A DNA stretch of 33,924 nt from assembly GCA_031269415.1 (NCBI GenBank), contig JAISZF010000285.1:1-33924 (forward strand), given 5' to 3'. The position numbers were made by a program, and so were the translations under genes. The notes beneath the pieces are model-generated. The model was not told where the DNA came from. It did not search any database and was given only the letters and a program-made list of their open reading frames with translations. This DNA comes from Clostridiales bacterium. GTDB taxonomy: Bacteria; Bacillota; Clostridia; Lachnospirales; WQUN01. Of this stretch, positions 1-33,924 are shown one piece after another (position 1 is the stretch's first letter; every line of letters begins with the position of its first letter).

Positions 1-438
1 CATGGAACCCAGCCCTCTATGATATTTGGAACCGTGAGTCATGGGGCCGCGGTGCTGGCCGTAGCGCTTGATCGCCCCTTGGAAGCCCTTGCCTTTGGAA
101 ACGCCGCTGACGTCCACGCGATCGCCGGGGGAGAATATATCGGCCTTGATCTCGTCGCCCACGTTATAGTTGGCGGCGTCGTCCAGCCGGAACTCCTTCA
201 GTATCTTGCGCGGCGTAATATTGGCTTTGCTAAAATGGCCCTTCATGGGTTTGTTCACCGATTTGGGCCTAACCTCACCGAAACCCACCTGAACGGCATT
301 ATACCCGTCGTTTTCAACCGTCTTCTTCTGAACCACGACATTCGGCTCGGCTTCCAGCACTGTAACCGGAATCAGCTCGCCCTTGTCGCTGAAGATTTGT
401 GTCATTCCTAATTTTTTGGCAACAATCGCCTTTTTCAT
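1..438 (-). CDS. rplC: 50S ribosomal protein L3, partial (C-terminus outside window)
   Basis: The reverse strand from 438 translates as an L3 N-terminal region starting [16 protein letters not shown], the signature opening of bacterial L3, followed by the conserved segment with [18 protein letters not shown] (about residues 109-126) and the HRGPMTHGS stretch. L3 is an early-assembly protein of the large subunit near the peptidyl transferase centre. A perfect AAGGAGG lies just upstream of the ATG. It follows rpsJ by about 80 bases, the usual order at the head of the S10 operon. 146 codons are present out of about 210 expected, and the frame is open to the window edge. Identification is essentially certain. 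Confidence 0.97.
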
Positions 439-519
439 AAATCCTCCTTTTAATACAGCGGATTGCCGGCTCTATTAACGCCCGGCAGTCATACTATCGC
501 GTTATAAAATACGCGGGAG

Positions 520-831
520 TTAAATAATCTTGAGCATTATATCCACGCCGTCGGGCAGATCCAGCCTTGAAAGCGCGTCAGCCGTCCGCTGAGTGGGCAT
601 AATAATATCGATCAGCCGCTTATGGGTACGCATTTCAAACTGCTCTCTCGAATCTTTGTACTTATGGACAGCGCGCAAGATAGTGACCACCTCTGTCTTA
701 GTGGGCAGGGGAATAGGCCCGGAAACCTTGGCGCCGGTACGTTTGGCAGTTTCAATGATTTGCGTTACAGACCGATCGATAAGCTTATGGTCATACGCTT
801 TCAGGGTTATCCTGATTTTTTGGTTAGGCAT
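520..831 (-). CDS. rpsJ: 30S ribosomal protein S10
   Basis: The 103-residue product begins [19 protein letters not shown] and carries the S10 hallmarks [20 protein letters not shown] (about 45-64) and [12 protein letters not shown] (about 65-76). S10 is a head protein of the 30S subunit and also the NusE antitermination factor. I chose the ATG at 831 because it gives the normal family length (102-103). The in-frame TTG at 840 sits almost on top of the AAAGGAGG Shine-Dalgarno and would add three atypical residues. It is the first gene of the S10 operon and is preceded by a roughly 190-base leader with its own promoter and hairpin. Confidence 0.97.
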
Positions 832-874
832 GAATGTCAAAACCTCCTTTTGCCTTTTACTTTAACGCGGGCGC

Positions 875-908
875 AAAAATACCGCATATGGCGTCAGCGC
901 CATTGCGG
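875..908 (-). terminator. Attenuator-like hairpin in the rpsJ leader
   Basis: On the minus strand CCGCA and TGGCG pair with CGCCA and TGCGG around a 4-base loop (interrupted 10-bp stem, 882-908). A TATTTTT run (875-881) follows, the form of a Rho-independent terminator. It lies between the likely promoter (1022-1050) and rpsJ, so it would act as a transcription attenuator for the S10 operon. Which protein or signal controls it cannot be told from sequence. Confidence 0.5.
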
Positions 909-1021
909 CGTGCTTACCGTACAACTTGACCGGGCGTATCATACAGCGTAAAACTCTTCCCAATCCTTTGTAAACAGTATTCTCTGTCGCCTCGCCCGCC
1001 GCTTACCGTCATAACTTGGGT

Positions 1022-1050
1022 ATTATACAATAAAAGTTATTGGAACGCAA
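1022..1050 (-). promoter_or_regulatory. Probable sigma-A promoter of the S10 operon
   Basis: Reading the minus strand, TTGCGT (1050-1045) and TATAAT (1027-1022) are separated by 17 bases. Transcription would start near 1015, about 185 bases before the rpsJ start, giving a long leader that contains the hairpin at 882-908. Confidence 0.6.
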
Positions 1051-1408
1051 GTTTTTTGTTGAAATATTCTGATATTCTTTGTAAGCGCGGACCAAAGGTC
1101 AAGAGACAGCCGCGATCGACCTCTTCACCGAACGGTTCTATCCGCCAAGGCGTCGCGTCCGTGGCAACCTGGCGGCCAAGCGTGATATGCTGGCTGTATC
1201 GGCGCTTTTCGAGGGCGAATCCCGCTTGACGCAGGTTGACGCGGAGTGTCCGCTGAACGTTCAGCAACCGCGGCGCGGCTTTGCAACCCGCCCACCACAA
1301 GTCGCCGCGAAAGTTGCCGATTTGCTCTATAGTCACGAAAAACTCGTTGGGCGCGTATGTAGTGCCGGTCATAAAATGCTTTATTGTGGCATCTACGCCA
1401 TTGTTGAC
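1037..1408 (-). pseudogene. 5'-truncated RNA 2',3'-cyclic phosphodiesterase (ThpR/LigT, 2H family)
   Basis: The translation contains the middle and C-terminal part of a ThpR/2'-5' RNA ligase protein: a VTIEQIGNFRGDLWWAG strand-turn, a helix with LRQAGFALEKRRYSQ, then the second catalytic HxT motif in HITLGR. Intact family members are about 180 residues and have two HxT motifs. Here the first half, including the first HxT, is missing and its place is taken by the promoter of the divergent antitoxin gene. The last 25 or so residues no longer resemble the family, while another frame there reads SRLSLDLWSALTKN, so a late frameshift is likely. No ribosome binding site is apparent. I read it as a dead remnant; the left boundary is where the open frame ends and the right boundary is approximate. 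Confidence 0.6.
1061..1081. repeat. 21-bp direct repeat, copy 1
   Basis: The 21 bases starting GAAATATTCTGATATT recur at 1994-2014 with one mismatch (20/21). The two copies bracket the cyclic-phosphodiesterase remnant and the toxin-antitoxin module. Confidence 0.7.
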
Positions 1409-1440
1409 GTTATGTGTATATCGGTAGTATACTATACACA
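1404..1440 (+). promoter_or_regulatory. Toxin-antitoxin promoter with inverted-repeat operator
   Basis: TTGACG (1404-1409) and TATACT (1428-1433) are spaced by 18 bases. Overlapping them is a perfect 8-bp inverted repeat, TGTGTATA (1413-1420) and TATACACA (1433-1440), centred in the core promoter. Autorepression through a palindrome over the -10 box is usual for RelB/DinJ-type modules, so this is the likely antitoxin operator. Confidence 0.6.
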
Positions 1441-1458
1441 TAAAAGGAGATGGTTGTA

Positions 1459-1770
1459 ATGGCAATCAGTAGAATCTCTGTCAACATTGACGAAGACGTA
1501 AAACAAAACGCGCAGCGAATATTTAGCGAAATTGGTCTGGACATGACCACCGCTATAGATTCGTTTCTGCGGACGGTTGTGCGCGAGGAGCGTATTCCTT
1601 ATGATCTCCGGACGGAACGGGCTTACCGCGAATCCGTTCATCAGGCGTATATCAATGACGAATTGGATAAATCCTTGCTGGAGGCCGCCGACGCTAACAC
1701 TGAATGGACATCGCGCGATGAGATGAAGGAACGGCTGGCGAGACGACGCGAGGCAAGAAGTCATGCATAG
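1459..1770 (+). CDS. RelB/DinJ family antitoxin
   Basis: A 103-residue protein beginning MAISRISVNIDEDVKQNAQ, with the ribbon-helix-helix pattern of RelB/DinJ antitoxins: a short beta strand (residues 4-10), helix A with QRIFSEIGLDMTTAID, and helix B with SFLRTVVREERIPYDL. The acidic, flexible C-terminal half would wrap a RelE/ParE-type toxin. I prefer the ATG at 1459 because AAGGAG lies 9 bases upstream; the ATG at 1450 overlaps that site. The gene ends within the start of the adjacent toxin gene (ATG at 1763), the usual coupled arrangement. Since the toxin is disrupted, the antitoxin may persist only as an orphan DNA-binding protein. Confidence 0.85.
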   Translation: MAISRISVNIDEDVKQNAQRIFSEIGLDMTTAIDSFLRTVVREERIPYDLRTERAYRESVHQAYINDELDKSLLEAADANTEWTSRDEMKERLARRREARSHA

Positions 1771-2005
1771 GCTGAAATTTCTTCCGGCCGCCGGCCTTGA
1801 TATGCTGGAAGCGTAGGCTTATTTAGGCGAGTTTAGTTCTCGCGCCGCTGATAAGCTGGCGTTAGCGTTGGAACAAAAGGCGGACGCCCTCATTGACAAT
1901 CCGTTGATATATAAGGTCTATGAGGCAAGACCGTACATGAAAGAGTTTGACCGATTTTTTAAACGGATTCAGTTACTCCGGCCGGAAAAGGGCGAAATAT
2001 TCTGA
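1763..2005 (+). pseudogene. Broken RelE/ParE-type toxin (in-frame stop, altered C-terminus)
   Basis: From the ATG at 1763, overlapping the antitoxin stop, the frame reads MHRLKFLPAAGLDMLEA, then TAG at 1814-1816. It then continues in the same frame with AYLGEFSSRAADKLALALEQ and ALIDNPLIYKVYEARPY to TGA at 2003. The helical core matches RelE/ParE toxins. The C-terminal beta strands that normally carry catalytic or contact residues and a VxxILHG-like ending are absent after ARPYMKEF. Both the early stop and the degraded tail argue for inactivation. The alternative, restart after the TAG to make a short protein, lacks a Shine-Dalgarno site. Confidence 0.6.
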
Positions 2006-2014
2006 TATTATTTG
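1994..2014. repeat. 21-bp direct repeat, copy 2
   Basis: Second copy of the repeat at 1061-1081, same orientation, one mismatch (A for C at position 17). It overlaps the end of the toxin remnant. Bases 2015-2107 after it contain no recognisable gene. Confidence 0.7.
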
Positions 2015-2107
2015 CGCGATGTCAAGCCGTCGCTCTCCCAAGCGGCGCGGTTCGAGGTTAACGGATACGCCGATCTATTTGGTAAAGGCAGGTCTCTCGT
2101 ATAATCG

Positions 2108-2139
2108 TTGACATCCCGGCGGTCAAATGATAACGTTAT
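2108..2139 (+). promoter_or_regulatory. Promoter with palindrome upstream of the serine hydrolase operon
   Basis: A consensus -35 box TTGACA (2108-2113) is followed after 17 bases by TAACGT (2131-2136), a weak -10. The -10 lies inside the perfect palindrome ATAACGTTAT (2130-2139), a plausible operator, perhaps for the IclR regulator of the same operon; that link is inference. Confidence 0.45.
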
Positions 2140-2167
2140 TATCGAAAATTTGTCAATGGAGGCGCTT

Positions 2168-3655
2168 ATGGAAAGAGTTACGCCCGCTTCCGCCGGGGTA
2201 TCGCCGCGGGCTGTTTTAGGCATGCTGGACGCGTTGCGCCGCGCCGGGGTGGAAACGCACAGTTTCATGCTTACGCGGCGCGGCAAGGTGTGCGCCGAAG
2301 GCTGGTGGAAGCCGTTCGCCCCGGAATACAAGCATATAATGTTCTCATTCAGCAAGAGTTTTACATCAACCGCCATCGGCTTTGCCGAGCAGGAAGGGCT
2401 TCTGTCGCTGGACGAAAAACTCGCGGATATATTCGCGGACGCGCTGCCGGAAAACCCCGGCGAGAATCTGAGGAAAGCTGAAATCAAACATCTCCTGACC
2501 ATGACCTGCGGGCATGAGGTAAAGACGGACGTCTTGTCTCCGACCGATAATATGGCCGCGGATTTCATGGCGCGGCCGTTTGTGTATGAGCCGGGAACAC
2601 ACTTCTCTTACAACACCGCCGGAACGAATATGCTCTGCGATATCCTCAAACGCAAGATCGGCAAAAACCTGACAGAATTTTTAAAACCCAGGCTGTTTGA
2701 ACCGCTCGGCATGTCTGACGATATCGGCTGTTTTACCCTGCCCGGCGGCATAGAAGCCGGCGGCTTCGGATACAGCATACGGACGGAAGACATGGCAAGG
2801 TTTATAGAATTTGTCGCCAACAAAGGCAAACTCGGCGAAAAACAGCTTTTAAACGCCGACTGGTTTGATCGCGCCACGGCCAAACAGGTTGAAAACGGCG
2901 ACGGTACGACTGATTGGGGCGTAGGGTACGGCTATCAGTTCTGGCGCTGCAAGCCGGAGGGCGTTTATCGCGGCGACGGTGCTTACGGGCAGTATGGCAT
3001 TGTGTTTCCAGCGTATGACGCGACGCTGGTCATAACGTCCGCCGAGCTGATTATGCAGGATTGCCTGGACGCCGTCTGGACGCATCTGCTGCCCGGCTTT
3101 AACGATTTTCCCGTAACCGGAGAGGAAGAAGCGGAGCAAGAGCTGTCTTACCGGCTGAAACACTTATCGCTTCCGGTTATGCCGGGTTTTCAACTGACAG
3201 AGGCGCGGGACGCATTAAACGGAAGCGTTTTTATTCCGGATAAGCAATACCACAGTTTTACGACCATTATTGGCGGAGCGGGCTGTGTGGCGACAAGATA
3301 TCCTGTGCCTTTGGACGATTTCCTCAAGTCCATCTCATTTATTTTTAAGGACGGCAAGGGATATTTGGAATGCCGGCAAAACAGCGGCGTTTACGCCTTA
3401 GATCTGGGGCTTCAAGGCGACTACGCGGTAACGGATGTCAACGGTGTTCCCTTTGCCGTTAACTCGTGCTGGCGTTCGGATAAAAAATTAGAGGTCTTAA
3501 TCCGCAACCTGAACGCGGCATCGGGCAGACGGGCGGATTTTGAGTTTGAGGAGAATAAACTGAAGCTTAATTTGGATTGGACGCCGCCCATTGGCCCCGG
3601 GTTAGCGGGCACGGACTATACCGAGGTTACTTTTTCAAAAATGAAAGCTGGCTGA
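2168..3655 (+). CDS. Serine hydrolase, beta-lactamase/penicillin-binding-protein-like
   Basis: A 495-residue protein of the class C beta-lactamase/esterase-like fold. The nucleophile motif SxxK is seen as SFSK (residues 60-63) in the context MFSFSKSFTS, and the second motif tyrosine is in HFSYNTAGTN (Tyr148), followed by RLFEPLGM, typical of the family. The C-terminal region of about 150 residues is a separate beta-rich domain. Such proteins hydrolyse esters, amides or peptides; the substrate is unknown. No signal peptide is evident, so it is probably cytosolic. The ATG at 2168 is preferred over the earlier codon at 2108 because GGAGG lies 5 bases upstream and the -35 box sits at 2108. It is the first gene of a three-gene operon with an IclR regulator and an aldose epimerase. 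Confidence 0.85.
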   Translation: MERVTPASAGVSPRAVLGMLDALRRAGVETHSFMLTRRGKVCAEGWWKPFAPEYKHIMFSFSKSFTSTAIGFAEQEGLLSLDEKLADIFADALPENPGENLRKAEIKHLLTMTCGHEVKTDVLSPTDNMAADFMARPFVYEPGTHFSYNTAGTNMLCDILKRKIGKNLTEFLKPRLFEPLGMSDDIGCFTLPGGIEAGGFGYSIRTEDMARFIEFVANKGKLGEKQLLNADWFDRATAKQVENGDGTTDWGVGYGYQFWRCKPEGVYRGDGAYGQYGIVFPAYDATLVITSAELIMQDCLDAVWTHLLPGFNDFPVTGEEEAEQELSYRLKHLSLPVMPGFQLTEARDALNGSVFIPDKQYHSFTTIIGGAGCVATRYPVPLDDFLKSISFIFKDGKGYLECRQNSGVYALDLGLQGDYAVTDVNGVPFAVNSCWRSDKKLEVLIRNLNAASGRRADFEFEENKLKLNLDWTPPIGPGLAGTDYTEVTFSKMKAG

Positions 3656-3656
3656 C

Positions 3657-4421
3657 ATGGAACAGTCCTTACAGTTAATCGAGCGCGTGTTCGCGGTGCT
3701 GGAATATTTGTCGGGCGCGCGCGAGGCTAAAGGGCCCTCGGAGATCGCCTCGTTCCTGAGCCTGCCTAAAAGCACGGTTCACCGGCTGCTCTCCTCCATG
3801 CTGAATCTGGGATATGTTGAGAAAACCGGTTCCGGTACATATCGTATAGGGGTTAAGCTGGTCGGGATTGTAAGCAATCACATCAACAGCCTGGAACTGC
3901 GGACGGAAGCGCGCCCCGTGCTGACGGATCTGCGGGCCGAACTGGGGCTGGCGGTCTATTTGGGCATACTGGACGGCTTTGAGGTCGTTTATGTGGAGAA
4001 GCTCGACATCGAACGCAATCTGCGAATATATACGCAGATTGGCTTGCGGGTGCCCGCCTACTGTTCTTCCTTGGGGAAGTGCCTGCTGTCGTGCCTATCC
4101 GGGAATGAACTGGGGTATCTTTTGCAAAATAACCGCTTGCGCCGGTTTACGCAAAATACGATAACGGATCCCGCTGAATTAAAAACCTGCCTGCGCCGGG
4201 TAAGAACGCGGGGATGGGCGATGGATAACTCGGAGTATATTCCGAGGAGCCGGTGTATCGGCGCGCCGGTATATGACTACCGCGGGGAAATGATAGCCGC
4301 GGTCAGCGCCAGCGGCCCGGAATCGCTGCTTTCCGACGAGAGGACAGAAAGCGTCGCGGACGCTGTGGTTCGCGCGGGGAAGGAGATCTCTAGGCGGCTG
4401 TGCTTTCAAGAGAATGGATAG
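3657..4421 (+). CDS. IclR family transcriptional regulator
   Basis: A 254-residue protein with an N-terminal winged helix-turn-helix (about residues 5-65; the recognition helix is in LPKSTVHRLLSSML) and a C-terminal IclR effector domain. The conserved ending pattern is present: RTRGWAMDNSEYIPRSRCIG, then APVYDYRGEMIAAVSASGP. IclR proteins bind small metabolites such as keto acids or sugar derivatives and repress or activate neighbouring catabolic genes. The ATG follows the hydrolase stop by one base with no strong Shine-Dalgarno, so translation is probably coupled. It likely controls its own operon, possibly through the palindrome at 2130-2139. Confidence 0.92.
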   Translation: MEQSLQLIERVFAVLEYLSGAREAKGPSEIASFLSLPKSTVHRLLSSMLNLGYVEKTGSGTYRIGVKLVGIVSNHINSLELRTEARPVLTDLRAELGLAVYLGILDGFEVVYVEKLDIERNLRIYTQIGLRVPAYCSSLGKCLLSCLSGNELGYLLQNNRLRRFTQNTITDPAELKTCLRRVRTRGWAMDNSEYIPRSRCIGAPVYDYRGEMIAAVSASGPESLLSDERTESVADAVVRAGKEISRRLCFQENG

Positions 4422-4433
4422 AAAGGAGCGGGT

Positions 4434-5318
4434 ATGGAATTATTTACTGTAAAGAATGAAAACCTCAGCGTCCGCGTTTCGCCGCTGGGCGCGGAGATGC
4501 AGTCCATTAAGGGAAAAGACGGCCGCGAATATCTATGGTACGGCGATCCGGCTTTTTGGAACCGCAGGGCGATCAATCTATTTCCTTATATAGCCCGTTT
4601 AACCGCGGGGAAATACAGCTTCGAGGGCAAAGAATACCCCATGACGATCCACGGGTTTCTGCCTGAATCAGTTTTAAATGTGGAATCGCGGAACGATACG
4701 GAAATATGTTTCCTGCTGACAGACAACGAGGAAACCCGCGCCATATATCCCTTCAACTTTGAATTGCGCGTAGGATACGCTTTATCCGGGAATACGATTC
4801 ATATCCGGTTCGATGTCCGCAACACGGGCGGCTGCCCTATGCACTTCGGCATAGGCGGGCATCCGGGGTTTCTCGCGCCTATGGAAGACGGATTGACGTT
4901 TACGGACTATGTTCTGGAATTTGACCGGCCGTGCAAGCCCCTGCGCGCAGGATTCTCGGAAAGATGCTTTGTGGACGAGGAAAAAACCGAAGAATATCCC
5001 CTGACGGACGGGCGGATCATTCCGCTTAGGCATAATCTATTCGATCACGACGCAATTGTCCTGAGGGGAACGAGCGGAACCGTAACCCTAAAAAGCGCCA
5101 AGGGAACCAAGAGTGTGACCGTGCGTTACCCCGACATGCCCTATGTGGGGTTTTGGCACACCGTGAAAAAGGAAGCGCCGTATGTGTGCGTGGAACCATG
5201 GTCCTCCCTGCCGTCCCGCGACGGGATTGTAGAGGATATAAGCAGACAGGATAACCTGATCCATCTGCCCGCGGGCGAACAGTACGTTAATAACTGGTCG
5301 ATAGAGATCAATCAGTAA
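4434..5318 (+). CDS. Aldose 1-epimerase family protein (galactose mutarotase-like, LacX type)
   Basis: A 294-residue beta-sandwich protein of the aldose-1-epimerase superfamily. Family markers are NLFPYIARL (about 48-56), the general acid region TIHGF (His73), the second histidine in GIGGHPGF (His143), and the catalytic base region CVEPWSSLP (Glu254). These enzymes interconvert alpha and beta anomers of free sugars or hexose phosphates; the exact sugar is not predictable. AAAGGAG precedes the ATG with good spacing. The gene is third in the hydrolase-IclR operon and is followed by a strong terminator. The operon may process a sugar ester or conjugate, which is inference. Confidence 0.88.
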   Translation: MELFTVKNENLSVRVSPLGAEMQSIKGKDGREYLWYGDPAFWNRRAINLFPYIARLTAGKYSFEGKEYPMTIHGFLPESVLNVESRNDTEICFLLTDNEETRAIYPFNFELRVGYALSGNTIHIRFDVRNTGGCPMHFGIGGHPGFLAPMEDGLTFTDYVLEFDRPCKPLRAGFSERCFVDEEKTEEYPLTDGRIIPLRHNLFDHDAIVLRGTSGTVTLKSAKGTKSVTVRYPDMPYVGFWHTVKKEAPYVCVEPWSSLPSRDGIVEDISRQDNLIHLPAGEQYVNNWSIEINQ

Positions 5319-5321
5319 AAT

Positions 5322-5352
5322 AAGGCGGGGAACCGTTTGGGTTCCCTGCCTT
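5322..5352. terminator. Bidirectional terminator between convergent operons
   Basis: AAGGCGGGGAACC (5322-5334) pairs with GGTTCCCTGCCTT (5340-5352), a 13-bp stem with one G-T pair and a 5-base loop. T-rich on the plus side (TTTTATTATT) and A-rich before it, so it can serve both the epimerase operon and the convergent dehydrogenase. Confidence 0.85.
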
Positions 5353-5358
5353 TTATTA

Positions 5359-6795
5359 TTAAGCGAATATATTTTTAAGCACTATAGTTTTCAACTTAGT
5401 AACTTCGTCAAACGTAGACATAACGCCTTCCGTGCCAATACCCGAGTATTTATACCCGCCGAACGGCATTTCAAAGCTGCGGAAGAAACTGGCGCCGTTT
5501 ATAACCACGCCGCCGCATTCCAACTCAGCCGCCGCTTTAAAAGCAGTCTTCATGTCGGCGGTGAATATACATCCGCACAGCCCGAAAATGGACTGATTCG
5601 CAATCTCTATCGCTTCTTCGACTGTATCGAAGCCTATAATCGGAACGACCGGCCCGAAGATCTCCATATCAATCGCGACATCGGCGGTTTTCGGCACATC
5701 CGCGATAACCGTGGGTTCATAGAACGCGCCGTTACGCTTGCCGCCCAATACTATTTTGCCGCCCTGCTCCACAGTCTGGTTCACCTGCCGCTCGACCTCA
5801 ATGGCGGCTTTCTCGCTGATCAAGCAGCCCAATTGCGTATCGTCGTCCGAGGGATCGCCCAATTTTATCTTTTTTATACGAGCGACGGCTTTTTCGGTAA
5901 ACACTTCTTTCAGGCTGTTATGTACGATGAAACGCTTTGAGGCGCAGCAGACCTGGCCGGTATTGTACATGCGGCCCCAGATCAATTCCTCCACCGCCAA
6001 ATCCACGTCCGCGTCCGCGCAGACAATAAACGCGTCGTTGCCGCCCAGTTCCAGAGAAATATGCGCCAGATGGCCAGCCGCGTTCTTCGCGGTCTCAATA
6101 CCCACCGAGGTGGATCCGGTAAAGGTTATGGCGTGAACGCCGGGATGACCGCACAGCCAACCGCCCACCGTAGCGCCGCGCCCGGTCACGATCTGTACCG
6201 CGCCGTCGGGCACGCCGGCTTTGACCAGAAGTTCCGTCAAGATACACAGCGTTAACGGATTGTCAGTGGAAGGCTTTACAATTGCGGCGTTTCCCGCCAT
6301 TAAAGCCGGGGCGACCTTTTGATCAAACAGGTCGCAGGGAAAATTGAACGGAATAACGCACGCCACGACGCCCACAGGTTCGCGCCGGGTAATCAGCATA
6401 TGATTCTCCTGATTCTTTTCAATCCCGTTCGGAATGACCTCGCCGTATAAATGCTTGGCTTTCTCCACGAACGCCTTGAATGAGATGGGGATATTAGCGA
6501 TCTCTCCCCTCGCCTCAGTAATGGGTTTCCCTGTTTCCTGCGAAAGGGTTTGCGCCAAACGCTCTTTGTTCTCCTCGACCAGACCGATGAACGCTTCAAT
6601 GATCTCGCCGCGCTTATAAACCGGATAGGCGGCCCATACCTTCTGCCCCGCCTTCGCGTATTCGACTGCTTTGTTAATATCCTCTTCCGTGGCCGCCGGC
6701 ACGGTGTCGATCAGTTTGCCGTTTGCCGGATTTATTACATCTATGGTCCCGCCATCGGACGCCTCCGCCGCAAGCCCGTTTATAATCATTTTCAT
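5359..6795 (-). CDS. NAD(P)-dependent aldehyde dehydrogenase
   Basis: A 478-residue member of the aldehyde dehydrogenase superfamily, which oxidises aldehydes to acids with NAD(P)+. Visible family features: oxyanion-hole Asn in VIPFNFP (Asn151), cofactor lysine in AAIVKPS (about 174), FTGSTSVG (about 225-232), general base Glu in LELGGND (Glu249), nucleophile Cys in NTGQVCCASKR (Cys283), and EIFGPVVPI near the C-terminus. It resembles succinate-semialdehyde, glyceraldehyde-3-phosphate (non-phosphorylating) or lactaldehyde dehydrogenases; specificity cannot be called. The start at 6795 has an AAAGGACGG-like site about 13 bases upstream; the ATG at 6789 is a possible alternative. It lies 20 bases after a FIST-domain gene and is probably co-transcribed with it. 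Confidence 0.93.
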   Translation of the reverse strand: MKMIINGLAAEASDGGTIDVINPANGKLIDTVPAATEEDINKAVEYAKAGQKVWAAYPVYKRGEIIEAFIGLVEENKERLAQTLSQETGKPITEARGEIANIPISFKAFVEKAKHLYGEVIPNGIEKNQENHMLITRREPVGVVACVIPFNFPCDLFDQKVAPALMAGNAAIVKPSTDNPLTLCILTELLVKAGVPDGAVQIVTGRGATVGGWLCGHPGVHAITFTGSTSVGIETAKNAAGHLAHISLELGGNDAFIVCADADVDLAVEELIWGRMYNTGQVCCASKRFIVHNSLKEVFTEKAVARIKKIKLGDPSDDDTQLGCLISEKAAIEVERQVNQTVEQGGKIVLGGKRNGAFYEPTVIADVPKTADVAIDMEIFGPVVPIIGFDTVEEAIEIANQSIFGLCGCIFTADMKTAFKAAAELECGGVVINGASFFRSFEMPFGGYKYSGIGTEGVMSTFDEVTKLKTIVLKNIFA

Positions 6796-6815
6796 AGTTG
6801 ATCAGCCGTCCTTTT

Positions 6816-7970
6816 TTATTTAGTGAAGCCCGTATACGAAAGCATCAAACCGCCGGTGGAATTATTCCCGTCGTCCTCGTACCCATACTCGCCGAACGTA
6901 AATTGCATCATAAACGGGACATCGCCCGCTTCCGCCTTAACCGCTTCCGCGACCTCGTTCAGCCTGTCGCCGATACCCGCCCTGCGGCCTCCGCAGTGTA
7001 CCAGCAGGAAACCGGCGGGCTCGGCGGTCATTTTTTCTTTCAACGCCTTCAGCGTTTCGGACGCTGAAGCGATCAACTCGTCCACAGTGGATTCCATTCG
7101 GATAACCGCGGTCTTTTCAGCGAGATTAGCGCCGATATTCATCGAGTAGTCGTCATTGCCGTTCATGGGATGGCGGATGGCCGTTAGATCGCCAAGTCTG
7201 TCCTTAATGCCGAGCGGAGAGGTAATCGTGGCGACAAGCAGGTTGCCTCCCATAATAGTGTCGGGATCAACGCCGCGCCACTCCGCGTACTTTTTAACCG
7301 CCGGTACGCCGTCTATCTCCTCCAGCACGCGGTTGTCGCGCACTTTGGTGATAATTCCAACATCGTCCGTTTCCCGGTAAGCGCCGGTAAAGAGATTCAC
7401 CGCGGGTTCGCCGCCGTAGAAAAACGCGACGGCCACGCCGTCCGCGAAAGCTCCCTCGTCCGTATAGACCTTCCACTCGCCCGAAATAGTGTTATCCGCC
7501 GCGCTGCCGCCGAAAAGCGGCTTGCGTCCGATAACATCCGATATACCCTTTAAAAAGAATTCCTCTTCGCCGGGAGGCGCGGCCATATAAAAGTAATCCG
7601 GCGATCCGTTTGCCTCGGCGGCGGCCAGCGCGGCCATTTTACCCGTGTCTCTGGCGCTGCCTTCCTTAGGCAGGCCTTTAACGCCCACATAGAAATCCTC
7701 ACCGCTTAACAGCATTACGCCCACGAATCCCTCGTCGCCGGTTATGTATCCCTCCGGGGTTATTACGCCGGTAAACGACGTATTCCCAATAACGGGAACC
7801 CCGGGAAGCGCTTCCTTTACACCCGCCAGAAGCAAGTCCATGTCGTACGCTACGCTTGAATACACAAGCGCCAATTTCGCGCTTTCAACGCCGTCCTCCG
7901 CCTTCCGCGCGGCGGCCTTCCCAGCCGATTTGGCGCAAGACAGAACGCTTGAGCCGATTGTGCATTTCAT
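6816..7970 (-). CDS. FIST N/C domain sensory protein
   Basis: A 384-residue stand-alone FIST protein. The N-terminal FIST domain has ALVYSSVAYDMDLLLAGVKE and VIGNTSFTGVITPEGY. The C-terminal domain has LFGGSAADN, VAVAFFYGG and a final GGRRAGIGDR...FTFGEYG ending. FIST domains are ligand-binding modules, proposed to sense amino acids or similar small molecules, and are usually attached to chemotaxis or signalling domains. Here nothing is attached and there is no membrane segment, so it may be a cytosolic sensor or an enzyme-like protein. The ATG at 7970 is preferred over the upstream codon at 7991 because GAGGGAGG lies just before it. It is the first gene of an apparent two-gene operon with an aldehyde dehydrogenase. 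Confidence 0.85.
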   Translation of the reverse strand: MKCTIGSSVLSCAKSAGKAAARKAEDGVESAKLALVYSSVAYDMDLLLAGVKEALPGVPVIGNTSFTGVITPEGYITGDEGFVGVMLLSGEDFYVGVKGLPKEGSARDTGKMAALAAAEANGSPDYFYMAAPPGEEEFFLKGISDVIGRKPLFGGSAADNTISGEWKVYTDEGAFADGVAVAFFYGGEPAVNLFTGAYRETDDVGIITKVRDNRVLEEIDGVPAVKKYAEWRGVDPDTIMGGNLLVATITSPLGIKDRLGDLTAIRHPMNGNDDYSMNIGANLAEKTAVIRMESTVDELIASASETLKALKEKMTAEPAGFLLVHCGGRRAGIGDRLNEVAEAVKAEAGDVPFMMQFTFGEYGYEDDGNNSTGGLMLSYTGFTK

Positions 7971-8013
7971 CAAAAAACCTCCCTCGTTCATTCAATCTAA
8001 TGGTGCTGTATTA

Positions 8014-8041
8014 AGTATAAATCAATAAAAACGCTTAGCAA
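8014..8041 (-). promoter_or_regulatory. Probable promoter of the FIST-aldehyde dehydrogenase operon
   Basis: On the minus strand TTGCTA (8041-8036) and TATACT (8019-8014) are separated by 16 bases, about 45 bases before the FIST start codon. Confidence 0.5.
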
Positions 8042-8104
8042 GCTGACGGTTCCAAATATCCGCCGGCGCGTTCCGCTAGGAGGAACAGGGATTAAACGCC
8101 GTAA

Positions 8105-8138
8105 AAATAAAAGCGTGGGTTATCCCACGCTTTTATTT
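8105..8138. terminator. 15-bp perfect hairpin terminator
   Basis: AAATAAAAGCGTGGG (8105-8119) and CCCACGCTTTTATTT (8124-8138) form a perfect 15-bp stem with a TTAT loop; the A/T-rich outer half works as a U-tract in either direction. It insulates the FIST promoter from transcription of the amidase gene. Bases 8139-8267 hold no convincing gene. Confidence 0.75.
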
Positions 8139-8269
8139 GCGGACGGTTCAGAACCTAAATTCGATTGGATGTACTCATCAATGCAGTCTATGACTTTGTT
8201 TTTAGAGTTGAGCAAAGAACATGGACGAACTTATGTTTATTCCAGTCGAATTTCCAGCAAATAAAATAA

Positions 8270-8296
8270 GGCAAGGAAACGCTCGGTTCCCCTGCC
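8270..8296. terminator. Imperfect hairpin at the end of the amidase gene
   Basis: GGCA-A-GGAA (8270-8278) pairs with TTCC-CC-TGCC (8287-8296). On the minus strand it follows the amidase stop (8303) by six bases and runs into a TTATTTTATTT tract. Its sequence resembles the terminator at 5322-5352, as if both derive from one element. Confidence 0.5.
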
Positions 8297-8302
8297 CTTC
8301 GC

Positions 8303-9136
8303 TTAACCTTTATCAGCGCCCATCGCCCTATAGATCATTGAGGCGCACTCTTCTCTGGTCGCTTTATCGCGCGGCCTTGTGCCGTCTGTAACGCCGTTCT
8401 CGATAGCCCATTCCCACGATTTTTCCGCCCAGTCGGAAGGCCCCGTTTCCTTCGGGGGAACCTGTACTCCCGCGCTCATCGCGTTGTGAATATCCGTCTT
8501 CATCTGTTCCCAGGCTGAAGGATTATTCACGTAATAGAGCGGACATAGTTTTCCTGTTACGTCATAATGCCTCTTAACATTGTTGAACGCGTTGAACCCA
8601 TGCCGTTCGCATATATCGGCGGTAAGCTCAATCAGTGCTTTGTACGTTACCGCGCTGAATTTCCCCGTCTTATCCGGATGACACACCTCAATCCCCAAAT
8701 AGGTCGAGTTGTTTGTTTTCGCCTGTTCCGTCCAAGCCGCTCCATAGGCCCTGCCCGCGTGCATAGCGCGTTCATTTTCAGGTATCAAACGAAGTATCTC
8801 GCCTTGCAGACCCACAATATAATGGCAGGATGTGCCGTTGCCGTCCGAACCGTTTTCAAAGTAATTTCTGTTCGCCAGCGCGCTTGAGCCGGGGTTTGCC
8901 ACATAGTGGATCACAACGCCCTTGGCGTTCAGCTTTTGACCCGTGCGCCCGTGAGACGCGCCGGGCGTCAGCAGTTTGTCGGTAATAACCGGCGCTCCGA
9001 ATGTCTGAGGCAGGATCGCGGAGTCCGAGGTTGTTTCGCCCGCGCATTTCCGCCCGATAAAATAACCAGCGGCGCCTGCCGCCAGCATACCCACGCCGGC
9101 CGCAAGCGCAACCGCCCATTCATATTCCGTATTCAT
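8303..9136 (-). CDS. Membrane-anchored N-acetylmuramoyl-L-alanine amidase (amidase_2) with one SLH-like repeat
   Basis: A 277-residue protein. Residues 7-28 form a Gly/Ala-rich transmembrane anchor or uncleaved signal with a GxxxG-type face. Residues 65-215 are an amidase_2/PGRP-like catalytic domain with probable zinc ligands His77 (VVIHYVAN), His190 (VKRHYDVTG) and Cys198 (KLCPLYY), plus catalytic Glu150 in YLGIEVCH. Such enzymes cut the lactyl-Ala bond of peptidoglycan. Residues 235-272 (DWAEKSWEWAIENGVTDG, then TREECASMIYRAM) match a single S-layer-homology repeat; three repeats are the usual number for wall binding. AAGGAGG precedes the ATG at 9136. It may be phage- or sporulation-related in origin, but the context gives no support for either. 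Confidence 0.88.
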   Translation of the reverse strand: MNTEYEWAVALAAGVGMLAAGAAGYFIGRKCAGETTSDSAILPQTFGAPVITDKLLTPGASHGRTGQKLNAKGVVIHYVANPGSSALANRNYFENGSDGNGTSCHYIVGLQGEILRLIPENERAMHAGRAYGAAWTEQAKTNNSTYLGIEVCHPDKTGKFSAVTYKALIELTADICERHGFNAFNNVKRHYDVTGKLCPLYYVNNPSAWEQMKTDIHNAMSAGVQVPPKETGPSDWAEKSWEWAIENGVTDGTRPRDKATREECASMIYRAMGADKG

Positions 9137-9259
9137 TCTAGAACCTCCTTGTTCAAATCGAATTAGTACAATATATGATTAAAGACGGGAGGCGCTACTA
9201 ATTTGGATAAATAAAATATCGAGTCCTTCAGCCCAATAGCTTCATCTCACTTCATACAC

Positions 9260-9294
9260 AAAAGACGCCGTACGTAAACCGTACGGCGTCTTTT
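9260..9294. terminator. 15-bp perfect hairpin terminator after the GG-leader peptide gene
   Basis: AAAAGACGCCGTACG (9260-9274) pairs perfectly with CGTACGGCGTCTTTT (9280-9294) around TAAAC. It lies 18 bases beyond the peptide stop, ending that transcript before the amidase gene. Confidence 0.85.
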
Positions 9295-9311
9295 AACTCA
9301 GCTCATCGTTA

Positions 9312-9572
9312 TTATAGACCGAATAAATTAAATATAGGAGTGCCGATGGCGCTTATCACATCTAAGACGCCATGTGCTTTTGTATTCACAACCTTAGCGT
9401 TTGATGTGTTAACTAAACCCGTCACAGCTTGAAAACCTATGCCCACAATGCCGAGTATAGTGTTGAATATAGAACCGCCTATAGTCGGCAGACCCAACAG
9501 GCCGCCCCTGACTTGCGTCGACTCTTCCGTATTCAGTTCCGTAAAACTGGAATTAACCAATTCCTTTTTCAT
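9312..9572 (-). CDS. Double-glycine leader peptide precursor (putative bacteriocin or signalling peptide)
   Basis: An 86-residue ORF with a strong GAGGAGG 8 bases before its ATG. The first 24 residues form a double-glycine leader: hydrophobic or aromatic residues at -15 (Phe10), -12 (Leu13) and -4 (Val21), acidic Glu at -9 and -8, and Gly23-Gly24 at the cleavage point. This is the pattern recognised by peptidase C39 ABC exporters; the usual -7 Leu/Met is Ser here. The predicted 62-residue core (LLGLPTIGG... to NLFGL) has no cysteine, is rich in Gly, Ile, Val and Leu, and has GIVGIG, like unmodified class II bacteriocins. No C39 transporter, immunity gene or modifying enzyme is in the window. 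It could instead be a non-bactericidal secreted peptide. The gene is monocistronic, closed by the terminator at 9260-9294. Confidence 0.65.
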   Translation of the reverse strand: MKKELVNSSFTELNTEESTQVRGGLLGLPTIGGSIFNTILGIVGIGFQAVTGLVNTSNAKVVNTKAHGVLDVISAIGTPIFNLFGL

Positions 9573-10056
9573 TTTATGACCTCCTCGCAGATTATACGCC
9601 GCTTGTATCGACAGCCCCTCCTCTTAGTACAGGGGCGGGATTAACAAAGCTAGCTTATTTATGTATTAAAACGACAATATATTCAATAAATTGAATTTTT
9701 TATCGTTTATAGTATTATTATAAGAAATTTAAGATATTTTGTCAATACGTGAAGTATAGAAAATATTTGGAAACCAGAGTAATGGTATTGCCTGATAGTA
9801 GAATCCTCAGCAAACGTTAACATGAAAAACTATTAAATATATTTAAAACGAGCAGATATTTAATAGTCTTATACAACATAAATTTGCCGATGTAATTTTT
9901 ACGCCTATAGCAGACGCTAAGATCCATTTATCGCTGTACCCTTTGCGTCTCGTTTTATATAATCAAGCCGCTCTTAAATCATCAGAAAAATTCTTTTCAA
10001 CTTATTTCTTGATAAATATAACAAATTATATGAATAAAATTTAGTGCATATTACTA
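9573..10056. other. AT-rich intergenic region without a clear gene
   Basis: About 480 bases, much more AT-rich than the flanks. It contains a GCCCCT/AGGGGC inverted repeat (9614-9619/9631-9636), a 12-bp inverted repeat (9829-9867) and, on the plus strand, a 65-codon open stretch (9847-10044, ending in TAG) reading ...FADVIFTPIADAKIHLSLYP.... That stretch has no ATG or ribosome binding site at its head and I do not recognise it; it may be a gene remnant. A TATAAT (9588-9593) lies just before the GG-leader gene on the minus strand but lacks a convincing -35. Confidence 0.5.
9829..9867. repeat. 12-bp perfect inverted repeat in the AT-rich gap
   Basis: ACTATTAAATAT (9829-9840) and ATATTTAATAGT (9856-9867) are exact reverse complements, 15 bases apart. 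This could be a regulator site or a weak AT hairpin; no T-tract follows. Confidence 0.5.
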
Positions 10057-10085
10057 TTGATGTGATAAATCAATTATGCTACTAT
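10057..10085 (+). promoter_or_regulatory. Candidate promoter of the acid-sugar locus
   Basis: TTGATG (10057-10062) and TACTAT (10080-10085) with a 17-base spacer place the start site near 10092, immediately before the first LacI-type operator. Confidence 0.4.
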
Positions 10086-10097
10086 GGGTATGCTTGA

Positions 10098-10109
10098 GGA
10101 AACGTTTTC
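10098..10109. promoter_or_regulatory. LacI-family operator half-perfect site O1
   Basis: GGAAACGTTTTC is a CG-centred palindrome matching in 5 of 6 pairs, the standard form of LacI/GalR/CcpA-family operators. Its centre is 45 bp from O2, compatible with looping or cooperative binding by the LacI protein encoded at 15054-16079. Confidence 0.55.
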
Positions 10110-10142
10110 AGAAGTACCTCGGCGATTATTTTTTTACAAAGT

Positions 10143-10154
10143 GTAAACGTTTAC
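10143..10154. promoter_or_regulatory. LacI-family operator O2 (perfect palindrome)
   Basis: GTAAACGTTTAC is a perfect 12-bp palindrome with the central CG typical of LacI-family operators. It lies between the candidate promoter and the Shine-Dalgarno of the isomerase gene, a classic roadblock position. Confidence 0.7.
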
Positions 10155-10171
10155 TTGGAAGGGGGCTATTA

Positions 10172-10957
10172 TTGCTCATTGGAAGCGCTGCTTCTATCGC
10201 GGATTTAGACATATTAATGAATGCGGGTTATGACTACATAGAATTAAGCGCTCGTTATTTATGCGGACTTGAAAACAGACGCGCTAATGAGGTAATCCAC
10301 TCATTTCTTAAGCGTGATTTTCAATGCCTTGGATTTAACGCGTATTGTCCCCCCGCGATTCAGATGGCGGGGCCGCTGTACAATCCAAAAGAAGCTGACG
10401 CTTACACGCGTAAATGTCTTGCGTACGCGCGTGAACTGGATATCCGGCATATAGGCGTCGGTTCGCCTTTATCCAGGCGGCTGCCGCCGGGATACCCTAA
10501 AAAAGAAGCGGCGGAACAAATCCGCGGGTTCTTAACCATAACCGCGGATATATTCGGCGCGGCGGGCATATATGTCTGCCTCGAAGCCTTAGCGCCATGT
10601 TACTGCAATTATATCAACACGCTCTCCGAGGCGGCGGAGATAATAAACAGCCTGAATCATCCGTTTTTAGCCATGGTTCCGGATTTTTACAATATGGAAC
10701 TCAGCGGTGAGTCGAATCTGGATTTATCTGTTTATTTGCCGCTTATAAGACATGTCCATATATCTGACGATGACGGCTCGCCTGCCCTGCGCTCTTTTCT
10801 GAAAAGCGAAAAATTTCCGATTCACGGACAGCGCTTGAAAAGCTTGCTGGGCACCGGGTATAACGGCGCGTTAAGCGTCGAGATTGACGTTCCCGCGGAT
10901 TTGACGCGCGCTTCACGAACACTGGAATTTTTGCGCGGCGTTGTTTCACGGTGCTGA
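10172..10957 (+). CDS. Sugar phosphate isomerase/epimerase-like TIM-barrel protein (xylose isomerase-like)
   Basis: With the TTG start at 10172 the protein is 261 residues and begins MLIGSAASIADLDILMNAGY, the usual first strand of AP-endonuclease-2/xylose-isomerase-like barrels. GGAAGGGGG lies 6 bases upstream. The earlier ATG at 10076 would translate through both operators and add a basic extension foreign to the family. Likely metal ligands are Glu138 (VCLEALAP), Asp171 (MVPDFYN), His196 (HVHISDDDG) and Glu237 (LSVEID). Relatives include hydroxypyruvate/2-oxo-tetronate isomerases, tagatose epimerases and 3-oxo-isoapionate decarboxylase. As first gene of a locus with a DUF1537 kinase, isomerisation or decarboxylation of an oxo acid-sugar is a reasonable inference. 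Confidence 0.8.
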   Translation: MLIGSAASIADLDILMNAGYDYIELSARYLCGLENRRANEVIHSFLKRDFQCLGFNAYCPPAIQMAGPLYNPKEADAYTRKCLAYARELDIRHIGVGSPLSRRLPPGYPKKEAAEQIRGFLTITADIFGAAGIYVCLEALAPCYCNYINTLSEAAEIINSLNHPFLAMVPDFYNMELSGESNLDLSVYLPLIRHVHISDDDGSPALRSFLKSEKFPIHGQRLKSLLGTGYNGALSVEIDVPADLTRASRTLEFLRGVVSRC

Positions 10958-11004
10958 CGGCTAGGTCATATGCAGTATATTATTTTACAAATTGGAGGAA
11001 CAGT

Positions 11005-11709
11005 ATGTTTTCTGTTGAAGAAAACTTGGCGATTATAAACAAGTTTAAGGGTTTACGGGTTACAGACGTACGCGACGGCATGGATTGGGTAGGATATATG
11101 CACTACGGCACGGTTCATCACTCAATCCGCCCGCTATACCGCGCCAGCGCGATCGGCATCGCGCGGACGGCTCGTTACCTGCCATTCGAAGGCCCCGCGC
11201 CGACGGTAACCGGAGACGAGTATACCAAATGGGCGCATTGGTATTACGGCAATGTATGTACGGATCCTTGGGGCAGAGAGATTCAGCCCGGCGATTTTAT
11301 CTGCTTGGATATCTGCGGTCTGGACGTGGGTTTGCTGGGGTCTAACAATACTCTGGACGGCAAAAAGAAAGGCGCGGTTGGATATCTTACTAACGGAGGA
11401 GGTATCCGTGACACCGACGAGGTAATCCTTGAACAGATACCGATCTGGTCTAAGCATGTTTCCCAGCCCATGGATCAGGGAAGAATCCGTTTTTATGAGA
11501 AAGACATACCCATCGCGGTCGGAGGCGTGGCAATCTATCCCGGTGATGTTATTGTCGCCGACGGCGACGGCGTAATAGCTGTTCCGCGGAAAGCGGCGGA
11601 TGACGTGGCGAAATACGCGTGGCAGGAAGCGTCTAATGACAAAAAGGCGCGTAGGAGCATGTACATAGAAATGGGCATGGAAACAGACTCAACTGTGGAG
11701 ATAGACTGA
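11005..11709 (+). CDS. RraA-family protein (HMG aldolase / oxaloacetate decarboxylase-like)
   Basis: A 234-residue protein of the RraA/MenG-like swivelling-domain family. Family markers are the Arg-Asp pair in TNGGGIRDTDEV (about 132-143) and GDVIVADGDGVIAVPR (about 181-196). Characterised enzymes of this fold are 4-hydroxy-4-methyl-2-oxoglutarate aldolase and oxaloacetate decarboxylase; others bind RNase E. It is longer than the typical 160 residues, with an insert around residues 40-90 containing YTKWAHWYYGN. The ATG at 11005 is set by GGAGG 7 bases upstream; the earlier in-frame codon at 10951 overlaps the preceding gene. In this catabolic operon a C-C lyase or decarboxylase role on a keto-acid sugar fits better than an RNase regulator. 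That is inference. Confidence 0.82.
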   Translation: MFSVEENLAIINKFKGLRVTDVRDGMDWVGYMHYGTVHHSIRPLYRASAIGIARTARYLPFEGPAPTVTGDEYTKWAHWYYGNVCTDPWGREIQPGDFICLDICGLDVGLLGSNNTLDGKKKGAVGYLTNGGGIRDTDEVILEQIPIWSKHVSQPMDQGRIRFYEKDIPIAVGGVAIYPGDVIVADGDGVIAVPRKAADDVAKYAWQEASNDKKARRSMYIEMGMETDSTVEID

Positions 11710-11741
11710 AAGCCCAACATTTTAACGAGGAGGATTTGTTA

Positions 11742-13151
11742 ATGAAAAGAATGTTATCCTCAATTCCGGCGCTGATAATTTGTTTATCTCTGGCCGTCGG
11801 ATGCGCCGGAAACAGTCCGGCTCAGACTAACAGCAGTCAGTCCGCGGCGGCGCAGTCCGAGTCCGCGGCGCTTCAACCCGCGGAGCAGAGCGCGTCAGCA
11901 GTCGCGGAAAGCGAATCCGCTCAGCCGGTAGAAAACGTAGAAATTCGCGCCGCGTGGTGGGGCGACACGGGGCGCAACGATCTGTATCAACAGATTACGG
12001 GTCGATTTGAGGCGGATAATCCCGATGTGAAAGTAATATGCGAGCCTGTCAGTTGGACTGATTATTGGGATAAACTGGCCGTTCAGACATCCAGCAACAA
12101 CGCTCCCGATTTTATGGGCATGCACCCGCAATACGCCGCCGACTATATCGGAAGAGGCAAAATCGAGCCGCTTCAGCAGTACATCGACAGCGGCGCGCTT
12201 AATATGGAAGGCTGGCCGGAAGGCGTTATCAACACCGGTTCGGTAAATGGCACGTTATATATGCTGGCTATGGGCGTTACATTCTCGTCTGTATTTGTAA
12301 ACGACGGATTATTTGAACAACTCGGCGTAACCAAACCCGGTTTCGACTGGAACTGGGACGATATGAAAACGATCGGCACGGACACCCGCGCGAAACTTGA
12401 CGCCGCCGGCATGGACAGCTCGTGGTTTATGGCTGATTTATCAAACAACCTGAATTCCTGGAGATATTTTGTGCGTCAGAACGGGCATGAGATTTATACC
12501 GCTGACGGTGAAATAGGCTTCACATTAGAAGACGTAACCGATTGGTGGACAATGTACACGGAATTCCGTCAACTAGGCATTGTACCCGACGCGGCGACGA
12601 CAACCGAATACAGCACGGCTACCTTGGAAGACAGCCTCTTCTCCCGGGATAAGGTTCTTGCCATTCTGGTACCGGTCAATCAATTTAAGCTATATTCCAC
12701 GACATTTCCCGATAAAAAACTCAGTATTATCAGGAACCCAAGCGCGGCCGGCAAAGCGGTCGGCGAGTTCCCCGAAGGGGCGCATTTCGCTATATCATCC
12801 GCGTCCGCGCCTGAGAAAAAAGCCGCGGCCGCCCGTTTAATGAACTTTTGGATTAACTCCGCCGCCAGCTTGGAATTATTCGGGTTGGATCAAGGCGTAC
12901 CCGGAAACACCTCGTTATCTGACTCGTATATGCCAAACCTTGATGAGTACCAGTTGCAGATATACGATTTTGTTGAAAAGCTGTCGGAAATCGGCACTCC
13001 TTCCACTTTCCCGGCTGCCGGGGCGACGGAGGTTGACGCGTTGTTTAAATCAATAGCCGAGTCGATCTCTTTCGAGCAAACTACTGTTGAAGACGGCGCC
13101 CAGCAGTTCTTTGAACAAGCAAAAACCATAGTCGCGGATAATAAATCCTGA
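11742..13151 (+). CDS. Sugar ABC transporter substrate-binding lipoprotein (family 1 / MalE-like)
   Basis: A 469-residue extracellular solute-binding protein. Residues 1-20 are a lipoprotein signal with Cys21 as the lipidation residue (SLAVGC). Residues 22-65 are a Ser/Ala/Gln/Glu linker to the membrane. The mature domain starts near VEIRAAWWGDTGRNDLYQQI, typical of the UgpB/MalE family, and includes AKLDAAGMDSSW and EFPEGAHFAISS. It would bind a carbohydrate outside the cell and hand it to the two permeases downstream. The ATG at 11742 follows GAGGAGG by about 9 bases; the TTG at 11736 is too close. A stable hairpin after the gene probably raises its expression relative to the permeases. Confidence 0.92.
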   Translation: MKRMLSSIPALIICLSLAVGCAGNSPAQTNSSQSAAAQSESAALQPAEQSASAVAESESAQPVENVEIRAAWWGDTGRNDLYQQITGRFEADNPDVKVICEPVSWTDYWDKLAVQTSSNNAPDFMGMHPQYAADYIGRGKIEPLQQYIDSGALNMEGWPEGVINTGSVNGTLYMLAMGVTFSSVFVNDGLFEQLGVTKPGFDWNWDDMKTIGTDTRAKLDAAGMDSSWFMADLSNNLNSWRYFVRQNGHEIYTADGEIGFTLEDVTDWWTMYTEFRQLGIVPDAATTTEYSTATLEDSLFSRDKVLAILVPVNQFKLYSTTFPDKKLSIIRNPSAAGKAVGEFPEGAHFAISSASAPEKKAAAARLMNFWINSAASLELFGLDQGVPGNTSLSDSYMPNLDEYQLQIYDFVEKLSEIGTPSTFPAAGATEVDALFKSIAESISFEQTTVEDGAQQFFEQAKTIVADNKS

Positions 13152-13187
13152 TAAAGTGAGTTAACCCGTGAATTCAGGCTGATTAAC

Positions 13188-13225
13188 GGGAAGCCGCTTC
13201 ATGAATTATTATGAAGCCGCTTCCC
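13188..13225 (+). repeat. Intercistronic hairpin between binding protein and permease
   Basis: The 15-base arms 13188-13202 and 13211-13225 (GGGAAGCCGCTTCAT and ATGAAGCCGCTTCCC) pair except for one central C-C, with an 8-base loop. No T-run follows, so it looks like an mRNA-stabilising or partial-termination element rather than a full terminator. Confidence 0.75.
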
Positions 13226-13262
13226 TTAACAGGACAGGCGGGGTCGGACGGAGGCGTCTTCG

Positions 13263-14147
13263 ATGAAGCGGCATGTTTTCAATAAACCGTGGGAAGCTTA
13301 TCTGTTTTTACTCCCATGGCTGGTGGGCTTATTGAGCTTCACAATTATTCCGATAATTATGTCGCTGTACTTTTCATTTACGCGTTATGACATGGCAAAC
13401 AGCCCCTTGTGGATTGGCATGGGCAACTATATGACCATGTATAAGGATCCGCGCGTCTGGAAAAGTATAAGCGTTACATTTAGATATGTGTTGCTAGGTA
13501 TCCCGTTTCAATTGTCATTCGCGCTGTTCCTTGCCGTTATTCTGAAAAAACAGCGGGCAGGTGTGCGCATATACAGGGCGGTATATTATCTGCCGTCGCT
13601 TTTTGGGGGCAGCGTTGCGGTAGCGTTACTATGGAGGCAGATCTTCAACAAAGAGGGGATTATAAACCGGCTGCTCTCACTTTTGTCCATTGAGGGTAAG
13701 AACTGGATCGCTTCTCCGGATACGGCGCTTTATACGCTTATACTGCTGTCTATTTGGCAGTTCGGTTCTTCGATGGTCATTTTTTTGGGAGGCTTGCAGC
13801 AAATACCACAGGATTTATACGAGGCGGGTTCGATTGACGGGGCCGGTAAAGTCAGGCTGTTTTTTACCATCACTTTGCCGCTGCTTACCCCGATGGTTTT
13901 CTTTAATCTGATAATGACCATTATAAACGCCTTTCAGGCCTTTACGCCGTCATACATTATCAGCGGCGGAACCGGAAGTCCTGTGGATTCCACGCTTTTC
14001 TATACCCTTTATTTGTATATCAACGGTTTTAAGCAGTTTAAGATGGGATACGCCTCGGCAATGGCATGGGTGTTATTGGTCATAATAGCCGCGGTAACCG
14101 GCGTTATGTTTGGTATAGGTAAAAAGTGGGTGTATTACGATGACTAA
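13263..14147 (+). CDS. Sugar ABC transporter permease (MalF/UgpA type)
   Basis: A 294-residue inner-membrane protein with six predicted membrane segments, starting at about residues 13-38 (YLFLLPWLVGLLSF). The cytoplasmic EAA loop that docks the ATPase is EAGSIDGAGKVRLFFTITLP (187-206). The family normally pairs with a second permease, here the next gene, which overlaps its 3' end by 8 bases. GGACGGAGG provides the ribosome binding site. No ATPase gene is in the operon; carbohydrate importers of this class in Firmicutes often share a distant MsmX-type ATPase. Confidence 0.93.
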   Translation: MKRHVFNKPWEAYLFLLPWLVGLLSFTIIPIIMSLYFSFTRYDMANSPLWIGMGNYMTMYKDPRVWKSISVTFRYVLLGIPFQLSFALFLAVILKKQRAGVRIYRAVYYLPSLFGGSVAVALLWRQIFNKEGIINRLLSLLSIEGKNWIASPDTALYTLILLSIWQFGSSMVIFLGGLQQIPQDLYEAGSIDGAGKVRLFFTITLPLLTPMVFFNLIMTIINAFQAFTPSYIISGGTGSPVDSTLFYTLYLYINGFKQFKMGYASAMAWVLLVIIAAVTGVMFGIGKKWVYYDD

Positions 14148-14979
14148 AAGGCGGGTAAACTCAATTATATTTCACGTTTTGATTATTCTGTTCGGTTTCA
14201 CTATGCTGTATCCGCTGCTATGGATGCTTATGGCGTCATTCAAAACGAACCAGGAGATATTCGCCGGCGTAAACTTTTTCCCCGAAAATCCTACCCTTGG
14301 CAACTACGCCAGCGGATTCAAAGGGGTATCCGGTTACAGTTTCTTCAGATTCATCGGGAATTCGTTTTTATTGGCCGCCGTTTGCATAGTGGGTAATATC
14401 GCATCCTGCTCTATGGCCGCTTTCGCTTTCGCGAAATTAGATTTCAGATTAAATAAGTTTCTGTTTTCCGTAATGATGGTAACGCTCATGCTTCCGTTTC
14501 ATGTACGCCTGATACCGCAATACATAGTTTTTAATGGGATGGGTTGGATTGACACCTTCCTGCCGCTGGCCGTGCCAAAGTTTTTCGCCACGGAGGGTTT
14601 CTTTATCTTCCTCTTAACTCAGTATATGCGCGGCATAAGCAATGAACTGCTTGAGGCGCCGCGCATCGACGGTTGTTCCACTTGGCAGATCTTTTTATAT
14701 TTCATGCTGCCTCTGTCGCTTCCCGGTTTAATGACTATCGGAATTTTTACATTCATATGGACATGGAATGATTTCTTCTCGCAGATGATCTATATTTCCA
14801 ATCCGATAAGATTTACTGTTTCCGTCGCCTTGCGCATGTTTGTCGACACCACCGGCCAAAGCACATGGGGCGCGTTGTTCGCGATGTCTTGCGTGTCTCT
14901 GGTTCCATTGTTCGCGTTATTTATCGGTTTCCAGAGATACCTGATTGAAGGCATCGCCGCGGGCGGCATTAAAGGCTGA
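14140..14979 (+). CDS. Sugar ABC transporter permease (MalG/UgpE type)
   Basis: A 279-residue, six-segment permease. The EAA loop is EAPRIDGCSTWQIFLYFMLP (172-191), where Pro replaces the usual second Ala-Gly pattern. N-terminal helix at about 8-30, and WTWNDFF in the last third is characteristic of MalG-like proteins. It forms the heterodimeric channel with the preceding permease. The start overlaps the previous gene and its Shine-Dalgarno-like sequence (AAAAGTGGG) is within that gene, so the two are translationally coupled. Confidence 0.93.
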   Translation: MTKRRVNSIIFHVLIILFGFTMLYPLLWMLMASFKTNQEIFAGVNFFPENPTLGNYASGFKGVSGYSFFRFIGNSFLLAAVCIVGNIASCSMAAFAFAKLDFRLNKFLFSVMMVTLMLPFHVRLIPQYIVFNGMGWIDTFLPLAVPKFFATEGFFIFLLTQYMRGISNELLEAPRIDGCSTWQIFLYFMLPLSLPGLMTIGIFTFIWTWNDFFSQMIYISNPIRFTVSVALRMFVDTTGQSTWGALFAMSCVSLVPLFALFIGFQRYLIEGIAAGGIKG

Positions 14980-15013
14980 GGGAAACTTTCGTATCAGATC
15001 TGTCTGTTTCCTG

Positions 15014-15022
15014 TGGTATAAT
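15014..15022 (+). promoter_or_regulatory. Extended -10 promoter before the LacI gene
   Basis: TGGTATAAT provides a consensus -10 (15017-15022) with the extended TGn motif; no good -35 is present. It would give the regulator and the downstream catabolic genes a transcript separate from the transporter operon. Confidence 0.55.
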
Positions 15023-15053
15023 GCGATAAAATACCGGAAGGGACGGGCTGGTA

Positions 15054-16079
15054 ATGTCTGAGAGAAATGTAACGCTGCGTGAGGTAGCGAAAAAAGCCGG
15101 AGTATCTATAGCGACAGTCTCAAGGGTTCTCAATGAGTCAAATTATGTAAGTCCCGAGATACAGAAAACCGTACGCGCCGTGGTCAAGGAATTGGGATAT
15201 TACCAAAACTCCGCGGCGCGCAGTCTTAAAACCAATTCTTCCATGACTGTCGGCTTTGTGACAGCCGATATTTCAAATCCATATATGATCAACGTCGCCG
15301 GGGCAGTAGAGGATTTGATATGGGATCTCAAATACAGCCTGGTGGTTTGCAGCACTCACTCCAGCGCCGAGCGGGAGTTGGAATATCTTAAACTCTTAAT
15401 GGGCAGAGGCATTGACGGTCTATTATTAAACGGAACCGGGAGCAACGCCGACTTCATTTCCGATATCAGCAATCGGATCCCCGTCGTGCTTTTGCATAGG
15501 AGTTATGACAATACCGGATTTATCGGCGATCTGGTCGACAGTGACAATGAGGATGGCGTATACGCGCTGACAAAACACCTAATACGTATTGGGCATAAAA
15601 GAATATTCGTTGTGAAGGGACAGGACGTAAGCAATAATAAACTGCGTTTAGCGGGCTTTGCCCGGGCGATGCGTGAAGCCGGCATTGACGCCGGCATACA
15701 TTACCCATATCTATATGGCGATGATTTTACCATAGAGACCGGATATCGAGCCGTTGAAAAGCTGCTCGGCATGGAAGAACGCGCCACCGCGATTCTGGCG
15801 CTCAACAATACCTTGGGTCTAGGCGTGCTTCAAGGGTTGGCCGAGCATAATCTGCGCGCTCCGGAGGATATATCCGTAGCGCATTACAACAGCATCGACC
15901 ATCACGAAATGATGCTCGTCCGACCGATGATGCACCACGTCGATCCTCGCGAGGTAGGATTTACCGCGGGAAAGGCGCTTCTGGCGCGCATGGATAATAA
16001 TAAACTCGCAAACCGCGCCTATATTGTCAAGGGGAAGCTGATACCGGGAAACGCCGTAGGTATGCCGCTTTCAATGTAA
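15054..16079 (+). CDS. LacI family transcriptional regulator
   Basis: A 341-residue repressor. Helix-turn-helix at residues 5-26 (VTLREVAKKAGVSIATVSRV), hinge helix at NSAARSLKTNSS, then a periplasmic-binding-like effector domain from MTVGFVTADISNPY, with RIGHKRIFVV and the C-terminal VGFTAGKALLARM. The effector is probably the transported sugar acid or a pathway intermediate. It lies between transporter and enzyme genes. The two CG-centred palindromes at 10098 and 10143 are its best candidate operators. The ATG is preceded by GGAAGGGA. Confidence 0.95.
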   Translation: MSERNVTLREVAKKAGVSIATVSRVLNESNYVSPEIQKTVRAVVKELGYYQNSAARSLKTNSSMTVGFVTADISNPYMINVAGAVEDLIWDLKYSLVVCSTHSSAERELEYLKLLMGRGIDGLLLNGTGSNADFISDISNRIPVVLLHRSYDNTGFIGDLVDSDNEDGVYALTKHLIRIGHKRIFVVKGQDVSNNKLRLAGFARAMREAGIDAGIHYPYLYGDDFTIETGYRAVEKLLGMEERATAILALNNTLGLGVLQGLAEHNLRAPEDISVAHYNSIDHHEMMLVRPMMHHVDPREVGFTAGKALLARMDNNKLANRAYIVKGKLIPGNAVGMPLSM

Positions 16080-16114
16080 TAAACCTTAATAAATAATGAG
16101 AGGATCAAAATAAC

Positions 16115-16570
16115 ATGAGCAGTGCGTTTGTATCAGAAAGCACAGGCCGCGCGGTCTTAATCCATATGACTGTCGGTGATCGGCTGCTGGAAACAATACG
16201 CGAGGAAGCAAAGCGTTTGAACATACAATCAGCCATAGTCACCGGCGGCATCGGATCTCTGCGCAAGGCCGTATACCACTATATTGAGGCGGTGACCGAA
16301 GAACCGCGCGACGCTTATAAAACCGTTGAAAGGCCGATGGAACTGGTGTCCCTGCAGGGTATTGTTCTGGAAGGCGAGCCTCACCTGCATATGGCGGCGA
16401 CCGAAGAAGGCGGCGGTGTGTGCCACAGCGGACATGTGGAGGAAGGCTGCGAGATTCAATATTTGGCCGAAATCTCCTTAATTGAGCTGAAAAATCTGCC
16501 TTTAGGCCGACGCGCCGAAAAATATGGAACAGTAACACATTTTGAGCTGTTAAATGGAGGTAACATGTAA
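16115..16570 (+). CDS. PPC/DUF296 domain protein
   Basis: A 151-residue protein consisting only of a PPC (plant and prokaryote conserved, DUF296) domain. Typical elements are FVSESTGRAVLIHMTVGDRL, AIVTGGIGSLRKAVYHYIE, the metal-site-like GEPHLHMAA and SGHVEEGCEIQYLAEISL. In plants the domain accompanies AT-hook DNA binding; in bacteria stand-alone PPC proteins are trimers of unsettled function, with conserved histidines that could bind metal. It overlaps the next gene by one base (TAATG), so it is co-translated with the beta-keto acid cleavage enzyme. An enzymatic or metabolite-binding role in the pathway is more likely than DNA binding. That is inference. Confidence 0.82.
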   Translation: MSSAFVSESTGRAVLIHMTVGDRLLETIREEAKRLNIQSAIVTGGIGSLRKAVYHYIEAVTEEPRDAYKTVERPMELVSLQGIVLEGEPHLHMAATEEGGGVCHSGHVEEGCEIQYLAEISLIELKNLPLGRRAEKYGTVTHFELLNGGNM

Positions 16571-17508
16571 TGTCAACCCGAAAGCAAAAAAAAGTAGTAA
16601 TAAGCGCGGCGATTACAGGAGGCGTGCATACCCCCTCCATGTCTCCCTATCTGCCGAAAACGCCTGACGAGATAATCCAGAACGCCGTAGACGCCTGTAA
16701 AGCGGGCGCCGCCGTGGTCCATATACACGCGCGGCGCGAGGACGGCAGCCCTACCGCGGAATATGATTATTTCGAGAAAATCCTGTCCGGAATAAAAAAG
16801 CAGTGCGATGTGGTCGTCGGCATTACCACAGGCGGCGCGCAGGGTATGACCGTAGAGGAACGGTTCGCGGTGATAGAACGTTTTAAGCCCGAAATCGCCT
16901 CCGCAAACGGCGGATCCATGAATTTCACCTTTTCCCGTTTAGCCGATACATACAAGCCGTTCCAATATGACTGGGAACAGCCGTTTATTGAACGCACATG
17001 GGACAATATATTCAAGAATACATTCCGCGATATCGAGTACTGTATAAAAATCATGAACGCCTGCGGCACGCGCCCGGAGTTTGAGTGTTTTGACTTCGGT
17101 CAGGTAGCCAACGTAGGTTACTTTGTCAAACAGGGGATCGTTCAAAAACCCGTGTATCTGCAATTCGTGCCCGGCATAATGGGCGGCATGCCCATAGGAT
17201 ATGACGCGATGATGTTTATTATCGAACAGGCCAAAAAACTGGTGAGTCCGGATATAATATACTGCACTGTGGCGCCGGGCAGGCGCATGTTCAGACTGGC
17301 CGCGATGATGGCGATTAACGGCGGCCATGTGCGCGTCGGCATGGAAGACGGACTGTATATAAAACCCAATGGGGAACTGGCAAAGAGCAACGCCGAACAG
17401 GTAAGCAAGATTCGCGGTATTCTGGAAGCGCTTGATTTCGAGATAGCCTCGCCGGACGACGCGCGTGAGGAGTTTGCCCTAAAAGGCGCTGATAAGGTGG
17501 AATTCTGA
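16570..17508 (+). CDS. Beta-keto acid cleavage enzyme (BKACE, DUF849 family)
   Basis: A 312-residue TIM-barrel protein of the 3-keto-5-aminohexanoate cleavage family. It begins VVISAAITGGVHTPSMSPYL, has the zinc-binding VVHIHAR (His51, His53), RPEFECFDFGQ (Glu170/Glu172), and VRVGMEDGLY (Arg255, Glu259, Asp260) with the third metal ligand. Characterised members condense a beta-keto acid with acetyl-CoA, releasing acetoacetate and a shortened acyl-CoA. The residues that set substrate specificity cannot be read with confidence. It is flanked by overlapping PPC and thiolase genes. With the SDR downstream it could cleave a 3-oxo acid made from a sugar acid. Confidence 0.93.
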   Translation: MSTRKQKKVVISAAITGGVHTPSMSPYLPKTPDEIIQNAVDACKAGAAVVHIHARREDGSPTAEYDYFEKILSGIKKQCDVVVGITTGGAQGMTVEERFAVIERFKPEIASANGGSMNFTFSRLADTYKPFQYDWEQPFIERTWDNIFKNTFRDIEYCIKIMNACGTRPEFECFDFGQVANVGYFVKQGIVQKPVYLQFVPGIMGGMPIGYDAMMFIIEQAKKLVSPDIIYCTVAPGRRMFRLAAMMAINGGHVRVGMEDGLYIKPNGELAKSNAEQVSKIRGILEALDFEIASPDDAREEFALKGADKVEF

Positions 17509-18674
17509 TGTATAAAAATATAGGAGTCTATGGTATGGCGCGAACCCCCGTCGGATCTTTCGGGGGTTCGCTGAAAAACCACAGCGCGGTTGATCTGGCC
17601 GCGCTTGTTATCGCCGAAGCCGTTAGGCGCTCCGGCATACCGGCTGATCGTATAGGCGATGTTATTATGGGATGCGTCGGCCAATACGGCCTGAACATAT
17701 TCTTAGGCCGTTTGGCCGGGCAGAAGGCAGGATTGCCCGAGCAAATCCCCGGGCAGACGGTAAACCGCATGTGCGCCTCCGGCCTGCAGGCTATCGCTTC
17801 CGGCGCGGATTTGATCGCTCTGGGTCACGCGGACGCGGTTATCGCCGGCGGCGCTGAAAGTATGAGCAATTTCCCATTCAGCGTGGCAAACGCCCGCTGG
17901 GGCTTGCGGATGGGGGACGCCGCCTTAAAAGACGATTTGGTTAACGCGCTTATAGAACCGTTCACCGGTGCACATGTTGGAATTACCGCGGAAAACATAG
18001 CCGAGAGATACGGTTTAACCCGTGAGGAGCAGGACGCTTACGCGCTGGAGAGCCAAAACCGCGCCTTAGCCGCCGCTGCCGATGGGAAGTTCAAGGAAGA
18101 GATTGTTCCCGTAGAAATAAAAGATAAAAAACAGACCGTTATTTTTGACGCGGACGAATACCCGCGCCAGACCAGCTTGGATAAACTGGCGAAACTGCGA
18201 CCCGTGTTCAAAGGCGACGGTTTAATAACCGCCGGAACGGCGTCCGGAATTAATGACGGAGCCGCCGCCGTGGCGTTGGCCGATACGGACAAAACGGACA
18301 GAAAACCTCTGGCGAAATTTATAGATTACGCGGTCGCTGGGCTTGATCCCGCTTACATGGGCCTGGGGCCGGTCTACGCCACGCGCAAACTGCTGGATAA
18401 AACAGGCTTAAATATCTCCGACATCGGGCTGGCTGAACTGAACGAGGCTTTCGCGTCACAGGCTATGGCCTGCGTGAGAGAATTGGGTCTGAGTATGGAT
18501 ATTGTCAATGTAAACGGCAGCGGTCTTTCTCTGGGTCATCCCTTGGGCGCTACCGGAGCTATAATCAGTATTAAATTAATCAACGAGATGAAACGCCATG
18601 GAGTCCGCTACGGTCTGGTATCGCTGTGTATCGGCGGCGGACAGGGCATGTCGGCCATCTTCGAGGTATCCTGA
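17508..18674 (+). CDS. Acetyl-CoA acetyltransferase-like thiolase
   Basis: A 388-residue thiolase. The acylated cysteine is Cys89 in NRMCASGLQ, and the proton-shuttling pair is His344 (LGHPLGATGA) and Cys374 (CIGGGQGM). NEAFASQ is also present. Thiolases cleave or condense 3-ketoacyl-CoA with CoA. The motif preceding the active His reads NVNGSGLSLGHP where NVNGGAIALGHP is usual, a small departure near the active site. The ATG overlaps the stop of the BKACE gene (TGATG). Coupled expression with a BKACE that makes acetoacetate suggests acetoacetyl-CoA thiolysis, but no CoA-transferase or acetoacetyl-CoA synthetase is in the window. Confidence 0.93.
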   Translation: MYKNIGVYGMARTPVGSFGGSLKNHSAVDLAALVIAEAVRRSGIPADRIGDVIMGCVGQYGLNIFLGRLAGQKAGLPEQIPGQTVNRMCASGLQAIASGADLIALGHADAVIAGGAESMSNFPFSVANARWGLRMGDAALKDDLVNALIEPFTGAHVGITAENIAERYGLTREEQDAYALESQNRALAAAADGKFKEEIVPVEIKDKKQTVIFDADEYPRQTSLDKLAKLRPVFKGDGLITAGTASGINDGAAAVALADTDKTDRKPLAKFIDYAVAGLDPAYMGLGPVYATRKLLDKTGLNISDIGLAELNEAFASQAMACVRELGLSMDIVNVNGSGLSLGHPLGATGAIISIKLINEMKRHGVRYGLVSLCIGGGQGMSAIFEVS

Positions 18675-20077
18675 TGAAAACCTTTACGCGGACGGCGGCA
18701 AGCTTCCCGCCGATTGTTCCCGCGGAGGCGGACGCCGCGCTCAAAGCCGCCGAACCAACGCGATCGGTAAAGGTAATCGCGCTGGACGACGATCCGACGG
18801 GCACTCAAACTGTTCACGATATCTTTGTATATACCGACTGGGATAGAGACAGCGTAAGGCAGGGCTTGGACGACGCGGACAGACTGTTTTTTATCCTGAC
18901 CAATTCGCGGGCCTTCAGCGTCAGCGAAACAGTCCGCGTTCATGAGGAAATCGCGCGGAACATAGCCAGTCAAACGGATAATTTTGTGTTGGTCAGCCGA
19001 GGCGATTCCACCCTGCGCGGCCATTACCCCATAGAAACCGATGTTCTGCGCCGCGCCTTGGCGGAAAACGGATATAAAACAGACGGCGAGATTATTTATC
19101 CGTTTTTCCCGGAGGGCGGACGTTATACCGTTGAAAACATTCATTACGTCAAATACGGCGATGTGCTGGTTCCCGCCGGTGAAACGGAATTCGCGAAGGA
19201 TAAGACATTCGGATATACAGAGTCTGATTTGACGAAATGGATAGAAGAAAAAACATCAGGCGCTTATAAAGCGAAGGATGTAACCACAGTAACTCTTGAC
19301 GAGCTCAGGCGGCAGGATTATGACGGCATAACAGCCAAGCTCATGGGTGTTTCAAACGGAAAGGTTATTGTCAACAGTCTCACATACGACGACGTAAAGG
19401 TATTTACGACGGCGTTCTGGAGAGCCTGGTCTATGGGCAAGCGCTTTATAATCCGAAGCGCGGCGGCGTTCGTTAAAGTCTTGGGCGGCGTGACTGATAA
19501 AGAGCCGCTTACCTCGGAAGAACTGAAAATGAACGTGAAGAGCCGCCGCGGAGGGCTTATTATCGCGGGTTCTCATGTAAAGAAAACAACGGATCAACTG
19601 GAAACGCTGCGCGGCGTTCCCGGTTTGACTTTCCTTGAATTGAACCAACACCTGGCGCTGGATGAAGCGGCTTTTGAGGCTGAAGCCGACAGGGTCGCGA
19701 AACAGGCGGACGCCCGCCTAGCCTCCGGAGAGACTGCGGTTATTATGACTCGCCGCGAGCGGTTCGATCTGGGAACCGGGGATAAGGCGGCGGAACTCGA
19801 TCTGGCCGCCAAGATATCCGACAAGCTCTGCGGTATCGTCCGCAAGCTGACTCACTCCCCAAGGTTCGTTATCGCTAAGGGCGGCATTACTTCCAGCGAC
19901 ACAGCCATAAAGGGCTTGGGCATTAAAAAAGCGCTGGTACTGGGGCAGATTCTGCCCGGCGTGCCCGTATGGCGGGCGGGTTCGGAAACTCGTTTTCCCG
20001 GCCTGACATACGTTGTCTTTCCCGGCAACGTGGGAGACGAGCACGCTCTGATGGAAGCCGTCAAAAAATTGATATGA
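18674..20077 (+). CDS. Four-carbon acid sugar kinase family protein (DUF1537)
   Basis: A 467-residue two-domain kinase. The N-terminal domain has the family signature DDDPTGTQT (38-46) and VSRGDSTLRGHYP, which bind the acid sugar. The C-terminal domain has IAKGGITSSD (about 400-409) and the phosphate-binding FPGNVG (about 449-454). Known members phosphorylate D-threonate, D-erythronate, 2-oxo-tetronates (OtnK/DtnK) or 3-oxo-isoapionate (OiaK). Partner enzymes usual for those pathways (PdxA2, class II aldolase-type OtnC, RuBisCO-like OiaX) are not seen in this locus, so the substrate may differ. The ATG overlaps the thiolase stop. The in-frame upstream codon at 18626 lies inside thiolase and is rejected. 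Confidence 0.92.
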   Translation: MKTFTRTAASFPPIVPAEADAALKAAEPTRSVKVIALDDDPTGTQTVHDIFVYTDWDRDSVRQGLDDADRLFFILTNSRAFSVSETVRVHEEIARNIASQTDNFVLVSRGDSTLRGHYPIETDVLRRALAENGYKTDGEIIYPFFPEGGRYTVENIHYVKYGDVLVPAGETEFAKDKTFGYTESDLTKWIEEKTSGAYKAKDVTTVTLDELRRQDYDGITAKLMGVSNGKVIVNSLTYDDVKVFTTAFWRAWSMGKRFIIRSAAAFVKVLGGVTDKEPLTSEELKMNVKSRRGGLIIAGSHVKKTTDQLETLRGVPGLTFLELNQHLALDEAAFEAEADRVAKQADARLASGETAVIMTRRERFDLGTGDKAAELDLAAKISDKLCGIVRKLTHSPRFVIAKGGITSSDTAIKGLGIKKALVLGQILPGVPVWRAGSETRFPGLTYVVFPGNVGDEHALMEAVKKLI

Positions 20078-20086
20078 GGTGAACGC

Positions 20087-20818
20087 GTGAAACGTTTGGA
20101 GAACAAAACAGCCGTAATAACCGGCGCTGCCCAAGGCATAGGGTTTGCGGCGGCAAAAAGGCTGTTTGACGAGGGCGCGGTGTGCGCGTTGATTGATGTA
20201 AACCTGGAGTCGTGCAAGGCGGCGGCTGCAAAAATAGATCCCAATGTATACGCCTTTGCTTGCGATGTATCCGATCGCCAAGCTGTTTCGGATGTATTCG
20301 CCCAAATTTACGGCGCGATGAAACGCGTTGATATCTTGATTAATAACGCGGGCATAACACGAGACGGCATGTTCCACAAAATGATAGACGACGAATGGGA
20401 CGCCGTTATCAACGTCAACCTGAACGGCGTGAGGAATTGCTGCAAGGCGGTCGTCCCCGCGATGCGTGAGAATAAATACGGCAAAATCGTAAATCTGGCG
20501 TCCGTATCCGCGTTCGGTAACATGGGCCAGACAAACTACGGCGCTGCCAAGGCGGGCGTAATAGGGTTCACAAAGTGCCTGGCCAAGGAAGCCGCCCGAA
20601 ATAATATAACGGTTAACTGCGTAGCGCCAAGTTATATTGATACGGAAATGCTGAGAGCCGTGCCGGATAAGGTGATGGAACGTTTTATCGCCGCCATCCC
20701 GATGGGCAGGCTGGGAAAGCCGGAAGAGCTGGCGGCGGCTGTCGCGTTTCTTTCCAGCGATGATTCCAGTTTTATAACCGGAGAATGCCTAGTGGTTTCC
20801 GGCGGATCATATATGTAA
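20087..20818 (+). CDS. Short-chain dehydrogenase/reductase (FabG-like, probably NAD-dependent)
   Basis: A 243-residue classical SDR. The nucleotide-binding glycine motif is TGAAQGIG (12-19), with Asp37 after the second strand (ALIDVN), which favours NAD(H) over NADP(H). NNAG is at 86-89, and the catalytic Ser139, Tyr151 and Lys155 (YGAAK) are intact. The start is GTG at 20087 after GAGGTGA. In this operon it most likely oxidises a hydroxyl of the sugar acid or its phosphate to a keto group. A fatty-acid role is unlikely given the neighbours. Confidence 0.92.
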   Translation: MKRLENKTAVITGAAQGIGFAAAKRLFDEGAVCALIDVNLESCKAAAAKIDPNVYAFACDVSDRQAVSDVFAQIYGAMKRVDILINNAGITRDGMFHKMIDDEWDAVINVNLNGVRNCCKAVVPAMRENKYGKIVNLASVSAFGNMGQTNYGAAKAGVIGFTKCLAKEAARNNITVNCVAPSYIDTEMLRAVPDKVMERFIAAIPMGRLGKPEELAAAVAFLSSDDSSFITGECLVVSGGSYM

Positions 20819-20833
20819 CCGCGGGGTGAGTGA

Positions 20834-21271
20834 GTGAATATAATTATCGGCGGCGATCACGCCGGGTTTGCGTTAAAACAGGAGTTATTTGAAAAGCTTA
20901 GGCAAGACGGGCATACAGTACAGGATGTGGGATGTTATTCACTGGAACCTGTGGACTTTCCCGATGTGGCGAAAAAGATCTGCGCCGCTATATTGAACGG
21001 GCAGGCGGAACGCGGCGTTATGGTGTGCGGTACCGGGGTGGGCGCGGCTATCGCCTGCAATAAAACAAAGGGTATCCGCGCCAGCGTCATACACGACGCA
21101 TATACGGCCAGACAGTGCGTCGAACACGACGACGTACAGGTATGCGCTTTGGGCGCGCAAGTTATCGGAAATCTCACGGCGTTTGATCTGTTGAAAATAT
21201 TTCTGAACGCCCGGTTTTCAGGCGACGCGGAATTTATTACGCGTCTGAACAAGCTGTCTGAAATGGAATGA
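20834..21271 (+). CDS. RpiB/LacA/LacB family sugar-phosphate isomerase
   Basis: A 145-residue protein beginning MNIIIGGDHAGFALKQELFE. Asp8-His9, the proton-transfer Cys65 in VMVCGTGVGAAIACNK and His98 correspond to known RpiB active-site residues. The family interconverts ribose-5-P and ribulose-5-P, allose-6-P, galactose-6-P, or four-carbon erythrose/erythrulose phosphates. The short neighbour distance (15 bases after the SDR), GTG start and preceding GGGGTGAG place it as the last gene of the operon. A four- or five-carbon phosphate is expected from the kinase context. Confidence 0.92.
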   Translation: MNIIIGGDHAGFALKQELFEKLRQDGHTVQDVGCYSLEPVDFPDVAKKICAAILNGQAERGVMVCGTGVGAAIACNKTKGIRASVIHDAYTARQCVEHDDVQVCALGAQVIGNLTAFDLLKIFLNARFSGDAEFITRLNKLSEME

Positions 21272-21318
21272 CCAAGTTTATTACGCCGCATATGTTATTT
21301 GAAATACGGCGGTTCAAT

Positions 21319-21371
21319 AACGCCTCGTACATTTGGCTGACAGAGCGGCCGTTTGTCCTAGGCGTTTTTTT
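21319..21371 (+). terminator. Terminator of the acid-sugar operon
   Basis: AACGCCT (21319-21325) pairs with AGGCGTT (21360-21366) around a 34-base loop containing a weak inner GGC/GCC pairing; the run of seven T (21365-21371) follows. The large loop makes it less than ideal. Confidence 0.55.
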
Positions 21372-21378
21372 CTTGTAA

Positions 21379-21426
21379 TAGAGATCGCCGCCGTTCTATG
21401 CCAATACATCTCGCGGCGTTTCTCTA
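21379..21426. repeat. Interrupted inverted repeat after the operon terminator
   Basis: TAGAGA and CGCCGC (21379-21384, 21386-21391) pair with GCGGCG and TCTCTA (21413-21418, 21421-21426). It may reinforce termination or be a structured leader upstream of the next promoter. Confidence 0.5.
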
Positions 21427-21446
21427 TTCCAGCTATGATAAAAAGC

Positions 21447-21474
21447 TTGCAAAACTTACACAAAAGCATATAAT
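21447..21474 (+). promoter_or_regulatory. Promoter of the LTA-synthase-like gene
   Basis: TTGCAA (21447-21452) and TATAAT (21469-21474) spaced by 16 bases, about 30 bases before the start codon. Confidence 0.65.
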
Positions 21475-21505
21475 ATCAACCAATGGTAGTACAAGCTGAA
21501 AAGAG

Positions 21506-23425
21506 ATGACTAGCGTGCAGCATAAAATACCGCGTCCGTTGAGCCGCAAAAAAGCCAAGCACAAACTAAACGACAGATCCAAAGCCCGGTACATACGCGT
21601 CAATTTGCCGGTAAGCCTGCTTTTGATACTTCTGTCCTCCCTAGCCTTAACCTATATCTGTTTCAGGCTGCAGCCCGCCTCGATTGAGGACATCTGGAAA
21701 ATAATCGTTGAGTCAGAGTACGCGATCTTCTGTCTGAACTGGATCCCCATCCTGTTGGTAACACTGCTGCTTTACGCTGCCTTTAACAATGTCGCGGTCG
21801 CCTGTGGTTTGACCTCCGGCGCGGCCATTCTGCTCTCCTTTGTAAATCGGAATATGATTAACATGCGTCAGGATCCCTTTAAGCCGCTGGACATCCTTCT
21901 GGGCGGCGAATTTTTAGGTATAGCCAAAAGTATTGATCGTAGACTGCTTATATTCGCGGTTATCGGCGTCCTTGCTTTTTTGGCTGTTATTGCGTGCTGC
22001 GTTTTCTTCATCAGAAACAAATATGTACTGCACCCGGTCGTTCATCTGATTGCCGCCGCCGCCGCCATTGCCGTATGCGTCTGGTACACTAACACCACCC
22101 TGTCGGATACCGCATTGTACGAATCTTTACCAATGTCCGGCAACAGATATAACCTGACCGATAATTTTGAATCCAAAGGCTTTATATACAGTTTCCTCTA
22201 CACCATGAACACCAGCCGTATAGACGCCCCGCCGTCCTATGATAAGGATAAAGCGGCCATTGCCTCGCGTATAAGCGTGTTTACCCCGGCGGATTTAAGC
22301 GGCGTCGTTAAGCCGAACATTATCTTGATCCTAAGCGAGGCGTTTTCCGATATTCTGCTCAATCCAAGTTTGAATTTTGACAGCTATACAGATCCTATGG
22401 AAAATTACAAACGTATACGCGACGAGTCTATTTCCGGCCATCTGATTGTGCCTAACATCGGAGGCGGTACGGCGGATACCGAATTTGACATATTTACAGG
22501 GCTGAACACAAGGCATCTGCGCGGGACTCCGTACACGTATAATCTTATAACCAAGCCGGTCAGCGCCCTCCCCTCGATTTTAGCCGGCGCCGGCTACGAG
22601 AACCTCGCGCTGCATCCGGGGTACGGCTGGTTTTATAACCGTCAGAACGTGTACAAGCGCATGGGGTTCAGCGGGCTGCTTGACTCAAAGACATACGATA
22701 CCGCGGATACCAAGGGCATGTATATCACGGAGAAACAAACCATACAGCGTATTATAGACGAATACGAGCTGCATGTTGAAACAGCGCCCGAAACCCCGTT
22801 CTTTGAGTTCTGCGTCACTATTCAGAATCACGGCCCTTATCCGGGGAAATATAACGCCGAAAAAAATTTTGATTTCGATAAGCCGTTATCGGAGGACGCG
22901 GAAAACGCCGTTTCAAACTATGTCGAGGGAATGATCGACTGCGACCGCGAATTGGGCGTACTGACAGATTATTTAAACGAAAGGCCGGAGCCGGTTATTC
23001 TGGTGTATTACGGAGATCATCTGCCCAGTTTTATCACCGAAGTATACAACGCCCTGATCCCCACCCCCACGCCGGTTGATTCGTATGAACAACTAACGCG
23101 TCTGTATAAAACGCCGTTTATAATATGGCAGAACGGTGCGGCGCGGGCTTCCACCCCTATTACGAAAAACTTTGAGGAGCTTGTTAATCCGGACGGCGAA
23201 TGGGTTATAACCTCGAACTTTCTGGGGGCAAACCTGCTGAGTATGCTGGGGTTTAGCGGCGTTGATCCGTTTATGGATTATGTGAACGATTTGTCTCAGG
23301 CATATCCGGTTATATTGGAAAACAACGCGCTGACAAGCGACGGCTCGTTTATAAACCTCAGTGAAACGCCCTCGGAACAGATTGATTTCTATCGCGGCTG
23401 GGAGTATTATTGGATATTTAAATGA
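21506..23425 (+). CDS. LTA synthase family phosphoglycerol transferase (sulfatase fold)
   Basis: A 639-residue membrane enzyme. After a basic N-terminus, about five hydrophobic segments span residues 33-195, then an extracellular alkaline-phosphatase/sulfatase domain begins at PNIILILSEAFSD (metal ligand Glu278). The catalytic threonine is Thr322 in GGGTADTEFD, and the metal-binding YYGDHLP is near residue 490. It should polymerise or transfer phosphoglycerol from phosphatidylglycerol to lipoteichoic acid or another wall polymer, outside the membrane. The expected Thr-containing site is intact. The gene stands alone, with its own promoter. A GAAAAGAG site precedes the ATG at 21506. Confidence 0.9.
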   Translation: MTSVQHKIPRPLSRKKAKHKLNDRSKARYIRVNLPVSLLLILLSSLALTYICFRLQPASIEDIWKIIVESEYAIFCLNWIPILLVTLLLYAAFNNVAVACGLTSGAAILLSFVNRNMINMRQDPFKPLDILLGGEFLGIAKSIDRRLLIFAVIGVLAFLAVIACCVFFIRNKYVLHPVVHLIAAAAAIAVCVWYTNTTLSDTALYESLPMSGNRYNLTDNFESKGFIYSFLYTMNTSRIDAPPSYDKDKAAIASRISVFTPADLSGVVKPNIILILSEAFSDILLNPSLNFDSYTDPMENYKRIRDESISGHLIVPNIGGGTADTEFDIFTGLNTRHLRGTPYTYNLITKPVSALPSILAGAGYENLALHPGYGWFYNRQNVYKRMGFSGLLDSKTYDTADTKGMYITEKQTIQRIIDEYELHVETAPETPFFEFCVTIQNHGPYPGKYNAEKNFDFDKPLSEDAENAVSNYVEGMIDCDRELGVLTDYLNERPEPVILVYYGDHLPSFITEVYNALIPTPTPVDSYEQLTRLYKTPFIIWQNGAARASTPITKNFEELVNPDGEWVITSNFLGANLLSMLGFSGVDPFMDYVNDLSQAYPVILENNALTSDGSFINLSETPSEQIDFYRGWEYYWIFK

Positions 23426-23440
23426 ACTTTTGACATAAAA

Positions 23441-23575
23441 TTAACAGTGGAGGCTCTGTCGTAAGAGACAGAGCCTTGGATAATGTCGTTTGAATGAATA
23501 TTCATTTGTTGCATACTTTCCAAGCCAGTCAAAACTTGTAACAAGTTTTATCTGCTCAATTAGCGTGTAATCCAT
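23441..23575 (-). CDS. Possible 44-residue small protein
   Basis: From ATG at 23575 the minus strand reads MDYTLIEQIKLVTSFDWLGK and continues to ...RQSLHC, with GGAAGAGG 5-6 bases upstream of the start. It lies 31 bases beyond the adenosylhomocysteinase stop in the same direction and could be its last cistron. The final third is encoded by the hairpin at 23451-23476, so the original 3' end may have been replaced. I do not recognise the family. No transmembrane segment is apparent. Confidence 0.4.
   Translation of the reverse strand: MDYTLIEQIKLVTSFDWLGKYATNEYSFKRHYPRLCLLRQSLHC
23451..23476. terminator. Hairpin between convergent genes
   Basis: AGGCTCTGTC (23451-23460) pairs perfectly with GACAGAGCCT (23467-23476) around GTAAGA. 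T-tracts are poor on either side, so this is a weak or unusual terminator for the LTA-synthase-like gene and the opposite transcript. Confidence 0.5.
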
Positions 23576-23606
23576 TTTTGCCTCTTCCGCCGCAATACAA
23601 GCGGCG

Positions 23607-24857
23607 TTATTCCCCGCTGCTTTCCAGATATGCCGCCTGCTCCGGGGTTAACGTATCCAACCCCAGCCCCATGGCTGTCAGCTTCATGATTGCAACGCGG
23701 TAATCTATGCCGGCGGGAATATCATACACGCCGGGTTTAAGCGAACGCCCGTGTTCGGCCACATACATCGCGGACAGAGCCTGAATGGCAAAGCTCAAAT
23801 CCATAATATCCGCCGGATGGCCGTTGCCCGCCACAATATTAACCAGCCTGCCGTCCGCGAGGACGTTTATTACCCTGCCGTCGTTCAGATAGTATCCGTC
23901 GATAAACGGCTTGCGGTTCTCCACGCGCGCGGACATGGCCCTGAGTTGTTCCTTATTGACCTCCACATCAAAATGCCCGGCGTTCGCCAGAAGAACATTG
24001 TTCTTCATGACATTGAAGTGCCGTTCGGTTATAACGTCTTTGCATCCGGTAGCGGAGATAAATATGTCGCCTATTTTAGCCGCTTCGTCCATTTTCAGCA
24101 CTTCATAGCCTTCCATGGCCGCTTCCAGGCAGCGGAACGGGTTTACCTCCGTTACCACTACCCTGGCGCCCAGCCCTTTCGCGCGTTTGGCGATCCCCGA
24201 CGAACAGAATCCGTATCCCGCGACGACAACAACCTTGCCTGTAACCATTATGTTTGTCGTATACATAATAGCGTCCCAGACGGACTGCCCCGTGCCGTGT
24301 ATGTTGTCAAAGAGGTGCTTGCAGTTGGCGTCGTTTACCGCCATCATGGGGAAATACAGCCTTCCTTCCCTTTCGCGCGCCCGCAGGCGGGTTATGCCCG
24401 TTGTTGTTTCCTCGCAGCCCCCGATTAAATCTTCGGCAAGATCGCGGCATTCGCCGTGCAGCAGATTGGTCAAATCCCCGCCGTCGTCGATAATGATATG
24501 CGGCTTAAAGGCCAGCGTCATCTTCAAATGCTCGACATATTCGCTTTCCGAGGCGTTGTGCCAGGCGTACACATTCATGCCAAGGCTGTCCAACGCGGCG
24601 CAGATCTCGTCCTTGGTGGACAGTACATTCGAGCCTGTTACTGCCACATCCGCACCGCCGGAGCGCAGCACCAACGACAGATAAGCGGTTTTAGCTTCCA
24701 AATGAATGGAGATGGCAATTTTAAGCCCTTTAAACGGCTTATCACGCTCAAATTCTTTCTCAAGCTGAGAAAGAACCGGCATGAATTCCTGTTCCCTTAC
24801 CCAATTGATCTTCTTCAGCCCGGATTCGGCTAGACTCTTGTCACGGATAACGCTCAT
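23607..24857 (-). CDS. ahcY: Adenosylhomocysteinase (S-adenosylhomocysteine hydrolase)
   Basis: A 416-residue enzyme that splits S-adenosylhomocysteine into adenosine and homocysteine, regenerating the methyl cycle. Conserved features: His52 (ISIHLEAKTA), Asp126 (IIDDGGDLT), Glu150 (CEETTTGI), Lys180 (NDANCKHLFDN), HGTGQSVWD, and the NAD-binding GYGFCSSGIAKRA (214-226). Length matches the shorter bacterial/archaeal form, and GYGxC in place of GYGDVG is typical of that group. AAAGGGG sits 7 bases before the ATG at 24857. There is no nearby luxS, metE or SAM synthase, and I saw no SAH riboswitch in the short AT-rich upstream region. Confidence 0.95.
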   Translation of the reverse strand: MSVIRDKSLAESGLKKINWVREQEFMPVLSQLEKEFERDKPFKGLKIAISIHLEAKTAYLSLVLRSGGADVAVTGSNVLSTKDEICAALDSLGMNVYAWHNASESEYVEHLKMTLAFKPHIIIDDGGDLTNLLHGECRDLAEDLIGGCEETTTGITRLRAREREGRLYFPMMAVNDANCKHLFDNIHGTGQSVWDAIMYTTNIMVTGKVVVVAGYGFCSSGIAKRAKGLGARVVVTEVNPFRCLEAAMEGYEVLKMDEAAKIGDIFISATGCKDVITERHFNVMKNNVLLANAGHFDVEVNKEQLRAMSARVENRKPFIDGYYLNDGRVINVLADGRLVNIVAGNGHPADIMDLSFAIQALSAMYVAEHGRSLKPGVYDIPAGIDYRVAIMKLTAMGLGLDTLTPEQAAYLESSGE

Positions 24858-24974
24858 ATATATCCCCTTTAAACATGTAAATAATTATAATTATTGCGTT
24901 TCTTACGGTAAGTATTATTATATATTATAGGTGATCAATGTGCAAATTCAAGTGTTAGAAAAGTGGCCGACGCC
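24858..24974. promoter_or_regulatory. AT-rich divergent promoter region (ahcY / DUF2284 gene)
   Basis: About 115 very AT-rich bases lie between divergent genes. TTGCGT (24894-24899) with TTATAT 18 bases on could serve the plus-strand gene. TTGATC on the minus strand (24938-24933) could be the -35 for ahcY. Neither is convincing enough to define exactly. Confidence 0.35.
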
Positions 24975-25535
24975 ATGACGGATTGCGAGCGTTTCAACCA
25001 TGATACTGAAGCCCTAGCGCTGGAAGCCCTACAGAACGGCTTTTCCCACGCGGGCGAACTGAATGTCAAGTCGCTGGTTTTCATGCCGGAAGTAAGGGAA
25101 ATGTGCAGTGTTGACAAATGCCGGCAGTATAACAGAAACTGGCGGTGCCCCCCAGCCTGCGGCTCCGTTAAGGAAGCGGCGGAGCGCGCCGCGCGGTATT
25201 CATACGGCATTATCGTTCAAACGACCGGGCTGATGGAGGACGACTTCGATTATGAAACCATTCAGGAAACCGGGGAGAAGCACAAACGCAATTTTGCCGG
25301 GTTCGTCGCCAAACTCAGGAGCCGCTATCCCGACATACTGCCCATGGGCGCGGGCACATGCGATATATGCGAAACATGCGCGTATCCCGACGCGCCGTGC
25401 CGCTTCCCCGACCGTTCTATTTCTTCCATGGAAGCCTACGGCCTGTGGGTAAGCAAGGTATGCCAGTTGTCCGGAATGCCGTATAACTACGGAAAGCTGA
25501 CGCTTACTTACAAGAGCTGTGTTTTGCTTAATTAA
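24975..25535 (+). CDS. DUF2284 predicted metal-binding (probable iron-sulfur) protein
   Basis: A 186-residue cysteine-rich protein. Two clusters are seen: Cys44, Cys49, Cys58 and Cys62 (with NWRCPPACG), and Cys129, Cys132, Cys135 and Cys142 (CDICETCAYPDAPC), matching the DUF2284 family, presumed to hold iron-sulfur clusters or other metals. The function is unknown. Anaerobes often carry several copies near redox or corrinoid genes; no such genes are adjacent here. The start is uncertain: ATG 24975 has only a weak AGTGG upstream, and GTG 24963 would add four residues. A 19-bp perfect hairpin terminates it immediately after the stop. Confidence 0.82.
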   Translation: MTDCERFNHDTEALALEALQNGFSHAGELNVKSLVFMPEVREMCSVDKCRQYNRNWRCPPACGSVKEAAERAARYSYGIIVQTTGLMEDDFDYETIQETGEKHKRNFAGFVAKLRSRYPDILPMGAGTCDICETCAYPDAPCRFPDRSISSMEAYGLWVSKVCQLSGMPYNYGKLTLTYKSCVLLN

Positions 25536-25536
25536 C

Positions 25537-25577
25537 GATATAGAAAAGCGTCCCCAAAGGGGACGCTTTTCTATATC
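25537..25577. terminator. 19-bp perfect-stem terminator
   Basis: Bases 25537-25555 (GATATAGAAAAGCGTCCCC) are the exact reverse complement of 25559-25577, with an AAA loop. The outer A/T-rich half provides a U-tract in both directions. It lies one base beyond the DUF2284 stop. Confidence 0.9.
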
Positions 25578-25580
25578 ACT

Positions 25581-25844
25581 AAGAGTTTCGCCATTACACA
25601 AAAAAACCTGGATAGAGCTCGACTCGGGGTCAACAATCCAATACTCTTTCACGCCATGCTTTTCATATTGTTTTTTCTTCTCAACAATATCAATTTTCGC
25701 GGTACTGGGCGATAGAATCTCAACGATCAGATCCGGCGCGCCATGTATGCCATTGGCTTTCCTTTTGCTTCTGTCGCATAACACAAATACGTCCGGTATA
25801 AATGTGTTATCCTTATCCAGTATAACATCCAGCCCATAATACAC
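25581..25844 (-). pseudogene. Uma2-family (PD-(D/E)XK endonuclease-like, DUF820) remnant, truncated at both ends
   Basis: About 88 codons match the central/C-terminal part of Uma2 proteins: FIPDVFVLCDRSK, GAPDLIVEILSPSTAK (the catalytic E-x-L-S-P-S element), and YEKHGVKEYWIVDPE. The first 80 or so residues of a normal 190-residue Uma2 protein are missing. At the other end the frame runs straight through the terminator hairpin at 25537-25577 into antisense of the DUF2284 gene, so the native C-terminus is lost too. It follows the stop of the permuted binding protein in the same reading frame. No ribosome binding site precedes the GTG at 25844. It is most likely debris left by the rearrangement that changed the binding-protein gene. 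Confidence 0.7.
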
Positions 25845-25862
25845 GCCCTCTTCGCGAGTCTC

Positions 25863-27602
25863 TTACTCCCCTAAAGCCTCCGTGTAACCCGCGATAGACT
25901 CAAACATATACGCGTAGTCGGCGGCGGTTTCCGGGTTAATGGCTCGAACCCAACTGTCCACGAACGTCTGGGCGGTAATGGGGGTTCCGTCGCTGAACTG
26001 TATGCCGTCGCGCAGATGAAACGTATACGTAAGACCGTCGTCGCTGACGTCAACGCTCTCCGCCTGGCCGGGAATCGGCACGCCGTTATCATCCAGCGTG
26101 TATAATCCCTCGAAATTATGGATTATAAGGGTGGCGCCGTCAACAGCTGAGTTGAGCGCCGGGTCGATTGTATCCGGATTCGGCCCGATGCAGACGTTCA
26201 ACTCCGGCTGGTTCGCGTACATTAAGTACTTATAGCCCAGCGGTGAAGCCCATACGCTGCCGTCCAAAGCGTTGTTCTGCATGTAAACGTCCACATAATA
26301 GTAAATCGGGCAGAGCATCCACTCGTCAAATATAATGTTCTCCGCCTGATGCATCAATTCCATGCGTCTCGCCTGATCACCGGAGTTCTTGATCTCGGAT
26401 ATAAGCCCGTCATATTCGGTATTCGACCACTGGGCGTCGTTGTTTCCGCCGTCCGTAATCCACATGTCGAGGAATGAAATGGGGTCGTTATAGTCCCCCA
26501 GCCAGCCGTTGCGGGCGACTTGATATTCCCCGTTTTTACGGGTGTTCAGGAAAGTAGCCCACTCTTGGCTTTCAAGAGTTACTGTGGCGCCGAGTTCGCT
26601 CCACATCTGCTGAAGGGCTTCGCCAATGGCCTGGTGGCCCGTGCCCTCGTTGTAAACATAGGTTACGGTAGGCAGTCCTTCGCCGTTGGGATAACCGGCT
26701 TCGGCCAGGACTTCTTTCGCTTTCGCGAGATTAGCCTCATTGCCCGCGCTGGTCGGGTCATAGTAATCGCCGCCCACATCACGGAATTCCTGTGAGGCGT
26801 CTGCGTCGGTCAAGCCGACAGGTACATACGCGCCGGCGGGAATCTGCCCGGCTTTGCCTATCTGCGTGACGATATAATCACGGTCGACAGCCAGCGTAAA
26901 CGCCTGCCTTACAAGCGGGTTGTCGAACGGGGCGGCGGTTACGTTATAGCTCACATAATATGTGCCAAGCTGGCCTTCCTTATGGAAATCGGGCTGAGAC
27001 GACACGCGATCCAGTTCATCCTGCGGAATAGCGTCGATGAATTGAAGCTGGCCCGACTCGTATGCCGTAAGCTGAGCCGCGTCGTCTTCCATCAGCGCGA
27101 AACTGATTGTATCGGGTCCCAAGTTGGCGGCGTTCCAGTAAGTGGTATTCTTTTCCGCTACGATCTTATCGCTGGGGGTCCAAGCCGTCACTTTGTACGG
27201 TCCGTTTCCAATGTAGGTGGCGGCATCAGTCGCCCACGCCTCGCCCACTTCGTCGATGATATGCAAGGGTACCGGGTTGAAAGTGGGAAACGCGGTCAGT
27301 TCTAGGAAATAAGGCGTTATGGCGGTCAGTTTTACCTCCAGCGTCTTATCGTCTATTGCCTTGACCTGAAACGCGTCCGGGTTAAAGCCCGAAGTCTCTC
27401 CTTCCGAGGCTGGTTCTTCTGACGGCGCGGTGGACTCGCTGGCCGCCTCGCTCGGCGTTTCAGCCGCCGCTTCGCTGCTTGCCGCGGGCGGCGCCGCTTC
27501 CGAGGAAGTCGTCGGCGCGTTAGCCTCAGCGCCCCCGCCGCATGACGACATAAGCATTACGACGCCTAACGCCAGACTTACCGCTCTAAGCTTTTTCTTC
27601 AT
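25863..27602 (-). CDS. Oligopeptide/dipeptide ABC substrate-binding lipoprotein, circularly permuted
   Basis: A 579-residue SBP_bac_5 (OppA/DppA-type) protein. Residues 1-20 are a lipoprotein signal, Cys21 the lipid anchor (LMSSC), and 22-68 a Ala/Ser/Glu/Pro linker. From ETSGFNPDAFQVKAIDDKTL onward it is the middle and end of the family, through NGPYKVTAW, LVRQAFTLAVDRDYI and the natural C-terminus ...LGYKYLMYA (residue 463). There is then no stop: residues 464-579 (NQPELNVCIGPNPDTIDPAL ... FHLRDGIQFSDGTPITAQ ... YTEALGE) are the segment that is normally at the N-terminus. A canonical protein would read linker, 464-579, then 69-463. The gene is last in an opp operon and is expected to bind peptides or nickel/heme-like ligands. 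Whether the protein folds is unknown; a rearrangement or assembly error is possible. Confidence 0.85.
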   Translation of the reverse strand: MKKKLRAVSLALGVVMLMSSCGGGAEANAPTTSSEAAPPAASSEAAAETPSEAASESTAPSEEPASEGETSGFNPDAFQVKAIDDKTLEVKLTAITPYFLELTAFPTFNPVPLHIIDEVGEAWATDAATYIGNGPYKVTAWTPSDKIVAEKNTTYWNAANLGPDTISFALMEDDAAQLTAYESGQLQFIDAIPQDELDRVSSQPDFHKEGQLGTYYVSYNVTAAPFDNPLVRQAFTLAVDRDYIVTQIGKAGQIPAGAYVPVGLTDADASQEFRDVGGDYYDPTSAGNEANLAKAKEVLAEAGYPNGEGLPTVTYVYNEGTGHQAIGEALQQMWSELGATVTLESQEWATFLNTRKNGEYQVARNGWLGDYNDPISFLDMWITDGGNNDAQWSNTEYDGLISEIKNSGDQARRMELMHQAENIIFDEWMLCPIYYYVDVYMQNNALDGSVWASPLGYKYLMYANQPELNVCIGPNPDTIDPALNSAVDGATLIIHNFEGLYTLDDNGVPIPGQAESVDVSDDGLTYTFHLRDGIQFSDGTPITAQTFVDSWVRAINPETAADYAYMFESIAGYTEALGE

Positions 27603-27644
27603 TGAAAAATATCACTCCTCATAATTAATATCACAGCCGCGCTC

Positions 27645-28607
27645 TCAACCGCGTCCGGGGAAATGACAGGCGACAAAATGCCCCTTTTCCGTTTCGTCAA
27701 GAGCGGGCTCTTCCTCCGAGCAGCGCGCCGCCGCGTATGGGCAGCGCGGGTGGAACCGGCATCCGCTGGGCGGATTCAATGGACTGGGAACGTCGCCCTC
27801 TAATATTATACGCTCCCGCTTCCTCGCCTTATTCGGGTCGGCTATGGGTATAGCGGAAATAAGGCTTCGGGTATACGGGTGAACACCGCGCAGCGTTATC
27901 TCGCCGCTTTCCCCTGTCTCAACTAGTTTACCCAAATACATGACTCCGATTCTGTTGGAGATGTGTTTTACAATAGACAAATCATGGGATATAAACAGGT
28001 ACGTAAGCCCGTTTTCCTCTTGAAGGCGTTCAAACATGTTTACGACCTGAGCCTGAATGGATACGTCCAAAGCCGACACTGGCTCGTCGCACACGATAAA
28101 CTCGGGATCGACCGCCAAGGCGCGGGCTATGCCTATTCGCTGGCGCTGTCCGCCCGAAAATTCGTGCGGGTAGCGGTTGGCGTGTTCCGAATTAAGGCCG
28201 ACCTTATCCAATATAGAGATTATACGATCCGCCCTGTCCTTTTTGCCAGAAGCGAGTTTATGTATATCAATGGCTTCGCCCACAATCTCGCCGACTGTCA
28301 TCCGTGGATCCAGCGACGCGTAGGGATCCTGAAACACAATCTGCATCTTGCGCCTGTACGGAAGCATGGGCGCTTTTGTAATGTCGCTGCCGTTATATGT
28401 TATACTGCCGCTGGTAGGCTCGTAAAGCCTGAGAATTGTGCGCCCCAGCGTAGTTTTGCCGCAGCCGCTCTCGCCCACGAGACCGAATGTTTCCCCCGGC
28501 GCGATTGTCAGGCTGACGCCGTCCACGGCTTTAACCTTTTTCTTGCTCAAAAAGCCGCCTACCGGAAAATACTGGCGGAGTTCCCTTGCCTCTATCAGAT
28601 TCGTCAT
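27645..28607 (-). CDS. oppF: Oligopeptide ABC transporter ATPase, OppF type
   Basis: A 320-residue ATPase. Walker A is GESGCGKT (45-52), ABC signature [10 protein letters not shown], Walker [14 protein letters not shown], and the Opp/Dpp C-terminal extension has a cysteine-rich [16 protein letters not shown]. It pairs with OppD to drive peptide import. I start at the ATG at 28607, which overlaps the OppD stop (ATGA). The longer reading from 28754 would lie within oppD and begin with unrelated residues. The pattern [20 protein letters not shown] at the N-terminus is diagnostic for OppF. Confidence 0.94.
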
Positions 28608-29611
28608 TGCGCTCCGCCCTTTCCGGCGGCCTCGAAAGCCGCCTTCTGACTCAGCCAGCACAGACTGTAATGCGTATCCGAGAATTCGCCGACGGGCGGC
28701 ATTTCGCGGACGCATATCTTCATGCAAGACTCGCACCTTGGGGCGAACGGGCACCCCGCGGGCGGGTTAAGCATGTCTACCGGCGAACCCGGTATTGGCG
28801 TAAGCTCCTGTTTCTCATCGTCGTCCAAAAGGGGTTTGCTGCGCAAAAGCCCTTTTGTGTATTCATGCCGGGGATTATAAAACACCTCGTCGGTAGTGCC
28901 GTACTCCACAATCTTGCCCGCGTACATAACCGCTATCTTCTCGCAGATAGACGCCACCACGCCCAAATCGTGCGTAATAAGGATAATAGCCATCCCTAAA
29001 CTTTTGCGCAGCGACTGCATTAATTCCAGTATCTGCGCCTGAATGGTCACGTCCAAGGCGGTGGTAGGTTCGTCGGCGATAAGCAGTTTCGGCTCGCAGG
29101 CCAGCGCCATGGCTATCATCACGCGCTGGCGCATTCCTCCCGATAGTTCGTGAGGATATTGGCGCATACGCTTTTCAGGCTCGTTTATGCCCACTAGGCT
29201 CAGCATCTCAACAGCGCGTGCCCACGCTTGTTTTTTGGGTTTGCCCGAGTGCAGCCTTATGGCTTCCATAATCTGGCCGCCTATGGTAAACACGGGGTTC
29301 AGGCTGGTCATAGGGTCTTGAAAGATAATAGATATCTGATTGCCGCGGATGCTCTCCATTTGCTTATCAGACATAGTGTCCAGCCGCTGGCCGTTGAACG
29401 ACAGCGAGCCGCCCAAAAAGCGTCCGGGGCGCGGCACAATGCCCAGCAGGGAGTACGCGGTCACAGATTTGCCGCTGCCGCTTTCGCCCACAATCCCTAA
29501 AACCTCGCCGGTTTTCATGCGGAACGTAACGTCGTTTAAGGCTTTCACCTCGCCGGCCGGCGTAAAGAAGGAGAGCCTCTCGTTTTGGACATCCACAAGA
29601 TATTCGCTCAT
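28604..29611 (-). CDS. oppD: Oligopeptide ABC transporter ATPase, OppD type
   Basis: A 335-residue ATPase. Walker A is GESGSGKS (42-49), signature [12 protein letters not shown], Walker [13 protein letters not shown], and the C-terminal extension has [12 protein letters not shown]. The start follows GAGGAG by about 7 bases. Its 3' end overlaps oppF by four bases, so the two ATPases are co-translated in equal amounts. It lies 10 bases after oppC. Confidence 0.95.
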
Positions 29612-29621
29612 ATGGGTCTCC

Positions 29622-30677
29622 TCATTTCTTCAGCTTGGGATCAAACGCGTCACGCAGACCGTCGCCCAACAGATTGAAAGCCAGTATGATGACGGCGATG
29701 AATACGGCGGGGATAAATATGCGGTAAGGATAACTCTGCAGGCCGTCGAGGCCCATTTTCGCCAGGCTGCCCAACGAGGGAAGCGGGGCGGCCACGCCCA
29801 TGCCGATGAAACTCAGGATGCTTTCGGTAAAAATTGAAGACGGAATCTGAAGCGTGGTAGTAATAATAAGCAGACCGATAGAATTACTGAGCAGATGTTT
29901 GCTGATAATTCTCCAGTGACTCGCGCCAAGCGCCCGCGCCGCGGTCACATATTCCATTTCTTTAAGCTGCAGCACCTGCCCGCGCACCAAGCGCGCCATT
30001 CCAACCCAGTAAAGCATGGTAAACACGATAAATATGCATATGAGGCCAACCCCAAAGGTATTGATCCACGCGAAAGACCTCGATGAATCCGCCAGGGCTT
30101 TCAATGGGGCTTTCAGCGTAACCGACAGCAGAATAATAATTAAAATATCAGGAATGGTGTAGATGATGTCAACAATCCGCATCATGATCATATCTACCCA
30201 GCCGCCGAAATATCCCGACACCGCCCCGTAAACAGAGCCGACCAGCAGTATGAGGGCAGCCGCCACCATGCCGACGGTAAGTGAAATGCGCGCGCCGATC
30301 ATTACGCGTATGGCAAAGTCCCTCCCCAGGTTGTCGGTGCCCAGGATGTGCGGAAACACATTGCCCCCCGAAGCCATTATGTCTTTCTCCGTCTGGGAAT
30401 ATTGCATGGGGAACAGGTTCTCACTGCCGCGGATCTGCCATTCATATGTGTACGGGTAGAAAACCGGCACAATGAAGGCTATAACAAAAACTACCAGCAA
30501 AACCCCCAAACTGACCATCGCTATGGGGTTCGCGGTCAGCCGGCGCACTCCGTCTTTCCAAAACCCCACGCTTTCGCGCATTACCACAAGCCGTTCTTTT
30601 TCGGATTCATCAGCCGGGAGGAAGTCATCCACCCGTAAATGCATACTAAACGGCGCAAGCTTAGGCTGTTTTTCCAT
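29622..30677 (-). CDS. oppC: Oligopeptide ABC transporter permease, OppC type
   Basis: A 351-residue permease with a cytosolic N-terminal region of about 45 residues and six membrane helices. LGTDNLGRDFAIRVMIGARI is characteristic of OppC/DppC. The ATPase-docking EAA-like loop is in YVTAARALGASHWRIISKHL. GGAGGTGA precedes the ATG at 30677. It ends with LLGDGLRDAFDPKLKK, the usual C-terminus of the family. Confidence 0.95.
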   Translation of the reverse strand: MEKQPKLAPFSMHLRVDDFLPADESEKERLVVMRESVGFWKDGVRRLTANPIAMVSLGVLLVVFVIAFIVPVFYPYTYEWQIRGSENLFPMQYSQTEKDIMASGGNVFPHILGTDNLGRDFAIRVMIGARISLTVGMVAAALILLVGSVYGAVSGYFGGWVDMIMMRIVDIIYTIPDILIIILLSVTLKAPLKALADSSRSFAWINTFGVGLICIFIVFTMLYWVGMARLVRGQVLQLKEMEYVTAARALGASHWRIISKHLLSNSIGLLIITTTLQIPSSIFTESILSFIGMGVAAPLPSLGSLAKMGLDGLQSYPYRIFIPAVFIAVIILAFNLLGDGLRDAFDPKLKK

Positions 30678-30702
30678 AGCGTCACCTCCGGTTATTATTG
30701 GC

Positions 30703-31620
30703 CTACTTCAGTTGAATCCGCTGATCCAGTAACTTATTCAGCACGTCGGACAGGATGTTAAAACCAATAAGAAGCGCCGCCAGAAATAATGTGGTGCCCA
30801 TAATCACCGTATAGTCCCGGTTAGTGATAGAACTGACAAAACTGTTGCCTAAGCCGGGTATAGTGAATATACCCTCCACCACGAAGCTGCCTATCAGAAT
30901 GAACGCCAGCGCCGGCCCGAGATAAGTGATAATAGGCCCGACGGCGTTGCGCAGGGCGTGCTTGAAGATACGAACGGCCCAAGGCAGCCCCTTAGCCTGG
31001 GCGGTACGCATGTAATCCTGGCCGAGTACATCCAGCATCGACGATCGCATCAGCCTTGTGATATACGCCGTAGGGTAAAACGCTAACGCCGCTACAGGCA
31101 TTATGTAATTCTTCGGGCCGTCCAGCCCAATAGACGGCAGCCACCCCAGTTTGAGGCTGAATATATACATAAGCAGCGCGGACGTGATAAAGGATGGCAT
31201 TGCGATACCGACCGTGCTTATGACCAGAATTGTGTTGTCCCCGGCCCGCCCTCTTTTAAGGGCGGCCAAGCAGCCCAACGGAATGCCCGCGAACAGGGCC
31301 AGAACCATTGCCGACCCCCCCAGCCTGGCGGATATAGGAAACCTTGTACCGATTCTATCGTTGACCGTGCGCCCGCGCTGCTTCATGCTGGGCCCTAAAT
31401 CGCCCTTCAGCACGTTGGTCATGTAGTTCCCGTACTGGACTATAACCGGCTTATCCAACCCATACTTCTTCTCCAGAGCCGCCAGCGTGGAGGCGCTCGG
31501 TGTTTTCTCGCTGAGAAAAGGCCCTCCCGGAACCAGGAACATCAGAAAGAATGTGAGTGTGGATACAACAAACAACGCCACCAGCCCTAGTAACACACGC
31601 TTTAAAATATACCGCGGCAT
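30703..31620 (-). CDS. oppB: Oligopeptide ABC transporter permease, OppB type
   Basis: A 305-residue permease starting MPRYILKRVLLGLVALFVVS, with six membrane helices, the family signature YGLDKPVIVQYGNYMTNVLK (external loop), and docking loop YMRTAQAKGLPWAVRIFKHA. It is the first gene of the operon, with GAAGGGGGAA as ribosome binding site and a strong promoter 40-70 bases upstream. Confidence 0.95.
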   Translation of the reverse strand: MPRYILKRVLLGLVALFVVSTLTFFLMFLVPGGPFLSEKTPSASTLAALEKKYGLDKPVIVQYGNYMTNVLKGDLGPSMKQRGRTVNDRIGTRFPISARLGGSAMVLALFAGIPLGCLAALKRGRAGDNTILVISTVGIAMPSFITSALLMYIFSLKLGWLPSIGLDGPKNYIMPVAALAFYPTAYITRLMRSSMLDVLGQDYMRTAQAKGLPWAVRIFKHALRNAVGPIITYLGPALAFILIGSFVVEGIFTIPGLGNSFVSSITNRDYTVIMGTTLFLAALLIGFNILSDVLNKLLDQRIQLK

Positions 31621-31658
31621 ACGTTTCCCCCTTCAGGCGCTAATCAAACTGACGATTT

Positions 31659-31688
31659 ATTATATAATGGTTATTCCTATTTTGTAAA
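31659..31688 (-). promoter_or_regulatory. Promoter of the opp operon
   Basis: On the minus strand TTTACA (31688-31683) and TATAAT (31664-31659) are separated by 18 bases, about 40 bases before the oppB start. Confidence 0.65.
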
Positions 31689-31814
31689 GATGTTTAGGTA
31701 CGCGAGAGAATTTCTATCTGGGACTAAAGCGTTATATGAATATATAGAGACCGGCGACTTTGCGTGAATTTCCGAAAAAGCAGTCTGTTTATGAATTGCT
31801 TCGATCCGTTTCAA
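31689..31814. other. Intergenic segment, possible gene remnant
   Basis: A 25-codon plus-strand frame (31690-31767) reads MFRYAREFLSGTKALYEYIE and ends GDFA; it has no Shine-Dalgarno and I do not recognise it. Nothing else is evident before the hairpin at 31815. Confidence 0.3.
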
Positions 31815-31866
31815 CATCACGCAAAAACCGCGCCCATAAAAATATGGGCGCGGTTTTTGCGTGATG
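31815..31866. terminator. 24-bp perfect-stem hairpin
   Basis: Bases 31815-31838 and 31843-31866 are exact reverse complements with an AAAA loop; the stem includes AAAAACC/GGTTTTT. No complete gene ends here on either strand, so it may have served a lost plus-strand gene whose remnant lies at 31690-31767. Confidence 0.8.
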
Positions 31867-31962
31867 AAAGCGCGGAATCGTCACATAAAAGAGATAGTTT
31901 AGTCATTGGTAAAATAGGAAATTTATGTTAGCATTATCTTATTAGTCTCAGGAGGTAGTAAC

Positions 31963-33018
31963 ATGAAAAAAGTATTCATATGCCTATGCCTGACAGTCAT
32001 AAGCCTTGCGGGGCTGACTTGCCTGGCCGCGGAAAAAGCGTCGCCCACCGCGTCGCAAGTGCTTGTGGACGGCAAGATCATTCCCTTCGACGCGTATAAC
32101 ATTAAAGACAACAATTACTTTAAACTGCGCGACATAGCCTACGCGCTAAGGGGAACCCCGACACAGTTCGCGGTGGAATGGGACGCCGCGAAAAATTCCA
32201 TTAATCTGGTGAGCGGGAAAGCGTATGCCACCGCGGGCGGTGAGATGACGCAATCGGGGGAGGGCATCCGAACGGCGGAACCAACGACGTCTAGTGTCTA
32301 TAAAGACGGTAATCTTCTGGCAATGACCGCCTATAACATCGGAGGAAATAATTACTTCAAATTACGCGATATCGGATCGGCGTTCGGCTTTGCGGTGGAT
32401 TGGGACGCCGGGAAAAACACTGTTATAATTGATACCGGTAAAAGGCATAACGGCGCGAACTTAGCGGCAAGCATGAGAAGCGCGGAGAAGGACGCGTTAA
32501 TTCTGTTCCTGATGAATTTCTCGGAGCTTGGGAATTTTGATTACTTCGATGCCGCGGATTATGACGAGAAACTATTGATTTCCTACGCCATACAGCATAA
32601 TCACATTAACAGCACCCAGGCGGTCGCCTACGACAGCCAGGAAAAGGCGTTAAATGTGGACGGACGCTCGTTTGCGGGAAGAATACCCTCTTCGTCGGTC
32701 GATAACACGATTCTGAGGTATTTCGGCATAACAGGTGTAAAGCATGAAACAATCCTCACCGCGGATCATCAGCGTATAGTGTATCATTATGAGAATGGAA
32801 CTTATTACTTTGAACCGGCTGACGGTTACGTCTCACCCTTGCTCGTTCTTGACGGGTATTTTGATAACGGCGACGGTACGTTTGACGCGGAAGTATCCCT
32901 GAAATGGGAATACGACGGCGCGCCCGGCGGCGGCATATCCGCTAAGGTCGCTAAGCATACATACAACGGAACGGAAACCTATAAACTCTTATACTATACC
33001 GAAGTTTCGGTGTTTTAA
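31963..33018 (+). CDS. Secreted stalk-domain protein (copper amine oxidase N-like repeats)
   Basis: A 351-residue protein with a signal peptide (residues 1-22, KKVFICLCLTVISLAGLTCLA). Two stalk-domain repeats follow, residues 33-84 and 111-157, each carrying the core AYNI..NNYFKLRDI and VxWDAxKN. The remaining 190 residues (from about 165) form a beta-rich domain I do not recognise, with VAYDSQEKALNVDGRSFAG and DGYFDNGDGTFDAEVSLKWE. Stalk domains are common in secreted Clostridia/Paenibacillus proteins and are thought to act as spacers at the cell surface. AGGAGG precedes the ATG by 7 bases. It is monocistronic; the shared repeat and terminator region at 33030-33135 follows. Confidence 0.85.
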   Translation: MKKVFICLCLTVISLAGLTCLAAEKASPTASQVLVDGKIIPFDAYNIKDNNYFKLRDIAYALRGTPTQFAVEWDAAKNSINLVSGKAYATAGGEMTQSGEGIRTAEPTTSSVYKDGNLLAMTAYNIGGNNYFKLRDIGSAFGFAVDWDAGKNTVIIDTGKRHNGANLAASMRSAEKDALILFLMNFSELGNFDYFDAADYDEKLLISYAIQHNHINSTQAVAYDSQEKALNVDGRSFAGRIPSSSVDNTILRYFGITGVKHETILTADHQRIVYHYENGTYYFEPADGYVSPLLVLDGYFDNGDGTFDAEVSLKWEYDGAPGGGISAKVAKHTYNGTETYKLLYYTEVSVF

Positions 33019-33029
33019 AGATTTGCGGA

Positions 33030-33106
33030 AACCGGGTTGACCGCGGCAATGGACGCAACCCCCGCGAGTTAACCGGGTTGACCGCGGCAATGGACGCAAC
33101 CCCCGC
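33030..33106. repeat. 36-bp exact tandem direct repeat (two copies)
   Basis: Copies 33030-33065 and 33071-33106 are identical over 36 bases (each begins AACCGGGTTGACCGCGG and ends ACGCAACCCCCGC), separated by GAGTT. The 11 bases GGTTGACCGCG recur inverted at the window's right end (33912-33922). Confidence 0.9.
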
Positions 33107-33135
33107 ACGTGAACAGCGGGAGTTGCGTCCATTTT
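33091..33135. terminator. Terminator formed by the second repeat copy
   Basis: TGGACGCAAC-C-CCCGC (33091-33106) pairs with GCGGG-A-GTTGCGTCCA (33116-33131), 15 pairs with one mismatch, then TTTT. The first repeat copy could compete for the same right arm. Confidence 0.7.
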
Positions 33136-33139
33136 AGAT

Positions 33140-33472
33140 TCATTTATATCTTGCCGCGCCCGCTTCCGTTGCCCGGTTATGTTTTCCCGCGTTGATATTA
33201 CGAGAGACCGCTCTTTGCAACGTCCGTCTGCACACGCCGTATTTCTTGCTCAATTCCATGGAATTTAAACCGTTATACTCATCCACCATAGATTGCTGCA
33301 GACAACTGACAAACAGGTTCGCCCGTTTAGGTATGTATAAGGACGACCCGCCGTATACAGCCGAAAGCTCGCATAGCCCGTCATACCCCAGAATATCCAG
33401 CAGCGTTTCGGCGGTTTCCGGCAGATATTCTTTGTACCGCGTCACAATCTCCCTCATTTGCTGTTTATCCAT
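33140..33472 (-). CDS. Mor-like helix-turn-helix DNA-binding protein
   Basis: A 110-residue protein. The C-terminal half has the helix-turn-helix EYNGLNSMELSKKYGVCRRT followed by LQRAV, similar to the Mor/C transcription activator family (phage Mu type) and related small regulators. The N-terminal half, with LPETAETLLDILGYDGLCEL and GGSSLYIPKR, fits the Mor dimerisation region (GG.S.YIPK). AGGGGGC lies 5 bases before the ATG. It may regulate a mobile element or the neighbouring nuclease-like gene, but no phage genes are visible. Confidence 0.7.
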   Translation of the reverse strand: MDKQQMREIVTRYKEYLPETAETLLDILGYDGLCELSAVYGGSSLYIPKRANLFVSCLQQSMVDEYNGLNSMELSKKYGVCRRTLQRAVSRNINAGKHNRATEAGAARYK

Positions 33473-33565
33473 AGATGCCCCCTAAAATGTAATAACTAGC
33501 TACGAACAAGTATAGCATACATCTGTTCGTATTTCAAGAGGCAAATCGAATATTTCTTCGACAAT

Positions 33566-33817
33566 CTACTTTTGCCCGCGGCCAAAAGGAAGCCTTAAAG
33601 TGTCCGCGACCTTTTCGGTTTTTATTACACACTCATGCCGTTTGGAATCCCTGTCATAATTAACGACAATAAGCAAGACATTATCCTCATAATCCTTCAA
33701 TACCGATAAATACTCTCTGGATTTGATCTGGCGAATGGCGCTTTCCGCTGATTTATCCCATTTGAGTTCAATAAGCATGGCAGGCTTATCCATATCACTG
33801 TCATTAATATTTTTCAA
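33566..33817 (-). pseudogene. C-terminal fragment of a PD-(D/E)XK nuclease-like protein (AAA-ATPase-like/DUF1703 type)
   Basis: The 83-codon frame contains DKPAMLIELKWDKSAESAI and KDYEDNVLLIVVNYDRDSKRHEC, matching the C-terminal nuclease-like domain of large AAA-ATPase-like proteins; IELKW is the E-x-K half of the PD-(D/E)XK site. The family is 500 or more residues long, and the ATPase part and the Asp half of the site are missing. The frame stays open upstream to about 33907 without an ATG, through a 12-bp tandem repeat. The only start is a TTG with no ribosome binding site, so this is probably a decayed fragment. Confidence 0.6.
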
Positions 33818-33846
33818 TTGCGAAAGATAAACAGTAATTTTTTGAC

Positions 33847-33870
33847 GCCAGAAAAAGCGCCAGAAAAAGC
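33847..33870. repeat. 12-bp tandem repeat (two copies)
   Basis: GCCAGAAAAAGC occurs twice in a row (33847-33858 and 33859-33870), just upstream of the nuclease fragment. Confidence 0.85.
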
Positions 33871-33924
33871 GCTTGTAATTCGTTGCGAAGCGTGATAAGC
33901 TAACGGCATGACGCGGTCAACCGT

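Follow-up and report, generated by a model that had tools for sequence, protein, structure and literature searches.

The 33,924-nucleotide stretch of DNA analyzed here (contig JAISZF010000285.1 of the Clostridiales assembly GCA_031269415.1; hereafter, the window) raises the question of whether an open reading frame in which the parts of an SBP_bac_5 peptide-binding protein follow one another in swapped order is a natural circular permutant and, if so, whether it still works, how widely such proteins recur and by which route they came about. The gene, found in a gut bacterium, encodes 579 amino acids (27602..25863, minus strand) and ends a complete oppBCDF operon whose four genes were all found upstream on the same strand, in agreement with the preliminary description of an otherwise normal opp operon; the binding-protein gene thereby adjoins oppB, oppC, oppD and oppF, as is characteristic of an OppABCDF importer. 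The relevant features are the following.

30703..31620, minus strand: oppB permease gene (BPD_transp_1; domain search)
29622..30677, minus strand: oppC permease gene (BPD_transp_1, OppC_N; domain search)
28604..29611, minus strand: oppD (ABC_tran and oligo_HPY; domain search)
27645..28754, minus strand: oppF (ABC_tran and oligo_HPY; domain search), given from the first possible start
27390..27602, minus strand: signal peptide and linker of about 50 residues rich in Ser, Ala, Glu and Pro (sequence, lipobox scan, AlphaFold2 pLDDT)
26211..27389, minus strand: block X, residues 72-464, normally the C-terminal three quarters (Pfam and family HMM)
26493..26495, minus strand: codon of Asp370, the residue that lines up with E. 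coli OppA Asp419 (alignment)
26205..26213, minus strand: new internal join N-Q-P between KYLMYA (natural C-terminus) and ELNVCIG (natural N-terminus) (sequence)
25866..26204, minus strand: block Y, residues 467-579, family positions 3-113, normally N-terminal and now C-terminal (Pfam and family HMM)
25863..25865, minus strand: stop codon; the new C-terminus lies in the loop by which Y is normally linked to X (sequence)
25524-25862, minus strand: remnant of a Uma2 (PF05685) nuclease gene, of which only the 3' portion without the start is left, abutting the stop codon of the permuted gene

Membership in SBP_bac_5 is evident from the match to PF00496 (297 bits against a cut-off of 32.4), which falls into two swapped stretches, profile positions 61-367 coming before positions 2-65. 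Against a 509-position family HMM derived from homologues in normal order, residues 72-464 score 561 bits over positions 117-506, and residues 466-576 score 160 bits over positions 3-113. Both blocks are single-copy and in frame, only about three positions being unmatched at the cut and five at the join, and the family positions are thereby complete (3-113 and 117-506 of 509). The boundaries drawn in the preliminary description (KYLMYA at residue 463, ELNVCIG from 467, end at YTEALGE) are correct, its reading that all parts occur once and in frame is borne out block by block by Pfam and the HMM, and the separate profile matches it had proposed as a check come out in the swapped order. The canonical linear order of the domain, which is usual in the family without being a formal criterion of it, is absent, and the protein is filed as a permuted variant. 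Block X aligns to chain residues 135-511 of B. subtilis OppA and to residues 135-508 of E. coli OppA, block Y to chain residues 20-127 of the former; the scan for lipoboxes retrieves MSSC at residues 18-21, with Cys21 as the cysteine expected of a lipoprotein. The open reading frame is thus confirmed, at the level of sequence, as a circularly permuted SBP_bac_5 peptide-binding protein that has lost almost nothing and is probably lipidated. Since the Uma2 gene that abuts the stop is truncated, the 3' side of the permuted gene must also have been rearranged; the six bases GAGACT, shared by the sequence following the stop and the beginning of X, were dismissed as too short for a duplication scar.

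The same order was found in related genomes, where the preliminary description had suggested looking for it. It extends over the full length in a congener (G001, or L093; JAITDJ010000019), whose protein P0002 is 84% identical to the window protein P0001, in L094 (JAGPHI010000053; 62% identity) and in G005 (or L096; BNUF01000008; about 55% identity), and a search of a plasmid collection yielded a fifth case of this type, hereafter type A, behind oppBCDF on a circular 215-kb record (L261) of Subdoligranulum variabile TSDC17.2-1.1, a cultured isolate from the human gut (PMC7939548). The N-Q-P join is the same in G001, and comparable short joins occur in L094, G005 and L261, the length being equal in P0001, P0002, L094 and G005 and different in S. 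variabile. The S. variabile permutant (L261 7885-9675) also bears, past the moved block, a Ser/Ala-rich tail of about 40 residues resembling a lipoprotein linker. A normal-order orthologue, L095 (JAITEB010000019), is located in a sister operon and is 82-88% identical to P0001 per block; what is expected of a natural permutant is therefore found, namely a normal protein (L095) to set against permuted ones (P0001, P0002, L094, G005, L261), blocks that occur once each, and more than one genome.

Both blocks are maintained by purifying selection, as indicated by a dN/dS between P0001 and P0002 of 0.09 overall (0.094 in X and 0.040 in Y). That the protein may fold, as the preliminary description had allowed, is backed by a high-confidence AlphaFold2 prediction of P0001 (pLDDT about 95 over residues 70-579, pTM 0.81), in which pLDDT drops below 50 only at residues 1-69, the disordered signal peptide and linker. 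Because its 54-row input alignment comprised permuted homologues together with unaltered X and Y segments of normal ones, the model speaks for the compatibility of the permuted chain with the fold rather than proving that it folds. When the model was submitted to Foldseek, a colinear aligner, the best matches (B. subtilis DppE and OppA) were covered in a single block of about 388 columns with the remainder left out, as expected for a permutant. By prediction, the protein accordingly has the SBP_bac_5 fold, and the same may be said of a permuted protein from Bacilli with another cut site (L155, of the type C described below; pLDDT 86.7, pTM 0.83). As to the ligand site, Asp419 of E. coli OppA, which we take to anchor the amino group of the bound peptide, aligns with Asp370 of the window protein; the surrounding motif, GW..DYN(D/E)P, is retained by 40 of the 41 permuted open reading frames of the survey below, the remaining one being truncated.

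These data bear on three rival readings of the locus. The window genome is a fragmented assembly of 304 contigs, as are those of most type A relatives, and the sister genome with L095 has normal order, both of which could be taken to mean that the true gene is normal and that contigs were misjoined or misbinned; the independent genomes lead us to reject this, since the same permutation with both joins in frame is present in four others (55-84% identity), one of them on a circularized record from a cultured strain, permutations of other types are found in genomes assembled as a single contig (G436, G722 and G959), and the low dN/dS argues against it as well. An artefact is therefore extremely improbable. 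The preliminary description had held that a related assembly with normal order at this locus would expose an assembly error; such an assembly does exist in L095, but in view of the four permuted genomes and of purifying selection it attests to a real change of order between relatives. L093 and L095, both Nm470 bins, further come from the same sample series, as might be seen if a programmed or site-specific DNA rearrangement flipped the blocks within populations; however, the blocks of L095 and P0001 differ at 12-18% of their amino acids and carry heavy synonymous divergence as well, and their signal peptides are not the same, a divergence that points to separate lineages rather than to states of one genome and leaves switching with next to no credibility. 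Lastly, the truncated Uma2 gene would be in keeping with a local rearrangement that left behind a decaying pseudogene and no working protein, but there are no stops or frameshifts, the signal peptide is retained, selection on both blocks is strong, the gene is conserved across genera, the model is confident throughout and the genome has no second close copy to serve as a replacement, all of which makes decay very improbable.

We consider it highly probable, instead, that the gene encodes a functional natural permutant acting as the substrate-binding lipoprotein of an oligopeptide ABC importer, with lipidation, peptide binding and transport presumed from its sequence and setting. The natural termini are linked by three residues and new termini opened in a surface loop near family position 115; the permuted chain would adopt the usual two-lobed SBP_bac_5 structure and bind peptides in its cleft, while the lipid anchor would tether it through the linker, now attached at the loop near position 115, and peptides would be handed to OppBCDF as they are by normal-order orthologues. 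Relocation of the lipid anchor may also confer an advantage.

Regarding the history of type A, trees of re-ordered sequences do not group the permuted proteins into one clade: normal L095 joins P0001 and P0002 as their fully supported sister, G005 has normal L116 as its sister, and AU tests reject monophyly of the permuted proteins, with p-AU values of 4.5e-7 (all columns), 2.9e-7 (X), 0.036 (Y) and 3.7e-8 (S. variabile added). The OppBCDF tree returns the same two sister groups as block X (L095 with the window and G001; G005 with L116), an agreement that leaves horizontal replacement of the binding-protein gene alone unsupported and indicates that the order most likely changed in place, within a vertically kept operon. 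Parsimony requires three order changes in type A, as three gains or as gains plus reversions, and a single ancient permutation in the clade followed by two reversions, or by coexistence of both forms with gene conversion, is thus as parsimonious as recurrent permutation at that one loop; that P0001, P0002, L094 and G005 share one join length favors fewer origins. On the other hand, normal L095 and L116 carry C-terminal tails like those of other normal genes, which favors repeated gains, the S. variabile join differs in length, and none of the nine genomes examined holds both close forms together, for which reason gene conversion between the two forms within one genome was discarded. A single origin is accordingly conceivable yet somewhat doubtful, and it concerns only the history of the gene, not its identity.

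A join profile, in which the natural C-terminus is followed by the natural N-terminus and which normal genes match on one side only, placed the window protein in a wider class. Across some 1,150 Bacillota genomes (samples of 392 from the order, 391 from the class and 399 from the phylum, with small overlaps), join-spanning SBP_bac_5 matches were obtained in at least 37 genomes, counts that are lower bounds because thresholds were strict and scoring was limited to the top candidates of each genome. Domain order confirmed nearly all of them as permuted; unconfirmed is L218 (G1134 C1:904564-905127), from a single-contig genome, where an internal TGA interrupts what looks like a type D permutant. 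Together with the loci from scans of named genomes, there are at least 41 permuted open reading frames with four cut sites.

Type A (the window type): cut near position 115; 4 open reading frames, plus S. variabile found later
Type B: cut at family positions 266-270 (P0001 model residues 222-225); 8 open reading frames
Type C: cut at family positions 435-438 (P0001 model residues 392-395); 17 open reading frames
Type D: cut at family positions 346-349 (P0001 model residues 304-307); 12 open reading frames

Placed on the P0001 model, the type B, C and D cuts are predicted to fall in loops or at a helix end. Most permutants retrieved with their flanks adjoin a complete oppBCDF (those of G365 and G360 adjoin none), and several belong to genomes assembled into one contig. 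A tree of 106 re-ordered proteins (quick search, with SH-aLRT support only) needs 11 changes between normal and permuted order, nine of them forced by well-supported branches, and independent origins are directly apparent in the type B protein L212, which is 67% identical to a normal protein and at most 46% identical to other permutants. A recognizable lipobox is present in 30 of the 41 permuted open reading frames, most type D proteins apparently having a plain signal peptide, so that tethering cannot be the whole reason for permutation. Tentatively, and at less than even confidence, we read permutation in Bacillota SBP_bac_5 proteins as recurrent and partly convergent evolution, with at least nine order changes, four loops and repeated cuts at the same loop within a single small clade, the reason possibly being that relocation of the anchored terminus alters how the binding protein is presented to the permease.

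Several individual loci also stood out. The type C frame L068 1261-2451 (G349) ends after 396 amino acids, at family position 248, in a single-contig genome, as a frameshift or pseudogene; L207 (G144 C7), a normal-order protein inside the type C clade at an open fork of modest support, is a candidate reversion. A permutant suspected in G028 C15 from the order of matches is a normal gene, and a split Pfam match in G000 C268 reflects a normal-order protein with an insertion. The latter (L039 4313-6814), an SBP_bac_5 protein of 833 amino acids with a large insertion, adjoins an OppC-like permease of 558 amino acids (7904-9580) with an apparent insertion of about 200 residues before the permease domain. 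L051 (331-3333, minus strand, G024 C551; 1000 amino acids), suspected of being a fused double SBP, combines an N-terminal region reading as Ser/Thr-kinase-like, a transmembrane-like stretch and one complete normal-order SBP_bac_5, and is possibly a peptide-sensing receptor kinase.

As for the route, permutation by duplication has been reviewed (PMC3320104), and the preliminary description had proposed tandem duplication followed by loss of the outer halves. No permutants were found in 198 genomes of the Brachyspira phylum (Spirochaetota), where all three join-spanning matches are interrupted by stop codons; two of them were retrieved at full length and proved to be normal genes in tandem, spaced about 20 bases apart. 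L275 1585-4908 and L276 1885-5112, from this phylum, each hold tandem normal SBP_bac_5 genes in the same frame, separated by 15-18 bases, which the loss of one stop codon could fuse. Matches on Phyllobacterium and Nitratireductor plasmids were set aside because their annotation reveals no permutation; Phyllobacterium plasmid pT1293a carries four normal SBP genes in tandem, with 60-190 bases between neighbors. The precursor arrangement consequently exists, in some cases in frame with only a stop and about 20 bases between the copies, although the Spirochaetota indicate that tandem copies alone are not sufficient in every lineage. The proposed route is hence plausible, but no fused or half-trimmed intermediate was found among the genomes surveyed; tandem duplication in place, with fusion and trimming, is the likeliest origin, repeated in the family at four loops.

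Compared with the SBP_bac_5 proteins OppA and DppE of B. subtilis (8ARE, 8AY0) and OppA of E. coli and S. typhimurium (3TCF, 1B05), the window protein shares both blocks, the predicted fold, the Asp419-equivalent motif and the oppBCDF operon, but its first 115 or so family positions come after the natural C-terminus, whereas all four PDB chains, aligned residue by residue, have normal order. Nothing on permuted SBP_bac_5 proteins was found in the open-access literature, most subscription papers lying outside the search, and to that extent the earlier statement that no natural permutation of this family was known stands. The one solved precedent located comes from another SBP class: Tp0684 (TpMglB-2) of Treponema pallidum, an ABC-importer lipoprotein of the 'Type Ic / Cluster Bc' kind that is circularly permuted, has been shown to bind ligand and has Gram-positive relatives; a tie to membrane tethering was suggested by the authors of that study (PMC4990184). 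Tp0684 resembles the window protein in being a natural circularly permuted lipoprotein of this kind, but it belongs to the sugar-binding Type I/cluster B class and has one cut site, while the window protein is SBP_bac_5 by family and structural matches, so that the two are analogous and not members of one group. The moved part of Tp0684, moreover, is 13% similar in sequence to a normal one, as against up to 88% identity in the window type, where common descent is therefore plain, whereas for Tp0684 it was uncertain. Saposin/swaposin, DNA methyltransferases and cpRAS GTPases are natural circular permutants of other folds (PMC3320104, PMC2430557), commonly attributed to the same kind of gene rearrangement, permutation by duplication; unlike them, SBP_bac_5 exhibits four cut sites and has normal and permuted orthologues in equivalent operons.

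Natural circular permutation and permuted SBPs being already known, what is new is the recurrence, the four cut sites and the pairing of normal and permuted orthologues in equivalent operons. Annotation masks such proteins, all of which are labeled SBP_bac_5 and lose their moved part in colinear alignments. Permutation of a binding protein of about 500 residues is usually a design exercise, and the natural series of permuted and normal proteins, spanning four cut sites and many levels of divergence, makes folding, ligand binding, tether geometry and the permutation route directly testable. A family thought to be fixed in its layout has, in nature, been rearranged repeatedly while apparently continuing to work.
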